A stretch of 64,000 nt of DNA, taken from Chitinispirillum alkaliphilum. Its GTDB lineage: Bacteria > Fibrobacterota > Chitinivibrionia > Chitinivibrionales > Chitinispirillaceae. The stretch spans positions 186,001-250,000 of the forward strand of contig LDWW01000002.1 of the NCBI GenBank assembly GCA_001045525.1. The letters run 5' to 3'. The position numbers were made by a program, and so were the translations under genes. Below the pieces are notes generated by a model that was not told the DNA's origin, did no database searches, and saw only the letters and a list, made by a program, of their open reading frames with translations. Shown piece after piece: positions 1 through 64,000 of this stretch (position 1 is the first letter of the stretch; the number at the start of each line of letters is the position of its first letter).

Positions 1-1069
1 TCACAAAGCTCTCAATGAGATACTGCTGGGCAATGGGAGCTTGTGCATGCATAGGGTATCTTTCAAGAGCGATTGTAAGAGCGTTTATAGCATCATCAAA
101 CTGACCGTGAGTGTAGTTTTTTTCACCTATCATGTAGAGAACATCGGCTATATAGGGTCTGTCGCCGACTTTTCTGAAGTAATCCAAAGCTTCCTGGGCT
201 CCATCAGCCATGTCGGAGAAAGAGATTGCCATAAATTCCAGTGCCATATCGCGGAAATCCTGTCTTCCGTATCTTCCGGAATCACACTCCTCAACATATG
301 AGTGAAACAGCTCCACAGCCCTGTCGAAATCCCCTATATTATAGTATATTTCAGCTTTACGATAGTGAACCATTTCCCATGTTCTGGGATCGATTTCATT
401 TCTCCTTATTTCCTTAAGGTATCTTAGAGCCTGCATATTATTGTGCTCAAGGTATTCGAAATCAGCGAGACGAAAGTAAGCAGCTGAGGCACGCGGATCG
501 TTGGGGAATCTTTCGACCAGTCTCAAAAACCACTCACGTGATTCGTCGAAATTTGCTCCGATGAGGTTAATATTTCCGATCTGGTAATAAGCTTCACTGG
601 CACGGGAGAACTCCGGATACTCCTCAACGAGCCTTCTGTACATTTGAATTGGCTTGCTGTAATCTGGTCGGGGATCGACCGGTTGTGGTCCAACGGGCCT
701 TCTCTCCCATTCATCCATTTCTGTTTCATATCTTTCCCTTGCCCTTATAAACTCATCCCTTGCCTGGTCGTAGTACAATGATCCCAAAGTGAACATCACA
801 TCGGCACACCGGTCCGATCTTCTCTGAGAGCATCCATCAAGGAGTCTTTCATATCTTTCAATAACATCTTCCAAGCTACTGCCAGAACGGCGTGTCTGAC
901 CAGTTGTAGTCCGTCTTTGCTCTTGCGCATCTCTCTGTCGTTCTTCCAGCTCTCTGATTCTTTGCTCAAGTTCCTCTCTTGATTGTCCCTGAACCGATTC
1001 CGGAAACATCAATAAGCCGGTAATCATAAGAGATGAAAGAAATAATACAGTACATTTCATGATGTTCAT
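1..1069 (-). CDS. TPR-repeat periplasmic or envelope protein (C-terminus cut by window edge)
   Basis: The reading frame stays open from an ATG at 1069 to the window edge, about 356 codons, with no stop, so the C-terminus is missing. The start has a good ribosome site (AGGAG, 9 bases upstream). A second ATG lies three codons in. The N-terminus is a signal peptide (hydrophobic stretch ending near residue 28) followed by a short Glu/Arg/Gln-rich coiled coil. The rest is tetratricopeptide-like, with repeated blocks such as YYQIGNI, AAYFRLADFEYLE and YRKAEIYYNIGDFDRAVELF. TPR proteins of this kind act as scaffolds; the substrate is unknown. It lies 34 bases downstream of the next TPR gene on the same strand, so the two are probably co-transcribed. 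Confidence 0.8.
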   Translation of the reverse strand, partial: MNIMKCTVLFLSSLMITGLLMFPESVQGQSREELEQRIRELEERQRDAQEQRRTTTGQTRRSGSSLEDVIERYERLLDGCSQRRSDRCADVMFTLGSLYYDQARDEFIRARERYETEMDEWERRPVGPQPVDPRPDYSKPIQMYRRLVEEYPEFSRASEAYYQIGNINLIGANFDESREWFLRLVERFPNDPRASAAYFRLADFEYLEHNNMQALRYLKEIRRNEIDPRTWEMVHYRKAEIYYNIGDFDRAVELFHSYVEECDSGRYGRQDFRDMALEFMAISFSDMADGAQEALDYFRKVGDRPYIADVLYMIGEKNYTHGQFDDAINALTIALERYPMHAQAPIAQQYLIESFV

Positions 1070-1103
1070 TCAAAGAGTCTCCTTTTAACAGCAAAACATT
1101 TTT

Positions 1104-3500
1104 TTATTCTTCAAGTAATTCCAGTTCACGTCTAAGTCTTTCGAGCTCATCCTGAATTTCAGCTTCTTTTTGTCTGTGTTGCTCAAGCAGATCCGTTTGC
1201 GCACTTGATTGAACTCTGTTTACAGCTCTTGCCAGTGCGTATTCAGCATCGTACAAGATGTCATCTTTTCTATTTAGAAACCTTGAGTGGGATTTTGCAT
1301 CGAGAACCATTTGAAAAAGTTTATCGTTTTCAGAAGCAAAACCCTGATACTCTCTTTGAAGCTGAGCACGCTCCTCAATTGTTCTCTCTGTAGGTCTCCT
1401 CAAAGCGTTTCTCTTAATCTCAGCAGCAACAGGCTCAAACTCTCTCTCCACGCTGGCAAATCTGTTTTTTTGAGCCCTGACATCGTCACTAGAAATATAA
1501 TCTCTGTTCGCGACTTCAACACACCTCTCCAATGCGACAACCGCTTCAGGGTAACGCCTGAGCAGCATCAATGCGTACCCCCTGAGCAAATAAGCTTCCG
1601 GTACAAGCGGCGAGACCGATATTCTTCTCAGGATTCTGTCCGCAGCCTCCATAGCAACTTCAGGCTGATTTGCCCTTATATAAGCCCATGCAGTACCCAA
1701 GAGCGCCTCATCGCCATATTTACTTCTCTCTGCAATCCGACTGTAGGCCTCAACCGCCTGTCTCAGCTCACCCTCTTCAAAATAGAGATGCCCGAGTTTG
1801 AGATTTGCCCTGTCCTGCAGAAGAATAATGGCAGCAACACTGGTAGTATCATTAATTATGTTTTGAAGATTCTGAATGGCCCTGTCGCTGTTTGCTCTCA
1901 GGAAGTTAACACTTGACATTGTGTACTGAGCATATAAATAGGTTGAGTCGGTCTCCTTTATGGCAGAGAAAGTTCTCTCAGCCATCTGCAGATCATTTCT
2001 CAAAAAGTGTACTTCTCCCGCAAGATAATCCATACTCGAGCGCACATCACTCTCCGGAAATGTGCTTACCATATATGCATGTCTTCTCAGCACTTCATCG
2101 TATTTTTCTTCCCTGTAATCAATTTTTGCCAACCCATACACATAATGCGCTCTCATATCAGATGCGCTGTATTCCTGCATAGCCTCCTGAAATACATTTC
2201 TGGCAAGCTGGTTGAGATGAAGGTGCACATATGAGTTACCCATATAGTTTACGGCTTTGTCATTAAGATGAAAATTGGGGTAAATGGTCATCAGTTTGCC
2301 AAATGCAAATGACGCTTCCCAGTATCTGCCAGCATAATAGTGGCGCATAGCCTCAAGATATACATCCATCGGAGCCACAACCAGCTGCCTGTAAAGCCGT
2401 CTTGACTCCCTCTGCTCCCTTGTAGGCCCAAAATCAGTAGACACCCTCCCCATCATGGTAAACCCACGCTGATCAGCAAGGCTCCCGCTTCGCTCGATAA
2501 AACTGTAACCTAACTGGTAATCGAAATTGAGATAGTTGATCATCTCAGGAAACAGATATATGGTATTGTAGTTGAATCCAAGATATGGGATATTGTTATT
2601 GTTCCATCCACCCTTCAACCAAATTGAGGGCACAAACTGCCACTTTACATGGAATCCATACCTGGGAATCACCGGAAATATTTCAGAGAAATCCTCCGGG
2701 GAATCGATATCCATAAACATATCCTTCCAGTCATCCCACCCCAGATTACTGTAAACGCCGGCGAGTGCGTTATCCACAAGCACTTCAAAACTGGTTACAA
2801 GATTTTTATTCAAAGCAGCGTAACGCACCCCTACCCTGGCTCTTGTAACAGAGATCTGATCACTACCGACATCTTCCCAGCTAATCTGCGATGGCACCAG
2901 ATCCTGCATTGATATGCTAAAGCCCAGGTCCCCATAGCGGTAATGATCAAATGGATTGAGATACACTCCAAGATCGAGACCAGGTATAGTGCCCCATACA
3001 GAATTCCCAAACTGGTTTTGTGTTCTGAACTTAAGATTAGCACCCAACATCAGCCAGGGCATTACCCGCACACCATAATTCCCAATTAACCAGGTGTCCT
3101 GATATGGCTTTGTTGATCCGAACTGCGCCGAGCCATCTGGAGTAAAATCAGCCTCCTGAATGAGGCCGCTTGCGGTTAAAACTGTAATCCCGGCGGTGTG
3201 ATTGCGCCTTATAGGCATCAAAAACCCAAAATGTTGGTATCCAAGAAGATCCGGACCAACTGCCCAGCGATACATTCCGAAATCAACTCTCATCTGATTC
3301 ACCCTATAGAGCAAAGCAGGGTTAACCAGAGCCGATGACCAATCAGAGAGGTCCTGAATGAAATCGGCCTGAAAATAGGGGGAATCATACCCCCCGCTTC
3401 CTTCATCAGCAAAACTGGAGTTATAGGTCAGTAACAGTATTGCGAGCAAGAGAACCAGCCTGGGACGAAAGCTGCCGGCTATAATTTTTTCAGATCCCAC
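1104..3500 (-). CDS. Outer-membrane barrel-like protein with C-terminal TPR repeats
   Basis: A 798-residue protein. It uses a GTG start, chosen because an AAAGGG ribosome site lies 8 bases upstream and no better start is in frame. Residues 1-31 form a signal peptide ending FADEG. Residues about 35-370 are rich in aromatic and glycine beta-strand segments, like PorV/type IX-associated or other outer-membrane barrels. Residues about 380-680 are TPR units (for example AMRHYYAGRYWEASFAF, VYGLAKIDYREEKYDEVL). The last 30 residues are a charged coiled coil. The likely place is the outer membrane with a periplasmic TPR arm. It sits first in an operon with the truncated TPR gene downstream. The exact role is not known. 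Confidence 0.8.
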   Translation of the reverse strand: MGSEKIIAGSFRPRLVLLLAILLLTYNSSFADEGSGGYDSPYFQADFIQDLSDWSSALVNPALLYRVNQMRVDFGMYRWAVGPDLLGYQHFGFLMPIRRNHTAGITVLTASGLIQEADFTPDGSAQFGSTKPYQDTWLIGNYGVRVMPWLMLGANLKFRTQNQFGNSVWGTIPGLDLGVYLNPFDHYRYGDLGFSISMQDLVPSQISWEDVGSDQISVTRARVGVRYAALNKNLVTSFEVLVDNALAGVYSNLGWDDWKDMFMDIDSPEDFSEIFPVIPRYGFHVKWQFVPSIWLKGGWNNNNIPYLGFNYNTIYLFPEMINYLNFDYQLGYSFIERSGSLADQRGFTMMGRVSTDFGPTREQRESRRLYRQLVVAPMDVYLEAMRHYYAGRYWEASFAFGKLMTIYPNFHLNDKAVNYMGNSYVHLHLNQLARNVFQEAMQEYSASDMRAHYVYGLAKIDYREEKYDEVLRRHAYMVSTFPESDVRSSMDYLAGEVHFLRNDLQMAERTFSAIKETDSTYLYAQYTMSSVNFLRANSDRAIQNLQNIINDTTSVAAIILLQDRANLKLGHLYFEEGELRQAVEAYSRIAERSKYGDEALLGTAWAYIRANQPEVAMEAADRILRRISVSPLVPEAYLLRGYALMLLRRYPEAVVALERCVEVANRDYISSDDVRAQKNRFASVEREFEPVAAEIKRNALRRPTERTIEERAQLQREYQGFASENDKLFQMVLDAKSHSRFLNRKDDILYDAEYALARAVNRVQSSAQTDLLEQHRQKEAEIQDELERLRRELELLEE

Positions 3501-4010
3501 ATCTCAGCCCTTTTCAAGAAGGTTAAACATTTATGTTCAGAAATATATTATTAATCTCAACGAATATAAAAAACAACAACAAAAAAAGTGACAACTGAAT
3601 CGCTTTAACAGTTATAAATATATAGTATGTAAAATTTATTCTTTAAATATAATCATGAAATATGTTTTTTTCCTGTGTTTATATCAATCAGTAATCAAAA
3701 ATTGAAAAAAGTGTGAAAAAGGGAGGTGTTTACGCTGAGACACCCGCACCTTAAGGGTTTAAATACCAGTTTATTCTATCTGCAAAAGGGAAAAAACCTC
3801 CAGTCACATATTCAAAAAAAGTTTTTCCCACATAGTTAGGCAAGTTTTTTAACTTATTTATTTATAACCGATTAAGTTTGCTTCTCCTGCGCCCCTTCAA
3901 CTCCGCTGCCCATATCCCAACAGCACAGCGCAATTTTTATCCAGGGGTCACCATGTAGTAGTTTTTGACTACACAGAATTCCACTACTCTTAGGGAGGAT
4001 AGTTCTCGCT
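3501..4010. promoter_or_regulatory. 510-bp divergent intergenic region with a possible folded leader
   Basis: This AT-rich region separates the TPR gene (minus) from the peptidase MA fusion (plus) and must hold both promoters. Positions 3722-3806 contain possible pairing: GGAGG near 3722 with CCTCC near 3802, and GGTGT with ACACC around a CTGAGA. A short hairpin (TGTAGT 3954-3959, ACTACA 3968-3973) sits just before the ribosome site of the plus-strand gene. I found no further open reading frame that looks like a gene. Confidence 0.35.
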
Positions 4011-7000
4011 ATGCGTGCCATCATGTCTGCAGCAATTATTCTACTATTTATAGTTAGCGGCTCTTTTGGGTTTGGCAAGAACAAGGTACAGTATAGTAGG
4101 CTGGACTGGGAATACCTGAATTCATCACATTTCAGACTCTATTATCACCAGGATCAGGGGGATCTGCCACAGATTACCTACAGATGGCTTGAAAATATGT
4201 ACAGTACTCTCAGCGGCCAGTTCAGATTCACTCATGAGAGTCCTGTTCCGGTTATCATCTACGAAACCCCCAACCTTTTTGAACAAACCAACATCATCAC
4301 AGAAATTATTCCCGAAGGTGTAGGTGGTTTTACTGAGCTGTTCAAAAATCGTGTAGCCATGCCCTTTAACGGTTCATACTCAGAATACCGTCAAATCCTT
4401 CACCACGAAATGGTTCATGCATTTGTGTTTGGGATCTTCGGAGAGGGCAGCCCGATTTTCAGAAGTGCGGTGATGCAGGTTCCACTTTGGTTTCACGAAG
4501 GATTGGCAGAATTTCTGTCTTCAGGATGGAACAGTCAGGCCGATATGTTCATGATTGACCAGACCATTAATGGATCTATCCCCCTTCCGGGTCCACAAAT
4601 GGGTGGCTATCTTGCTTATAAAGGTGGGCAGTCTTTTCTCCACTTCCTTCACTCCACCAGAGGAGAGAATCTTTTTTATGATTTTCTGCTAAAATTCAAA
4701 GAAACAAAATCGCTCGATTCGGCAATCGAGACAACATATGGAAAAAACCTCAGGCAATTGGGTGAGGAGTGGCGACGGGAACTCAAACGGCTCTACTGGC
4801 CGGAACTCGGGAAGCGTATTCCCCCGGAGAGGAATGCAGAAAAAATAACAGAGGGGATATCAAATCAAAGCAGGTTTAATCTACGGCCCCGTCTCTCTCC
4901 CGATGGGGAATATGTTGCTTTTTTCAGCGATTTGAGGGACTATACCCATATTTTAGTTACCGACAGAAACGGCAATCAAAAATACAGAATAAACCAAAGG
5001 GCACACGGTACCGGTGTTGAATCCTTCTACCCCTTTCGGAGTGGCTTGTGCTGGTCGGCAGATGGCAAAAAGCTTGCCTTTGTCGCAAAAAAACAGGGCC
5101 GGGATCAGATCCGTATCGTGAACATAAGGGAGGGAAAACTCTACAAAACTATCGATTTTCCTTTTTCCCATATAAGTTCACCGGACTGGTCACATGATAA
5201 TGAGAATATAGTATTCACAGCAATAAAGCAGGGAAGACAAAATATCTATCTATATAACCTCATTACAGATGAGACGGTAAAATTAACAGATAACATTCTT
5301 TCCCAATTCAACCCAAGGTTCTCCCCCGATGGACAGGAGGTAATATTCTCTGTACAGGACACATCCGGTGCGGCTCCTTTACTGAATGCCCCTTTCATCT
5401 CTCCGTCACACAATCTTGCGCTTGTGAATATTTCCACAAAGGAGAGTCGTCTGCTCACCGACACCCAATGGAACGATCAGCAACCTTCCTTTTCAGCTGA
5501 TGGAAAGAACATTATCTTTGTTTCCGACAGAAATGGCATCAACAATTTATACATCGCACCACTTTCACACCCCGACAGCGCACGTGCGCTCACAGATTAT
5601 ATTGGAAGCAGTTCGTCTCCGGACTGGTGCCGGAAAACCTCTTCAGTTGTTTTTGACTATTACGAATTGGGCAGCTGGAACGTCTGGCTCATCGAAAACC
5701 CTGAAGATAAACTTCTTGAAAATATCCCCTCACCCACCATGTGGAAAAAATCCTTACTTGACAGTTCTCATCACTTTTTCAATCCCAAAACCGATAAAGT
5801 ATCATCCGGGACAGATGAAGAAAAAGGTCTCGACAGTTCTGCAGCAACAGCCGCGGCCGATTCTTCGCCTTCAGACACCTTTATATCACAATCCTCTCCA
5901 GAAGAATCATGGCAGCCAACAGGAATTATCCCCTATCCTTCACCCTACACCCTTAAGTTTACACCCGATCTTATAACCTTCGGACTTGGCGTAAATACTC
6001 ACTACGGAGTTGCTGGTCAATGGCTTCTCACACTCAGTGATATAATGGGTGATCACAGAATCACCATGGCCGGAGATGTTCAGGGTAGATTTGATGAATA
6101 TATGCACCTTTACCTTTCCTACTTTTATCTGAAAAACCGTATCAATGTTGGCGCGGGAGCATATTACAACAAAGATTACTCCTACGAAAGCATGTTTAAC
6201 AGAATTTATCACGATACCGATTGGGGTGCATTTTTTCAGCTGAGCTATCCTTTTTCCAAATTTTCAAGAACCGATTTTCAGCTTTTTGCACGCAGAATTA
6301 CACGAGAACCTTACAGAGATGATGAAAGCGAGACAATTACCTCCCACACCATACTACCGAACTTAACAATAGTATATGATGACATTCTTTGGGGAATCAC
6401 AGGCCCACTCACCGGCAGACGAGCCAGAGCCAGATTAACCATATCCCCACCCTTTGACTTTATAGACCAACCGTTTCTCTCTTTTGATTCAGATATTCGC
6501 TCTTACCTTCATATTAATAAACGGTTTGTCTGGGCCAACCGCCTTGCTTTTGGCGCAAGCATTCCCTTGGGTGAGGGACCAACGGCAAGACGTTTCTTTC
6601 TTGGCGGAAATGATAACTGGTTCAATTACCAGGTAAATATCAATAACTATCGCAACAATGTAAACAACACCTTCTATTCTGAATTTATGACTCCGTTCAG
6701 GGGATGGAACTACATGGACATTACCGGAGAACGTGCCTTACTCTACAATACAGAATTCAGATTTCCCTTTATCCGAGAATTCTCTCTTGTCTGGCCACTG
6801 CCGATAGCAGTTCGATATGTAAACGGTGCGGTATTTGCAGATGTGGGTAATGCATGGGACAGAGAGGATCAGGATAATTTCCTGCCGTTCCCACGTAAGC
6901 TTTATGGAGGAGTGGGTTTGGGCATGAGAGCTAATCTTGGTATGTTTGTTCTCAGATATGACAGAGGTTGGCCCACAGACTGGAGAGAGATCACAGGACC

Positions 7001-7037
7001 GGCGGTAAATTATTTCTCACTTGGAGCAGAATTTTAA
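4011..7037 (+). CDS. Peptidase MA / PD40 beta-propeller / surface-antigen barrel fusion protein
   Basis: A 1008-residue outer-membrane protein with three modules. After a signal peptide (about 1-20), residues 30-270 carry a gluzincin protease signature, HEMVH at 132-136 followed by WFHEGLAEF at 160-168. H132, H136 and E163 are the likely zinc ligands and E133 the catalytic base. Residues about 285-590 hold TolB-like PD40 blades (RLSPDGEYVAFFSD, RFSPDGQEVIFSV, SFSADGKNIIFVSD). A Ser/Asp-rich linker (about 595-640) leads to a 16-strand-type BamA/TamA surface-antigen barrel ending in GAEF. The ribosome site GGGAGG lies 12 bases upstream; an ATG at codon 5 is an alternative start. It is probably a protease-like outer-membrane protein; its substrate is unknown. 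Confidence 0.85.
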   Translation: MRAIMSAAIILLFIVSGSFGFGKNKVQYSRLDWEYLNSSHFRLYYHQDQGDLPQITYRWLENMYSTLSGQFRFTHESPVPVIIYETPNLFEQTNIITEIIPEGVGGFTELFKNRVAMPFNGSYSEYRQILHHEMVHAFVFGIFGEGSPIFRSAVMQVPLWFHEGLAEFLSSGWNSQADMFMIDQTINGSIPLPGPQMGGYLAYKGGQSFLHFLHSTRGENLFYDFLLKFKETKSLDSAIETTYGKNLRQLGEEWRRELKRLYWPELGKRIPPERNAEKITEGISNQSRFNLRPRLSPDGEYVAFFSDLRDYTHILVTDRNGNQKYRINQRAHGTGVESFYPFRSGLCWSADGKKLAFVAKKQGRDQIRIVNIREGKLYKTIDFPFSHISSPDWSHDNENIVFTAIKQGRQNIYLYNLITDETVKLTDNILSQFNPRFSPDGQEVIFSVQDTSGAAPLLNAPFISPSHNLALVNISTKESRLLTDTQWNDQQPSFSADGKNIIFVSDRNGINNLYIAPLSHPDSARALTDYIGSSSSPDWCRKTSSVVFDYYELGSWNVWLIENPEDKLLENIPSPTMWKKSLLDSSHHFFNPKTDKVSSGTDEEKGLDSSAATAAADSSPSDTFISQSSPEESWQPTGIIPYPSPYTLKFTPDLITFGLGVNTHYGVAGQWLLTLSDIMGDHRITMAGDVQGRFDEYMHLYLSYFYLKNRINVGAGAYYNKDYSYESMFNRIYHDTDWGAFFQLSYPFSKFSRTDFQLFARRITREPYRDDESETITSHTILPNLTIVYDDILWGITGPLTGRRARARLTISPPFDFIDQPFLSFDSDIRSYLHINKRFVWANRLAFGASIPLGEGPTARRFFLGGNDNWFNYQVNINNYRNNVNNTFYSEFMTPFRGWNYMDITGERALLYNTEFRFPFIREFSLVWPLPIAVRYVNGAVFADVGNAWDREDQDNFLPFPRKLYGGVGLGMRANLGMFVLRYDRGWPTDWREITGPAVNYFSLGAEF

Positions 7038-7051
7038 TTCATCATGCAAAA

Positions 7052-7081
7052 GAGGGGAACTCTTAAAAAGCAGTTCCCCTC
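7052..7081. terminator. Hairpin terminator between convergent genes
   Basis: A perfect 10-bp stem (GAGGGGAACT with AGTTCCCCTC, 10-base loop) lies between the convergent fusion-protein gene and guaA. On the minus strand it is followed by TCTTTTGC, so it fits guaA best and may serve both. Confidence 0.6.
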
Positions 7082-7111
7082 ACACTTTGGACAATCTGTT
7101 GTGTCAAAGTA

Positions 7112-8923
7112 CTATTCCCACTCAATAGTCCCTGGTGGTTTGTGAGTTATATCAAAAAATACATCTCCGATTCCTTCAATCTCCTCAACAGCTTTAAGAA
7201 CCGTATCGATAGTTTCTTTTTTTAGAGGAGCAAACGTTGCTGTCATTGCTTCCTGAGAAATAATGGGACGCAATACCACAGTTTCATCCCCGTTATTGTT
7301 TACTAAAGGTAACAACACCACAGGCATCTGCCAAATCGTGTCATATTCCCCTGAGCGATGAAGTGTTTCTGTAACTATAGCATCCACGGCTCTTAGTTTA
7401 TTCAGTCGCTCCTCGGTGAGATATGCTTTTATGAGGGAATATTTTGGTTCGGAAGAGACTTTCAAACCATAAACCACCCTATTGACATCATTGATTGAGT
7501 TTGTGATTTTTGTTGACATCTTTTCAAGCGCATCCCAATCAACTTCACCCCCGGTTATCAGCGCAGGGTGAGCGTAGGTCCTTTCATCCCCCTGAACCCC
7601 TACACTTTTAAGAGGCAGAATGCAGGATTTGTAACCATAGGGAGAAACTATATGTTCAAGCTCCTCAGACTCGCAGGAATCCGCAGCTTCCCCTCCCCCA
7701 TCGGAACACAAAACTCTCACCCCGAGTCCGGGTCCGGGGAACGGATGACGCCACACCAGCTCATGAGGTATTCCCAACACCTCTCCCAGCTCCCTCACCT
7801 CGTCTTTGTAAAGTTGGGCCAGTGGCTCTATAACCAATCCCTTTTCAATAAGCTCAAGAATTAAATCAACCCTGTTATGATGTGTTTTAATTTTGTCTGC
7901 ATGCTTTGTCCCGGCACTCTCTATGGTATCGGGGTATATTGTTCCCTGAGCAAGAATCCACTCCTCAGCATTGAGCTTAAGACGCTTGAATGCACTTTCC
8001 TTAACAGTAAGAAACATATTGCCGATTATAGTACGTTTCTTTTCTGGTTCCACCACTCCGTCAAGAGCGGTAATAAAGTCGCTTGAAGCATCTTCTATGT
8101 ACAGGTTGTCATACCCGTTCCTGCGCATATATTCAATAACTGCCAGAGATTCCTGTTTACGCATGAGTCCATTGTCGACATGAAGTCCCATCACCTTCTC
8201 GGGCCCAAGCACTTTGTTGAGCAGGGTGAATGCCACGGTAGAGTCGACTCCGCCAGAGACCAGAAGAAACACTTTTTTTCCGCTGCATGCAGTCTTAATC
8301 TCATCCTTTATCTGTTCGATAAAAGCACTTGGGTTCCAGCTGCGGCTACAGTTACAGATATCGATAAAATTCCCCAGCACTTTTGCACCATTTGGTGTAT
8401 CGGTAACTTCAGGATGAAACTGCAGGCCGAATATTTTTTTCTTCAGGTTACATATTACCGCAGAATCACAATCACTAGTTTTGGCCAGTATTTCAAAATC
8501 CGGGGGAAGTTTTTTTACCGTATCCCCATGACTCATCCATATCTGCTCTTTGGGTTGAAGATCTTTAAGAATAGAAGAGGGATTGATCACATCCATAACA
8601 GCCCTTCCGTACTCTCTTGTAGGGCTTTTCGAGACATCTCCACCCAGCATATTTGACAACAACTGATGTCCATAGCATAAACCCATCAAAGGGATCCCGA
8701 GATTGAAAATACCAGGGTCACATTTTGGACTATTGGCATCAAGAACACTACCGGGGCCTCCCGAGAGTATAATACCCTTGAATCCGCAAAGCTCAGATGC
8801 ATCTACATCACAATGAAGGATTTCTGAATAGACACCCATTCTTCTGATTCTGTTAGCAATAAGATGAGCATACTGCCCACCGAAATCAAGCACCGCGATC
8901 TTCTCCACGCAATGTTCCTTCAT
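7112..8923 (-). CDS. guaA: GMP synthase (glutamine-hydrolysing), long form
   Basis: GuaA amidates XMP to GMP using glutamine and ATP in purine synthesis. The class I amidotransferase domain has the nucleophile C83 in GLCYGHQ and H170/E172 in FHPE. The ATP pyrophosphatase loop SGGVDST is at 223-229. The C-terminus ends with the family signature KPPGTIEWE. At 603 residues it is longer than the usual 510-525. The extra part lies between HPFPGPGLGVR and the LRAVDAI segment of the dimerisation domain, as in the long GMP synthases. The start ATG has AGGAG 8 bases upstream. It lies about 160 bases after dnaJ on the same strand and could be read from that operon or from its own promoter. Confidence 0.96.
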   Translation of the reverse strand: MKEHCVEKIAVLDFGGQYAHLIANRIRRMGVYSEILHCDVDASELCGFKGIILSGGPGSVLDANSPKCDPGIFNLGIPLMGLCYGHQLLSNMLGGDVSKSPTREYGRAVMDVINPSSILKDLQPKEQIWMSHGDTVKKLPPDFEILAKTSDCDSAVICNLKKKIFGLQFHPEVTDTPNGAKVLGNFIDICNCSRSWNPSAFIEQIKDEIKTACSGKKVFLLVSGGVDSTVAFTLLNKVLGPEKVMGLHVDNGLMRKQESLAVIEYMRRNGYDNLYIEDASSDFITALDGVVEPEKKRTIIGNMFLTVKESAFKRLKLNAEEWILAQGTIYPDTIESAGTKHADKIKTHHNRVDLILELIEKGLVIEPLAQLYKDEVRELGEVLGIPHELVWRHPFPGPGLGVRVLCSDGGGEAADSCESEELEHIVSPYGYKSCILPLKSVGVQGDERTYAHPALITGGEVDWDALEKMSTKITNSINDVNRVVYGLKVSSEPKYSLIKAYLTEERLNKLRAVDAIVTETLHRSGEYDTIWQMPVVLLPLVNNNGDETVVLRPIISQEAMTATFAPLKKETIDTVLKAVEEIEGIGDVFFDITHKPPGTIEWE

Positions 8924-9080
8924 GTGAAAAATTCTCCTGAAAAATTCTTAAATACACCTATAGAGACTAAACGTTACAAGCAGGGATTTCGATTTTAGAA
9001 TAGAACTGCCTGAAGCATATATAAAATATTACCTGAAAGAGGGAAATGCAGACCAAAAAATTAAAAAGTCACTCTTTTTT

Positions 9081-10202
9081 TCACATCCCGATCTCTTCCA
9101 GTTTGCGGAAAAGTTCTTTTGCAGTTCTATTCAGCTTTTCAGGTGTCTTTACATGAACCCGCACGAGAATATCTCCCCTCTCTCTTCCATGCACCACGGG
9201 TAATCCCTTGTTTCTGAGTCTAAAGATCTTCTCAGACTGAGTACCGGAAGGGACTTTTAGGTTCACTTTTCCCTCCAGAGTGGGGATTGTTTTTGAAGTC
9301 CCCAGTGCAGCTTCAGAAAAGGAGATATCCACATCACACACCAGATCCACTCCATGACGCTTAAAGAAGTCGTGTGGTTTTTCCTGTATGAGTACAATCA
9401 GATCCCCTGCGGGTCCGCCATTCATCCCCGCGTTACCCTTTGCTGTTACATTAAGATAGTTTCCTTCCGAAACTCCGGCCGGAATTTCAACTTCCACCAT
9501 GTCCTCAACCTGCTGAAGCCCGCTGCCGCTACAGGCAGTGCATGGATCTGAAACAGTGTAACCTTCTCCCTGGCACTTTGGACATACACTTTCCTGTATA
9601 ACCTGCCCAAAGAAAGAGTTTGCAACCTGACGGACTCTTCCGCTGCCGTTACACTGAGTACACACATTGCGTTTACCACTTTTTGATCCGCTTCCGCCAC
9701 AAACCGTGCATCTGTCTTTTCGCTTGATTTTGAGAGTTTTCTTTACTCCGGTAGAAATCTCTTCAAGAGAAAGAGATAGCCTGATCTGCAAATCCTTTCC
9801 TCTTGTCCCACCGGCAGCTCCAGCTCCCCTTCGTCCTCTGCCACCTCCCCAGCCAAAGAGGTCTCCAAAAACCGAGTCACCTCCGAAATCATTCATAAAA
9901 GCCCGAAGAGCATCGGAGATATCAAATCCGGCTGCACCAGCTGTATGGAAACCACCATATCCCCCACCATTTCCACCTTCGAAGGCAGCGTGTCCAAACC
10001 TGTCGTACTGAGCTCTTTTCTGAGGATCCTTTAATACCTCGTAGGCTTCGGTAGCATTCTTGAAATTTTCCTCAGCACTCTTGTCACCGGGATTTTTGTC
10101 GGGATGATATTTCACAGCCAATTTTCTGTAAGCTTTTTTTATCTCATCCTCAGAAGCATTCCTGTCTATTTCCAGTGTTTCATAAAAATCTTTTTTTGCC
10201 AT
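9081..10202 (-). CDS. dnaJ: Chaperone DnaJ (Hsp40)
   Basis: A co-chaperone that delivers unfolded protein to DnaK and stimulates its ATPase. All type I DnaJ parts are present: J domain (1-70) with HPD at about 33-35, a Gly/Phe-rich linker (about 75-130), and four CxxCxGxG zinc repeats (CTVCGGSG, CTQCNGSG, CPKCQGEG, CTACSGSG). A C-terminal substrate domain follows. The length of 373 is normal. It follows grpE by 24 bases in the heat-shock cluster. Its partner gene dnaK is not in this window. Confidence 0.97.
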   Translation of the reverse strand: MAKKDFYETLEIDRNASEDEIKKAYRKLAVKYHPDKNPGDKSAEENFKNATEAYEVLKDPQKRAQYDRFGHAAFEGGNGGGYGGFHTAGAAGFDISDALRAFMNDFGGDSVFGDLFGWGGGRGRRGAGAAGGTRGKDLQIRLSLSLEEISTGVKKTLKIKRKDRCTVCGGSGSKSGKRNVCTQCNGSGRVRQVANSFFGQVIQESVCPKCQGEGYTVSDPCTACSGSGLQQVEDMVEVEIPAGVSEGNYLNVTAKGNAGMNGGPAGDLIVLIQEKPHDFFKRHGVDLVCDVDISFSEAALGTSKTIPTLEGKVNLKVPSGTQSEKIFRLRNKGLPVVHGRERGDILVRVHVKTPEKLNRTAKELFRKLEEIGM

Positions 10203-10226
10203 TTTGCACTTTCCGATTAGTTAAAT

Positions 10227-10856
10227 TTATTCTTCCGGTTGAGCTTGGGGCGCACCACTTGAAACGATAACTCTGGCGTGTTTAATCACTTTATCCTTTA
10301 GTTTGTACCCCTTCTCAAACACTTCAGCAATATGATTTTCGGGTATGGTCTGATGCTCTGTTTTCATCAGTGCATCATGGATCTGAGGATCGAACTGCTC
10401 ACCAGTTTCCCCAAACGCCTGGAGTCCATTTTTGCCCAAAATTTCGCAGAATCTTGAGTATATAAGCTCTATCCCCTCGGCGAACTTTTTACACTCTTCA
10501 CTATTGATCTCAACCGTTTTCAGAGCCCTGTCGAAATTCTCCCTCACTTCGATAAGCTCTGACATTAAGCGCTCATTTGCCGAATCAATAAGTTTTTCAT
10601 AATCCCGGCTGGCTCTTTTTCTGAAATTGTCAAATTCAGCCATGAGCCGCAAATGCCTTTCATTCATGGTCTCATATTTCTCTTTGAAATCTTCAACTTC
10701 CTCAGTTTGCACTTCCTGAGCAGGCGCTTGGTCTTCTTCCCGGAGATGGTTTTGTGCCTTTTCGTCACCATCATTTGAGCCATTTTGCAGCTTTTCAGCA
10801 TCCTGCTCCTGAGAAAAGTCCTCTTTTTTGGCCGAATTATCCTTTCTGGAACTCAT
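10227..10856 (-). CDS. grpE: Nucleotide exchange factor GrpE
   Basis: GrpE releases ADP from DnaK. The protein has an acidic, disordered N-terminus (about 1-55), a long coiled coil (about 55-110, FKEKYETMNERHLRLMAEFDNFRKR) and the C-terminal beta-wing (GYKLKDKVIKHARVIVSSG), which is the family signature. I place the start at the ATG at 10856 rather than the GTG one codon upstream, because AAGGGG is 6 bases from the ATG and only 3 from the GTG. It sits between hrcA and dnaJ in the usual order, except that dnaK, which normally follows grpE, is missing. Confidence 0.95.
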   Translation of the reverse strand: MSSRKDNSAKKEDFSQEQDAEKLQNGSNDGDEKAQNHLREEDQAPAQEVQTEEVEDFKEKYETMNERHLRLMAEFDNFRKRASRDYEKLIDSANERLMSELIEVRENFDRALKTVEINSEECKKFAEGIELIYSRFCEILGKNGLQAFGETGEQFDPQIHDALMKTEHQTIPENHIAEVFEKGYKLKDKVIKHARVIVSSGAPQAQPEE

Positions 10857-10927
10857 CACTAACCCCTTTATTTTTTCAATTACAGCTGATATTTTTTTCT
10901 CAGTAAAACCAACAGTTTATTAGAAAC

Positions 10928-11965
10928 TCAGGTATACAATTCCCCAAGAAGCTTTGCAGTGTAAGTGACAGCTGAAACCATCTGAGGATAAGGCATTCGT
11001 TTTGGCCCTATAACCCCAAGACTTCCGCTCATACTCCCGACCTGATATGAAGTTTTAATGATACTGAAGGACTGGAGCTGATTTTGTCTGTTTTCTCCAC
11101 CGATTGATATCACCACCCCGGAAGGACTGCTCTGCTGAAGTGACTCAAAGAGATGCATCAGCAACCGTTTTTCTTCCAGAATTTCAATTACCGCACCGAC
11201 TCCCTCTCTGGTGAAAAATTCCGGTTGAAGAATTACATTTGTCTGCCCGTCAGCATATACCTCTTCATCGATATTTTCCTGAATTATTTTTTTAAGCGAG
11301 GGTACAAGCAATTTTATCACCCCAAGCTCCAGATCTGTTATGTCCGGAAAAGAGCAAAGTTCACTTTCGACCATTTCTTTCAGTGTTTTACCAGTGAATT
11401 TTGCATTCAGAATACGGCAGGCACTCTCGAGTCTCTCATGAGGCAACTCAGTCTGCATCTCCACAACCATGGTCTTTACAAACCCCGAATCAATAGCCAC
11501 ATTCATCAGGTACCGGTCGTTTCCAACATCAAACACATGAATGGAGCGGAAAATTCCGTTGCTCAGCTTAGGTGCCAGAATAATCCCAAGCTGATTAGTA
11601 GCCCGACTCAATGCTCTGGATGCCGCCTCCATAAGCAGATGAAGATCGGACGGATCAATTGCAATAATTGAACTCCTTATGTGATCCTTCACTTTTTCGG
11701 GCAAATCTATTTCACCCATCATTTTATCTACATAATAGCGATACCCCTTATCAGTGGGTATTCTTCCTGCAGATGTGTGGGGTTGTGCAACAAGTCCCCT
11801 CTCTTCAAGGTCTCCCATAATGTTACGCAGTGAGGCTGCACTGAGATCAAATTCACTCTGCTTGGAGAGAAACCTTGAGCTTGTAGGTGCCGCCCGGAGG
11901 ATAAAATTCCTCACCACAGCCTCAAGCACCTTTTGCTCCCGATCTGACAGTTTTTCGACTTCCAT
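10928..11965 (-). CDS. hrcA: Heat-inducible transcription repressor HrcA
   Basis: HrcA binds the CIRCE inverted repeat and represses class I heat-shock genes; GroEL helps it fold. The N-terminal winged helix is at residues 1-80 (VLEAVVRNFILRAAPTSS, with the signature PHTSAGRIPTDKGYRYYVD). A GAF-like dimerisation region and the SGSLGVIGPKRMPYPQMVSAV end motif follow. The length of 345 is typical. Its likely target is the CIRCE site in front of groES. I see no CIRCE directly in front of hrcA, so it is probably expressed by read-through from groEL. That would give negative feedback on the whole cluster. Confidence 0.96.
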   Translation of the reverse strand: MEVEKLSDREQKVLEAVVRNFILRAAPTSSRFLSKQSEFDLSAASLRNIMGDLEERGLVAQPHTSAGRIPTDKGYRYYVDKMMGEIDLPEKVKDHIRSSIIAIDPSDLHLLMEAASRALSRATNQLGIILAPKLSNGIFRSIHVFDVGNDRYLMNVAIDSGFVKTMVVEMQTELPHERLESACRILNAKFTGKTLKEMVESELCSFPDITDLELGVIKLLVPSLKKIIQENIDEEVYADGQTNVILQPEFFTREGVGAVIEILEEKRLLMHLFESLQQSSPSGVVISIGGENRQNQLQSFSIIKTSYQVGSMSGSLGVIGPKRMPYPQMVSAVTYTAKLLGELYT

Positions 11966-11992
11966 AATTAAAACATCTCAAATGTGTTTAGA

Positions 11993-12022
11993 GCCGCAGG
12001 AGGCCATGTGCGCTCCTGCGGC
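11993..12022 (-). terminator. Intercistronic hairpin between groEL and hrcA
   Basis: A perfect 10-bp GC-rich stem (GCCGCAGGAG with CTCCTGCGGC, loop of 10). Downstream on the minus strand the sequence is TCTAAACACATTTG, without a clean U tract. It may therefore be a partial terminator or an mRNA-processing site that lowers hrcA-grpE-dnaJ expression relative to groESL. Confidence 0.55.
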
Positions 12023-12071
12023 AAATTACAATTGGTATAGACCAAGGTAATACGTGACACGCATGAATTTA

Positions 12072-13739
12072 TTACATCATGCCGCCCATACCACCCATTC
12101 CGCCCATGCCACCCATACCACCCATAGCACCCATATCAGGAGCAGCAGCTTCGCCTTCAGGTTTTGGCTTATCTGAGACGATACACTCGGTGGTAAGGAT
12201 CAGACTTGAAATACTTGCAGCATTCTCAAGTGCAGTACGTGTAACCTTGGTTGGGTCAATAACACCCGCCTCTATGAGGTCCTCATACTTGTTTGAGTAT
12301 GCGTTGAAACCATAAGCACCTTTACCGTTTTTGACTTCGTTGCAAACAACAGAGGATTCCATACCGCTGTTTGAAACTATCATGCGCAGAGGCTCTTCAC
12401 AAGCACGACGGATAATACTTACACCCAGAGCCTCGTCGTTGTCTTCCAGCTTATAGTTGTCAAGAGTTGTTGCAGCACGGACAAGCGCCACACCACCCCC
12501 AGCAACAATCCCTTCCTCAACAGCAGCACGTGTTGCATGAAGAGCATCCTCAACGCGAGCCTTTTTCTCCTTCATTTCAGACTCTGTAGCGGCACCGATG
12601 TTGATCACTGCAACACCACCGGCCAGTTTTGCCAGACGTTCCTGGAGCTTTTCAGAGTCGTAATCAGAAGTACTGTCTTCGATCTGCTTTCTGATAAGCT
12701 TAACTCTGCCTTTGATATCTTCTGACTTGCCGGCACCTTCGATAATTGTAGTGTTTTCTTTGTCGATGCTAACTCTCTTTGCACTTCCAAGAGAATCGAC
12801 AGTGGTGTTTTCAAGTTTGAAACCGGCATCTTCTGAGATAAGCACTCCACCTGTAAGCACAGCGATATCCTCAAGCATTGCTTTGCGACGGTCGCCAAAA
12901 CCCGGAGCCTTAACAGCTGCGATTTTAAGAGTACCGCGGAGTTTGTTTACAACCAGTGTTGCCAAGGCTTCACCTTCAACATCCTCAGCAATTATAAGGA
13001 GCTGCTTGCCCATCTGTGCAACTTTTTCCAGCACAGGGAGAAGATCCTTCATGGTGCTGATTTTCTTGTCATAGATGAGAATCATAGGCTCATCAAGAAC
13101 ACACTCCATAGTTTCAGGATTTGTCACAAAGTAGGGTGAGAGATAACCGCGATCAAACTGCATCCCCTCAACTACCTCAAGATTAGTCTCGATGCTTTTA
13201 GCTTCTTCAACAGTGATCACACCATCTTTACCAACCTTCTCCATAGCATCGGCGATAAGATCTCCGATTTCCTTATCGTTGTTTGCGGAGATTGCACCAA
13301 CCTGAGCGATCTCTTTTTTTCCGGAAATAGGCTTTGATTCTTTCTGAAGTGACTCAACGATAACTCTTACAGCCTTATCAACACCACGCTTAAGGGCCAT
13401 GGCATTGGCTCCGGCAGTAACGTTTTTGATACCCAGACGAGCGATAACCTGTGCAAGAACGGTTGCTGTAGTAGTACCATCACCGGCAACATCACTTGTC
13501 TTAGATGCAACTTCCTTAACCATCTGTGCACCCATGTTTTCGAACTTATCTTCAAGCTCGATCTCTTTTGCCACAGTAACACCGTCTTTTGTGACAGTAG
13601 GTGAACCGAAACTCTTTTCAAGCACTACATTACGTCCCCGTGGACCCAGTGTAACACGTACTGCATTTGCCAGAGTATCCACTCCGTTGAGGAGTTTCTC
13701 GCGAGCAATGACATCGAATGCGATTTGCTTTCCAGCCAT
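12072..13739 (-). CDS. groEL: Chaperonin GroEL (Hsp60)
   Basis: The 14-mer chaperonin subunit that encloses and folds proteins in the cytoplasm with GroES and ATP. The whole sequence is canonical: [17 protein letters not shown] near residue 30, [11 protein letters not shown] at about 87, and the [15 protein letters not shown] signature at about 405. The C-terminal tail is a GGM repeat of five units ending GGMM. The length of 555 is normal. AGGAG precedes the ATG. It is 54 bases after groES and under the same CIRCE-controlled promoter. Confidence 0.98.
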
Positions 13740-13793
13740 ATTTGTTTTTCTCCTGTATTAAGATGTTATTGAAAATTCAGTGTAATCTAAGGA

Positions 13794-14078
13794 TTAAAGA
13801 ACAGCAAGAACGTCACTTTCTCTCATGATAAGGTACTCTTCACCTTCGATTGTGACCTCTGTTCCGGAGTATTTTCCATAAAGAACAGTCTGACCTTCTT
13901 TGAGGGTCATTTCAATTTTCTGACCGCTGTCAGAAACTTTACCTGGCCCAACAGCCACAACTTCACCTTTCTGTGGTTTCTCTTTTGCGTTGTCAGGAAT
14001 GATAATTCCACCTGCTGTTTTCTCCTCGGCTCCCATCGGCCGAACGATAACCCTGTCTGCTAAAGGTTTAACGTTCAT
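13794..14078 (-). CDS. groES: Co-chaperonin GroES (Hsp10)
   Basis: The heptameric lid of the GroEL chamber. A 94-residue protein with the family opening (LADRVIVRP) and a mobile loop at residues about 18-32 ([19 protein letters not shown]). The roof region and the [13 protein letters not shown] ending are also present. It is first in the groES-groEL-hrcA-grpE-dnaJ run and is directly preceded by a perfect CIRCE operator. Confidence 0.98.
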
Positions 14079-14148
14079 GATACAACTCCCTTCGAATAAG
14101 ATTGATAAGTTGAAAAAATAGACTTAAAGGACCGTTTCACCAACTCTG

Positions 14149-14175
14149 TTAGCACTCATCAAAAGAGAGTGCTAA
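14149..14175 (-). promoter_or_regulatory. CIRCE operator (HrcA binding site)
   Basis: A perfect consensus TTAGCACTC, nine-base spacer, GAGTGCTAA. It lies about 70 bases upstream of groES and just downstream of the predicted -10 box, the usual position for HrcA repression. Confidence 0.97.
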
Positions 14176-14186
14176 TATCATGACAT

Positions 14187-14215
14187 AATCTAATATCTTT
14201 ATATTTCTCAGTCAA
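14187..14215 (-). promoter_or_regulatory. Predicted sigma-70 type promoter of groESL
   Basis: On the minus strand a -35 TTGACT and a -10 TAGATT are separated by exactly 17 bases. The CIRCE repeat starts 11 bases after the -10, so repressor binding would cover the start site. Confidence 0.6.
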
Positions 14216-14306
14216 GTTTTTTTTTATAGCTACAGGAAAGATTTTAATTTATAATTACAGGAGAAATGAGGACCTTTAAACAGCAAACAACGGACCAGTT
14301 TTTCCC

Positions 14307-15494
14307 ATGAAGAAGGAAATGAAAATCTTAGCCAAAGCGGGACTCTCTGCCAAAGAGCAAAACCTGTTAAAAAAGATCACTCTCTACTCATTTATAGTAT
14401 GCTCTGTGCTTGTTTTAACATTCTGGGTCACAGGATCATTGCTTCAGCGAAGTGATTCAGGGCAACGAGTCCGGATAAGGCCACCCTCATCAACCAATCA
14501 GCTCAACAGCCTCGATATCCAGGCACATCGGTTCACTGCAGAAAGACTGATGCAAAGCAATCGCTATGACGAAGCTATCCCCCATCTTCAAAGAGTTCTG
14601 GCAGCCCACAACAGAGACACAGAGGGGAGGATATTTCTCTCCGAGGCACTTCTTAAAGCAGGCCATTTCGACCGTGCACTTTCAGCCATCGAAACACTCC
14701 TTTCCGAAGAGCCTGACGATTCACTTGCCCCAATACTTTTAACACGGAAAGGTATTGCACTCTTTTATCTCGGAAGACATAAACAAAGTCTTACCATTCT
14801 TGAAAACTGTCTCAAACGCTACCCCGATTGTGCTGAAGCGCTCTGTTTCCTTGGACAGATAGAAGCCTCAAAGCAGCTGCCCTCTGAAAGGGCCGTTGAA
14901 TACCTCCAGCGAAGTGTCGAGGTGGATCCATTCTATGTAGAAGGCTGGTATCAACTTGGCAGATATTATTCCCGGACAGGAGAGTATTTCAAGGCACGAA
15001 GACTTTTTCTGAAAGCCCTTGAAATCAACCCCCTTCACTCCAGAAGCCACTCAAGGCTTGGAACCGTATACTATTATATGAGAAATGCAGATCTGGCCAA
15101 AAAATCATACCAGACAGCCCTGGCCATCAACCCCTATGATTTCAACACCAGGTATAATCTTGGCGAAGTATACTTCAATCTTCTCGAAAACAGACACAAC
15201 GCCCTCTACCACTACAAAAGGGCAATTGAAAAAAGTCCCTACCACCCCGATGCCAATTTCAAGGCAGGAATCATCTGCATGGGCAACGGAATGATAAAGG
15301 AGGCAATAGGGTATTTTGAGAACTCATTGAAAACAGAAAGAGCCGATATAAGAAAATTACTTCAGCTTGCAGCCGCCTATGAACGATTAGGTGACAGCAG
15401 CAAAGCATTGGAAGTATATCAGGAGATTAAGGAGATTGACCCACTTCACCTCATTGCTAACCAAAAGATAAGATTTCTCTCCCGGAATTTGTAG
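14307..15494 (+). CDS. Membrane-anchored TPR protein
   Basis: A 395-residue protein with one N-terminal transmembrane helix (about 26-48, YSFIVCSVLVLTFWVTGSLL) and at least seven TPR units from about 75 to 390. Clear TPR examples are AERLMQSNRYDEAIPHLQRVL, GWYQLGRYYSRTGEYFKARRLF and RYNLGEVYFNLLENRHNALYHY. The short N-terminal cytoplasmic piece and the repeats suggest a periplasmic scaffold tethered to the inner membrane. No strong ribosome site is seen before the ATG, so the exact start is uncertain. It is divergent from groES, and no functional partner is evident. Confidence 0.8.
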   Translation: MKKEMKILAKAGLSAKEQNLLKKITLYSFIVCSVLVLTFWVTGSLLQRSDSGQRVRIRPPSSTNQLNSLDIQAHRFTAERLMQSNRYDEAIPHLQRVLAAHNRDTEGRIFLSEALLKAGHFDRALSAIETLLSEEPDDSLAPILLTRKGIALFYLGRHKQSLTILENCLKRYPDCAEALCFLGQIEASKQLPSERAVEYLQRSVEVDPFYVEGWYQLGRYYSRTGEYFKARRLFLKALEINPLHSRSHSRLGTVYYYMRNADLAKKSYQTALAINPYDFNTRYNLGEVYFNLLENRHNALYHYKRAIEKSPYHPDANFKAGIICMGNGMIKEAIGYFENSLKTERADIRKLLQLAAAYERLGDSSKALEVYQEIKEIDPLHLIANQKIRFLSRNL

Positions 15495-15638
15495 CTATGA
15501 TTTCTAACTCTGCCAGCATTAAAGGGTTATAGATTTTTTTCTTGATTTATCGGTGAAAGAATTGTATTCTAATTATGCTGAGTGGAGATTTAAAACAGAA
15601 CAAGCAAAACAAATTGATGAGAAGATGGGGGTTTTTCG

Positions 15639-15941
15639 TTGGGCAATATAACAAAAAAAGATTTGGTTGAGCGTATATCCGATCGGACTGGTCTAACTCA
15701 GGTTGACACAAAAATCGTGTTGGAGAGTTTTCTGGAATCGCTCGCTGACACTCTTCAGAAGGGAAATAATGTTGAGATAAGAGGTTTTGGCAGATTCAAG
15801 ATAAAGCAGAAAAATGCCCGTACTGCCCGCAATCCCCGGACAAATGAATTCATTCAGGTTGAAGCCGGGTACAAACCGGTATTTGAAGCATCTAAAGAGC
15901 TTCGCAAAAGAGTCAATGACAAGATCATGGGGGAAGAATAA
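15639..15941 (+). CDS. HU/IHF-family nucleoid DNA-bending protein
   Basis: A 100-residue dimeric DNA-bending protein. It shows the family body (KKDLVERISDRTGLTQ, then FLESLADTLQKG) and the beta-arm signature (GFGRFKIKQKNARTARNPRT), which inserts into the minor groove. The ARTARNPRTNE pattern is closer to IHF than to HU. The start must be TTG at 15639: an in-frame TGA at 15618 lies just upstream, and no ATG or GTG is in frame before the conserved core. A GGGGG ribosome site lies about 8 bases upstream. Confidence 0.93.
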   Translation: MGNITKKDLVERISDRTGLTQVDTKIVLESFLESLADTLQKGNNVEIRGFGRFKIKQKNARTARNPRTNEFIQVEAGYKPVFEASKELRKRVNDKIMGEE

Positions 15942-15988
15942 CCAATCTGTCAAAACGAATTTCGGGAAGTATATATAATGATTATTTT

Positions 15989-16025
15989 AGGAGTGACCGG
16001 GGAATTGGCTGCACTCCTTTTTTTT
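15989..16025 (+). terminator. Rho-independent terminator of the IHF/HU gene
   Basis: A 7-bp stem AGGAGTG / CACTCCT with a 16-base loop is followed directly by a run of eight Ts on the plus strand, about 50 bases after the stop. Confidence 0.8.
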
Positions 16026-16048
16026 GAGATGCCCCTCAACCAATCCCT

Positions 16049-16849
16049 CTACTCTAAGCCACTTAACTCCCTGGCCCTCTTTGCAGCCTGAAGGACAGCG
16101 CTCATAACAGAGTGTTTAAATTTACCCTTTTCCAACGCAAGCGCACCGTTTGCAGTAGTACCTCCCGGAGACATAACTCTTGACTTAAGCACTGAGGGAT
16201 GTTCATTTTCCTGTTCGACCATTTTCGCAGCACCGATAACAGTCTGCACAGCACTTTCAAGCGCAACAGAAAAAGGCAACCCGGCCGTAACCCCCCCTTC
16301 CGCAAGGGCTTCGATAAAGGCATACACATATGCAGGACCACTGCCGGAGAGGCCGGTAGCAGCATCCATATAGCACTCTGCAAGCACCGTTACCTTACCG
16401 CATGCAGAGAAAATCTCCACTGCGAGATCCCGGTCCTTTTCACTGCAATTTTCAGTGAAGCAACAGGCACTCATCCCCTCACCTATCAGAGCGGGTGTGT
16501 TTGGCATAACCCTGCACACCCTGGCAGTTTGACCAATCTGATTGCGGATATTTTCAGTTGTTATACCGGCAGCTACAGAGATTAGGAGAGGGGAATTTTG
16601 ATGATTTTTGTAATGACCCTTAAGCATCTCTGCTGCAGCGGGAAGATCTGCCGGTTTCACCGAAACTATTATTGCATCCTGATCTGCCCAATGCTCCGGT
16701 TCGTTAACCTTTACATTTCCACCAAGATCATTCATTGCAGTCCGCAGGAGATCAAAAGCTGAAACTGTAATATTGTCTTCAAACTTTCTGAAAAGCCCGC
16801 CAATAATGGCCCTTCCCATGTTTCCGGTGCCCAGGACTGCAATTTTCAT
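16049..16849 (-). CDS. proC: Pyrroline-5-carboxylate reductase
   Basis: It reduces pyrroline-5-carboxylate to proline with NAD(P)H, the last step of proline synthesis. The Rossmann motif GTGNMG is at residues 7-12. The catalytic and dimer region carries the signature LSGSGPAYVYAFIEALAEGGVTAGL (about 157-181) and MSPGGTTANGALALE near 227-241. The length of 266 is normal. It lies 46 bases downstream of rho on the same strand and is probably co-transcribed. Confidence 0.96.
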   Translation of the reverse strand: MKIAVLGTGNMGRAIIGGLFRKFEDNITVSAFDLLRTAMNDLGGNVKVNEPEHWADQDAIIVSVKPADLPAAAEMLKGHYKNHQNSPLLISVAAGITTENIRNQIGQTARVCRVMPNTPALIGEGMSACCFTENCSEKDRDLAVEIFSACGKVTVLAECYMDAATGLSGSGPAYVYAFIEALAEGGVTAGLPFSVALESAVQTVIGAAKMVEQENEHPSVLKSRVMSPGGTTANGALALEKGKFKHSVMSAVLQAAKRARELSGLE

Positions 16850-16895
16850 ATTAGTTTCCTTAGAGAGAAGAATTTCAAAAAAACAAACAGAGAAC

Positions 16896-18143
16896 TTAAC
16901 TCTTCATGACATCAAGAAATTCTCTGTTGGTTTTTGTCTGAGACATTTTATCAATCAAAAACTCCATCATCTCTACCGGGGACATAGTAGCCAGAAACTT
17001 TCTGAGGATCCACATACGGTTGAGTTCCTCTTCCGTAAGCAGCAGCTCCTCTTTTCTGGTTCCGCTTCTCATAAGGTCGATAGCAGGATAGATTCTCCGG
17101 TCAGCGATTTTTCTGTCCAGAACAAGCTCCATATTTCCTGTACCCTTGAACTCTTCAAAGATAACTTCATCCATTCTGCTTCCGGTTTCAATCAGTGCTG
17201 TGGCGATAATAGTCAGACTACCACCGTTGTCGATATTTCTTGCAGCACCGAAGAAACGTTTTGGTTTATAGAGAGCCTGAGAGTCCACACCTCCAGAAAG
17301 AATACGTCCCGAATGGGGTGCAACAGTATTATGGGCTCTTGCCAGACGAGTGATACTATCGAGAAGTATAACCACATCCCGGTTATGCTCCACAAGACGT
17401 TTAGCTCTCTCGATTGCCATCTCAGCAACTACGACATGACGTTCTGCAGGTTCATCAAAGGTTGAGCTGATAATTTCCGCTTTTACAGAACGTTGCATAT
17501 CAGTCACTTCCTCCGGACGCTCATCTATAAGCAAAACGATAAGAAAAGCTTCCGGGTGACTGTGGAGAATAGCATTGGCGATATTTTTAAGCAGAACAGT
17601 TTTTCCGGTCCTTGGAGGCGCAACAATGAGTCCACGCTGCCCCTTTCCTATAGGGGTGAGCAGGTTCATAATTCTGGTTGCACTGTCTTTGGGGTTGTGT
17701 TCGAGGTTGAATCGTTGCTCAGGAAAAAGAGGAGTAAGATCATCGAAGTTGATTTTTTTCTTACACTCTTCGGGATCCTCATAGTTAACCATTTCCACTC
17801 TAAGAAGAGCAAAATAACGCTCAGAATCCTTAGGTGGCCTTACCTGCCCGGAAACAGAATCTCCCGTTTTCAGATAAAACCGTTTTATCTGGGAGGGAGA
17901 GACATAGATGTCATCGGGGCCGCTCAGATATGAATTAAGCGGGGAGCGCAGGAAACCAAAACCATCTGGCATAATCTCCAGTACACCTTCGGCAAACATC
18001 TGCCCGTTCTGTGCAGCCTGAGCCTGTAAAATTTTAAATATCAACTCCTGGCGACGGAAATTTCGGTGCTCTCCAATTTTGTGACGTTCAGCCACATCAT
18101 TGAGCTCCGTCATAGACATGCTCTTTAGCTCAGCAACATTCAT
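16896..18143 (-). CDS. rho: Transcription termination factor Rho
   Basis: A hexameric RNA helicase that ends transcription of untranslated RNA. It has the N-terminal helix bundle ([18 protein letters not shown]) and an RNA-binding cold-shock-like domain ([16 protein letters not shown]). The RecA-type ATPase has Walker A APPRTGKT and the arginine-rich [31 protein letters not shown] segment. I prefer the ATG at 18143 over the one two codons upstream, because GAGG is 7 bases from it and directly abuts the upstream one. The length of about 415 lacks the long insert seen in some phyla. Confidence 0.97.
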
Positions 18144-18149
18144 TAACAT

Positions 18150-18750
18150 ACCTCAATTAATAAAAGGGGTTTATACTGGTAATAATTTTGTTTTCTTTGT
18201 GGTTTCATTCCTAAGAGGAAAATGCCAGCCCAGTAACCATCGAAAGCTTTGACCAATTTTTTCAACTATGAAACATGAAGAACTACTACTACGCTTTCAT
18301 GAAGACTGGTTTTATTCTGGTTATTATATCACACGTGTTCCCAAGATAACAATTGACAGTGAGTAATTTAACACGGTTATAATCAATTGAAATAGTGAAC
18401 GCGAGGTTTACAGAATGATGGAATGGTCATTTTGCCATTTATCTAAATATGGTGCAACGCCGGAATGATGTCAAGTTTTTTTTTAAAATTTATCCCCTGA
18501 CACACCTATATTTCGTTCATTCACGTCAAAAATTTATCTGTAAGTCCGAAATTACATACTTCTTTTCCTATACCGTAATCTAACCGATTAAAAGCAATCA
18601 AGCCCTTGGGGTAAAAACAAGTAGCGAAAAACAGAAATCTGCATAGATTTTGCCGGAAGAAATCAAATAGAGTACAAAGGAGAGTGCATCAATTATTATA
18701 TTTTCAGGCTACGTTTGGTTACATTGTCAGCACCTGGAAAGATAAGGTAC
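18150..18750. promoter_or_regulatory. 600-bp divergent intergenic region between rho and the PHP-like gene
   Basis: No gene is recognised here. One plus-strand promoter-like pair is TTGACA (18353-18358) and TATAAT (18378-18383), both perfect boxes but with a long 19-base spacer. A 24-codon frame starting with GTG at 18684 overlaps the next gene's start but has no convincing ribosome site. The rho promoter must also lie here; I could not fix it. Confidence 0.35.
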
Positions 18751-19911
18751 ATGTTTAGAGCAAATACACACGTCCACTCCCCTTACTCCTTCAGCTCATT
18801 CGATTCAATCGAAACCATGGTCAAAAAAGCTTCCAAAGAGAGCATAGATGTTCTTGGAATAAATGATTTCAATACCTTTGACGGGTACAGCGAATTTGAG
18901 CAATACAGCAAAGAAAAGGGGGTCTACCCACTTTTCAATGTGGAGTTCCGCTGCATTACAGGCAACACCGAATCTCAACCATGTCGCTGGAACGATCCGT
19001 TTGACTTCGATATTATTTACCTCTGCGGAAAGGGGCTGAAAAGTCAGGTCAAACTGTCTATCGATTCAACAAACCGCATAAAATCGTTATGGAAGGGCAC
19101 ACAGGACCATATCTGGAAAATACTGTCAAAACTTAACAGTTATCTTGATGATGTCAATTTAGACGTAACTCTCGATTACTGCGAGATACGCTCCACCTAC
19201 TCTAAAGGCACCTTAAGGGAACGTCATCTTGCCAAAGCACTTTACCATAAATTCATAGCAAAATGGCAGGAAAAAACAGATCTTAGCAGAGCTTTCAATA
19301 AGCTCTTTAAATCAGAGCTGAACATTAAAGACCCCTATGATGAAAACAGGATGCAGGATGAAATCCTTACACGACTATTCAAATCAGACAAGCCCGCTTT
19401 CGTGAAACACACCGTAGACACGGCCATACAGATGGAAGATGCAAGGGATATAATCCTGCAAGCAGGTGGAATACCATGCTATCCCTTATTGGGCGATGCA
19501 CTTAAAGGTCTGACTGAAAAAGAGGCTTCTGTCGATAAACTGATAACCGAACTCAAAAAAGTGAACATTCACGCAGTTGAGTTTATCTCAAACCGATGCA
19601 GCATCGAATACATAAAGGAAACCACTTACCGCTTTAAAGAAAAAGGGTTTTGCGTGACCTTTGGCACAGAACACAATCAACCTGAAATGCTGCCCCTGCT
19701 ACCCACAACAAGAGGCAACGTTCCGTTTGATTCGGAGCTGCTTAAAACTGCTCATGAAGGTGCCTGCATTATCGCAGCTCATCAGGAGCTAAACCGGGCA
19801 AACAGAATCGGGTTTGTGGAGAGCTGCGGTAAAAGGTCTGACCTCAAATTATCTGATCTGGTCCAGAAGGGACAAAGTGCTATACAGAAAAGAATAAACG
19901 TACCCGTATAA
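18751..19911 (+). CDS. PHP-domain-like protein with altered metal site
   Basis: About 386 residues, related to PHP phosphoesterases. The first motif THVHS near the N-terminus matches the metal-binding HxH, and NVEFR supplies a likely glutamate ligand. The second motif, usually DH, reads INDFNTFDGY, so one histidine ligand is replaced by phenylalanine. A late GTEHNQPE segment resembles the C-terminal histidine region. I start at the ATG at 18751 because the PHP fold begins right after it; the frame also allows a TTG at 18715 without a ribosome site. The substrate is unknown. No operon partner is visible, as the flanking genes face other ways. Confidence 0.65.
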   Translation: MFRANTHVHSPYSFSSFDSIETMVKKASKESIDVLGINDFNTFDGYSEFEQYSKEKGVYPLFNVEFRCITGNTESQPCRWNDPFDFDIIYLCGKGLKSQVKLSIDSTNRIKSLWKGTQDHIWKILSKLNSYLDDVNLDVTLDYCEIRSTYSKGTLRERHLAKALYHKFIAKWQEKTDLSRAFNKLFKSELNIKDPYDENRMQDEILTRLFKSDKPAFVKHTVDTAIQMEDARDIILQAGGIPCYPLLGDALKGLTEKEASVDKLITELKKVNIHAVEFISNRCSIEYIKETTYRFKEKGFCVTFGTEHNQPEMLPLLPTTRGNVPFDSELLKTAHEGACIIAAHQELNRANRIGFVESCGKRSDLKLSDLVQKGQSAIQKRINVPV

Positions 19912-19977
19912 TTTTTGTGTACATAACAAAATATCACACCTGTTTTAGCCTGAAAGGAAAAAGGGGTTTTCAACCTT

Positions 19978-20182
19978 AATCTTAGTAAAGCAAGCGTAGT
20001 GACCCACTATCTGCTTCCCAATCTGAACGTGAAAACTTACCCCACAGCTTGAGCAACTTAAACCCGTATCAAAAATCGTTTCTCATGCTTTTGGCACAGA
20101 GGGAGTGGAACCTGATAGTATTGCAACTGTGAACAGAGTTGATGGTGGAAGAAGTGATTTATATCTCTGGGACAACAATTAA
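19978..20182 (+). pseudogene. Decayed C-terminal fragment of a SAM-dependent methyltransferase gene
   Basis: This stretch of about 200 bases translates into two adjacent pieces in different frames. The first (19978-20034) reads NLSKASVVTHYLLPNLNVK. The second (from about 20036) reads LTPQLEQLKPVSKIVSHAFGT and continues to YLWDNN and a TAA at 20180-20182. Together they match the end of class I methyltransferases of the 'ATVVTLYLLPxLNxKLRPxL ... GTRIVSHxF ... YLW' type. A frameshift near 20035 and the missing SAM-binding half show it is a relic. Confidence 0.65.
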
Positions 20183-20314
20183 GACGAGTTCAGGTGGAAA
20201 AAACCACCTTTGAGTTGGAAGACACCCATGAATTGGCATTTTGAAACAGAAGTATGAAGGTGTATGAGAGAGAGTGTGTTACCGCAAAAGGGGGAAAAGA
20301 AACAAGTAACCTAA

Positions 20315-21439
20315 TCAAAATTCATCTTTGTATTTTTCTCCTATGTCTTTGAAGCTTTGCTGGTTGTCCAGAAAAATTTCTGCAAGTTGTGGATCAAAAT
20401 GCTTACCGCTCTCGTTTCTGAAGAGATTAACAATTTTTTCAAATTCCCAGGCCTTTTTATAACAGCGGTCAGACCCCAGAGCATCAAAAACATCCGCAAG
20501 TGCAGCGATTCTCCCGTATATATGAATCTGCTCACCTGCAAGACCTGCCGGGTAACCAGTACCGTCCCATTTTTCATGATGCTGAACCGCAATGGTAGCC
20601 GCAGCTTTGAGAACAACCCTCTCAGAATGTTTTAACATATCATATCCCAGTGCAGCATGGGTCTCCATGATTTTTCTTTCATGTGGTTCGAATTTGCCGG
20701 GTTTTAAAAGTATCGCATCAGGGATTGCAATTTTGCCTATATCGTGAAGTGGTGAAGATATTCTGATAATGTTTTGTTGAGTTTCCGAGAGTCCGACCTC
20801 TTTTGCAAGCAAGGTACAATATTCCGCAACCCGCTTTACATGATTTCCGGTTTCCTTTGATCTCATCTCACCGGTCTCTGCCAGTGTATGGATGATCTCC
20901 CGCTGAGTTGAGTTGATCTCCTCCCTTAACAGTGCGGCATCTACCTCTCTGGCAATATATACAGTGACAAGGTAGAGCATGTTGAGATCTGAATCAGTAA
21001 ACCCCTCCTCACTTAACTTATTTAAGGCCTGAAATACACCGATAGTCTCCCCTTTTGAATTTTTCAACGGAATTGCTATGATGTTTTTTGTGTTGTACCC
21101 TGTTGACTTATCTGTCTGTGAATTAAAACGACTGTCATTGTATGGGTCATTTACGATTAGGGGTATGCCGGTCATGAATGCGTAACTTGAGATCCCCATG
21201 CTGGATGATATCTCTATTCTATCAACCCCATCTGCAATTTCACTGCACAATACCTTTCTCTTCGAATCATAAACCCAGACAGTGCACCTGTCTGATGGCA
21301 CAAGCTTGTGAGCCATATCAGAAAGAAGGGAAAGTAGAGTTTTAAGATCATTTACTTCTGTAATTTTTATTACAGAATTTAAAATGTGCTCAAGTATTTC
21401 CTTTGGACCAAGGCCATACAGTTTTTCACATGATTCCAT
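20315..21439 (-). CDS. GAF + HD-GYP cyclic-di-GMP phosphodiesterase
   Basis: A 374-residue cytoplasmic protein, predicted to degrade c-di-GMP in response to a ligand bound by its GAF domain. The GAF domain spans about residues 25-180 (CTVWVYDSKRKVLCSEIADG, IIAIPLKNSKGETIGVFQALNK). The HD-GYP domain spans about 185-350, with H232-D233 in HDIGK and the diagnostic HHEKWDGTGYP. The frame is open further upstream to 21490, but the ATG at 21439 has AGGAG 8 bases before it and is the likely start. It is probably monocistronic; the next gene in the same direction upstream is aroG's neighbour region in reverse order, with no obvious link. Confidence 0.92.
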   Translation of the reverse strand: MESCEKLYGLGPKEILEHILNSVIKITEVNDLKTLLSLLSDMAHKLVPSDRCTVWVYDSKRKVLCSEIADGVDRIEISSSMGISSYAFMTGIPLIVNDPYNDSRFNSQTDKSTGYNTKNIIAIPLKNSKGETIGVFQALNKLSEEGFTDSDLNMLYLVTVYIAREVDAALLREEINSTQREIIHTLAETGEMRSKETGNHVKRVAEYCTLLAKEVGLSETQQNIIRISSPLHDIGKIAIPDAILLKPGKFEPHERKIMETHAALGYDMLKHSERVVLKAAATIAVQHHEKWDGTGYPAGLAGEQIHIYGRIAALADVFDALGSDRCYKKAWEFEKIVNLFRNESGKHFDPQLAEIFLDNQQSFKDIGEKYKDEF

Positions 21440-21557
21440 AGAGTGATCTCCTGCTTGTTTTTGTGATCTAATCAAATTTGAACAGACCAACAGTACATTT
21501 TTAACAGATTCGATTCTGCTTGAAATTTTTCACCAGTGGATCACGACATTCCAGTAG

Positions 21558-22583
21558 TTATGAAATCATGTTGTGTGTCCACCTGATAATTTTCTCAGTT
21601 TTTTTCCACCCTATACAGGAATCGGTAACAGAGATTCCATATAGGAGTTTGTTTTTATCTGCTATTAGTTTCTGATTTCCATCCTCAAGATAACTTTCTG
21701 CCATAATTCCTTTTAGACCACTTTCTCCGCTGCTTTTACGCAAGACAATATCCTTCCAAACGTGCATCTGATTGTCATACCCACCCGAACAGTTCATATG
21801 ACTGCAATCAACAATAACAGAGCTGTTAACTTCTGCATCGTTTAACAGCATTGAAGCCCTGAGACATGACTTTTTGTCATAATTTGGACCAGTTTTCCCA
21901 CCCCGTAGAATAATATGCCCGTAGTGATTTCCTTTTGTGCGAATCAGACACACTCTGCCATTGGGATCTATTCCCGGATAGCAGTGAGAGGAAGATGCTG
22001 CCTTTATGGCATTTACCGCAGTTTCAAGAGATCCATCGGTGCTGTTTTTGAAACCAACCGGAATATCAATACCACTGGCACTCTGGCGATGAATCTGAGA
22101 CTCAGAGGTACGGGCACCGATTGATGTCCAGCTGACAAGATCACTTACGTAATTATACACCAAAGGATCAAGCATCTCCATTGCCGCAGGAAGCCCCAAA
22201 CCGGTAATTTCTGAGAGCAATTTTCTGGCCATAGTCAATCCACTATGCATATCTAATCCCCCATTCATATCTGGGTCATGAACCAACCCCTTCCAGCCAA
22301 GAGCAGTCCGGGGTTTCTCAAAATAAAGCCGCATGACTATGAGCAGTTTATCCTCAGTTTCACCTCTTAGTCTGTTGAGCCGCTTAGCATAATCAATAGC
22401 CCCCTTGGGGTCGTGTATGGAACATGGCCCAACAATTAGCAGCAATCTGTCATCCTTCCCATCGAGAATCCTCTTTATATCTTCTCTCCCCTGTTCTACT
22501 GTTATTCTCGATTTGCTACTTTGAGGTATCTGTTTCATCAATTCAGCAGGTGTAACCAGTGGTACAGAAATATTTTCCATCAT
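21558..22583 (-). CDS. aroG: 3-deoxy-7-phosphoheptulonate (DAHP) synthase, class I
   Basis: It joins phosphoenolpyruvate and erythrose 4-phosphate in the first step of aromatic amino acid synthesis. It shows the AroF/G/H family motifs GPCSIHDP (about 52-59), RLYFEKPRTALGWKGL (about 85-100), SIGARTSESQIHRQ (about 153-166), KGNHYGHIILRGGK and DCSHMN. The length of 341 is typical. AAAGGAG lies 3-4 bases before the first of two adjacent ATGs. Directly upstream lie two tandem leader-peptide attenuators, so expression probably responds to charged Phe, Tyr and Trp tRNAs. I cannot tell from sequence which end product inhibits the enzyme itself, so the G/F/H letter is provisional. Confidence 0.93.
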   Translation of the reverse strand: MMENISVPLVTPAELMKQIPQSSKSRITVEQGREDIKRILDGKDDRLLLIVGPCSIHDPKGAIDYAKRLNRLRGETEDKLLIVMRLYFEKPRTALGWKGLVHDPDMNGGLDMHSGLTMARKLLSEITGLGLPAAMEMLDPLVYNYVSDLVSWTSIGARTSESQIHRQSASGIDIPVGFKNSTDGSLETAVNAIKAASSSHCYPGIDPNGRVCLIRTKGNHYGHIILRGGKTGPNYDKKSCLRASMLLNDAEVNSSVIVDCSHMNCSGGYDNQMHVWKDIVLRKSSGESGLKGIMAESYLEDGNQKLIADKNKLLYGISVTDSCIGWKKTEKIIRWTHNMIS

Positions 22584-22597
22584 TTTCTCCTTTACAT

Positions 22598-22629
22598 AAA
22601 AAAAGCCCCCTCTTCTGAGGGGGCTTTTT
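22598..22629 (-). terminator. Attenuator terminator 2, directly before aroG
   Basis: A perfect 13-bp stem (AAAAAGCCCCCTC with GAGGGGGCTTTTT, 4-base loop) runs into seven Ts on the minus strand. It ends 15 bases before the aroG start, so it can only act as a conditional terminator for aroG. Confidence 0.92.
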
Positions 22630-22660
22630 GGTTTTTATATCAGATCTAAAACAATTACCT

Positions 22661-22762
22661 TTATCCCCCCATTTTTGACAGGCTAAAATACCAAAAAAAG
22701 AAGTACTCAAAAGCATTGGTACAGTTTAGGTTTTCATCTGTTTTGATTTTTTCTGGAATCAT
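22661..22762 (-). CDS. Aromatic leader peptide 2 (attenuation control)
   Basis: A 33-codon frame starting at the ATG at 22762, preceded by a purine-rich AGAGAAAG. Residues 20-26 read YFFFWYF, a run of seven consecutive codons for Tyr, Phe and Trp. It ends with Met-Gly-Gly-stop (codons ATG GGG GGA TAA). That G run can pair with the C run of the following terminator's first arm, the expected antiterminator. The stop codon is 31 bases before the terminator stem. The peptide has the same length as leader 1 but unrelated flanking residues. Its function is inferred from this layout. Confidence 0.85.
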   Translation of the reverse strand: MIPEKIKTDENLNCTNAFEYFFFWYFSLSKMGG

Positions 22763-22782
22763 CTTTCTCTCTTTTACCCCAC

Positions 22783-22811
22783 AAAAAAAGCCCCTCAGAA
22801 GAGGGGCTTTT
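22783..22811 (-). terminator. Attenuator terminator 1
   Basis: A perfect 11-bp stem (AAAAGCCCCTC with GAGGGGCTTTT, 4-base loop) ends in seven Ts on the minus strand. It is nearly the same sequence as terminator 2, which suggests duplication. The first arm can instead pair with AGGGGCTT at 22848-22855, inside leader 1, over eight bases. Confidence 0.92.
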
Positions 22812-22835
22812 GATCGTTTTCTATTCAGGTATACC

Positions 22836-22937
22836 CTAAAACGCCATAAGCCCCTTGCAGGTTTTAAAAAACCAAAAGTAAAAATATGAGACTGTTTGTG
22901 TAGCGTTTTTGATAACTTTTTCTTTGTTCATACTCAT
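22836..22937 (-). CDS. Aromatic leader peptide 1 (attenuation control)
   Basis: A 33-codon frame from the ATG at 22937 (a second ATG is at codon 3). Residues 18-24 read YFYFWFF, seven consecutive aromatic codons. The codons after the run contain AAGGGGCTT, complementary to the first arm of terminator 1. A ribosome stalled on the aromatic run would free this segment to form the antiterminator; one reaching the stop codon would cover it. The ribosome site is weak, and a TATATT just upstream could be a -10 box. Transcription from there would leave little leader, so read-through from trpB is also possible. Confidence 0.83.
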   Translation of the reverse strand: MSMNKEKVIKNATQTVSYFYFWFFKTCKGLMAF

Positions 22938-23001
22938 AATATAATCTTAGCAGCAAAAAACGTGTCATTTTTTTTCCAAAAACTTCAGTTTTTCACCGGT
23001 G

Positions 23002-24201
23002 TTATCTAATTCCGTAATTATCTACTACAAAGTCTATGTCCTTGTCTCCGCGTCCAGACAGATTTACCAGTATCGAATTACGTTTGTTTTCAGTTGCATA
23101 TTTCATTGCAAAGGCAACCGCGTGAGCACTTTCCAAAGCAGGTATGATCCCTTCAACTTTAGACAACGTATAAAACGCATCAAGACACTCTTCATCACTG
23201 GCATAGGTATACTCTATTCTCTTTTTGTCCTTAAGCATACAGTGCTCCGGACCAGACCCCGGATAGTCAAGCCCACTTGCAATCGAGTACACAGGTAGTG
23301 GTTCACCTTTTTCATCCTGAAGCATATAACTCTTAAATCCATGAAGCACCCCTGGTGCTCCGTAGGTAAGACTGGCCGCATGGTCCCCAACCTTAAAGGA
23401 ACGTCCGGCAGGTTCCACACCAATCATCCTTACATCCTCATCCTTGATAAAGCCAGAGAAAATCCCCATGGCATTTGATCCACCTCCAACACATGCGGTA
23501 ACAGCATCCGGCAGCTCCCCGGTCATCTCCATAAACTGCTCCCTGGCTTCCAGACCGATTACATGCTGAAAATCCCGAACCATCATAGGGAAGGGGTGAG
23601 GTCCCACAACTGAACCAATACAGTACATGGAATTTACGGGATCCTTGAGATAGGACTCAAATGCAGAATCCACCGCTTCCTTCAGCGTTTTTAATCCATG
23701 GCTCACAGGGACAACTTTGGCTCCAAGCAGCTTCATTCTTACCACATTTGGATGTTCCTTTTTAATATCGACTTCACCCATATGGATTTCACATTCTATA
23801 CCGAAATATGCCGCAGCCGTTGCAAGTGCAACCCCATGCTGACCAGCTCCGGTCTCAGCAATAACCTTCTTCTTACCCATATGCTTTGCAAGAAGAGCTT
23901 CGCCCATGCAGTGATTTAATTTATGAGCCCCTGTATGATTAAGATCCTCGCGCTTGAGGTATATACGTCCACCAAGTTGGTTTGAAAGATTCTTGCAGTA
24001 GTAGGTGGGAGTTGGACGCCCCTGGAAATGTTTGCGAATGTTTCTCAGCTCAGAAATAAACTCATGCGATTTGCTTATCGAATAGTATGCATCAGTTATG
24101 CTGTCCATCTCTTTTTGAAGTTCCGGTGGAATAAAAGAACCCCCATATTCACCGAAATAACCATTGCTGTCAGGATACTTTTTTAAATAATCACTCACCA
24201 T
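23002..24201 (-). CDS. trpB: Tryptophan synthase beta chain
   Basis: A PLP enzyme joining indole and serine to tryptophan. It is a 399-residue TrpB1-type protein with the PLP lysine K94 in [10 protein letters not shown]. Also present are the catalytic glutamate region [12 protein letters not shown], the phosphate loop GGGSNAMG and the C-terminal [13 protein letters not shown] precedes the ATG. It stands without trpA or other trp genes here, which is unusual for TrpB1. It lies upstream of the double attenuator and aroG on the same strand, so trpB transcripts could feed into the attenuators. Confidence 0.97.
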
Positions 24202-24352
24202 AATCTCCTAAGGAATTTTTAACCTAATTAACTTTTAATTCAGCAGTATCGCATGAAGCAATTTTTCTGAATCGTTACAGTCACACAGTTGTAATATATT
24301 TGTCTGTTTATGTTTGCTGCAACTCAAGACTTGTAGAGAGCAGCGGTGCCGA

Positions 24353-25552
24353 TCAAAAAACCACTTTCCTCACAACCTGATCACACCCCTCCTTTAAAAC
24401 TGCAACACTGACACCAGTGGCGGTTTTCTCAGGAACACAGATATTATAAGTTCCTGGTGACAAGGCACTTATAGCATGACTTAGAATTACACGTCCTCTG
24501 ATGTTGTATAAACTGAATGTGTAATTTCCGGGACGGTATACCGAAACTGAAAACCTGCTGATCCCCGCGGTTCTGTGTAACTTTATCGAATGATCTGTAT
24601 ACTGTAGCGGCTCCTTTTTTCGCACAGAATTTTCTGCCCCAAGATCAATTCCGTAGTGAGTTTTCATGTAGGTTATTATCGAGCCCGACAATGCTTTTGC
24701 AAAACGTTGTCTGTTTGAATCCGTATCTCTTAGCCCAAGCATGTTGCACTCAATCTGCACACCACTGATTGTGCCACCCGCTACTGAACCATGCCTTTGA
24801 GTGTTATACCCACCATTGAAATAGGGGAAATACCACGGATCAGGATATTGGGGAGAGGGCACGGAAGCAAACCCTCTCTGTTCCAACAAACCACCCAGAC
24901 TTTTTTCTCCTCTCAGCAATTCAGAAAATGAAAATGGAGTTCTCTTTGCAAGCTCCCTTAAGCTTGAATTTTCCGCCAGAGAGCCAATCTGCTCATCTGA
25001 CAAACGCAAATCAGAGCTGTTCAGAAGGTATCCAAGCTCAACTCTCTGCAAAACATTTGCATGCCCATGTATATCGATATAGAGTCCGGCACCAAATTCC
25101 TCAACTGCGTGTCTCTTTGCTATGTCGATAAATTCATGAAAATTATACCAGGCCATCTCTGCCAACGGGTGTTCAGTCCCTTCGTAGAGAGAACGGTTTG
25201 CATCTATTTTTGTGCGTGCCAGATGACAAAGTATAACATGAGGATGGCGTCCGAGACGAGTATACAGCTCTTGATAAATCGCTTCTGTTAAGGGAACGGT
25301 GAATGCATCTGTTACAGTTGTGCCAAAGGTGCGGTCAGGGATTTCCTCGAGTGATAGATTTCCACCATGTGGTGCAGAAATAATTATTGGAAGATCTCCC
25401 GGAATGTATTCAATGTAGTTGTTGATTCCAAAACGGCTCTCGCCCGGAATAAAGCCTGTAAACGGTTCAGAGAACAACAGGGTAGAACAGATTAGTATCC
25501 ACAACACAGGACAGGCAATTTTTCCTTCCACAAACGGCCCCATAATGCTCAC
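24353..25552 (-). CDS. Secreted N-formylglutamate amidohydrolase-like protein with C-terminal sorting-like domain
   Basis: A 399-residue protein with a signal peptide (about residues 12-32). The N-terminal domain has the FGase/zinc-carboxypeptidase-like motifs SAPHGG (about 59-64), ARTKIDANRS and IDIHGHAN; these histidines and acids are likely zinc ligands. The last 75 residues resemble the type IX secretion tails of Bacteroidota/Fibrobacterota secreted enzymes (YTFSLYNIRGRV, SPGTYNI, ending VVRKVVF). Cell-surface or secreted hydrolase activity on an amide or peptide is plausible; the substrate is unknown. The start is GTG at 25552, or ATG at 25543; neither has a strong ribosome site. Confidence 0.7.
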   Translation of the reverse strand: MSIMGPFVEGKIACPVLWILICSTLLFSEPFTGFIPGESRFGINNYIEYIPGDLPIIISAPHGGNLSLEEIPDRTFGTTVTDAFTVPLTEAIYQELYTRLGRHPHVILCHLARTKIDANRSLYEGTEHPLAEMAWYNFHEFIDIAKRHAVEEFGAGLYIDIHGHANVLQRVELGYLLNSSDLRLSDEQIGSLAENSSLRELAKRTPFSFSELLRGEKSLGGLLEQRGFASVPSPQYPDPWYFPYFNGGYNTQRHGSVAGGTISGVQIECNMLGLRDTDSNRQRFAKALSGSIITYMKTHYGIDLGAENSVRKKEPLQYTDHSIKLHRTAGISRFSVSVYRPGNYTFSLYNIRGRVILSHAISALSPGTYNICVPEKTATGVSVAVLKEGCDQVVRKVVF

Positions 25553-25626
25553 AAAAAAAATATTCCAACCCGGATTTTACCGGACCTTTAGTTTACAAAA
25601 TTTAAAAGCGTATATAAACCAAACAA

Positions 25627-26811
25627 CTATAATCTAAACTGGGTTTCATGTACACCCATTTGCTTTAAAGTTTCGATGGTTGTCTGTGCCACGATTTCAA
25701 TTTCCCTTGGGGTTATTTCAGAATACACCGAGAAACGGGCAAGTGATGTATCCTTTGGTATTGCCGGATAGAGGAAAACAGAAAACAGAACCCCTTTTGA
25801 TTTTAATTTCCCATACAGTTTTATCGCAGTCTCTTCTCCTTTAAACATCAGGGACACGATCTGACATTGACTTGGCCCGGTACTGTACCCGGCCTTATTT
25901 AGCAATTCTCTCAAGTAAGCAGCCATTTTCTGCGCATGAGCTGCCCTTTGTGGTTCTCTCATAAGGATCTGAAGTGCTTTCCAATTCCCTGCAGAGGTTG
26001 GGGGTGCGACGTTGGTACTAAAGATGATGGAACGTGTGCTGAACATTAGAAATTCCGCGGTATCAGGATCGGTGACAATAAATCCCCCATTTCCCCCCAG
26101 CGCCTTTGCAATTGAAACTGTTCTGAAATGTACCTTGTCCTCAACACCTTCATCTACAGCACACCCTCCCCCATTCTCACCTATCATCCCGAAAGAGTGC
26201 GCCTCATCAACCAGAAGCAAGCAATCGAACTCTTCAGCAATGTCAGCATAGTCTTTCACCGTTGCCACAGATCCATGAGTACTGTAATACCCATCTATGC
26301 AAATAACTCCAGGCCCAATCACCTTAACTAATTTGCGCATCGTTTCAGGGCTGTTATGTTTTACCGGAATGAGTTTACCACCTGAGAATCTGGCACCATC
26401 CCACAGTGAAGCATGGGCGTTAACATCAAGATATACCGGTGTGTCTTCTTTAACAATAGCCTCCATAAGCCCGACATTAGCAGTCCACCCACAGGTTGTG
26501 AGTAAAACAGATTCAGGCCCCTTGGCTTTACAGGAGTGAGCGATAGCCTGCTTGAATTTCATATGGTAACCGTGTTCCCCACCATACACCACAGATGCCA
26601 TAACACCGTAGCCGGTATCTTTTGTTGCCTTTACCCTCTCTTCGATGACTTCGGGATGTTGTGAGAGTCTCAGATAGTCATTATGATGGCAGGAGATATA
26701 TCCGGTGGTATCTGCGGGTTGATCGAAAGGAAGCGGTTGCCAGGAATTTATTCTGTCAAACATTGGTTTCTTCAATTCTTCAAACCAGAGTGGATTTATC
26801 ACTGTTCCCAT
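25627..26811 (-). CDS. CqsA/LqsA-like alpha-oxoamine synthase (PLP enzyme)
   Basis: This family condenses an acyl thioester with an amino acid or a SAM-derived amine. Fold-type I features are present: DEAHSFG and the PLP lysine K236 in SIAKALGG. The middle of the protein looks closest to the autoinducer synthase CqsA. Shared features are GWTANVGL, YLDVNAHASLWDGAR, KHNS, GPGVICIDGYYSTHGS, EEFDCLLLVDEAHSFG and VHFRTVSIAKA, in the same order. CqsA makes the alpha-hydroxyketone signal CAI-1; LqsA makes a related signal. The length of 394 matches. AAAGG lies 8 bases before the ATG. It is divergent from the carrier-receiver gene, next to two sensor kinases. A biosynthetic (for example sphingoid-like) role is the alternative. 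Confidence 0.75.
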   Translation of the reverse strand: MGTVINPLWFEELKKPMFDRINSWQPLPFDQPADTTGYISCHHNDYLRLSQHPEVIEERVKATKDTGYGVMASVVYGGEHGYHMKFKQAIAHSCKAKGPESVLLTTCGWTANVGLMEAIVKEDTPVYLDVNAHASLWDGARFSGGKLIPVKHNSPETMRKLVKVIGPGVICIDGYYSTHGSVATVKDYADIAEEFDCLLLVDEAHSFGMIGENGGGCAVDEGVEDKVHFRTVSIAKALGGNGGFIVTDPDTAEFLMFSTRSIIFSTNVAPPTSAGNWKALQILMREPQRAAHAQKMAAYLRELLNKAGYSTGPSQCQIVSLMFKGEETAIKLYGKLKSKGVLFSVFLYPAIPKDTSLARFSVYSEITPREIEIVAQTTIETLKQMGVHETQFRL

Positions 26812-26835
26812 AAAGATGCCTTTGTTTTAAATTCC

Positions 26836-26900
26836 TCAGTTATCAGGTTATTTACAAAGTTTGATATTTCAGATTCAGTATAAAACAGATTCAGTTATCA
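26836..26900. repeat. Short direct repeats in the promoter region of the CqsA-like gene
   Basis: TCAGTTATCA occurs exactly at 26836-26845 and 26891-26900. AGATTCAGT occurs at 26871-26879 and 26887-26895, 16 bases apart. They lie 25-90 bases upstream of the synthase start in the 297-bp divergent spacer and may be regulator sites. Confidence 0.4.
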
Positions 26901-27108
26901 ATTTACAACAATATAAATTATCTGATGTTACACCAACAGATTAAAGTTAGCCTGTGCACAAATTTGATAAATTCCGCACATGATGTAATTAATTTTATTA
27001 TTTTCAAATTAGACAGGTCAATTTAATCGGGGACTGCCGTTATGCAAGTAATCGGACACACCCAACTCTTCAACTCACGACTGAGAGAGTAAATAACCAG
27101 GAGTTTTT

Positions 27109-27777
27109 ATGCAGACAGAACAGATACTTCAAGTGCTCAAAGCATCAGTGCTTCAAATATCCAGGGAAAACAAAAGTTTAAAACCACTGGATGAGCAGAT
27201 TGATCAGTCTGTTCTACTATCGGATTTGGGATTCGATATACTTATTCTCAGCGAATTGGAACGGGAATTGGAGCTGCGTTTCGATCGCCGTAAGCTCCAT
27301 ATGGAAAGGCTTCTGGTTCCTGAAACATTTTACACACTCAGTTTAAAAGATCTGCTAACCCATCTTGAAAAGCAATTTGTACCTTCGGTAAAAAACCCTA
27401 AAGTTGTTTACGTTGATGATGAAGAGGAAAACCTGTTCATATTTAAGCGCAAGTTTGGAAAATTTATAAATCTTCAGCTTTTTGACGATCCAAACCAAGC
27501 TTTGGAATTCATTTCAAATGATCCGGATGTGAGACTGGTTATTACAGATGAAGTTATGCCGGGCATGACAGGAAATCAACTGTGTGACAATATCAGAAAG
27601 ATCAAACCCTACATTAAATTTATCCTTATAACAGGAAACCCAAAGAACGATACCAATCTGATGTATAAGTCACTTCGCGAAAATCGTTTTTATGATTTTA
27701 TCCAAAAACCTGTTGATTTCAACAAAAACCGAGACAAGTATCTTACCACTATACGCAAACTTATAGAAATGAGCTGA
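27109..27777 (+). CDS. Acyl-carrier-like domain fused to a response-regulator receiver domain
   Basis: A 222-residue protein. Residues about 1-90 follow the acyl carrier protein pattern (VLLSDLGFDILILSELERELELRF, then TFYTLSLKDLLTHLEKQF). The serine that would carry phosphopantetheine is replaced by isoleucine (I44). Residues about 98-222 form a CheY-like receiver with acidic pair D103/D104, phosphate acceptor D147 in TDEVMPG, T175 and K200, all intact. So the receiver should be phosphorylated, most simply by one of the two adjacent kinases, while the carrier-like part can only bind, not load. AGGAG lies 5 bases before the ATG. Its 3' end overlaps the convergent kinase by 17 bases. Confidence 0.8.
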   Translation: MQTEQILQVLKASVLQISRENKSLKPLDEQIDQSVLLSDLGFDILILSELERELELRFDRRKLHMERLLVPETFYTLSLKDLLTHLEKQFVPSVKNPKVVYVDDEEENLFIFKRKFGKFINLQLFDDPNQALEFISNDPDVRLVITDEVMPGMTGNQLCDNIRKIKPYIKFILITGNPKNDTNLMYKSLRENRFYDFIQKPVDFNKNRDKYLTTIRKLIEMS

Positions 27778-29437
27778 TTGCTTTAGGTGCAGACCTGCTT
27801 TTTTGGGGTAGACCTTTTTTTAGTGGGAACACTATCTTAAACAACGCCCCCTGGCCAATCTGAGAATCCACCTTCAGGGTTCCACCGAACTGACGAACGA
27901 TTTCTGCTGAGATCGACAGGCCTAATCCTGTGCTCTTACCAGGGGATTTAGTTGTGTAAAAGGGGTCGAACATTCTTTTCTGCACTTCTTCAGATATACC
28001 CGGGCCATCATCTTTTAAGAATATTATGATTTCTCTCTTAGTTTTTTGGGCGAAAATATCAATCTTTCCGTTGCCATCCATTGCATCAACAGCATTGTTT
28101 ATCAAGTTCACAAAAACCTGGTCCATCCTGTCAGGATTGACTTTCCATACCAATCTGCAGGACTGGTCCAGATTAATTTCAACATTTCCGAGTGAAGCCT
28201 TCGGAAGCATACTAATTACATTTTCAATAAGAGAATAAAATTCGGTTTCCTCTATGTCTTCTGAGTCTGAGGCGCTGGTGAATATTCTTAGACTGTTTGC
28301 AATGGATGCACATTTCCCCAACGCTTTTTCTGTACGAGAAATAACAAACTCCATATCTTCGAGGTGTTCATTTAGATCATGATCTTCTGCAAGTTCCATA
28401 ATTTTCTTTCTCGCCTCACTATCCTCGATTTTTTCATTTGCAAGATTGTAGATTCTCTGCAATCCGCCAAAATCATTTTTAAGATCAGGCACAATATTCA
28501 CAAGAAAATTCAATGAATTATTAATCTGATGAATTATTCCTGCAGCCATTCGGCCAAGAGAAGAAAGCTTTTCACTTTGAATAATGATTTCCCGTGCTTT
28601 AGTAAGTTCCTCATGAGTTTTTATCAGCTTTTGTGTTCTTTCTTCTACTTTACCTTCCATATTGGAAAACAACTCTGTTTTAAGCAGTGTGTCAGATATA
28701 AGTGAAGAAACCGAACAGAGAAACAGATGATCACTTTCATTAAATTTTTTACTTTCATTATCTGTGATTACTTGGGATCTGTGATATTCAGCAGTTACAA
28801 TTCCAATAGTCTCTTCATCAAGAATAATCGGACTGATCAGTAGATCAGGAAAGAAATCACCCGGCAGAAAGCCATTTGAAGCACTTGCACCGACTCTTAA
28901 CAACTCTCTGCTTGAAGAATCAATGTCAATATTTTCATTTATATACCTTTTCAGAAGTTCAAAATACTCCTGAGGCGGTGTTGAGCGGTCTCCGCAGATA
29001 CTGACAATTTTATAAGTTTTCAACGAATTATCATAGATCCAAACCTGACTGAAATCATAGTTAAACGAATAAACCAATGAATTTGTAATTGTATTAAACA
29101 CCTCTTCCCTGGAGCTTATACCAGAGAACTTCAATGCGAGTTTATGGATAGAGTGAAGATATTCATTCTGTGACCGGGCGTATTCAACGGTTCTCTCGAT
29201 CTGTTCGGTTTTCTTGTTGATCTCTTCAGAAATCAACCTATAAGAATATTTTTTGTGGATTATGTAGAGTAATAATGTAAACAGTACAGTAAAATATGCT
29301 GCAACAAAATAGTAAATATTTAGAAAAAAACCAGCCCAGGTCAACGTAAGAGTTGCAAGGAGAAAAAAGATTCTCAAAGTAATAAGCACTTTCACATTAG
29401 ATACCAAGTATCGGTATAGAGAATTGCTGAATTTCAT
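27761..29437 (-). CDS. GAF-domain sensor histidine kinase (second of a pair)
   Basis: A 558-residue membrane kinase: two transmembrane helices (about 14-58), a coiled coil, a GAF domain (about 100-255) and a dimerisation helix with phosphate acceptor H303. A full ATPase domain follows (NLINNAVDAMDG, DDGPGISEEV, FTTKSPGKSTGLGLSI). The H-box reads IIHQINN, with glutamine in place of the usual glutamate after the histidine. Its start overlaps the stop of the upstream kinase gene by 4 bases, which implies translational coupling. Its convergent neighbour is the carrier-receiver protein, a likely phosphorylation partner. Confidence 0.88.
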   Translation of the reverse strand: MKFSNSLYRYLVSNVKVLITLRIFFLLATLTLTWAGFFLNIYYFVAAYFTVLFTLLLYIIHKKYSYRLISEEINKKTEQIERTVEYARSQNEYLHSIHKLALKFSGISSREEVFNTITNSLVYSFNYDFSQVWIYDNSLKTYKIVSICGDRSTPPQEYFELLKRYINENIDIDSSSRELLRVGASASNGFLPGDFFPDLLISPIILDEETIGIVTAEYHRSQVITDNESKKFNESDHLFLCSVSSLISDTLLKTELFSNMEGKVEERTQKLIKTHEELTKAREIIIQSEKLSSLGRMAAGIIHQINNSLNFLVNIVPDLKNDFGGLQRIYNLANEKIEDSEARKKIMELAEDHDLNEHLEDMEFVISRTEKALGKCASIANSLRIFTSASDSEDIEETEFYSLIENVISMLPKASLGNVEINLDQSCRLVWKVNPDRMDQVFVNLINNAVDAMDGNGKIDIFAQKTKREIIIFLKDDGPGISEEVQKRMFDPFYTTKSPGKSTGLGLSISAEIVRQFGGTLKVDSQIGQGALFKIVFPLKKGLPQKSRSAPKAISSFL

Positions 29438-31635
29438 TTTACCATACCATTTCTGTTTCGCAAGGTTATTTTAAAGGCTGTTCCATTTTGTTCTTCCGAC
29501 AGATACTCAATATCACCACCACATTTTTTTATAAGCTCCTTTACCACAGTCAAACCAAGCCCGGTGTGTTGTTGTGGGTTTTTAGTTGTAAATAGAGGTT
29601 CAAAAAGGGAAGAGACATACTTGGAATCAACCCCTTTACCATAATCCCGCACTATCACTTCAACCCTGCTCCCGCAGTTTCGTGCTGATATTTCTATTTT
29701 TCCTTCCCCACGGGTAGCTTCAATTGCATTACTGAGCAGGTTAAATATGACTTGCTGAAACTCGATTCTGTTTACAGTTACAAATAAATCCGGGGGTATA
29801 TTCAATGATATATCGATAGCTGATAAATACTTCACAGGAATAAGTGCAATCGCCTTCTCTGCCAATGACACAAGTTTTTCTGATACACAAATGTCATTTC
29901 CTGTTGTTCTGGCAAAAACCTTCAGACTGTTAGCGGTTTTCCTTGCTTTCTCAAGAGCTTCATCAATATACTTAAACACCTCATCCACTTCTTCGAGGTG
30001 AATATCAAGCTGAAACTGATTTAGAATGCTTTCCAGCTCTTCGACATACTCAGAGGGCAGATTATCCTTTGTAATAGAGGCAATTTTTTTTAGAGCAAAA
30101 AAATCATTTCTAAGATCTTTTACAATATTAAACAAAAAATTTAACGGATTATTGATCTCATGAGCAATTCCAGCAGCCATTTGTCCGATTGAGGAGTGTT
30201 TTTCATTCTGTGCAGCCATATCCCGGGCGAGCACAATTTGCTCCTGTCTTCGCCGAATTTCTCTGTCCCTTTTTGCTATTTTTGTCTCCATATCTTCATA
30301 AAGTCTTGCCTTGTGAAGGGAGTTGGATATAATGTGAGTTATGGTTGTAAAAAACAGTTTATCTGTGTAGGAGACTTTTTTTCCGAATTTATTTATCCCC
30401 ACAAGCATTCCAAACACAATTCCATTATCTGTAAGGGGTATAATTATAGCAGATGAAACATCGAGAGTTGCGAACATTTTTTTTGACTGATCAGTAAAAT
30501 TAACCGTTGCCTTTTCAAAATCATTTATCAAAAGAGTTTCTTTGTTTTTCAAAACTCTTACAATAAAACCATCTGAATACTTCAGCCCTTCTGAGATATA
30601 GTATTCTGTTTTTAGAACATCATCCCTTACGTTTTCATCATAACCGCTTAGTGCAGAACAAACAAACCGGTCACCCTTAATAATCCATATCTGGGAAGCA
30701 TCATAGTTGAATTTTTCAACCAATGTTCCGGTAATATGTTTTGAAATCGGCTCACAGTAAATTTCCCGGTTGAGCTGAACGGTGAGTTCGTGGAGATTTC
30801 GTGTGTACATATTGTCTTTTATCAACTGATTTGACTGCTCTTCAATGCTTCTTTCTGCACCTCTGATCCATTTTATGCATTCTTTGAATCTTTTCTGAAT
30901 AAAGATGGTATAGAGCATCATGCTCAGAACCGGAGACACAGCAGCAATAAACGCTGGTGTTGTGGCCCCGGTGAACAGCCAACCAATCCCGGACATTATA
31001 CCTGTGCCCAAAACAGACAGCGAGCCTTTTAAATACCATTGGTAAGAATATTGGGGTATATTGACAATGTATTCACATTTTTCATCCCCCTTGAAAACAC
31101 ATTTAGGATGCTCTACAATAGCATGGGGAAGCTCAAAAATTGTAGGCAAAGCTTCATATGTACCCAGTCGGTTTCTGCAGGCAGAATATGGTTCCTGATA
31201 GTTATCTTTGAAAGAAACTTTCACTCTGAATCGGTCAGAGCCGAGCCTTGTGGTTTCAATATGAGTGGTTTTAACTACCTTCTGTTCCAGTTTACAAAGA
31301 TTTTTAAAAGTGAGGTGAGGTGTTGAGCTGCATGCGATAAATTTTAATTGAAGCGGGTGCATGTATTTAAATACATTTCTGCCCATTGTATAAGGGAAGT
31401 CCTGATCTTCGGTAAACTTTTTTGCACTTTCGAACAGCTGATCTGTTGTTTCAATAGGCATATACCCGTTGGGGTCCTCAAAGTAGAGACGGTCAAGCTG
31501 TATATCTGACAAGATTTTTTCCGTTACATCACTACCATATTTATCATCCAGGAACTTCATTACAGGAAGAACCATTCCCTTGACTACATTTTTGTAATCC
31601 CTACGGGTTAATGAATCAGTTTTGGAGCTGGACAT
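29434..31635 (-). CDS. Sensor histidine kinase with V4R-like input domain, TM pair and GAF
   Basis: A 733-residue kinase. Residues about 1-195 form a cytoplasmic input domain that ends HPKCVFKGDEKCEYIV. That ending is typical of V4R/heme-NO-binding-like small-molecule sensor folds. Two transmembrane helices follow (about 200-245), then a GAF domain (about 290-440), the histidine H492 in IAHEINNPLN, and the ATPase domain (NLLSNAIEA, DYGKGVDSKYV, FTTKNPQQHTGLGLTVV). From the GAF domain onward it resembles the kinase directly downstream, so the pair may descend from a duplication. It lies 45 bases after the radical SAM gene and is probably part of one long operon. Confidence 0.87.
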   Translation of the reverse strand: MSSSKTDSLTRRDYKNVVKGMVLPVMKFLDDKYGSDVTEKILSDIQLDRLYFEDPNGYMPIETTDQLFESAKKFTEDQDFPYTMGRNVFKYMHPLQLKFIACSSTPHLTFKNLCKLEQKVVKTTHIETTRLGSDRFRVKVSFKDNYQEPYSACRNRLGTYEALPTIFELPHAIVEHPKCVFKGDEKCEYIVNIPQYSYQWYLKGSLSVLGTGIMSGIGWLFTGATTPAFIAAVSPVLSMMLYTIFIQKRFKECIKWIRGAERSIEEQSNQLIKDNMYTRNLHELTVQLNREIYCEPISKHITGTLVEKFNYDASQIWIIKGDRFVCSALSGYDENVRDDVLKTEYYISEGLKYSDGFIVRVLKNKETLLINDFEKATVNFTDQSKKMFATLDVSSAIIIPLTDNGIVFGMLVGINKFGKKVSYTDKLFFTTITHIISNSLHKARLYEDMETKIAKRDREIRRRQEQIVLARDMAAQNEKHSSIGQMAAGIAHEINNPLNFLFNIVKDLRNDFFALKKIASITKDNLPSEYVEELESILNQFQLDIHLEEVDEVFKYIDEALEKARKTANSLKVFARTTGNDICVSEKLVSLAEKAIALIPVKYLSAIDISLNIPPDLFVTVNRIEFQQVIFNLLSNAIEATRGEGKIEISARNCGSRVEVIVRDYGKGVDSKYVSSLFEPLFTTKNPQQHTGLGLTVVKELIKKCGGDIEYLSEEQNGTAFKITLRNRNGMVK

Positions 31636-31680
31636 AGCTAACTCTTTATTTCAAAATTATTCAATTCTATTTTACTGTTC

Positions 31681-33030
31681 TCACGGGGAGTTTTCACTAA
31701 GGCAATCCTCTTTAATAATTACACTTGCACTTTTTTTCTTCCTGCGTCTGAGCGCAATTTCAATATCAAGAAAATGTTTAACATTCTGTTTATATATTTC
31801 TTCATTATAGATTCCTTTAAACATTTCAAGGAATCCCTGCTGTAATCTTTCCGGTGTCATGTGGGTTGGCTTTATGCACACGTTTCCGATAGTGTATTCA
31901 CTCCATGGTTTATCAAGAATCCTGCCCTCTCTCTCCATTCGGCTACGAAGCGCTGTTCCGGGGAATGGGGTCATAATAAAAAACTGACAGGCATACAATT
32001 TATTATCGATAATAAACGTCCTCACCTTTTCAAACGAGGATTCGTCTTCCCCATCAAAGCCTAAAATGAAAGATCCAATTATCCCTACACCATGTGACTG
32101 AATCTTTTCAATGTATTGTGGATAGTTTACCAACTGCTTTCTTTTCCATTGCGAGACAGAGCCAAGATTTTTTTCTGTTATTCCTTCAAATCCTATAAAA
32201 ACCATAAAACAGCCACTCTCCCGCATAAGCTCCAGCAGTTCATCATCCCTTGCAACCGAGATATCGGACTGGCAAGCCCATCTGAAATTTAACTTTTTAA
32301 ACTCTCTAAGCAGCTCTTTTGCATACTTTCTGTTCACAAACAGATTATCATCACTGAAACCGATGTGAACATTTGTATTATACCGTAACAGCTCTTTAAC
32401 TTCTTTAACAACCTGCCCCACAGATTTATGTCTGTATTTTGCCCCAAAAACTCTTGAACTTGCACAAAATTCACAATCATGAGGGCAGCCCCGGGAAGTT
32501 TGAAGCCAAATCACCTTGTAGTCCTTATCTTTTAGAAGGCCATATCTGGGTATGGGCGATTCTTCCAAATTCACAAGTCGTTCAGACTTATACCTCCTTT
32601 TCATTTGCCCCTTCTGAAAATCCAAAAGAAGCTGCGGCCAGAGGTACTCTGCTTCACCTTCCACAACTGCATCGGCATGCTCCATAGCCTCTTTTGGGAG
32701 TACTGTGGCGTGTATCCCACCGATAACAACAGGTATTCCTTTAGACCTGAACACAGCTGCAATTTCATAGGCCCGTATGGATTGCGCAGTCATTGCCGTG
32801 ATACCCACAAGATCATACTTCTCATCAAAATTTATCTGTTCAATATTCTCATCAATAATTACACATTCATGGTGATCAGGGGTAAGTGCAGCAACGACCG
32901 GCAAACCAAGCCCCAAACCCGACCAATTTTTCCGGTAAGATTCCAGTATCGGAGAGGATTCATAAAATCTGGTAAACTCCGGATTAGATGAGACAAACGG
33001 TGCTTTAGGTGAAATCAGAGCAATTTTCAT
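31681..33030 (-). CDS. B12-binding domain radical SAM enzyme
   Basis: A 449-residue protein. The N-terminal cobalamin-binding domain (about 1-140) has the GITAMTAQ and VIGGIHATVLP segments. The radical SAM core has the iron-sulfur cysteines C182, C186 and C189 in CPHDCEFC, followed by GFSDDNLFVN and FIGFEGI. Class B members methylate or rearrange unactivated carbons in lipids and natural products. Close relatives act on hopanoids, bacteriochlorophylls and antibiotics, so the substrate cannot be read from sequence. It sits 28 bases after the ligase-like gene and before two kinases. That places it in a lipid-linked pathway by context. Confidence 0.85.
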   Translation of the reverse strand: MKIALISPKAPFVSSNPEFTRFYESSPILESYRKNWSGLGLGLPVVAALTPDHHECVIIDENIEQINFDEKYDLVGITAMTAQSIRAYEIAAVFRSKGIPVVIGGIHATVLPKEAMEHADAVVEGEAEYLWPQLLLDFQKGQMKRRYKSERLVNLEESPIPRYGLLKDKDYKVIWLQTSRGCPHDCEFCASSRVFGAKYRHKSVGQVVKEVKELLRYNTNVHIGFSDDNLFVNRKYAKELLREFKKLNFRWACQSDISVARDDELLELMRESGCFMVFIGFEGITEKNLGSVSQWKRKQLVNYPQYIEKIQSHGVGIIGSFILGFDGEDESSFEKVRTFIIDNKLYACQFFIMTPFPGTALRSRMEREGRILDKPWSEYTIGNVCIKPTHMTPERLQQGFLEMFKGIYNEEIYKQNVKHFLDIEIALRRRKKKSASVIIKEDCLSENSP

Positions 33031-33058
33031 CAGACTGGCCTTCCATTGTAGCAGATAA

Positions 33059-34435
33059 TCAGATATAACGAATTATTTTAGGTATTTTAAAGGAAGAAAT
33101 ATTCTCAGAGCACCATTTTCTAAACTCATCTTCTTCCTGAGATCCTTTACAATGCAGTTCTACTGTTGCCTCCACAGTATCCCCCATCACACGGGACGGG
33201 CCGGCAAAAACAGTTACACCTTTAACATTACCCTGCAGTTTCATTAATCTTTCAACCTCTGCAGGATAGACATTCTTACCCCCCACATTCAGCATTCTCT
33301 TTTTAAGCCCGGTATAATAGAAAAAACCATCTTCATCCCGGTATCCTAAATCACCAGTGTACAACCATCCATCCCGGACAGTGCGTTTTGTAATTTCAGA
33401 GTTTTTATAGTACCCCTTCATTACAATAGGTCCCTTAACACGAATTTCACCGGTCTCAAGCGATGTACAGGTCTTGCCGTTTTTATCCACAATCTCCACT
33501 TCACAGCACGATTGAGCTCTCCCAATAGAGCCCTGTCGCGCAGCACTACCGACCTGGTTAAATGTGCAAACCGGAGAAGCTTCAGTGAGTCCATACCCTT
33601 CACGTAAATCTATACCAATTTTATCCCGGAATCCTGAGAAAATTTTATCAGACAACTTGCACCCCCCACTAACACAGACTGGATTATTTTTCAGGGCATT
33701 TTTGGAAGAGGCGATGTCCGTGAGCATTAAGTAGTACATAACAGGCACAGTATAGAGTTGAGTGGCGCACGCTCTCTCAAGCTCCAAAAGCATCGACTTA
33801 ATTACCCTCAGGTCAGCGATATCAATCACAATTGCAGACCCTCCGCTTATAGCGGGAACCAAAAGCCCTGTTTGCAGTCCATACAAGTGATGAAAAGGGA
33901 GTAAAGAACAAATCCGGTCCGCACTGCTTACCTGTGAGCCTTCCATTATACCAATTGCATTCTGGATCAGATTATCCTTTGAAAGCATCGCCCCTTTTAA
34001 ATATCCATCTTCAGCAGCAGTAAACACCATAGTACAGACATCCTGTAGCTGATCGGCTATTTCAGAAGTCACTGAACCGGTTTTAAAAAAAACATCAGTA
34101 CTAAAATCGAAATCTGTATTCAGCAACTGGGGTTTTACAACCCCAAAGGGAGGTGCACTGCTAAACAACTCTGAAAGCTCAAGATCTTTTGTGACTGGAT
34201 CAATAAGGACTGCAATTTTTCCTGCTCGGATTGCAGCCAGATACCCGATAAGGGTTTTGGGATGGTTATATCCATAAATGTAAACAAATGGTGAATTGGA
34301 ACCTGTGTATGAAATAAATTTCCCGGCACAGCTATCAATCAATCTGTCAAGACAAGCCCCACTCAGTTCTGTTTTATTAAAGTAGATATTTTTAAGGCTT
34401 AGAGAATCTGTGAAGGGATTTTTTTTTAGCGGCAT
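33059..34435 (-). CDS. AMP-dependent acyl ligase-like protein, shortened C-terminus
   Basis: An ANL-superfamily member of 458 residues. A5 (EGYGLTEASP, about 278) and A7 (YTGDLGYRDEDG, about 357) are clear, and the C-terminal hinge GGKNVYPAEVE is present. Two key parts are not normal. The glycine-rich P-loop A3 reads FTAAEDGYLKGAM (about 138-150) instead of a TSGTTGxPKG-like sequence. The protein ends at SSFKIPKIIRYI, before the A10 segment that carries the catalytic lysine. It may thus be weak in adenylation or work only in transfer or binding. Its ATG overlaps the ACP stop by one base (TAATG), so the two proteins are made together. Confidence 0.83.
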   Translation of the reverse strand: MPLKKNPFTDSLSLKNIYFNKTELSGACLDRLIDSCAGKFISYTGSNSPFVYIYGYNHPKTLIGYLAAIRAGKIAVLIDPVTKDLELSELFSSAPPFGVVKPQLLNTDFDFSTDVFFKTGSVTSEIADQLQDVCTMVFTAAEDGYLKGAMLSKDNLIQNAIGIMEGSQVSSADRICSLLPFHHLYGLQTGLLVPAISGGSAIVIDIADLRVIKSMLLELERACATQLYTVPVMYYLMLTDIASSKNALKNNPVCVSGGCKLSDKIFSGFRDKIGIDLREGYGLTEASPVCTFNQVGSAARQGSIGRAQSCCEVEIVDKNGKTCTSLETGEIRVKGPIVMKGYYKNSEITKRTVRDGWLYTGDLGYRDEDGFFYYTGLKKRMLNVGGKNVYPAEVERLMKLQGNVKGVTVFAGPSRVMGDTVEATVELHCKGSQEEDEFRKWCSENISSFKIPKIIRYI

Positions 34436-34683
34436 TATCTGCTACCCGTTTGCCTAAGAGCCTCTTCAATTATTGATACAATCTGATTGAGAGTGCGGGA
34501 TTCCATAATTTTAGAAGGAATTTCTACACCCAATTCATCAATGAGTGCCGCATAGATTTCCACAAACCGCATAGAATCGAGATCGACCTGATCACGAAGT
34601 TCTGAATCGGGGTTAACTTTTCCTATGTCGATATTAAACTCATCCTTTACAATTTTTTCAATAACATTCCTGACATCAACCAT
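34435..34683 (-). CDS. Acyl carrier protein
   Basis: An 82-residue carrier protein with the phosphopantetheine serine S37 in the VDLDSMRFVEIYAAL helix. The start is the ATG at 34683, which has a strong AGGAGG 6 bases upstream; the frame is open ten codons further but without a ribosome site. It differs from housekeeping fatty-acid ACP (DSLD) and fits a dedicated carrier for a specialised pathway. It is first in the operon ACP, ligase-like, radical SAM, kinase, kinase. Candidate clients are the ligase-like protein, the CqsA-like synthase and the FeeM-like transferase, all within 10 kb. Confidence 0.9.
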   Translation of the reverse strand: MVDVRNVIEKIVKDEFNIDIGKVNPDSELRDQVDLDSMRFVEIYAALIDELGVEIPSKIMESRTLNQIVSIIEEALRQTGSR

Positions 34684-34726
34684 ATTGACCTCCTGACAAC
34701 CATTGTTTAACAATTATTATAATGTA

Positions 34727-34754
34727 AATATAATAATTAATTAAAGTAAATCAA
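34727..34754 (-). promoter_or_regulatory. Predicted promoter of the ACP operon
   Basis: On the minus strand a -35-like TTGATT and a -10-like TATATT are separated by 16 bases, about 45 bases before the ACP start. The surrounding 340-bp spacer (34684-35023) is very AT-rich and holds no gene I can support. Confidence 0.35.
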
Positions 34755-35023
34755 AATTAAAATCAAATATTTAAACAAAATAATATCTATTGTCAGTTTA
34801 CATATAAATTAAAAGGGAGTTTTGCATAATTGAACATTATATTTCATAACTCATGCCGATGACCAGTTAAGAAATGAAGTACCAATAGTTAATTTACAGT
34901 TCACATTTCGCACCCAAGCCTTTTAAAAACGCCTAAAACAGGTACGATAGGTGGAATTTCTCCTCCGGGAGCCACTGAAAAGAATATTTCCACGACATGA
35001 AAATCAAAGTGCATCAGTATATT

Positions 35024-36616
35024 TCAGCCAAGTTGTGCGATGATTTTTTCCTTTGGGATCTTTTCCCAATCTCTCCTGATCTGATCAGCACTGAAATTAT
35101 GACACCCCTCATCAGCATTGAATGATTCGCCCATTGAGTCGGCCAAATTTAATTGTTTAATGCAATGAGCAGCATAATACTGAACGATACTATCCATAAG
35201 TTTTCCCTTTTTGTAGGTGTGTTCAGGCATTTCCTCAAGTATTTCCTTAAAAATTGCCCCGGCTCTCTGAATATGGTTCTTAAAATACAGGTGTATACCA
35301 TACTGAAACTTTTCTTTTATGCTGTTTTTGTAATCAATAACTTTTCTGGGATTGTGGGAGTAAACTTCATAAATTTCAATTTTTTTGTTGTACCCTTTTA
35401 CTTTTATAATATCAATTAGTCTGCACTCAGATTTTTCCCCGAGTGCTTCAACAATTTCCTCGGTAATAATGATTTCAAGTCCATAGTATTTGGCAATATG
35501 TTCAAGTCTTGAACATATGTTGACAGCTGCCCCTATATATGTTCTGTCGAGTTTCTGTAACCCTCCAATATTGGCTTCGAGCATAGTGCCTTTTGAAATA
35601 CTTATGACATTGTTGATTTTTTTCATACCGGCGAAAAAAAGCTGCTTATTGTAGATTTGAAGACGTTTTCTCATTTCAACTCCTGCTGAAACCGCCTTAT
35701 CCCCATCAGGAAACACCGCCATCACAGCATCCCCCATAAGCTTGTCCACTTCCCCGTCGAATTCAAATACAGGATTTATCATCATTTCGAAATATTTATT
35801 TATGAACTGAGCCTGGTTTTCGGCATCATCCATTGCAGAAGTCTGCGGTGTAAAATCCCTCATATCACATATCAAAATGGTCTTTTCAACAGTTCTTGGA
35901 CTGAAGTTCCGGGGATCTTTACCATTGTCAATTTCACTAAGAATCGAAGGGCGGACAAATGTGGATATTATCATATTACGGGTAATAAGCTCATTATTTT
36001 TACATTCGAGTATATAACGGTTTCTTTCCGATTCAGCAGCTTTCACCCGTATCGATTCAGCTTCAAGTGATAACAAATAGAATACATTGATTGTTAATTT
36101 AATCAGTCCCAGAAGAATTGAGGAAAACCAGGCTATAGTGAATACTCCAAAGCTTTCCCTGATGATGTTTGGTGCGTTTCCATAATATCCGACATACATT
36201 ATAATTGCAGACATATAACCTAAAGGGAAAAGTACAAGTGGCAAAAATGCCCTTGAAGCAAAAAGTCCATAGAAAATGCCAGCCCACATAAACGAAACAA
36301 ACCAGTAAGTAGAGGAACTGTTCATCAGATACATAAAAGTAAAGAACACCGGCAAAATCAGAAAAAATACAAAATCATAGTACTTTCTGTGAAACCATTT
36401 CAAAGGATCTTTACGGGGAAAGAAGAGAAACGGAAGGGCAAGGAGTGCAGAGACAACACGCAAAGGCAAAGATTCCCATAGCCCCTGAAGTTGGCATGTA
36501 AAGTAGAAAACAATACTAAAGAGAGGGACAATTACACCGGCAACAAAGATAAATTTTTGAGTGATGTAGAAATCTTTGGAAAATAGAATTTTAAAAGCTG
36601 CTTCAGAAAACCTCAT
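35024..36616 (-). CDS. Membrane class III adenylate/guanylate cyclase
   Basis: About 530 residues. The N-terminal third has five or six transmembrane helices. The class III cyclase domain follows a coiled linker. Metal-binding aspartates are in ILICDMRDFT and KLMGDAVMAVF, and the transition-state Asn/Arg pair is in AAVNICSRLE. The residue that is usually aspartate (base recognition, IGDxVN) is alanine here (YIGAAVN), so the substrate base is uncertain. The C-terminal 110 residues are helical, without a known domain. The frame allows a start at 36673; I chose 36616 (GGGA 10 bases upstream) with low certainty. It is divergent from the PilZ-FeeM gene. Confidence 0.82.
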   Translation of the reverse strand: MRFSEAAFKILFSKDFYITQKFIFVAGVIVPLFSIVFYFTCQLQGLWESLPLRVVSALLALPFLFFPRKDPLKWFHRKYYDFVFFLILPVFFTFMYLMNSSSTYWFVSFMWAGIFYGLFASRAFLPLVLFPLGYMSAIIMYVGYYGNAPNIIRESFGVFTIAWFSSILLGLIKLTINVFYLLSLEAESIRVKAAESERNRYILECKNNELITRNMIISTFVRPSILSEIDNGKDPRNFSPRTVEKTILICDMRDFTPQTSAMDDAENQAQFINKYFEMMINPVFEFDGEVDKLMGDAVMAVFPDGDKAVSAGVEMRKRLQIYNKQLFFAGMKKINNVISISKGTMLEANIGGLQKLDRTYIGAAVNICSRLEHIAKYYGLEIIITEEIVEALGEKSECRLIDIIKVKGYNKKIEIYEVYSHNPRKVIDYKNSIKEKFQYGIHLYFKNHIQRAGAIFKEILEEMPEHTYKKGKLMDSIVQYYAAHCIKQLNLADSMGESFNADEGCHNFSADQIRRDWEKIPKEKIIAQLG

Positions 36617-36805
36617 TATACATTTTCCCGTTTTTAAGTTGAAAATAGCATACAATGAATATTTTACAAACAAACATACTTACATTTCCAGTTTTTTTTC
36701 TTTCTTTTTACTTTCTCAAATTATATAATAATACCTACAAATCAACAACCTTTTTTACAAATGTTTTTTTTAGAGTTTACAACAGCTTTCCAGAGTGTCA
36801 AAACC

Positions 36806-37981
36806 ATGAAATTAGAGAAGAGTCAATCCAAAACATACATTACTTACCCCAAAGAAAAGCGTCACCATGACAGGGCATTCCTGACAATAGCGGTGACGGT
36901 TGAGATAGGTGAACAGATAATCCAGTGCGCAGAGTGTTCCAATCTTAGCCAAAACGGGATGCTCATCTATACAGATCAGGACATTTCTGTAGGTACCAGG
37001 GGAACTGTCACTTTGACAAAAAAGTGTTCCAAACGCAACTACACATTCTCAGCAGCCTTTGAAGTTGTCCGTAAAGAGAAAAATAAAACCTACAAATATG
37101 GTTTAGGTATAAAGTTCAGGCAGCTGCACGAGGAAGATGAAAAATCGCTTCGCTACATACTCGATTACTCATTAACACGTGCTTTCAGGAAAAAGTTCTT
37201 CACTATCAACAAAAATGCTAAAGAACTTCATTTTAAAATTGCGGATACAAAAGAAGAGCTGGAACAGGCATTTAACATTGTACACGACACATATGTTAAG
37301 GAGGGGTATATTGACCCCCAGCCCTATGGAATGAGACTATCAATCTATCACAGCCTTCCCTTTACAACCACATTCGTCGGAAAATCCGATGATGAGGTAA
37401 TTATCACCTGCACCTTGTTTCTTGAGTCTGAGCTGGGGTTACCAATTGATAAGATGTTCTCCGAAGAAATCAACAAACTTCGAAAAAACCAGAGATTAAT
37501 CGCCGAGATCGGGGCGTTTGCAGTCAGGCCCGGGCAGAAAAACCAAAATGTAAATAATGTGATTCACCTGCACAAAATGATCATCGAATATGCTACCAAA
37601 TTTTTCAATATCGATGATCTTGTCATAACTATAAACCCCAAACATCAGGGATATTACAAATATGTTTGGCTTTTTGACCGTATTGGCCAGGAAAAAAGAT
37701 ACGCAGCTTTGAAAAACCAACCAGTGATTGCACTGCGTTATAATTTGAGAACAAAGGAGAAACAGGTTAAGGAGAGCTATAGTGATGCTCCCCCGGAACG
37801 GAATCTTCACCATTTTGTATACGAGAAAAAATGCAAATCCTTTGAGTGGCCCACTACACAAGCCGCACCTTCAGTTGTTTGGGACAGAAGTTTGTTAACA
37901 TATTTTTTTGAAGAAAAAACATCTATCTTTCATGATACAAGTAAAGAGGTTTTAGCCAAAATCTTAAAGTTCTATGACTGA
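36806..37981 (+). CDS. PilZ domain fused to a FeeM-like N-acyl amino acid synthase domain
   Basis: About 391 residues. The N-terminal PilZ domain has the c-di-GMP motifs R19xxxR23 (RHHDR) and N46xSxxG51 (NLSQNG). The GNAT-like C-terminal domain (about 150-345) carries the features of FeeM N-acyltransferases. These include AFNIVHDTYVKEGYIDPQPYGMRL, SELGLPIDKMF, LIAEIGAFAV, DDLVITINPKHQGYYK and PVIALRYNL. FeeM enzymes move an acyl chain from an acyl carrier protein onto an amino acid. A dedicated ACP gene lies 2 kb away, which supports that chemistry here. The frame opens at 36761, but the ATG at 36806 with AGAG upstream is a better start. Confidence 0.85.
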   Translation: MKLEKSQSKTYITYPKEKRHHDRAFLTIAVTVEIGEQIIQCAECSNLSQNGMLIYTDQDISVGTRGTVTLTKKCSKRNYTFSAAFEVVRKEKNKTYKYGLGIKFRQLHEEDEKSLRYILDYSLTRAFRKKFFTINKNAKELHFKIADTKEELEQAFNIVHDTYVKEGYIDPQPYGMRLSIYHSLPFTTTFVGKSDDEVIITCTLFLESELGLPIDKMFSEEINKLRKNQRLIAEIGAFAVRPGQKNQNVNNVIHLHKMIIEYATKFFNIDDLVITINPKHQGYYKYVWLFDRIGQEKRYAALKNQPVIALRYNLRTKEKQVKESYSDAPPERNLHHFVYEKKCKSFEWPTTQAAPSVVWDRSLLTYFFEEKTSIFHDTSKEVLAKILKFYD

Positions 37982-38001
37982 TCACAAAGGAGTTCAACCA
38001 T

Positions 38002-38778
38002 ATGTACACAGCTCTCAATTTCGTTAACTCCAATTATCTGCACAACATTTCAGATTTCTTTTTAAATTTGAAAAAGAGATCATACGAGTTAATGAATTTT
38101 CGCAAAGGGGCAAAACTTTTGGATGTGGGTTGTGGGCCCGGTATTGACACAATCTCCTTAGCAGATTGCAAGGCACAACCAGATTTTGTTGCAGGGATTG
38201 ACTTTGACAGGGAAATGGTTACTGAAGCTCACTGTAATGCCCGTAAACTTTCACTCAAAACATCTCTTCTTTATGCACAGGCAGTGTCTCAAAATTTACC
38301 GTTTAAAAGTGATAGTTTTGATGCAGTTCGATCCGAAAGGATGCTCCAACACCACCCATCACCCCAAAAGGCTGTAAATGAAATGGTGAGAGTGTGCCGT
38401 AAAGAAGGCACTGTTGTAATAATAGATTGCGACCACAGCTCACTATCGATCAACACTAATTTGACGGAAACTGAATGGAAACTCCGCCGGTTCAGAACCG
38501 ATTACCTTCCTAACGGATATGCTGGAAGAGCACTATATGGTCAACTTCATGATGCAGGTGTTAGTAACATAGCAATTGAACTTCACCCGGCATATGTGTT
38601 TAGTTTTCAACAATACCGCGCTCTCACACGAATGGAGAAAATCGAACTTGAAGCGCTTCAAAACGGAGTAATCGATAAAAGAGAACTGGAAGCTTATAAT
38701 ATTGATCTGATGAGAAGAGAATCTGAAGGCAGCTTTATGGCATATATGGTTATGATGGTAGTTTACGGAGAAAAATAA
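38002..38778 (+). CDS. Class I SAM-dependent methyltransferase
   Basis: A 258-residue protein with SAM motif I LLDVGCGPGIDT (about 39-50), an acidic GIDFD loop and the SFDAVRSERMLQHHPSPQKAVNEMVRVCRKEG segment typical of small-molecule methyltransferases. AAAGGAG lies 9 bases before the ATG. It is 20 bases after the PilZ-FeeM gene and on the same strand, so it is probably co-transcribed and may methylate the acylated product. The target atom cannot be told from sequence. Confidence 0.88.
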   Translation: MYTALNFVNSNYLHNISDFFLNLKKRSYELMNFRKGAKLLDVGCGPGIDTISLADCKAQPDFVAGIDFDREMVTEAHCNARKLSLKTSLLYAQAVSQNLPFKSDSFDAVRSERMLQHHPSPQKAVNEMVRVCRKEGTVVIIDCDHSSLSINTNLTETEWKLRRFRTDYLPNGYAGRALYGQLHDAGVSNIAIELHPAYVFSFQQYRALTRMEKIELEALQNGVIDKRELEAYNIDLMRRESEGSFMAYMVMMVVYGEK

Positions 38779-38903
38779 GAAGCACCGGCATCTGACCCAA
38801 TTGTTTCTCTGTAGGAAATCGAAATACTTATAGAGGGGTGAAACGAGAGGTTTCTACTTCTTCTGTGTGTACTGGGGCGTAGTCACAGCAAAGAGGGGGT
38901 AAA

Positions 38904-39137
38904 ATGTCAGATAATGTAAATCCAATAGATGTTGAGCAGTTCCTGCAAAAAACCGATTTCCCTGCTGATAAAGACAAACTTGTATCTTTTGCCAAAAATC
39001 AACATGCACCGGAACCGGTTATAAACGCACTACAGAGCATTCCTGATAGGCAATACTCTAATCCACAGGAGGCAGCCCGGGAAACTTTTTCATCCAAAGA
39101 TGAAGGTCCAATGGGAATAGATTCATGTGAAGACTAA
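38904..39137 (+). CDS. DUF2795-family small protein
   Basis: A 77-residue protein. It matches the DUF2795 pattern: FLQKTDFPADKDKLVSFAKNQHAPEPVINALQSIPDRQYSNPQEA. The family has no known function; it is common in diverse bacteria and may be a small regulator or stress protein. GAGGGGG precedes the ATG. It is 125 bases after the methyltransferase and may have its own promoter. Confidence 0.82.
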   Translation: MSDNVNPIDVEQFLQKTDFPADKDKLVSFAKNQHAPEPVINALQSIPDRQYSNPQEAARETFSSKDEGPMGIDSCED

Positions 39138-39140
39138 AAA

Positions 39141-39174
39141 TATTAAGCGGCCATTGTAAAAGGGCCGCTTAATA
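39141..39174. terminator. Bidirectional hairpin between convergent genes
   Basis: A perfect 12-bp stem (TATTAAGCGGCC with GGCCGCTTAATA, 10-base loop). On the minus strand the last stem bases run into TTTTTAG, so it ends the oadGAB transcript. It also sits 4 bases after the DUF2795 stop. Confidence 0.7.
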
Positions 39175-39215
39175 TAATAAGGTAAATCAACAAAAAACGA
39201 TTTTCAGTATCGATC

Positions 39216-40355
39216 CTATCCGAATATAGCCAGCAATACTCCGGCAGCAACAGCCGATCCTATCACACCAGATACGTTTGGCCCCATCGCATGCATAATA
39301 AGAAAATTGTACGGATCGGACTCAAGGCCGATTTTGTTTGTTATCCTTGCCGCCATCGGAACAGCTGAAACTCCCGCAGATCCAATCAAGGGATTGATTT
39401 TATGCTTAAGGAACAGATTCATGAATTTTGCCATCAGTACACCTGACATGGTACCAATTGCAAATGCAAATAATCCAAGAACTATTATCCCAAGTGTCTG
39501 AATGCTGAGAAATTCCGCGGCATTGAGCTGGGATCCAACTGCCAGACCAAGAAAAATGGTTACAATGTTTATCAGCTCATTTTTTGCTGTCTCTGCAAGC
39601 CTGTTAGCCCTGCCACATTCATTTAGAAGATTTCCAAACATAAGAGCACCGATGAGCGGAGTTGCAGCCGGTATGAAGAGCGCACAAAGCAGAAGAACAG
39701 TTAAAGAAAACAGTATTTTTTCCAGTTTAGATACATGACGCAACTGGGTCATTTTTATTTTCCGTTCTTCAACCGTTGTGAACAAACGCATAATCGGAGG
39801 CTGGACAATGGGTACCAATGCCATATAGGAATAAGCGGCAACCGCAATCGCGCCTAAAAGCTCCGGCGAAAGACGTGAAGAGATAAATATTGCGGTAGGA
39901 CCATCAGCCCCTCCGATAATACCTATTGAAGCAGCCTGTGGCAAACTAAAACCCATTCCCGGTATTATAATTGCACCCAATACAGTGGTGAAAATACCAA
40001 TTTGTGCCGCTGCACCCAGCAAAGCAAGCCGCGGGTTTGCTATCAGAGGACCAAAATCAGTCATTGCCCCCACACCCATAAAAATGAACAGGGGAAAAAG
40101 ACCTGTAGCAATTCCAAATTCATAGATATAATATAGAAAACCACCAGGATCTGATATGCCGGCTATAGGGATGTTGGACAGCAAACCTCCAAATCCGATA
40201 GGGATCAGAAGTAACGGTTCAAACCCCTTTGCCACCGCCAGATATATAAGACCAAGACAGATGGTTATCATCAACAGATTTGCTATCCCCAGATTTGCAA
40301 ATCCAGTACTGGCCAAGATATTACTAAAAAGATTAGCTATATCCAATTCCTGCAT
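39216..40355 (-). CDS. oadB: Sodium-pumping oxaloacetate decarboxylase, beta subunit
   Basis: The membrane subunit that decarboxylates carboxybiotin and exports Na+. About 379 residues with nine or more hydrophobic helices. Signatures are [35 protein letters not shown] and [24 protein letters not shown] moved the start to the ATG at 40355, which has AAGGAG 7 bases upstream. The longer frame (to 40406) would overlap oadA and begins with an unrelated sequence. It is the last gene of oadG-oadA-oadB. Methylmalonyl-CoA or glutaconyl-CoA decarboxylase beta subunits are close relatives, but the OadA-type alpha subunit argues for oxaloacetate. Confidence 0.94.
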
Positions 40356-40377
40356 TTTTAAACTCCTTGCTTCCCAA

Positions 40378-42171
40378 TTATCCCAACAAAGCCAATACCT
40401 GATCACCTACTACCGAATCACCAGGTTTGACATTCACCGATATCAAGAGTCCGTTACGAGGCGCTTTCACCTCTGTTTCCATCTTCATTGCTTCAATAAT
40501 CATTATAACTTCATTTTTAACTACCCGTTTTCCGGATTCTCTCAATACTTTGACAATCGTTCCAGGGAAGGGAGTTTTGATTTCAAGAGCATCAGCAGTG
40601 GGCTCGGCAACCTTCTGGGTCGAATCTTCCACACCCTCTGCAACACAAACATCGAACTTCTTACCATCAACAGTAATACAGTTATCCTTACAAATAACCG
40701 GGTACCTTTTGCCATTTATCGTTACCAGAAAAGTGTCCGAAGAGGAAGTTTTTTTCTCCTGTGCTTTCACCATTTTACGTACACCGATTTTTCCATTACC
40801 CTTGAGGAATTCAATTCCCTTGTCCTTGCAGGTGGCAACTATAAATATGTTTTCTTCAGATATATCCAGTCCGTTCTCTTTAAGCTGAGCTTTTGCCGGC
40901 TCGACACCCTTGGACTTGTCATTATCATTAATGTCGACGACTTTTCGATCAGTCGGCTCAAGCCCCAGTTTTTCAGAAGCCAGCTTAACAAGCTCCGGAT
41001 CCGGTGGCACAGGGGTTTTCCCAAAATAACCGAGAATCATCTTACCGTAACCCTCCGCGAACTTCTCCCACGGCCCAAACATCACGTTGTTAAAAGCCTG
41101 CTGAAAATAAAACTGTGACACGGGAGTAACCGAAGTTCCAAATCCTCCCCTGCAGACAACCTCGCTCATTGCCTTTATAACCTTAGGATACTTATCAAGC
41201 ATATCATTGTCGCGCATCATCTGGGTGTTGGCTGTCAGCGCCCCGCCCGGCATCGGTGAAAAGGGGATTACAGAAGATACAGCCAGCGCTTCCGGAGGGA
41301 AGAAATAATCTTTCATACACTCGGTGAAGATCTCCTCCGTCTCAAGAATAGCATCCATATCAAAACCCAAGTCGTAGTCACTGCCCTTAAGAGCATGCAT
41401 CATGGTTAATATATCAGGCGAACTTGTTCCACCCGAAAGCGGGGAAAGCGAAAGATCTATCCCATCAACCCCGGCTTCAATCGCTGCCATGTAAGCTGCA
41501 ACTGAGGTCCCCGCTGTTTCGTGAGTATGAAACCGAATCTCAACTTCCGGAGGCAACAGCTTGCGGGCAATCTTGATAGTCTCATGAACTTTACCCGGAT
41601 TGGCAGTCCCGGATGCATCCTTGAAGCAGACAGAATTATACGGAATACCCGATTCAACAATGCGTCGTAATGTAGCTTCATAAAAGGACACATCATGTGC
41701 CCCCTCACAGCCGGGTGGCAGATCCATAACGGTAACACAAATTTCATGTTTCAAACCATTATCAACAATGCAGCGACCACTGTAATCGAGATTATCCACA
41801 TCATTGAGTGCATCAAAATTTCTGATAGTGGTCGTACCATATTTTTTAAAAAGTTTTGCATGAAGATTAATAATTTCACTGGGCTGGGATTCCAGTCCTA
41901 CCACGTTCACACCACGGGCGAGAGTCTGAAGATTTATATCTGGTCCTACGATCTCTCTGAAACGGGCCATATTTTCGAAGGCATTTTCATTGGAGTAGAA
42001 AAACGAGCTCTGAAATGTAGCCCCACCCCCGAATTCGAAATGATCGATACCTGCTTTTACCGCTGCCTCAATTGCAGGAATATAATCCTTCATGAATACC
42101 CTGGCTCCCAGTACTGACTGAAAACCATCCCGAAAAGCTGTACACATTACCTTGATTCTCTTTGTAGCCAT
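40378..42171 (-). CDS. oadA: Oxaloacetate decarboxylase alpha subunit (carboxyltransferase + biotin carrier)
   Basis: A 597-residue protein that moves the carboxyl group of oxaloacetate to biotin. The N-terminal TIM barrel has [16 protein letters not shown], the metal ligands in HTHETAG and the [17 protein letters not shown] loop. A carboxylase-association region follows. The C-terminal biotinyl domain has the acceptor lysine K563 in EAMKMET. A Glu/Thr-rich linker separates the two (about 490-525). It lies 22 bases before oadB and 14 after oadG, forming one operon. A pyruvate carboxylase B subunit looks similar; the oadB and oadG neighbours decide for the Na+ pump. Confidence 0.95.
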
Positions 42172-42185
42172 TACTCATGCTCCTC

Positions 42186-42386
42186 CTATGCTCTGTTCCT
42201 GATGGCTACAGCAATAGCTGCTACCATTTTCAGTTCCTCTTCTGACAGCTCTGTTTTTTGTTCCAATTTTTCCGGAAAAAAATGCCAGACCAATTTACTC
42301 ATTGCGGTTAAAACGAGTACCATTGTAGTCAAAAACAGGAACACGATACCGATACCCACAACTGCAAGAACTAAACCCTCAATCAT
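42186..42386 (-). CDS. oadG: Oxaloacetate decarboxylase gamma subunit
   Basis: A 66-residue subunit that joins the alpha and beta subunits. It is one transmembrane helix (about 3-30, LVLAVVGIGIVFLFLTTMVLVL) and a short polar tail (EELKMVAAIAVAIRNRA), the OadG pattern. The start is the ATG at 42386, because everything upstream in frame is non-coding in character and the helix begins right after it. GGGG is 9 bases upstream. First gene of the oadGAB operon. Confidence 0.88.
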   Translation of the reverse strand: MIEGLVLAVVGIGIVFLFLTTMVLVLTAMSKLVWHFFPEKLEQKTELSEEELKMVAAIAVAIRNRA

Positions 42387-43138
42387 GACTGAAACCCCAT
42401 TATACTCATGAAATAGACACCACTTTACAACAATATTATAGAATAAGAAATATAACCCACTGCAGCCAAAATTGAAATAGTTTATTATATCTTTGTTTTT
42501 TTTTCCTGAGCTGGTAACAGACTGACATTTACCAGAAAAAACCCTGTAAAAATTGGACATAGACTGCTGCGGAACAAATCTATTGGCACACTGTAAACGT
42601 GCCGAGTCACTTAGAGTTCTTCTGCAGTGTGCATGATGTGATTCGGACATGTGCAGCTCAGTTATGATGATTTTGCCTATTCTGCTCACACTTGTAAGTC
42701 TATCATTACAAGGTCCAAAAGTTAGGGATTGTAAAATTTCTTATGAATGACTTGTTCTGGTAACCTGATTGATACAGAATGACTTAAGGGGTCTGTCCAT
42801 ATCAGATTTTTTTACCAGGCCAGTCCATGGGGGATCAAACATGGGCCTTGACCCCGTTGCTCAGGTTCTTCCTTCTGGCCAGGGTAAAAGCAGTTCGTGA
42901 CATGGCCAGAAGCGCGCGTTTACAATATTAATGTTTCCTGGTTAATAGTGATCATGTGGATTCTTTTAGAGTCAAGCGTTACCGGAAGCATACGGTGCGG
43001 GAATTGTCAGTGAACATAAAAGAGTACAGATTTAGAGATCAAAGGTATGTACTTGGGTCTGAGAAAGCAGCTTCGGCAGGCAATTAAAAGTATTGCTTTT
43101 TTTAAACCTGTGCGAACACTTCCCGGCCAAAAGGGTCT
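42387..43138. other. 750-bp spacer without a recognised gene
   Basis: This stretch holds the oadG promoter and the 3' flank of the large kinase. Several short frames exist, but none has a ribosome site plus protein-like composition. A locally GC-richer part, about 42790-42930, differs from its AT-rich surroundings and reads like degraded coding DNA (for example LRFFLLARVKAVRDMARSARLQY then stop on the plus strand). I could not assign it. Confidence 0.3.
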
Positions 43139-46100
43139 TTATTGCAGAGTAAAGTAAAAGGTGGCTCCCCTGTCCGGTTCTCCTTCTGCCCATACATTGC
43201 CACCATGCCTGCTGATTACCCGCTGAACGATTGATAATCCCACACCCGTGCCACTGAACTCTTTTTCTGTATGAACCCGTTTGAAAGGCTCGAATATTTT
43301 TTGTGCGAACTGCATATCAAAGCCAACGCCATTGTCTTTAACATAAAAGACAGTCTTACCCTCTATTTGCATCATTCCAAATTCGATTCTGGTTAACGAC
43401 CGTTTTGAGGTGAATTTCCAGGCATTGCGCAGAAGATTTTCGATCGCCACATGTATCATCCTCGGATCTGCATATGCATGAACATTCTCCTGAACAAGAA
43501 ATTCGGTCTTACGATGAGACTCAAGTTCTTTTAATTCGTTGAGATGCTCCCAAACCAAAAGGCTCAGGTTTACATTTTCGCGTTCAAGCTTATGCCTTCC
43601 TATGCGGGATAAACTAAGCATATCATCAATTAACTGCTGCATTTTTTTTACGCTGTCTGCAATCCGCCTCAGAAAATCCTGCCCCTGCGCATCGAGATTA
43701 TCTGAGTAATCCTCCAAAACAAACTCGCTGAAATTTCCAATCACACTAAGAGGATTGCGAAGATCGTGTGAGACAGAGTATGAGAATGCTTCAAGATCTT
43801 TGTTGGCGGCAGCCAGCTCCCCGGTTCTGCTTTTAAGTTCTGCCTCTGCCTTTTTTCGTTCTGTGATATCTTCTATGATTGCGATCTCGTAGTCAGGCCG
43901 CCCCTGTTCATCGTTGACAAGAGAAAGTGTCAGACGTGCCCAGACATGATGACCTTTCTTATGGATAAATCTTTTCTCAACAGAATAGCTCTCAAGATCA
44001 CCTGCAGCCATCTGCTTGAATGGTACCAGGTCAAGGTCGATATCCTCAGGATGGGTGATTTCAGGCCACGGCGTAGCCTTTAACTCATCAGCGCTGTAAC
44101 CAAGCATATCGCAAAAAGCCGTATTTACATCTATCCACCGTGCATCATCAAACCTAACCCTTCCAATACCCACCCCCGCCTGCTCGAATATGGCCCTGAA
44201 CTTCTCCTCACTTTTGCGCAGTTCCTGTCCAGCCAGCTTCAGCCCAGTAATATCCTGATTCACTTCAACGGCACGAATTATTCGGCCCTCAGGATCCCTG
44301 ATCGGTGCAGCGATTGCAAGGATCGTTGCAGGAGTTCCATCCAATCGTCTTATGTCTATGATCTCCCCTTTGACCGTTTCACCCTCTTGGACAGCGCGGG
44401 CCAGAGGCCACTCCTGAGGCTTGAGCTGTTTTCCAGTGTCTGGATGGTATCCGGTAAACCCGCTGTATTCTGATATTGTTTCCGCCTTCTGAACTGCACC
44501 TCCCCATATATCGCATCCCGCAGGATTGACCTCCAGGATTTTACCATCCGGTTCGGCAATGAAAAGCCCCACCGGCAGGGTGGAAAGGATAGTTTGCAGA
44601 AGCTCCCTTTCGTTACGCAATTCCTTTTCTGCCTGCTTGCGATCTGTGATATCGGTGAAAATTGCCACAAACTCCATATGAGCAGGACTGTAGGCATATA
44701 TGTAGAGCCATTTTTTTGCATATTCGAAATTGACCTCAAACTGCATATCTCCACCCTCGAGAGCCACTTTTCCGTAGTTTCCGATGAAATCGAAATAAAA
44801 CTCCTCTATACCCGGAAATACTTCTGTGACCCGCTTCCCCTCTACATCCTTTTTTTCTACCCCCAGTAGTTCTGTGTAAGCTTCATTTATCTGGATTACA
44901 GAATAATCGACAGGTTTCCCCTGCTCATTGACTATTGTTTTGCAGTGTGCTATTCCGAACGTTTTATTATTGAAAAGCGCAGAATATCGCTGCTCATTTG
45001 CGCGCAGAGCCTCTTCAAAATGCTTGCGCTCCGTAAGATCAAGCATCGAACCAATCATCCGATACGCTCTGCCGTTTTCATCCCTGGCAATATGACCGCG
45101 ATCCAAAAACTCCCGGTATGGCCCCCCGATGGGACCAAAACGATATTCACTACTCCAGAAATCCTGTCCCCTGCTTATTGATTGATGAATGCTTGTCAGC
45201 ACCCGATCCTTGTCAAGAGGATGTATATGCTCATACCAGCTATCTGCTGTGGCGGGCATTTCGTTTCTATTTTTCTTTGTCACCGACTCTATTGCTTCAT
45301 TCCACTCAAACTGATTCGTGAGGAGATTCCAGTCCCAAATAATATCATGAGTCGCTCTGTTTACCAGATGGTAGCGCTCTTCAATTTCTTTAAGTCTCTG
45401 CTGAACCACTTTGAGATCGTTTATATATGTACTCGTTCCAAACCACCTGGTGATTTTCCCCTGCTCATTGCGCACCGGAAAAGCTCTTCCTATGAACCAG
45501 TGATAAGTGTTATCACTGGCTCTTCTGAAACGATATTCTATTTCATAGGGCGTTCCTGTTTTAAGGCAGTTATTCCAGACCTCAAGAGTGCGCTGGTAGT
45601 CATCAGGATGAAGCAGATTTGCCCACAGCTCTCCGCTTGTCTCACCCGGTTTGGTGCCTGTAAACTCGTACCATCTGCTGTTAAAATACTCATGGTACCC
45701 GTCTGGCCTTGTGACCCAGACAAGCTGAGGGAGAACTTCTGCAAGCTGACGGAACTGGAATTCGCTCTCTTCAAGGGCTTTCTCTGCCTTTATACGCTCT
45801 GAGACATCTCTGTAAAAAACAGAAATCCCATCAGGGGTGGGAAAAGCACGTACCTCAACCCAAATGTCAAAACCGGAATGGTATGAAGTAAATGTTTCCG
45901 GTTTCCTGGTCTTTAATATGTTCTCATAGTGACGAATCGTTTTGTAAGACTCTTTATCAGAATACACTTCTCGAACATTTCTGCCCAACAGTCTCTCACG
46001 CCCGATCTTCTGAAGCTTCTCTGCAGTATTATTGACATAGGTATAGCGGAGTTTATGATCAAAACTGACAAATGCATCAGGGATGCTTTCGAGAACCCGT

Positions 46101-48046
46101 ATAAGCTGTTCGTTGCTCTCCCTTAACTGCTTTTGCGCTTTCTTTCTCTGAGTTACATCTATGGCAGATGTAAGGATATACCTGTTACCATTTATGTTGA
46201 GTATTTCAGCGGAAAATATCACATCGAGCTTGTACCCGTGACGGCTGTTGATCTGGGTATCTTCAGAATATATGCGCTCTTCAGTTTCAAGCCTGTGTTT
46301 TGCAGTTTTACGAAACTCAGAAGATATTATTCCAAGTTCTGCGGAAGAATGTCCTATAAGCTCTTCCCGGGAATATCCGGTGAGTCTGCAGAACGTATCA
46401 TTTACCTCAATAAAAATACCCTCATCGTAAGTTGAAAATGATAACATTACCGGGCTGCTGCGAAAAACCTTTGAAAATCTGTCTTCACTTTCTCGCAATG
46501 CATTCTCTGCAGCTTTTCTCTCCCGTATGTCCACCCCCACACCCACCAGACGACCATCCGCAAGTTTGCTATAAGCCCACGAGCTGTGAATGATATCACC
46601 GTTTTTCCCAAACATTTGCAAATCTTTGAATCCGGGTAGCGAAGAGTGCATGTGCCTGAAAGCCATTGCTCTGTAATGAGGATCCGGATAAAGCATCTCC
46701 ATCATGCTTCCATTGACAATGTCATCATTGGTCCATTGGGTAATCTGCTCAAAGGCCCTGTTTACCTTCTCATTGCCACTTTCTGGGTCATGGATCGTAA
46801 TCATTACAGGAATACTGTCTATAATAGTCTGCAACAGCTGGTTTTGCCTGTTGTATTGCTGAAGAAGCTTTTTATGTTCCGTAAAATCACGCCAGGCACT
46901 TATCCCTCCGGTCACATTCCCGTCTTCATCCCGGATAGGCCCGGCATTAACTGAGAGTATTTTGGTGACTCCATCAGATTTCAACATCATTTCATAATTT
47001 TCAAATTTTGTCCCGGTATCGACAGCTTTAGAAAGCGGAAGATCGTTTGTATTATGAAGTTTCTGGCCATCAGGCCAGTAAACATCAAGCATTTTAAGCC
47101 GTCTGTTCTCATCTGTTCCACAAAGCAGACTTATGTCGATATTTAATATCTTACACATGTAACTGCTTGCAGCAATAATCCGATGTTCCTTGTCAGAAAT
47201 CATTATCCCCTCAGGAATAAACTCCATTATGGCATCAAGCTGTGAAGACTTTTCCTCCAACTCCTGACGAGACTTGGTCAGTTCAGTAATGTCATTGCCA
47301 TCAATAAGTATCTCCGAAACCTCACCGGCTTCATCATAAATTGCCTTCGCACTCCAGGTAAACCAGATTTTTAAACCGTCTTTTCGCACCCCCTCATTCT
47401 CATTTGCATAATACTTATCCGGTTCAGAAAACATGCCTCGACAAAAATGTGAATTATCCCTGCCTTTTGAATCGATACAGGGGATTATCTTACCAACAAA
47501 CGGCTCACCCATTACCTCCTGACGAGTATAGCCAAATATTTTCTCGCTGAAACTGTTAAAGAAAGTGATCCTTCCCTCATTATTAACTCCGATAATTATG
47601 CTGTTTAGCCCTTCAACAAACTTTCGGTACTTTTCCTCTGACCTGGCAAATCTCTTTTGGGCCAAAGTTTCTGATGTGACATCCTTTATAGCCAAAAGAA
47701 TATACTCAGGTTCCCCGGGCAGTCTCTTCAGTCGCCTTCCGTTAAAAACCAACGCACGCTCTCCAATTTCACCAAACCTGTGTTTTATCTGATAACCTTC
47801 AAAGGTGTGATTCCGGGTGATTACCTCTTCAAGCAGATGACGTAACCGGGGAATATTCCACTGCCCGTTGCCAAGATCGTATATCAGTTTTCCCTCAGTT
47901 TCATCTGCTGATACCTCAAATTGAGAATAGAAGGCCCGGTTGGCACTAACCACATGAAGAGTCCCATCGAGAACAATAAGCGATTCCCCAATGGTCTCAA
48001 CGATACTCTGAGCCAAAATAAGTCCATCTTCTCCTCTTAAATCCAT
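43139..48046 (-). CDS. Soluble multi-PAS sensor histidine kinase (about eleven PAS domains)
   Basis: A 1635-residue kinase with no transmembrane helix or signal peptide. I count about eleven PAS/PAC units in tandem from residue 8 to about 1400. Recurrent marks are FFNSFSEKIFGYTRQEVMG, FIEVNDTFCRLTGYSREELIG, YFNSRWYEFTG and WIDVNTAFCDMLGYSADELKA. The kinase core has H1427 in FSYSVSHDLRNPLSVIGNF and the ATPase motifs NLLRNAWKFT, VKDNGVGFDM and GTGVGLSIVQRV. It is probably a cytoplasmic sensor of redox, light or small ligands; which PAS domains hold a cofactor is unclear. No response regulator is adjacent. Confidence 0.93.
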   Translation of the reverse strand: MDLRGEDGLILAQSIVETIGESLIVLDGTLHVVSANRAFYSQFEVSADETEGKLIYDLGNGQWNIPRLRHLLEEVITRNHTFEGYQIKHRFGEIGERALVFNGRRLKRLPGEPEYILLAIKDVTSETLAQKRFARSEEKYRKFVEGLNSIIIGVNNEGRITFFNSFSEKIFGYTRQEVMGEPFVGKIIPCIDSKGRDNSHFCRGMFSEPDKYYANENEGVRKDGLKIWFTWSAKAIYDEAGEVSEILIDGNDITELTKSRQELEEKSSQLDAIMEFIPEGIMISDKEHRIIAASSYMCKILNIDISLLCGTDENRRLKMLDVYWPDGQKLHNTNDLPLSKAVDTGTKFENYEMMLKSDGVTKILSVNAGPIRDEDGNVTGGISAWRDFTEHKKLLQQYNRQNQLLQTIIDSIPVMITIHDPESGNEKVNRAFEQITQWTNDDIVNGSMMEMLYPDPHYRAMAFRHMHSSLPGFKDLQMFGKNGDIIHSSWAYSKLADGRLVGVGVDIRERKAAENALRESEDRFSKVFRSSPVMLSFSTYDEGIFIEVNDTFCRLTGYSREELIGHSSAELGIISSEFRKTAKHRLETEERIYSEDTQINSRHGYKLDVIFSAEILNINGNRYILTSAIDVTQRKKAQKQLRESNEQLIRVLESIPDAFVSFDHKLRYTYVNNTAEKLQKIGRERLLGRNVREVYSDKESYKTIRHYENILKTRKPETFTSYHSGFDIWVEVRAFPTPDGISVFYRDVSERIKAEKALEESEFQFRQLAEVLPQLVWVTRPDGYHEYFNSRWYEFTGTKPGETSGELWANLLHPDDYQRTLEVWNNCLKTGTPYEIEYRFRRASDNTYHWFIGRAFPVRNEQGKITRWFGTSTYINDLKVVQQRLKEIEERYHLVNRATHDIIWDWNLLTNQFEWNEAIESVTKKNRNEMPATADSWYEHIHPLDKDRVLTSIHQSISRGQDFWSSEYRFGPIGGPYREFLDRGHIARDENGRAYRMIGSMLDLTERKHFEEALRANEQRYSALFNNKTFGIAHCKTIVNEQGKPVDYSVIQINEAYTELLGVEKKDVEGKRVTEVFPGIEEFYFDFIGNYGKVALEGGDMQFEVNFEYAKKWLYIYAYSPAHMEFVAIFTDITDRKQAEKELRNERELLQTILSTLPVGLFIAEPDGKILEVNPAGCDIWGGAVQKAETISEYSGFTGYHPDTGKQLKPQEWPLARAVQEGETVKGEIIDIRRLDGTPATILAIAAPIRDPEGRIIRAVEVNQDITGLKLAGQELRKSEEKFRAIFEQAGVGIGRVRFDDARWIDVNTAFCDMLGYSADELKATPWPEITHPEDIDLDLVPFKQMAAGDLESYSVEKRFIHKKGHHVWARLTLSLVNDEQGRPDYEIAIIEDITERKKAEAELKSRTGELAAANKDLEAFSYSVSHDLRNPLSVIGNFSEFVLEDYSDNLDAQGQDFLRRIADSVKKMQQLIDDMLSLSRIGRHKLERENVNLSLLVWEHLNELKELESHRKTEFLVQENVHAYADPRMIHVAIENLLRNAWKFTSKRSLTRIEFGMMQIEGKTVFYVKDNGVGFDMQFAQKIFEPFKRVHTEKEFSGTGVGLSIVQRVISRHGGNVWAEGEPDRGATFYFTLQ

Positions 48047-48458
48047 TTAGTTGACTCTCCTCAATGAGAGATTTGTACCGCCAAACACTTTTTTTACTGC
48101 CTGGGATTGTTCTGTAAAAAAGATGCAAAACAGGTGCCTTGTTCAGAGGGGTGTGGCTTTGCAGCCTCATCAATACTCCACTCAGCTCTAACCACACAAA
48201 AAAAAAGCGGTAACGCTTTCTTCTGAACCTGCACTTAATCATATTAGTTATAGCACCAGGTGAACAATTGCAGAAATTGCCCGGTGATCTGTTTTCCTTT
48301 TCTCAAGTTCAGCCTGCGTCGTCATATTCTCACACATTCTCAAATTTCGCTCTTTTCAAGGCAAAATCTCTCATTTATGCTTTACCAGGCAGCCGGTACA
48401 GTTTTTATACAGCACAAGCCACTGATTATCTGAATTTCACGCAACAAAGAGGTGACCA
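48047..48458. promoter_or_regulatory. 410-bp divergent spacer between the PAS kinase and korA
   Basis: Both flanking genes start outward, so both promoters lie here. I see no gene, no RNA motif and no clear operator. The korA ribosome site AGAGGTGACC is at its right end. Confidence 0.4.
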
Positions 48459-50201
48459 ATGACAGATAAGCATGATGAAACCACAGAAACAGCAAGCAGC
48501 GGATACCAAACTCCTCATCCAGAGGGGATTTCAATTGTACTTGCCGGAGGAGCAGGTCATGGTATCCAGTCAATAGAAGCGATACTTGTAAATGTTCTTA
48601 AAAAGGACGGGTATCATGTTTTCGCCACAAAAGAGTACATGTCCCGCATACGGGGAGGGGTTAACTCGACTCAGATCCGGGTATCAGAGAAGCCAGTTAG
48701 GAGCTATGTGGAGGGTACCGATATCTTTATCCCCCTTGACCAGGCATCATACGAGCGGTGTAAAAAGAATTTAAAATCCACTACTGCAGTTTTGGCTGAT
48801 GCATCAAAACTCCAAGCTCCAAATACTATAGATATACCGTTTGAAAAGGTAGCTTCCGAATCTGGCAATCCTCTGTTTGCCAACACAGTTTCAGCTGGTG
48901 TGATATGCGGAATACTTGACGTCTCTCAAGAGATTCTCTATGAGTATATCACAACAGTATTCAGCAAAAAAGGTGATGATGTGGTTAACGGTAATATCAA
49001 AGCTGCCCAAAGTGGATATCTCACAGGCAGCCAGCTTAAACAGAGCGTCAGATTGACTTTCAATACAATCAAAAAAAACAAACCAACTCAAAGCCTTCTG
49101 CTCTCCGGTACCGAGGCCGTTACCTTCGGAGCTCTTGCGGGAGGCTGTGACTCCTGCTTTGCCTACCCCATGACACCGTCCACAGGAGTGTTTACACAAA
49201 TGGCTTCCTTTGCAGAGAGAGCTGGTGTGGCAGTCGAACAGGTTGAAGATGAAATTGGAGTTGTCAATATGGCACTCGGTGCGTGGTATGCGGGAGCCAG
49301 ACCTCTTGTGTCAACATCTGGAGGTGGATTTGCACTTATGACAGAAGGAATATCTCTTGCCGGGATGATTGAGTCACCACTTGTTATACATCTGGCACAG
49401 CGTCCGGGACCAGCCACAGGACTCCCCACAAGAACAGAGCAGGGCGATCTGAACCTTGCACTTTACGCAGGGCATGGTGTTTTCCCCCGAATAATCCTGG
49501 CCCCCGGCGATACGGAGCAGGCTTTCGAACTATCGGCACAGGCATTCACACTGGCGGATCAATACCAGGTCCCGGTTTTTATCCTGACCGACCAATACTT
49601 TGTAGATACCTACTATGATATCCCTCAAATCAGAACTGAAAACATAAAGACAGAACGATTCATAACAGAAACAACAAAAGATTACAAACGATACACCCTG
49701 ACCGAAGACGGCTTCTCGCCCCGCGGCATACCGGGATTTGGATCCGGCCTTGTCTGCACCGATTCAGACGAACATGATCAAAGCGCCCGTATTACCGAAG
49801 AGCTTGATGATATCGCTTTGGAAATGAAAAACAAAAGATATAAGAAATTCGATTCAGTAAAGGAAAATGCATTACCTCCTGTTCTAATTGGAGAGGAAAA
49901 CTATTCGCGCCTGATTGTGGGCTGGGGTTCTGTATATAATACTGTAATCGAAGCTATGTCAATTATTGACAACAGCCAAACAGCTTTTCTCTTTTTTCCA
50001 CAACTCTACCCCATCCACCATTCGGCTTCAGAATTACTCCAAAAAGCATCCACCGTTATTGCGGTTGAAAACAATCAGACAGCACAGTTTGCCCAGTTGC
50101 TGACAAAGGAAACCGGTGTGGGGATAGACTGCAAAATCCTTAAATACAACGGCATGCCTTTTTCGGTTGAAGAGGTCGCAGAAGCGCTAAACCAAGGATA
50201 A
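48459..50201 (+). CDS. korA: 2-oxoacid:ferredoxin oxidoreductase, fused gamma-alpha subunit
   Basis: A 580-residue subunit of the enzyme that oxidises 2-oxoacids to acyl-CoA with ferredoxin. The N-terminal gamma domain (about 20-190) has GGAGHGIQSIEAIL and YMSRIRGGVNSTQIRVS. The alpha (pyrimidine-binding) domain begins near 205 with GTEAVTFGALAGGCDSCFAYPMTPSTG and EQVEDEIGVVNMALGAWYAGARPLVSTSGGGFALM. This gamma-alpha fusion is the usual two-subunit form acting on 2-oxoglutarate or on branched-chain or other oxoacids. The sequence does not settle which. The beta subunit follows 25 bases downstream. Confidence 0.93.
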   Translation: MTDKHDETTETASSGYQTPHPEGISIVLAGGAGHGIQSIEAILVNVLKKDGYHVFATKEYMSRIRGGVNSTQIRVSEKPVRSYVEGTDIFIPLDQASYERCKKNLKSTTAVLADASKLQAPNTIDIPFEKVASESGNPLFANTVSAGVICGILDVSQEILYEYITTVFSKKGDDVVNGNIKAAQSGYLTGSQLKQSVRLTFNTIKKNKPTQSLLLSGTEAVTFGALAGGCDSCFAYPMTPSTGVFTQMASFAERAGVAVEQVEDEIGVVNMALGAWYAGARPLVSTSGGGFALMTEGISLAGMIESPLVIHLAQRPGPATGLPTRTEQGDLNLALYAGHGVFPRIILAPGDTEQAFELSAQAFTLADQYQVPVFILTDQYFVDTYYDIPQIRTENIKTERFITETTKDYKRYTLTEDGFSPRGIPGFGSGLVCTDSDEHDQSARITEELDDIALEMKNKRYKKFDSVKENALPPVLIGEENYSRLIVGWGSVYNTVIEAMSIIDNSQTAFLFFPQLYPIHHSASELLQKASTVIAVENNQTAQFAQLLTKETGVGIDCKILKYNGMPFSVEEVAEALNQG

Positions 50202-50226
50202 ACAAGACCACTAAGAGAGGAAAACA

Positions 50227-51084
50227 ATGGATAGCACATTTGAATACAAAACAGATATTGCATGGTGTCAGGGATGCGGAAATTTTGGTTTGCGTAAAAT
50301 TGTTATCAATGCACTTGAGGAGCTTGAAATTGAAAAAGAAAAGCTGGTATTTGTCTCCGGAATCGGACAGGCCGCAAAATCTCCCCAATACCTTGATGTC
50401 AATTACTTCAATGGTTTGCACGGAAGAGCTCTTCCTCCGGCTGCGGGGATTAAAGCTGCAAACCCCAACCTGATCGTTGTTGTCGAGAGCGGTGATGGCG
50501 ATATGTATGGAGAGGGCGGAAACCACTTCATTCACGCAATAAGACGCAATCCGGATATTACGGTTATTGTGCACAACAACATGGTGTACGGACTTACCAA
50601 AGGACAGGCCTCACCAACAACACCCAAAGGGATGAAAACCCCGGTGCAGACATCGGGAGTTTTTGAGGAACCCATAAACCCACTCGCTATGGCCATATCA
50701 CTCGACGCATCCTTTGTGGCAAGAGGCTCAGTGGGTGAATTCAAATTGACTAAAGATATAATAAAAAAAGCAATAACCCACAGAGGTTTCAGCCTTGTTG
50801 ATGTGTTTCAGGCTTGCGTAACGTTCAATAAAATCAACACCCATGCATGGTTCAAAAAAAACACCTATTCCCTTGATGATTCCCATGATCCCACCGACAG
50901 AAACAAAGCGTTCGAGCTCAGTCTTCAATCCTCACCATGGCCACTGGGAATTTTCTATAAAAATGAGCACAAACCCATCTTTGAAGAAGAACTTGCAGTA
51001 TACAGAAACGGAGATAAGACCCCTCTATACAAAAGAACAAGGGATCCGAAGATCATTGATTCACTCCTGCAACAAAAAATTTAA
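50227..51084 (+). CDS. korB: 2-oxoacid:ferredoxin oxidoreductase beta subunit
   Basis: A 285-residue thiamine diphosphate and iron-sulfur subunit. It has the cluster cysteines in WCQGCGNFG (about 14-22), the substrate loop [18 protein letters not shown], the ThDP motif [21 protein letters not shown] (GDG through N) and [31 protein letters not shown] precedes the ATG. It works with the upstream fused subunit. No separate ferredoxin-type delta subunit is seen. The transcript ends at a strong hairpin downstream. Confidence 0.94.
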
Positions 51085-51127
51085 TACACCCAGAGCCGGA
51101 TAACCATTGCCTAATGTGGCACTAAGT

Positions 51128-51167
51128 ATGACAAAACCAAGGCAACACTGGTTTTGTCATCCTTTTT
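51128..51167 (+). terminator. Rho-independent terminator of korAB
   Basis: A perfect 12-bp stem (ATGACAAAACCA with TGGTTTTGTCAT, 9-base loop) is followed by CCTTTTTC on the plus strand, 44 bases after the korB stop. Confidence 0.85.
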
Positions 51168-51211
51168 CAAGAGAGAGCTCCCACCTCATCAACACATAAA
51201 TCAAGTAAAAC

Positions 51212-51247
51212 AAAAAAAAGCCCCTGATGAAAAATCACCAGAGGCTT
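51212..51247 (-). terminator. Rho-independent terminator of the tmRNA gene
   Basis: A 13-bp stem (AAGCCTCTGGTGA with TCATCAGGGGCTT, one mismatch-type pair) is followed by eight Ts on the minus strand, about 40 bases after the tmRNA 3' end. Confidence 0.85.
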
Positions 51248-51286
51248 CTCCATTCAGTCGCTCCCCGCAAAGCTCCGAGCGCAGAA

Positions 51287-51639
51287 TGGTGGAGGTGAGG
51301 GGAATTGAACCCCTGTCCGAGGGACAATTAACATGAACCGCTACATGCTTAGTCTGCCTTTTAATCTCATCTCCACTGACGCCAACAGACAGGCTTCAGA
51401 GAAGACCAGAACCTTTATCTTACTCCCAGACCGGTTCATTCTGAGAGCCAGCATCCTAATTTGCCCGGCTACGTACGGATGCGCTCCGCAGACGAGTTGC
51501 CGCTTTTAATTAAGCAGCCATTGCGTAAGAATGATCTTCGGCAATTATAGTTTTTATCGGATGATTTACGAGGCCAACCGATAATCCTCGGCATGCTGTC
51601 CAATGCCTTTCATCTCCCGTCGAAAACCAGTACACCCCC
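51287..51639 (-). ncRNA. ssrA: Transfer-messenger RNA (tmRNA)
   Basis: A 353-base tmRNA that rescues stalled ribosomes. The tRNA-like ends are clear: 5' GGGGGTG pairs with 3' CACCTCC before an encoded ACCA. The T arm reads GGGGTTCAATTCCCC, and the 5' part has the conserved GGTTTTCGACGGG. The tag frame is at 51510-51542 on the minus strand. It reads Ala-Glu-Asp-His-Ser-Tyr-Ala-Met-Ala-Ala then TAA, with the usual small hydrophobic degradation end. The region in between holds the pseudoknots. A longer frame over this gene is a by-product of the tag frame, not a protein gene. Confidence 0.97.
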
Positions 51640-51659
51640 TTAAGTGTTTTTCCACTGCC

Positions 51660-51688
51660 AAGATAAGTATCGCAATATAGAATTACAA
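51660..51688 (-). promoter_or_regulatory. Predicted promoter of ssrA
   Basis: On the minus strand TTGTAA and TATCTT are separated by 17 bases. The -10 box lies 20 bases before the mature 5' end, which leaves room for a short trimmed precursor. Confidence 0.45.
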
Positions 51689-51911
51689 AATAATAAAAAC
51701 CTTTGGCGCAATGAGTACAAACTTGCACCTGAGATAAATAATTTCTATAAACATTACGGTTTTTAGGGGGCAATATTTTAAATAACACAAATATTTTGAG
51801 AGGTAAAGCCTGCACAGCCCCCTTTTTTTAACTTCCTGCAGTCAGTACGTTTTTTTCCACCCCGGGAAGGGGCGCGCTTATAAATAACGGATTATACTAA
51901 GAATGTTATGC

Positions 51912-52907
51912 TTATGCACTCTCTCTTATTATGAACTTTGTCTGCAGCTCTTTGTGTTTAATCCCCACTTCCCTTCCCTCTATTTTATCCACAATCATAT
52001 TGATTGCATAATCCCCCATCTCCAGTTTTGGCTGACGTACAGTTGTAAGGGCAGGCTCAATCACTTCCGCTGCCGGCAAGTCATCATAGCCAACGACCGC
52101 CAGATCCTCAGGGACAATTACCCCTCTTCTCTTAGCCTCTTTAACAATGCCAATTGCCACCATGTCTCCAGCGGGAACAAACACAGCAGTAACTCTTGGC
52201 TGAGCTTCATTGATTCTTTTAAAAACATCGATTCCGGAATCCATCACGTCGTCATCCACCTCATAGACGAGCTCGGACCTAAACGGTATTCCCCGCTTCT
52301 CCAGGGAGAGTTTGTAGCCAGAGAGCCTCTCCTGTGTGGGCAATCCCTGCTTGTTTGAGGTAACACATGCAACGGAGCGGTGTCCCTTTTCGATAAGATA
52401 ATCTGTAGCATCCATCGCCCCCCGCTCGTTGTTTACGTATACCGAATCGAGGCGGTCACATTTTCTTGCCACCACTATGCTTGGTATACTCTCTTCGACA
52501 AAGACGTTAAGATCCTCATCTGTGACAGTAGAGCTGATAAGTATGACCCCATCGATTCTTCGCTCTCTTGCCAGACGCTGAAAGAGCTGAGATTCACTTT
52601 CTTTCTGCCCGATAGTGTCGAAGAGCTGCACGGTATATTCAATATCACGGTTTGTGCTTTTTATACCCTGCAAAACCCTTACAACAAAGGAGGATGCCAG
52701 ATTCGGGACAATTACCCCGATTGAATTTGATTTTCTGGTAGCAAGCCCCCGTGCGATGACGTTAGGGTAGTAGTTTAAATCCTTGGCGATTTTGAGCACC
52801 TTTTTACGGGTGGCTTCAGATATATTAGGCTTGTTGTTGATAACCATGGATACTGTAGCGGAGGTTACCCCGGCTCTCTGAGCAATGTCCTTTAATGTCA
52901 CAGTCAT
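51912..52907 (-). CDS. LacI-family transcription regulator
   Basis: A 331-residue regulator. The N-terminal helix-turn-helix and hinge (about 1-60) match LacI/PurR: VTLKDIAQRAGVTSATVSMVINNKPNISEATRKKV, then NYYPNVIARGLATRKSNSIGVIVP. A periplasmic-binding-protein-like ligand domain follows, with VVGYDDLPAAEVIEPALTTVRQP. Members usually repress sugar or nucleoside genes and bind a sugar or purine. The neighbours do not show the regulon, and no sugar operon is adjacent. AAGGTGG precedes the ATG. The DUF5683-like gene lies 40 bases upstream on the same strand and may be co-transcribed with it. Confidence 0.93.
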   Translation of the reverse strand: MTVTLKDIAQRAGVTSATVSMVINNKPNISEATRKKVLKIAKDLNYYPNVIARGLATRKSNSIGVIVPNLASSFVVRVLQGIKSTNRDIEYTVQLFDTIGQKESESQLFQRLARERRIDGVILISSTVTDEDLNVFVEESIPSIVVARKCDRLDSVYVNNERGAMDATDYLIEKGHRSVACVTSNKQGLPTQERLSGYKLSLEKRGIPFRSELVYEVDDDVMDSGIDVFKRINEAQPRVTAVFVPAGDMVAIGIVKEAKRRGVIVPEDLAVVGYDDLPAAEVIEPALTTVRQPKLEMGDYAINMIVDKIEGREVGIKHKELQTKFIIRESA

Positions 52908-52947
52908 AAAGCACCACCTTATTATATTGATACAGAGCGTTCAACCC

Positions 52948-53895
52948 CTATAAATCAAAAGAGAAGGATAAGGCTACATGTTCTGAACTCAGAGCCAAAT
53001 CCGGTAAAATTCTGGTCTTTTCAGGAAAATCACTTAGATGCGCATCCACCACCGCATCGACAATCGAGTAGAGATAGAAAAAAAGCGAGTACCACAAGTA
53101 AGTATTTCTGTTTGAGAAGGCCGAGTCATATCTGCCCTTCCAGTACCTTAAAAATTCTGAACTGAACATGTTTTCATCGCTGTTAGGGTTCTGCATAATA
53201 CTGTATTGCCTCGAAGCATCTCTCATGAGCCGGTGATAGTTGTATGCTGTGAGGCCCAAAGAGACCTGGGTCATAATCATCAGTCCCGCCTTGGAGTATG
53301 AGCCGTTATAGATTTGCCCCAATCCAAGTCCAGGGATTGCGGCCAGTCCTGCAGCCATTGCCGGGTCTCTGTTTACTTCATGAGTAAGGATCCCGGAATG
53401 CTCAAGAGCATCAAGTACACTGAACACATACCCTCCCCCCATCCAGCTTAAAGCGTTATAGGAGCGAAACCTTGCCTCCCGGGATTGAAACTGAGCCTGA
53501 GAGGTAAGGATTGAATAGTATACCTGCCCGTTTCTTGCCTGAGTAAGGGCGGATTCATCCAGTCCTGTATTGTTCTGCAGCTCTTTATAGAAATTAACCG
53601 AATCCCTCAGGAGGTCAGCCCTTCTATCCCGGGTTCTGGCTTCTCTGGCCCAGTGATATGCTATTCCGCCCGTAACAGCTTCAAACGCAAGAACTGTACC
53701 ACCCTTGAGATATTGAGCGTTATAGAACTGCCCCCCTCCAGGTACAAGAAGGGAAAAAAACACCCCTTTTGACCCATCACCCTCCAGGGCTTGGGGTAAA
53801 GCAGTATCACTAAGCCCCATCTCTTCAGCTCCCAAAAACGAGGGCAGAAAAATAAGAGCGCACAAAACAAGCCTTATAATAGTTCTCTTTTCCAT
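52948..53895 (-). CDS. DUF5683-like envelope protein
   Basis: A 315-residue protein with a signal peptide (about 1-23). Two copies of the PGxGQxYNxxYxKGG motif are visible: VPGGGQFYNAQYLKGG near 51 and IPGLGLGQIYNGSYSKAGL near 188. Each is followed by a hydrophobic helix. This fits the DUF5683 family of probable membrane proteins found in FCB-group bacteria. A short Arg-rich linker (ARTRDRRADLLRD) separates the halves. The function is unknown. It precedes the LacI regulator by 40 bases. Confidence 0.7.
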   Translation of the reverse strand: MEKRTIIRLVLCALIFLPSFLGAEEMGLSDTALPQALEGDGSKGVFFSLLVPGGGQFYNAQYLKGGTVLAFEAVTGGIAYHWAREARTRDRRADLLRDSVNFYKELQNNTGLDESALTQARNGQVYYSILTSQAQFQSREARFRSYNALSWMGGGYVFSVLDALEHSGILTHEVNRDPAMAAGLAAIPGLGLGQIYNGSYSKAGLMIMTQVSLGLTAYNYHRLMRDASRQYSIMQNPNSDENMFSSEFLRYWKGRYDSAFSNRNTYLWYSLFFYLYSIVDAVVDAHLSDFPEKTRILPDLALSSEHVALSFSFDL

Positions 53896-54113
53896 TTAAT
53901 CCCTTAAATATAATAAGTGGCAGATTAGGTTTTCCAATTACAAAAAAAAACTGACCCTATTCACTACGTCAGGGAAAAAATTATATTTCAACACGCTTCA
54001 ATTAAGTTAAATCTTGTAATTAAAAATTAATTTTTCAGTTTTTTTGGCGATTATTCAAGCCAAGCAAAAAAATTCTCATCACACATAGGGCATATTTCAA
54101 CCGGAGGTGATCT

Positions 54114-56012
54114 ATGGCAAACGCCAATGCATCAGAGTCCCAGCATCTGGAATTCCAAACCGAAGCCAAACAACTTCTTCACCTGATGATCCATTCTCTT
54201 TACAGTCACAAGGAAGTTTTCCTAAGGGAGCTGATCTCAAACGCATCTGACGCCCTTGATAAACTGCGCTTCAAAAGCCTCACCGACAAGTCTCTGCTCC
54301 CAACAGGTACCGAGCTTGCCATAAAAATCAAGGTAGACAAAACCGCAAAAACCATCACCATCTCAGATAACGGGATAGGTATGAGCAGGGAAGATGTGAT
54401 AGAAAATATCGGCACCATTGCCCGCAGCGGCTCTAAAGCCTTTTTGGAGAAGATGACAGGTGACCAGAAGGCAGACTCTAACCTCATAGGTCAGTTCGGA
54501 GTTGGGTTCTATTCCGTTTTCATGGTGGCTTCGAGTGTAAAAATCAGAACCAAACTTGCCGGAAGTGACGCTCCGGGTGTAATGTGGGAATCAAACGGGG
54601 AAAATGAATACACTCTTACGGAAACAGACAAAAAAGAACACGGCACCGAGGTGGTAATTTATCTCAAGGATGAGGAGAGTCAGTACGCAGAGGAGTACCA
54701 GGTACGTTCACTTATAAAAAAATACTCCGACTTTATCGCTTTCCCCATCTATTTGCCCGACGAAAAAGGCAAAGAGGAGATGGTCAATCAGTCAAAGCCT
54801 CTATGGCTGCGTTCCCCTTCAGAGGTTACCGCAGAGCAGTATGAAGAGTTTTATCAGCAGGTACTTGCAGGAATGGGTAATCCTCTTAGCATTCTGCACA
54901 ACCGCGCAGAGGGTATCCTTGAATACTCTTCACTTCTGTTTATCCCGGGCCAATCCCCCTTTGACCTTTTCTCCATGGATCGCAAGCACGGGGTAAAACT
55001 GTACGTTAAACGGGTATTTATCATGGACAACTGCAAAGAGCTTCTCCCCGAATACCTCAGATTTATCAGAGGTGTTGTGGATTCAGAGGACCTTCCGCTC
55101 AATGTTTCCAGAGAAACTCTTCAGCAAAATCCCGTTATAGAGCGTATCTCCAAAACCCTTGTGAGCAAGGTACTGAGCAAACTGAAGGAACTTGCCGAAA
55201 GCGAACCAGAAACGTACCGCAAATTCTGGAAAGAGTTTGGTGCGGTGTTTAAAGAGGGTGTGCACACCGATTTTGAAAACAGGGAAAAACTGCTCGAGCT
55301 GATTCGTTTCCAGTCCTCCATGGGTGATGACAAGGATGATCTGGTAAGTCTCAAGCAGTATGTGGGGCGGATGCGTCCTGACCAGAAAGATATCTACTAT
55401 ATTACCGGTGATTCACGGGAAATCGTTGAAAAGAGTCCTCATCTTGAAGTGTTCAAATCAAAAAGCATCGAGGTACTCTATCTGGTTGACCCTATTGATG
55501 AATGGGTGGTAAGCGACATCTACAATTTTGAAGGCAAACAACTCAAATCGGTTACTCAGGGAGATCTTGATCTTGGTGAGCTTGGAAAAGAGGAGGAAGA
55601 AAACAGAAAGAAATCTGATTCAAAATTCAAGAAACTCTCCGAGAGAATCAAAAACATCCTCAGCGATTCCGTTTCAGAGGTTAAGACCACCACCAGACTC
55701 AAGGACAGTCCGGCCTGCCTTGTGGCAGATCAAAATGGTATGGGGGCTCATATGGAGAGATTGATGAAGGCGATGGGACAGGAAATCACCGCTCAGAAAA
55801 GGATTCTTGAGATCAACACCGAACATCCCATTCTCCAGAATATGAACGCCCGGTATGAAAAGGATCCCAGAGATCCTCTGCTCGAGGAGTGGAGCAAACT
55901 TCTCTTTGAAGGGGCGCTGATTGCCGAGGGTCAGATGGTACCCGACCCGATGGCCTACTCCAAACGGGTCAATGATCTTCTGGTGAAAGTTAGTGGCAGT
56001 GATTTAAGCTGA
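54114..56012 (+). CDS. htpG: Chaperone HtpG (Hsp90)
   Basis: An ATP-dependent chaperone of 632 residues, normal for the family. The N-terminal ATPase has FLRELISNASDALDKLR (about 40-56), DNGIGMSREDVIENIGTIARSGSK and GQFGVGFYSVFMVA. The middle domain has FDLFSMDRKHGVKLYVKRVFIMD and the catalytic-loop arginine in NVSRETLQQNP. The C-terminal dimerisation domain completes it. ACCGGAGGTGATCT sets the start. No CIRCE is seen upstream, so it is not obviously under HrcA. Confidence 0.97.
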   Translation: MANANASESQHLEFQTEAKQLLHLMIHSLYSHKEVFLRELISNASDALDKLRFKSLTDKSLLPTGTELAIKIKVDKTAKTITISDNGIGMSREDVIENIGTIARSGSKAFLEKMTGDQKADSNLIGQFGVGFYSVFMVASSVKIRTKLAGSDAPGVMWESNGENEYTLTETDKKEHGTEVVIYLKDEESQYAEEYQVRSLIKKYSDFIAFPIYLPDEKGKEEMVNQSKPLWLRSPSEVTAEQYEEFYQQVLAGMGNPLSILHNRAEGILEYSSLLFIPGQSPFDLFSMDRKHGVKLYVKRVFIMDNCKELLPEYLRFIRGVVDSEDLPLNVSRETLQQNPVIERISKTLVSKVLSKLKELAESEPETYRKFWKEFGAVFKEGVHTDFENREKLLELIRFQSSMGDDKDDLVSLKQYVGRMRPDQKDIYYITGDSREIVEKSPHLEVFKSKSIEVLYLVDPIDEWVVSDIYNFEGKQLKSVTQGDLDLGELGKEEEENRKKSDSKFKKLSERIKNILSDSVSEVKTTTRLKDSPACLVADQNGMGAHMERLMKAMGQEITAQKRILEINTEHPILQNMNARYEKDPRDPLLEEWSKLLFEGALIAEGQMVPDPMAYSKRVNDLLVKVSGSDLS

Positions 56013-56035
56013 TAGCGAGTTTTGATCCGTAGTGT

Positions 56036-56070
56036 TGGAGGGAGGAGTGCAGAGCGGCTTCTCCCTTCCA
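56036..56070 (+). terminator. Possible terminator of htpG
   Basis: A stem of about 9 bp with one bulge (TGGAGGGAG with CTCCCTTCCA, 16-base loop) is followed by CTGTCTTTTGC. The T tract is short, so this is a modest prediction. Confidence 0.4.
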
Positions 56071-56215
56071 CTGTCTTTTGCAACAATGTATCTGATCAGC
56101 ACTTCACACCCCTATTGAACAAGTATTTAAATCTCTTTTTGTAGATTACCCGCATAATCATATATTTTTAATTATCGTGCCGTAAAATCATCCATCTAAC
56201 CCGGGGGAAAACCTC

Positions 56216-57157
56216 ATGAATCACAAAAAAACTGTAGCACTTTTCACTGTAGTACTTCTCTCCTTCACCACACTTTCATACAGTCTGGTAGGTGCAGGTC
56301 TTCATTACGGTATAGACAACAGTGTTGGAATGGATGATACAAGGATATTTGGTGAAAGAGTTTCTCTTGTCCGTAACCAGTTTGAGTTTTCCATTGGTAA
56401 TGAGACCTTGCCGATTTCCGAATCTTTTCCGTTAATGTACGTATCGCGTTTAAACTTTGAAAGAACGCCCGTCAATTTCGGTGGTAAGGTATTTTGGGAT
56501 CTGGTGCCCTTTGTGGACGGAGTTGAAATGTCCGCAAATTTTGGCATGTGGGAATATGAGGGGGCTGTTCATTTTCTCAACTTTGCCGCCCTTGCCAACA
56601 AAACCCCCGAAGAGGTTAATCAGATCAAGAATAACCCTTACGACCCAGAACAATACTCTTATATAATTCAGGAACTTACCCTTGATGCCCTTGGTCTCTC
56701 CTATTGGGGACAGAGGAGAACCCCCTACGCACGTCTTCATATCGATATGACAGTTCGCAAGGATTTGGTTAAGTTCCCGCCTGTTATCAACATACTCCGG
56801 ATCTACACCGGAACCGGGTTAAGCATGAATTTCTCCACCCCTGTGCTTAGTGCAAAACTTATAGAAGATGTGCTTTCGAAAAATAACGATTTTGACCTGG
56901 AGTTCTTTGAAAACCTGGCCACAATGGAAAATCCTGAAGAGATATGGAGTGGTGTGGTTGAGCGTATAATAGATGGTTTTGCCAAACCCGTTATAGGGAT
57001 GCACCTGATGGCAGGAATGCAGGTTAAATTACCGGTAGTACCCGTAGGGCTTTATGTTGACGGAAAAATTCTCATCCCCTTTGGTTCACTTAATAAGGAT
57101 GTGGAAGTTGGCGGAGTGGGCTTTTTGATTAATTCAGGAATCTCCATGTCATTTTAA
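56216..57157 (+). CDS. Outer-membrane beta-barrel-like protein of unknown function
   Basis: A 313-residue protein with a signal peptide (about 1-23, ending LSYSL). The body is rich in alternating hydrophobic and glycine strands (VNFGGKVFWDLVPFVDGVEMSANFGMWEY) and ends GISMSF. The terminal Phe is the usual outer-membrane barrel signal. A helical insert lies at about 200-235. I do not recognise the family. It has its own ribosome site (GGGGGAAAACC) and stands between htpG and uppP, with no clear link to either. Confidence 0.65.
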   Translation: MNHKKTVALFTVVLLSFTTLSYSLVGAGLHYGIDNSVGMDDTRIFGERVSLVRNQFEFSIGNETLPISESFPLMYVSRLNFERTPVNFGGKVFWDLVPFVDGVEMSANFGMWEYEGAVHFLNFAALANKTPEEVNQIKNNPYDPEQYSYIIQELTLDALGLSYWGQRRTPYARLHIDMTVRKDLVKFPPVINILRIYTGTGLSMNFSTPVLSAKLIEDVLSKNNDFDLEFFENLATMENPEEIWSGVVERIIDGFAKPVIGMHLMAGMQVKLPVVPVGLYVDGKILIPFGSLNKDVEVGGVGFLINSGISMSF

Positions 57158-57264
57158 ATCCTCGGGGTATCTATTTTTTAAAAAACAAACAGCTGGTGCT
57201 TTATTTGCTTCAGCAGTTTCGTAAATAGTTTTTTTTTATTGTAATTGATTGAGAAGGAGTTAAG

Positions 57265-58065
57265 ATGGAAATCATCAAAACAATAATTCTGGGAATAATT
57301 CAGGGTATCACAGAATTCATTCCGGTCTCTTCGTCCGGGCATCTTGCACTGGGACAGTACTTTTTCAATATGGGAGAGAACAGTCTGGTCATGGAAGCGG
57401 TATTGCATCTGGCCACCGGAATTGCCGTGGTAATTGTTTTCTGGAAAGATATCATATGGCTTATTACCGACTCATTCTCCCCTGATATTCAGAAAAGAAA
57501 TGAGGCCCTGAAGTATAACGGGTGGATTATTCTGGGATCAATCCCTGCTGCCATTGTGGGTTTGCAATTCAAGGATTTCTTCGTCGACCTTTTCAGAACA
57601 CCTCAGATTACATCGGTTATGCTTATAGTAACATCTCTGTTTCTTTTCTTCTCTTACAAGCGGGATAATCCCGATGGGAAACTGACCGCCTTAAAAGTTA
57701 TTGCAATCGGAATAATCCAGGCTTTTGCCATCATGCCCGGTATCTCCAGAAGCGGATCGACTATCGCCATAGCTCTTCTGGTCGGAGTCTCAAGAAAAGA
57801 ATCTGGAAGATTTTCTTTTCTTCTCTCACTTCCGGCGGTATTTGGTGTTGCAATTCTGGAAGCGCGTCATATATCAACTACTTCATTTTCCATTTCTGCT
57901 CTTATAATGGGCTTCATTGTAAGCCTTATAGTAGGTATACTGTCTCTTAAGCTTCTTCTGAATTTCATCAAAAATGGTAAGCTATACTTTTTCGGCTATT
58001 ATTGTGCGGCAGTCGGAGTTATCAGCCTTATTGTGATCACTTTTTTCAGAAACGGTTCTGTATAA
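57265..58065 (+). CDS. uppP: Undecaprenyl-diphosphatase
   Basis: It dephosphorylates undecaprenyl diphosphate so the lipid carrier can be reused for peptidoglycan and other glycans. A 266-residue membrane protein of the BacA family. Key motifs are QGITEFIPVSSSGH (about 12-25) and PGISRSGSTIAIALL (about 159-173), which supply the catalytic acid and phosphate-binding residues. About eight transmembrane helices are expected. AAGGAG precedes the ATG. The HIT-family gene follows 15 bases later and is probably co-transcribed. Confidence 0.95.
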   Translation: MEIIKTIILGIIQGITEFIPVSSSGHLALGQYFFNMGENSLVMEAVLHLATGIAVVIVFWKDIIWLITDSFSPDIQKRNEALKYNGWIILGSIPAAIVGLQFKDFFVDLFRTPQITSVMLIVTSLFLFFSYKRDNPDGKLTALKVIAIGIIQAFAIMPGISRSGSTIAIALLVGVSRKESGRFSFLLSLPAVFGVAILEARHISTTSFSISALIMGFIVSLIVGILSLKLLLNFIKNGKLYFFGYYCAAVGVISLIVITFFRNGSV

Positions 58066-58080
58066 CGACAAGGAGAGTAA

Positions 58081-58596
58081 ATGGAGCGGCTTTGGGCACC
58101 ATGGAGAATGAGCTATATAAAAGATGTGGACAAAAAGGATGAGGGGTGCATATTTTGCATTAAGCCCCAGCAGGAATCTGATCATGATAATCTTATACTC
58201 TACAGAGGCAAAAAAAGCTTTGTCATCATGAATCTCTATCCCTACAATAACGGACATCTCATGGTGGTGCCCTATGAGCACACTTCAGACATTCTCACTC
58301 TTGACAATACAACTATTCTTGAAATGTGGAATCTTGTTGCACTGTGCAAACGAGTTTTAAGCCATACCATGAACCCAGAGGGGTTTAATATAGGGATGAA
58401 TGTAGGAAGAGTCTCCGGAGCAGGGATAGATCAACACATACATATGCACATTGTGCCACGCTGGAATGGTGATACCAATTTCATGCCGGTTACGGGGAAA
58501 ACAAAAGTAATTTCACAAAGTATAGAAGACGCCTACGATTTACTTCACCCCTGCTTTATATCTATGGGATCTACTGCTTTTGAGGATTTGTCCTGA
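58081..58596 (+). CDS. HIT-family nucleotide hydrolase or phosphorylase
   Basis: A 171-residue HIT protein with the histidine triad DQHIHMHIVPRW (about 119-130), a zinc-type CIFCI near residue 23, and the opening WAPWRMSYI. These point to the diadenosine tetraphosphate-cleaving branch (Ap4A phosphorylase/hydrolase-like). The substrate in this organism is not fixed. It overlaps the convergent LpxH-like gene by 52 bases at its 3' end. AAGGAGAG precedes the ATG. Confidence 0.9.
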   Translation: MERLWAPWRMSYIKDVDKKDEGCIFCIKPQQESDHDNLILYRGKKSFVIMNLYPYNNGHLMVVPYEHTSDILTLDNTTILEMWNLVALCKRVLSHTMNPEGFNIGMNVGRVSGAGIDQHIHMHIVPRWNGDTNFMPVTGKTKVISQSIEDAYDLLHPCFISMGSTAFEDLS

Positions 58597-59327
58597 GAGA
58601 ACTCCCAGAGTGTGAGTTCTCCATCTTTCATGGAAACATAATTGTAATGCTTAAGCCAGGCACCAGTGTTACAGTAGATTTTATCTCCAAAGCGGACAAC
58701 CTCACCATGGTGAGTGTGTCCGAACATCACAACATCATATCCTGAACCAAACTTTTTCACGGCTGCCTGGCGATATTCCTTAACCAGCTCAGGTGTAAGA
58801 AGACGGGAGGAGTGTTTCCTGCTCGAACCGGAGCAGAAAATTCCAAACGGTATTCCCAATCCAGGATGCAGCATTTTATATAACTTCTGATTAATTCTGT
58901 TACGCAGCATCTTTTTCAGAATCCGATAACCAACATCTCTCTTCAAAATTCCATCACCATGGAACAGGAATATTCTCTTGCCCTGAATGGTAAGATCCAG
59001 GGTGCTGCTGCATATAGAAATTTCTACTGTATTGTTAAGGAAACTACCCAGAGCAAAATCGTGGTTTCCTGCAAGATAATGAACCTTCACTCCGGATTCG
59101 ACCAGTTTTCTTAACTGGTAAAGGATTAGAAAATAATCGGGTCTTATTGCATGCTTATATTCTATCCAGAAATCGAAGAGGTCACCAAGAATAAACAGAT
59201 GGGATGCGTTTTCTTTTATTGAATCCACGAATTCGCAGAACCTCTTATCCCTGTTTTCAAAACCGGGAAGTGAAATTCCAAAATGAGCATCAGAGATGAA
59301 GTATGCGGTATTGCGTGAATCACTCAT
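58545..59327 (-). CDS. UDP-2,3-diacylglucosamine diphosphatase-like metallophosphoesterase (LpxH-like)
   Basis: A 260-residue calcineurin-like phosphoesterase. All five metal motifs are present: ISDAHFG (about 11-17), LGDLFDFW, GNHD, HGD and GHTHHG. The LFDFWIEY and AGNHDF context matches LpxH, which cleaves UDP-diacylglucosamine in lipid A synthesis at the inner membrane. A true LpxH is likely, but other UDP-lipid hydrolases share the fold. No other lpx gene is nearby. Its 3' end overlaps the HIT gene. Confidence 0.82.
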   Translation of the reverse strand: MSDSRNTAYFISDAHFGISLPGFENRDKRFCEFVDSIKENASHLFILGDLFDFWIEYKHAIRPDYFLILYQLRKLVESGVKVHYLAGNHDFALGSFLNNTVEISICSSTLDLTIQGKRIFLFHGDGILKRDVGYRILKKMLRNRINQKLYKMLHPGLGIPFGIFCSGSSRKHSSRLLTPELVKEYRQAAVKKFGSGYDVVMFGHTHHGEVVRFGDKIYCNTGAWLKHYNYVSMKDGELTLWEFSQDKSSKAVDPIDIKQG

Positions 59328-59528
59328 CGAAAATCTATATTTCCCTCGGCATGTTTCAGTAATGGTACGATATAAGATAAATTAAATGATGTTTTAGGCA
59401 AAGCAGAAAAAAAATAGCAAGCAAAAGTGATAAACAGACTTACAGTGTTTAGCACTTGAGAAAAAAAAGAGGACGAACTCAGTAAATAGTTCGTCCACAG
59501 ATTAACTGACGAAAGACAGACGTATGTG

Positions 59529-59714
59529 CTACTCCCACAGATCATCTGTGGTGTCTAAATCACTGGCCATATCACTGAAATTTGCATTTTCATCATGGAG
59601 ATTTCCGAAGTTAAGCTCCCGCATATCATCGTCAAGCTCCAGATCTTCATCGATATACTGCTCGTCTACATCGCGCAGAATTTCATCAGCATCAAATTGT
59701 TCATCCAAAATCAT
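59529..59714 (-). CDS. Small acidic protein, unknown function
   Basis: A 61-residue, strongly acidic protein with about 40 percent Asp and Glu and almost no basic residues. It has no signal or membrane helix. An excellent ribosome site (GGGAGG, 8 bases before the ATG) supports it as a real gene. It stands alone between the LpxH-like gene and a 280-bp AT-rich spacer (59715-59997) in which I see no other gene. Function unknown; a nucleic-acid mimic or protein-binding peptide is only a guess. Confidence 0.65.
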   Translation of the reverse strand: MILDEQFDADEILRDVDEQYIDEDLELDDDMRELNFGNLHDENANFSDMASDLDTTDDLWE

Positions 59715-59997
59715 GGTGTGTCACCTCCCTTCCGCGCCATTTCTTGAATAATTGCACGTCGCAAATGAATAATAATGAATTTAAGGTTTGATGTCAAGCA
59801 CTTTTTAACTCTTTTTTTTGATTTTATTATAAATGCTTGATTTTGTTGGTAATATTTCGCGAAACATTTTCATTTATTTATTCTGATTTTCTCTTTTTTC
59901 GACAGCGAAAATTTTCTTTGCATCGTGCCTGGTAATAGTAACGAACAGTTCAAATGGTTTATTATAGGATAAATTTCCCAAAGAGCGAATTTTTGCC

Positions 59998-60447
59998 TTA
60001 CCAGGGATAAAAAATCACCCCTACACTTGTTCTGAAAGTGGAAAAGAATGTATTTGGTTGAATATTAAGCACAGCCCCAAATTCCCCAAAGAGGTTAAAT
60101 ACCTCGGTTATCGGGTACTGCAGACCATACATTCCACTTAGCCCAAAAGAGTTATCCATATCGGTTTCCAATATAAGGAATACTTCGGCTCCAACATACT
60201 GATCGATTCCCCTCATCTGAAACAGGTAGAAAAGGTTATTAACACTGAGGGAGAAATTTGTGTAATCGCCTTCAACAAAAAGCCCAACAGAAGGCTGAAC
60301 AGCATAGAATTCCGATAAATGGATACGTGCCCCGATATTGAATGCATCGTTAAAAGAGAAGGGTATCCCCACCTCTACCGCTTTTGCGGGAGTAACGAAA
60401 AGAACAGCAGCACCTACAATTGTCAGAACCCAGTTTCTCTTTTTCAT
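59998..60447 (-). CDS. Small outer-membrane beta-barrel-like protein
   Basis: A 149-residue protein with a signal peptide (about 1-23, ending AKA) and amphipathic strands such as FYAVQPSVGLFVEGDY and SVGVIFYPW, ending in an aromatic residue. The size and strand pattern suggest an 8-strand barrel like OmpA/OmpX-type proteins. The family is not recognised. GGAGG lies 6 bases before the ATG. Confidence 0.65.
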   Translation of the reverse strand: MKKRNWVLTIVGAAVLFVTPAKAVEVGIPFSFNDAFNIGARIHLSEFYAVQPSVGLFVEGDYTNFSLSVNNLFYLFQMRGIDQYVGAEVFLILETDMDNSFGLSGMYGLQYPITEVFNLFGEFGAVLNIQPNTFFSTFRTSVGVIFYPW

Positions 60448-60620
60448 TCCTTACCTCCTTTTAAGTTAAACAAAGCAGAACTTTTGCGCTAAAATACTTT
60501 ACACACTTAATGCGAGTCAAAAATTGTGCCATAATTCACCCAACAGCTGATCCGGTGCTGATGGCTCCTGTTTTGCTACTTCCTGTTTTCTGTATTATAA
60601 AACGGGAGAGATTTTTCAAA

Positions 60621-60986
60621 ATGAAAAACATACTTATTGTTGAAGATCATGAAGAGATGCAAATTCTTTACGGCGCTTTTTTAAAAAAGGAGAAAGATTT
60701 AAATATTCAGCATCAGGCAAAAAGCGGTGAGGAGGCACTGGAGGCGCTGAAAAAATATCGTCCTGATCTCATAATCGTTGATATTACTCTGCCAGAGATG
60801 AGTGGCATTGAGTTCACCAGAAGGGCAAAGAAAATCTTTCCTCACTCAAAGATCCTTGTTGTCAGCGGATATGACACAGACCTTAATCTTAGCAAAGCCA
60901 TGGAGGCCGGGGCCGATAAGCTAATTACAAAAGGGGATATCAGTCGCATAATAGAGGAAGCCAAAAAGCTTCTTTTCGGGGATTAA
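60621..60986 (+). CDS. Single-domain response regulator (CheY-like receiver)
   Basis: A 121-residue receiver domain with no output domain: acidic pair in VEDHEEM (about 7-9), phosphate acceptor aspartate in VDITLPEMSG (about 53), serine in VVSGY and lysine in ITKGD. I start at the ATG at 60621 (GGGAGAG upstream). The open frame begins at 60510, but that part does not look like protein. No kinase is adjacent, so the partner is unknown. Confidence 0.9.
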   Translation: MKNILIVEDHEEMQILYGAFLKKEKDLNIQHQAKSGEEALEALKKYRPDLIIVDITLPEMSGIEFTRRAKKIFPHSKILVVSGYDTDLNLSKAMEAGADKLITKGDISRIIEEAKKLLFGD

Positions 60987-61100
60987 AAACTGACAACAGC
61001 CAGGGAATCCGGGAGCGGGGGCACACCCTGACAGCTGCAGGTTAAAAAAAAAGTTCACAAGCCCTTCAGGAGCACTCTCTCCCACTCCCCGGTGATGGTT

Positions 61101-61268
61101 TCAGGCAATAAGGTCTATCAATTCACCTTTGCCCACTTCATGCCCCACAGCCATTTCAACAGCCACTTTGACATGTTGCTCAGCAGCCTTAACAACCTCA
61201 CTGCTGGTCATCTTAAGCACATCATTGACCGCATCAATCGACGCAGCCACACCGCTTACAGCATCCAT
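61101..61268 (-). CDS. Small helical protein (55 residues), possible YjfB/motility-like family
   Basis: A short gene with a strong ribosome site, AAAGGAG, 6 bases before the ATG at 61268. The protein is about 55 residues, mostly helical, and opens MDAVSGVAASIDAVNDV and closes GKGELIDLIA. That layout weakly resembles the small YjfB 'putative motility protein' family, which shares a Ser/Ala start and a final G-x-x-L-I-x-L-I. The link is tentative. It lies between a receiver gene and the MATE exporter gene, both on other transcripts. Confidence 0.55.
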   Translation of the reverse strand: MDAVSGVAASIDAVNDVLKMTSSEVVKAAEQHVKVAVEMAVGHEVGKGELIDLIA

Positions 61269-61417
61269 GCTTAACTCCTTTCCACTTTAAAACAGGTACT
61301 GTTAATTGTTATCGGCATTGGGCGGGGTGAAGTTAAACATCTTTTTTTTAGGGAAGAATGGTATTGGCGCAGCAGTGCAAGTTTCGGTTTTGAACCCCAA
61401 AAAAAACAATGCAGTGT

Positions 61418-62857
61418 TTACTCCTGGGTACCAAGGTTGCGGTCAATATCGAGATTGGTTATCTGGGAAGTTTCAACTACAGCGGGTGCTTTAACATACT
61501 TAATGACCCGTCTTTTCCATTTTCCTGAGTAATACCACCACAGGCTGATACTCATAATAGTGGCAAACCCGATTGAGAAGGCGATCCATATACCGGTTAT
61601 GCCCAGACGGGTCTGAGACAAAACAGCAGAAAGCGGAACTCTCACTCCCCATAGAGATATAACAGTAAACATCAGGGTAGTGGTGGTGTGGCCAGCTCCG
61701 TTTATAATGCCATTGGAAACATACATTATTGCAAACATTACGGTTGAGGGCCCAACGATTCGCAGATACCCCCTTCCGATAGCGATTACGTTCTGGTCAT
61801 CGGTGAAAATAGAGAGAAGCTGCTCGGGGATGAGCAGAAAGAAAAAAGAGAAAAAGAGCGAAACACTCACAGTCATGGCAATGCCCCATTTGAAAATGGA
61901 GTGCACCCTGTCTATCTTCTCAGCCCCCAGGTTTTGTCCTGTCAGAGCAGACACAGCCAGTCCGATAGACATTGCGGGCAGAAATGCAACCGACTCTATT
62001 TTCCATGCAGCCCCGTAGGCCGCAGAGGCGACATCACCGAATGAGTTAACGTAGGAAATCACGGTAGCCATACCCAGTGATACTGCGGACTGCTGAAGCA
62101 TGGAGGGAAACCCAATGGTGAAAATGGTTCTTATCAGTGGAATATCCAGAGTCAGCTTAGAGAAGCGGAAAGCAAGAACACTGCCTTTTTTCCTCAGGTA
62201 CACAAGCCCCAAAGAGAGTGCGATGAAAGAAGAGATCAGTGAAGCCAGGGCAGCTCCGTTGAGGCCCATTTCAGGAAAAGGTCCGATGCCAATAATAAGC
62301 AGCGGATCCAGAACAGCATTTACAGCAACTCCGCATGCAATGAACAGAAGCGGTGTTCTGGTATCACCGATTCCCCTCAATATGGATGTTACAAGATGAC
62401 TCATATAAAGCACGGTAAAACCCATAAATGAGATCTTCAGGTAGGATGAAGCAAGTGGGAAGATAGTTTCCGGTGTACCGAGCAGATGAAGGATCCAATC
62501 GGCAAATAAAACTCCGGAAATGGATAGAACCATGCCAAGACTCATCGCCAGGGCAAAGGATGTATTTACGGTTCGTTCCAAAAGTTTGAACTTCTTTGCC
62601 CCATAATATTGTGAAACAAGTATAGTGGTTGCGATTGTTGCCCCTGTGGCGGCGGAGATAAATATAAAAATAACTGGGAAACTCACCGCAATAGCGCCAA
62701 TAGCCTCTTTGCCCACAATTCTACCGACCCACATGGCATCGATGATGCTGTAGCTGGTGTTTAGGAGATTGCCGATAAGCATGGGCAGGGCAAGTTCGAA
62801 AAGATGACGGGGTATGCTCCCGCTGGTGAGGTCATTCCCGGAAATCTTGTGTTTCAT
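61418..62857 (-). CDS. MATE-family multidrug/sodium exporter
   Basis: A 479-residue transporter with about twelve transmembrane helices in two related halves. Typical MATE features are ALPMLIGNLLNTSYSIIDAMWVGR (helix 1), GIGDTRTPLLFIACG and GFPSMLQQSAVSLGMATVISYVNSFG (start of the second half). It probably exports cationic compounds in exchange for Na+ or H+; specificity is unknown. The C-terminal 25 residues are a polar tail. It appears to be monocistronic. Confidence 0.92.
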   Translation of the reverse strand: MKHKISGNDLTSGSIPRHLFELALPMLIGNLLNTSYSIIDAMWVGRIVGKEAIGAIAVSFPVIFIFISAATGATIATTILVSQYYGAKKFKLLERTVNTSFALAMSLGMVLSISGVLFADWILHLLGTPETIFPLASSYLKISFMGFTVLYMSHLVTSILRGIGDTRTPLLFIACGVAVNAVLDPLLIIGIGPFPEMGLNGAALASLISSFIALSLGLVYLRKKGSVLAFRFSKLTLDIPLIRTIFTIGFPSMLQQSAVSLGMATVISYVNSFGDVASAAYGAAWKIESVAFLPAMSIGLAVSALTGQNLGAEKIDRVHSIFKWGIAMTVSVSLFFSFFFLLIPEQLLSIFTDDQNVIAIGRGYLRIVGPSTVMFAIMYVSNGIINGAGHTTTTLMFTVISLWGVRVPLSAVLSQTRLGITGIWIAFSIGFATIMSISLWWYYSGKWKRRVIKYVKAPAVVETSQITNLDIDRNLGTQE

Positions 62858-63221
62858 AGTTCTCCTGGTATATCTGCTTTAGGGAGTATAGCAGGGGTGC
62901 AGAAATTATGCCATATAATTTTTGGGTATCGGTAGCGATTACGATTTAAAAGACAAAACAGATGACCGTAAATTCACTTACAAAACTAATTTTTCCGAAG
63001 CGTCTGATCAGAACACCTTAATTTAACTCATTGAGCTAAGCAGATCAATTATGATTACCCGGTCTCCGAAGAAATTCACGTTTAGTGCTTATGATTCCAA
63101 GCAGTGTGGGAAGCAGAGCAATTTTCCCCAAACCTGAAGGTGAATACAAAAAGGGTAGAGCAGAAAAGAGAAATCTTTTATATTGGATAACAACACAAAA
63201 TTAAGCCCAAAAGAGGTCAAA
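62858..63221. promoter_or_regulatory. 364-bp divergent spacer between MATE and ZIP genes
   Basis: Holds both promoters. I see no gene, no clear operator for a metal regulator and no recognisable riboswitch. The ZIP ribosome site is AAGAGGTC at the right edge. Confidence 0.35.
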
Positions 63222-64000
63222 ATGGATACTGGAACAGTTCTTCTTGCGTTTGGTCTTACTTTTCTGGCAGGTCTTTCAACTGTGGTCGGGTGTGTTTTTG
63301 CTTTTTTTGCCAAAACAACCAATACAAAGTTCCTCTCTGCCTCTCTTGGGTTCTCAGCGGGAGTGATGCTTTATATATCGTTTGTGGAGCTTTTGGCAGA
63401 AGCCAATGAGCATCTTAGCCAGCATGTGGGCGAAGCACGGGGCGAGCTTTACACTGTTTTGTCCTTCTTCGCTGGTGTAGCTATTATAGCAGTAATAGAC
63501 AAACTTATTCCCTCATTTGAGAACCCCCATGAACTGCACAAGGTCGAGGAGATAAGTAAAGTTGAGAAGATAAAAACTCAAAATGGCCTTCACAGGATGG
63601 GAGTATTTACCGCCTTGGCCATTGCGATACATAATTTTCCTGAAGGGCTTGTGACATTTACTGCAACTTTAGCAGATCCAGCACTTGGTATAAGCATAGC
63701 CATAGCCATTGCTATCCACAACATACCTGAAGGGATAGCCGTAGCGGTTCCGATTTACTATGCAACCGGAAGCAGGAAAAAGGCATTTTTATTCTCTTTT
63801 TTGGCCGGAATTGCAGAACCAATCGGAGCGTTGCTTGGATTTTTCCTTTTTCTCCATATTTTCAACGACATGATCCTTGGAATCATGTTTGCGTCTGTTG
63901 CGGGGATAATGGTATTTATTTCACTTGATGAACTGCTTCCTGCTGCAGAGCGTTACGGAGAGCATCATCTCTGCATCTACGGCCTGATTCTCGGAATGGT
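63222..64000 (+). CDS. ZIP-family metal transporter (ZupT-like), cut by window edge
   Basis: A membrane protein that probably imports zinc and other divalent metals. About 259 codons are visible from an ATG with AGAGG 6 bases upstream; the end is outside the window. The two metal-binding helices carry the diagnostic HNFPEG (about 145) and HNIPEG (about 175). A charged, His-containing loop (FENPHELHKVEEISKVEKIK, about 100-120) is typical of the variable region. These motifs place it in the ZupT/GufA branch. Confidence 0.93.
   Translation, partial: MDTGTVLLAFGLTFLAGLSTVVGCVFAFFAKTTNTKFLSASLGFSAGVMLYISFVELLAEANEHLSQHVGEARGELYTVLSFFAGVAIIAVIDKLIPSFENPHELHKVEEISKVEKIKTQNGLHRMGVFTALAIAIHNFPEGLVTFTATLADPALGISIAIAIAIHNIPEGIAVAVPIYYATGSRKKAFLFSFLAGIAEPIGALLGFFLFLHIFNDMILGIMFASVAGIMVFISLDELLPAAERYGEHHLCIYGLILGM

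Follow-up and report, generated by a model that had tools for sequence, protein, structure and literature searches.

AroG catalyses the first step in the synthesis of the aromatic amino acids, and model bacteria control this entry to the shikimate pathway by means such as TyrR and TrpR in E. coli. Attenuation is known from the pheA and trp operons of E. coli, where the leaders pheL and trpL carry a run of cognate codons and the antiterminator and the terminator are mutually exclusive. For a DAHP synthase gene itself, a single attenuator is reported from Corynebacterium glutamicum: the leader aroR in front of aroF contains the codons Phe-Tyr-Phe (Neshat et al., 2014, as cited in PMC11802643 and PMC4046766). 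A predicted uORF motif, uORFC-13-1, lies upstream of aroF in Acholeplasma (PMC8632094). A survey of Actinobacteria from 2005 described attenuators of trp, cysteine and leucine genes and no conserved RNA structures in front of phenylalanine/tyrosine genes (PMC1262725). Elements placed in series are described as well: mgtCBR of Salmonella has tandem leader-ORF attenuation which responds to two different signals, ATP and proline, and which was called singular by its authors, according to whom such genes are normally under a single attenuator (Lee and Groisman, 2012; PMC3641672), and tandem riboswitches precede metE of Bacillus clausii, as cited in the same paper (PMC3641672). An earlier note on the DNA analysed here had proposed two tandem attenuators in front of aroG and knew of no described pair of this kind. 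This agrees with our literature search, which was mostly limited to open-access papers and found no tandem attenuators of aromatic genes, while single attenuators of DAHP synthase genes are described.

Our analysis of a stretch of 64,000 nucleotides from Chitinispirillum alkaliphilum (the window) implies that aroG is, very probably, preceded by two complete ribosome-mediated transcription attenuators in series, as judged from the sequence. Located on the minus strand, the tandem is flanked by trpB (23002-24201) and aroG, and the second T tract is separated from the aroG start codon by 14 nt. Each unit consists of a small ORF containing seven consecutive aromatic codons, a G-rich arm and an intrinsic terminator, and two such units follow each other (Table 1). 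Both 33-codon frames and both terminators were found exactly where the earlier note had placed them, and the complementarity of the G-arms to the 5' arm of each terminator was confirmed by the pairing analysis. The G-rich segments are present as claimed, but their location had to be corrected, as each of them is contained in the 3'-terminal part of its leader ORF. Leader 1 stands as an open frame, but its start may not: the second ATG could be the true start, judging by the MN... beginnings in two relatives. A search of both leader peptides against Pfam and NCBIfam gave no match.

Table 1. Positions of the regulated gene, the candidate promoter and the elements of both predicted attenuators in the window.
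Feature	Position	Strand	Details
Candidate promoter of the leader-aroG transcript, weak	22941..22968	-	ATGACA-16-GATTAT; sequence match; relatives have a better promoter at the same place
Leader ORF 1, 33 codons (31 if ATG at 22931)	22836..22937	-	MSMNKEKVIKNATQTVSYFYFWFFKTCKGLMAF; kept in L002, L003, L004
Aromatic control codons, leader 1 (YFYFWFF)	22866..22886	-	TAT TTT TAC TTT TGG TTT TTT; sequence; register around the Trp codon conserved
Antiterminator arm 1, within leader 1 frame	22848..22855	-	AGGGGCTT; 8 bp with 22802-22809, the 5' arm of terminator 1, which doubles as antiterminator partner
Intrinsic terminator 1, stem-loop and 7 T	22783..22811	-	core hairpin -15.9 kcal/mol
Leader ORF 2, 33 codons	22661..22762	-	MIPEKIKTDENLNCTNAFEYFFFWYFSLSKMGG; kept in L002, L003, L004
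Aromatic control codons, leader 2 (YFFFWYF)	22685..22705	-	TAC TTC TTT TTT TGG TAT TTT; sequence
Antiterminator arm 2, overlaps final codons of leader 2	22665..22671	-	TGGGGGG; pairs with terminator 2 5' arm (22617-22623)
Intrinsic terminator 2, stem-loop and 7 T	22598..22629	-	core hairpin -18.6 kcal/mol
aroG/aroF-type DAHP synthase (type I, AroFGH family), regulated gene	21558..22583	-	TIGR00034 429 bits (cut-off 173); NF009395 459 bits (cut-off 343)

The two terminators (cores AGCCCCTCTTCTGAGGGGCT for terminator 1 and AGCCCCCTCAGAAGAGGGGGCT for terminator 2) had been described as nearly identical. The likeness is real, but the relation is one of reverse complementarity: terminator 2 corresponds to the opposite strand of terminator 1 and has a G-C pair in addition, its loop being TTCT in place of AGAA, and the two could pair with one another over about 20 bp. 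This relation is seen in the window and is absent in the relatives, therefore an inversion or conversion event may have taken place in the lineage of the window. As for the surroundings, among the four tandem genomes trpB is the direct upstream neighbour of the tandem in this one only, no trpA was recognised among the large frames near it, and readthrough from trpB would enter both attenuators too.

The search of 61 genomes revealed three more genera of the window's family (L002, L003 and L004) in which the tandem is located directly before the orthologous aroG; it is thus known from four genomes in all, the window's included. The leaders of units 1 and 2 are MTNYFYNAAYFYFWFKT and MITYNSNTDTSYNKDGYFCSFFYFWYFRLPIRGLC in L002, MNTKIYTCPFYFYFWLKT and MTNYKSAFYFYFWYFTPAILRGHG in L003, and MNITYQNARYFYFFWFKT and MRKTTIRSTVTLNGRFFYYWFFYAFMAGGG in L004. 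The single Trp codon TGG is invariant, the changes within the aromatic run are mostly synonymous or Phe/Tyr swaps, and of the 48 codons at positions -4 to +1 around the Trp codon in both units of the four genomes, 47 are aromatic, while the codons farther from the run vary freely. The AroG proteins encoded behind the tandem form one clade in the tree (support 98) and are 62% (L002), 55% (L003) and 51% (L004) identical to that of the window. Such divergence within one clade indicates that both units were kept over a long time, and the sequences are consistent with a single origin of the doubling, which would then have been kept in all four genomes. The earlier note had named relatives with conserved terminators and no conserved aromatic runs as the observation that would speak against it; when this was checked, all four genera with this aroG clade turned out to keep both units together with their aromatic runs. 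Two members of the family with a more distant AroG, L005 and L007, lack the tandem, and their gene is not preceded by any combination of aromatic leader and terminator. In the tree, the closest neighbour of the tandem clade is the AroG of L031, a metagenome bin titled Klebsiella pneumoniae isolate HRSG-E1-bin-52, a label that looks wrong for such a sequence; neither leader nor terminator was found upstream of it.

Attenuators of the trp, phe and his type combine a leader ORF that has a codon run for the end products of the pathway, an intrinsic terminator between this ORF and the structural gene, and a suitably placed antiterminator which is mutually exclusive with the terminator. Both predicted frames of the window contain seven aromatic codons each, and the terminators are supported by sequence and by folding. 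The antiterminator was found in all eight units of the four genomes: the G-arm can form 7-10 contiguous base pairs with the 5' arm of the terminator, and cognate arms pair better than swapped ones (mean -18.2 versus -15.3 kcal/mol, p about 1e-4 in a permutation test on the eight units). The two arms also change together, as illustrated by GGGGUUCG with CGAACCCC in unit 1 of L004, CCGGGGG with CCCCCGG in unit 2 of L002 and CUCAGGGG with CCCCUGAG in unit 2 of L003. The spacing fits too. The last aromatic codon ends 8-13 nt upstream of the G-arm in the eight units, which is expected to leave the arm free when a ribosome stalls on the run. Termination codons are placed at the arm itself in the first units of the relatives (UGA AGGGG); counted from the arm start, the remaining units have theirs 7 to 17 nt further downstream, therefore a terminating ribosome should cover the arm. 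A UGA that overlaps the G-arm or immediately precedes it closes leader 1 of L002, L003 and L004 (AAR ACC TGA); the window has lost this UGA (ACC TGC AAG), and its frame continues for 7 codons, through the G-arm.

Classical attenuators also have a hairpin between regions 1 and 2, a pause or protector element by which termination can occur in the absence of translation. Conservation of this hairpin in every unit was considered as well and is unsupported: its z-score is +0.4 in both units of the window. It is significant in unit 1 of L004 (-3.0) and borderline in unit 1 of L002 and both units of L003 (-1.9 in unit 2).

The aromatic run is not rare by itself: the pattern (F/Y)(F/Y)(F/Y)W(F/Y) has 12 matches in the whole genome, as compared to 9 for the reversed control pattern, and we rejected rarity of the run as an argument. 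A terminator was detected downstream of just two of these 12 matches, namely the runs described here. When the upstream region of each of the four genomes was shuffled 1500 times with its dinucleotides preserved, a unit with at least 5 aromatic codons out of 8 never appeared. In the four tandem genomes, trpE and the prephenate dehydratase gene are not preceded by an aromatic leader that is followed by a terminator, and the same holds for the second DAHP synthase gene of the window's genome. Therefore, within the set of genes that we checked, the device is restricted to this aroG, and its place at the entry of the whole pathway fits the mixed codons.

The genes farther upstream of the tandem are unrelated between the genomes, and in L002, L003 and L004 a promoter of the form TTGACA-17-TATATT or TATTTT, read by eye, is located just upstream of leader 1; taken together, this indicates that the device has its own promoter. 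The match in the window is weak, and the start predicted from it falls at or just before the ATG of leader 1. The predicted start of L004, and probably of L003, is likewise at this ATG or a few nt before it, with no Shine-Dalgarno sequence, thus leader 1 may be leaderless. The leader peptide of the ilvBNC attenuator from C. glutamicum, reported to be made without a ribosome binding site (cited in PMC4046766), offers a precedent. A purine-rich stretch weakly resembling a Shine-Dalgarno sequence precedes the ATG of leader 2 in the window. One could argue that only the second unit works: terminator 1 would then simply end the trpB transcript or serve as an insulator, and leader 1 would be a decayed copy, given that unit 1 of the window starts about 65 nt past the end of trpB and the stop codon of its leader has moved downstream relative to the relatives. 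However, three genera keep unit 1 although a gene other than trpB lies upstream, and a clear promoter of the TTGACA-17-TATATT type stands ahead of the unit in each of them; its aromatic run is conserved as well as that of unit 2, and its antiterminator arm forms 8-10 bp with the cognate partner across the genomes. Thus we consider it improbable that unit 1 is a mere remnant.

Tandem ribosome-mediated attenuators, as the earlier note had proposed, are therefore the best reading of the locus, given that the relatives keep both units and the antiterminator pairing co-varies. The observations behind it are the anatomy, the presence of both units in four genera, the conservation of the codons and the cognate pairing; from these we infer translation of the leaders, stalling, termination and a product rule. 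RNA polymerase would start just upstream of leader 1. With all three aromatic tRNAs (Phe, Tyr and Trp) charged, the ribosome would pass the aromatic codons, reach the stop codon and cover the G-arm, so that the terminator would form; when any of the three tRNAs is scarce, the ribosome would stall on the run, the G-arm would pair with the 5' arm of the terminator and the polymerase would continue. The same test would be repeated at leader 2, ahead of aroG. Since full expression would require readthrough at both units, the total readthrough should be approximately the product of two similar curves, and this product would result in lower leak and a steeper response to the general aromatic supply.

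The mix of Tyr and Phe codons and their positions differ slightly between the units, and it might be thought that each unit has its own input, so that the pair would combine different amino acids or signals in a logic operation, in the manner of Salmonella mgtCBR. Against this, a single Trp codon accompanies Phe and Tyr codons in both units of all four genomes, in near-identical register, and no other residue is enriched in just one unit, which makes different inputs rather unlikely. A riboswitch or a protein-bound RNA could also control the terminators, the aromatic ORFs being coincidental; riboswitches too have terminators with alternative pairings. The Rfam family RF01859 (Phe_leader) matches the units of the window with 43.2 and 39.1 bits, which is below the gathering threshold of 55, and no family reaches the gathering threshold in 12 loci of the relatives. 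Moreover, the aromatic codons are conserved at fixed geometry in all eight units, and the same codon theme recurs before DAHP synthase genes in unrelated orders, hence coincidental ORFs are exceedingly improbable. The E-value matches of BTnc231, MicC and Leu_leader in the window were set aside, as they rest mainly on the terminator hairpin. One mixed aromatic input, sensed twice by ribosomes, thus remains our preferred reading.

Single leaders of this mixed kind occur far from the window's family. A Desulfobacterales-like order (around L061, a Desulfobacteraceae record) has a single mixed-aromatic leader with a terminator before the DAHP synthase gene in 27 of 30 loci and in 5 of 7 further loci of this order, for example MTQSAGRTFFYFWYFYYGTGLPGVR; a Dehalococcoidia-like order (around L035 and L048, Chloroflexi/Dehalococcoidia records) has such a leader in 13 of 28 further loci, as read from the list. 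In the Desulfobacterales-like leaders a segment of the GGUCUGCC type pairs with the terminator arm of the GGGCAGACC type, and cognate arms are again better than swapped ones (p about 0.003). These distant bacteria thus have one unit of the same kind of switch, as opposed to the doubling in four genera of the window's family, and no second leader was found in the Desulfobacterales-like set. Another way of doubling the stop is seen there: 13 of 25 loci (L135-L163) have a second terminator-like hairpin 4-17 nt after the first, without a leader of its own. A pattern search throughout the phylum gave a single match, which says little about the distribution, as most units fall outside the narrow gap bounds of the pattern. 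Mixed-codon aro leaders are widespread and, to judge from the 12 loci scanned against Rfam, apparently uncatalogued, and this wider class of DAHP synthase leaders merits a description of its own. Its presence in Desulfobacterales-, Dehalococcoidia- and Fibrobacterota-like genomes suggests that pooled aromatic sensing by ribosomes is common at the entry to the shikimate pathway outside the model bacteria.

In comparison with E. coli pheL and trpL, the units described here likewise have a leader codon run and a mutually exclusive antiterminator and terminator, whereas those leaders and RF01859 are single and read one amino acid, and the window units score below the Rfam threshold. As in aroR-aroF, a leader attenuator with aromatic codons is predicted directly before the DAHP synthase gene, and by analogy each window unit would work like aroR through ribosome-mediated attenuation. 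However, aroR is a single unit with three control codons and, in the accounts that cite it, no Trp codon is reported. The Acholeplasma motif uORFC-13-1 is similarly a candidate uORF attenuator with a terminator before a DAHP synthase gene, but it is single, contains Phe only, and belongs to a different motif and lineage (PMC8632094). The metE leader of Bacillus clausii is alike in that one gene is preceded by two complete elements in series, each controlling a terminator; as cited, these are metabolite-binding RNAs for two different ligands and act without a ribosome. The mgtCBR leader also contains a pair of leader ORFs, both of them sensed by the ribosome, and is contrasted by its authors with a leader that has two intrinsic terminator sites (PMC3641672); in our case a terminator is present in each unit. 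Furthermore, mgtCBR combines ATP and proline signals in a virulence and Mg transport operon, whereas the tandem here doubles one type of signal, with the same mixed aromatic run in both leaders as judged from the codons. On balance we favour the view that the locus represents a conserved pair in series, both members of which read one mixed Phe/Tyr/Trp signal. Two similar decisions on readthrough would thereby be multiplied, so that leak would be very low and aroG would respond steeply to the pooled aromatic supply where the pathway begins. In this view the tandem is also the doubled form of an extensive family of mixed-aromatic leaders, as yet uncatalogued, which precede DAHP synthase genes in at least three phyla. 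Such a conserved duplicate is a natural test of what attenuation in series adds in terms of leak, steepness and noise, with units that can be removed singly. Thus the single unit is of a known kind, whereas its complete and conserved doubling for one input is a new form.
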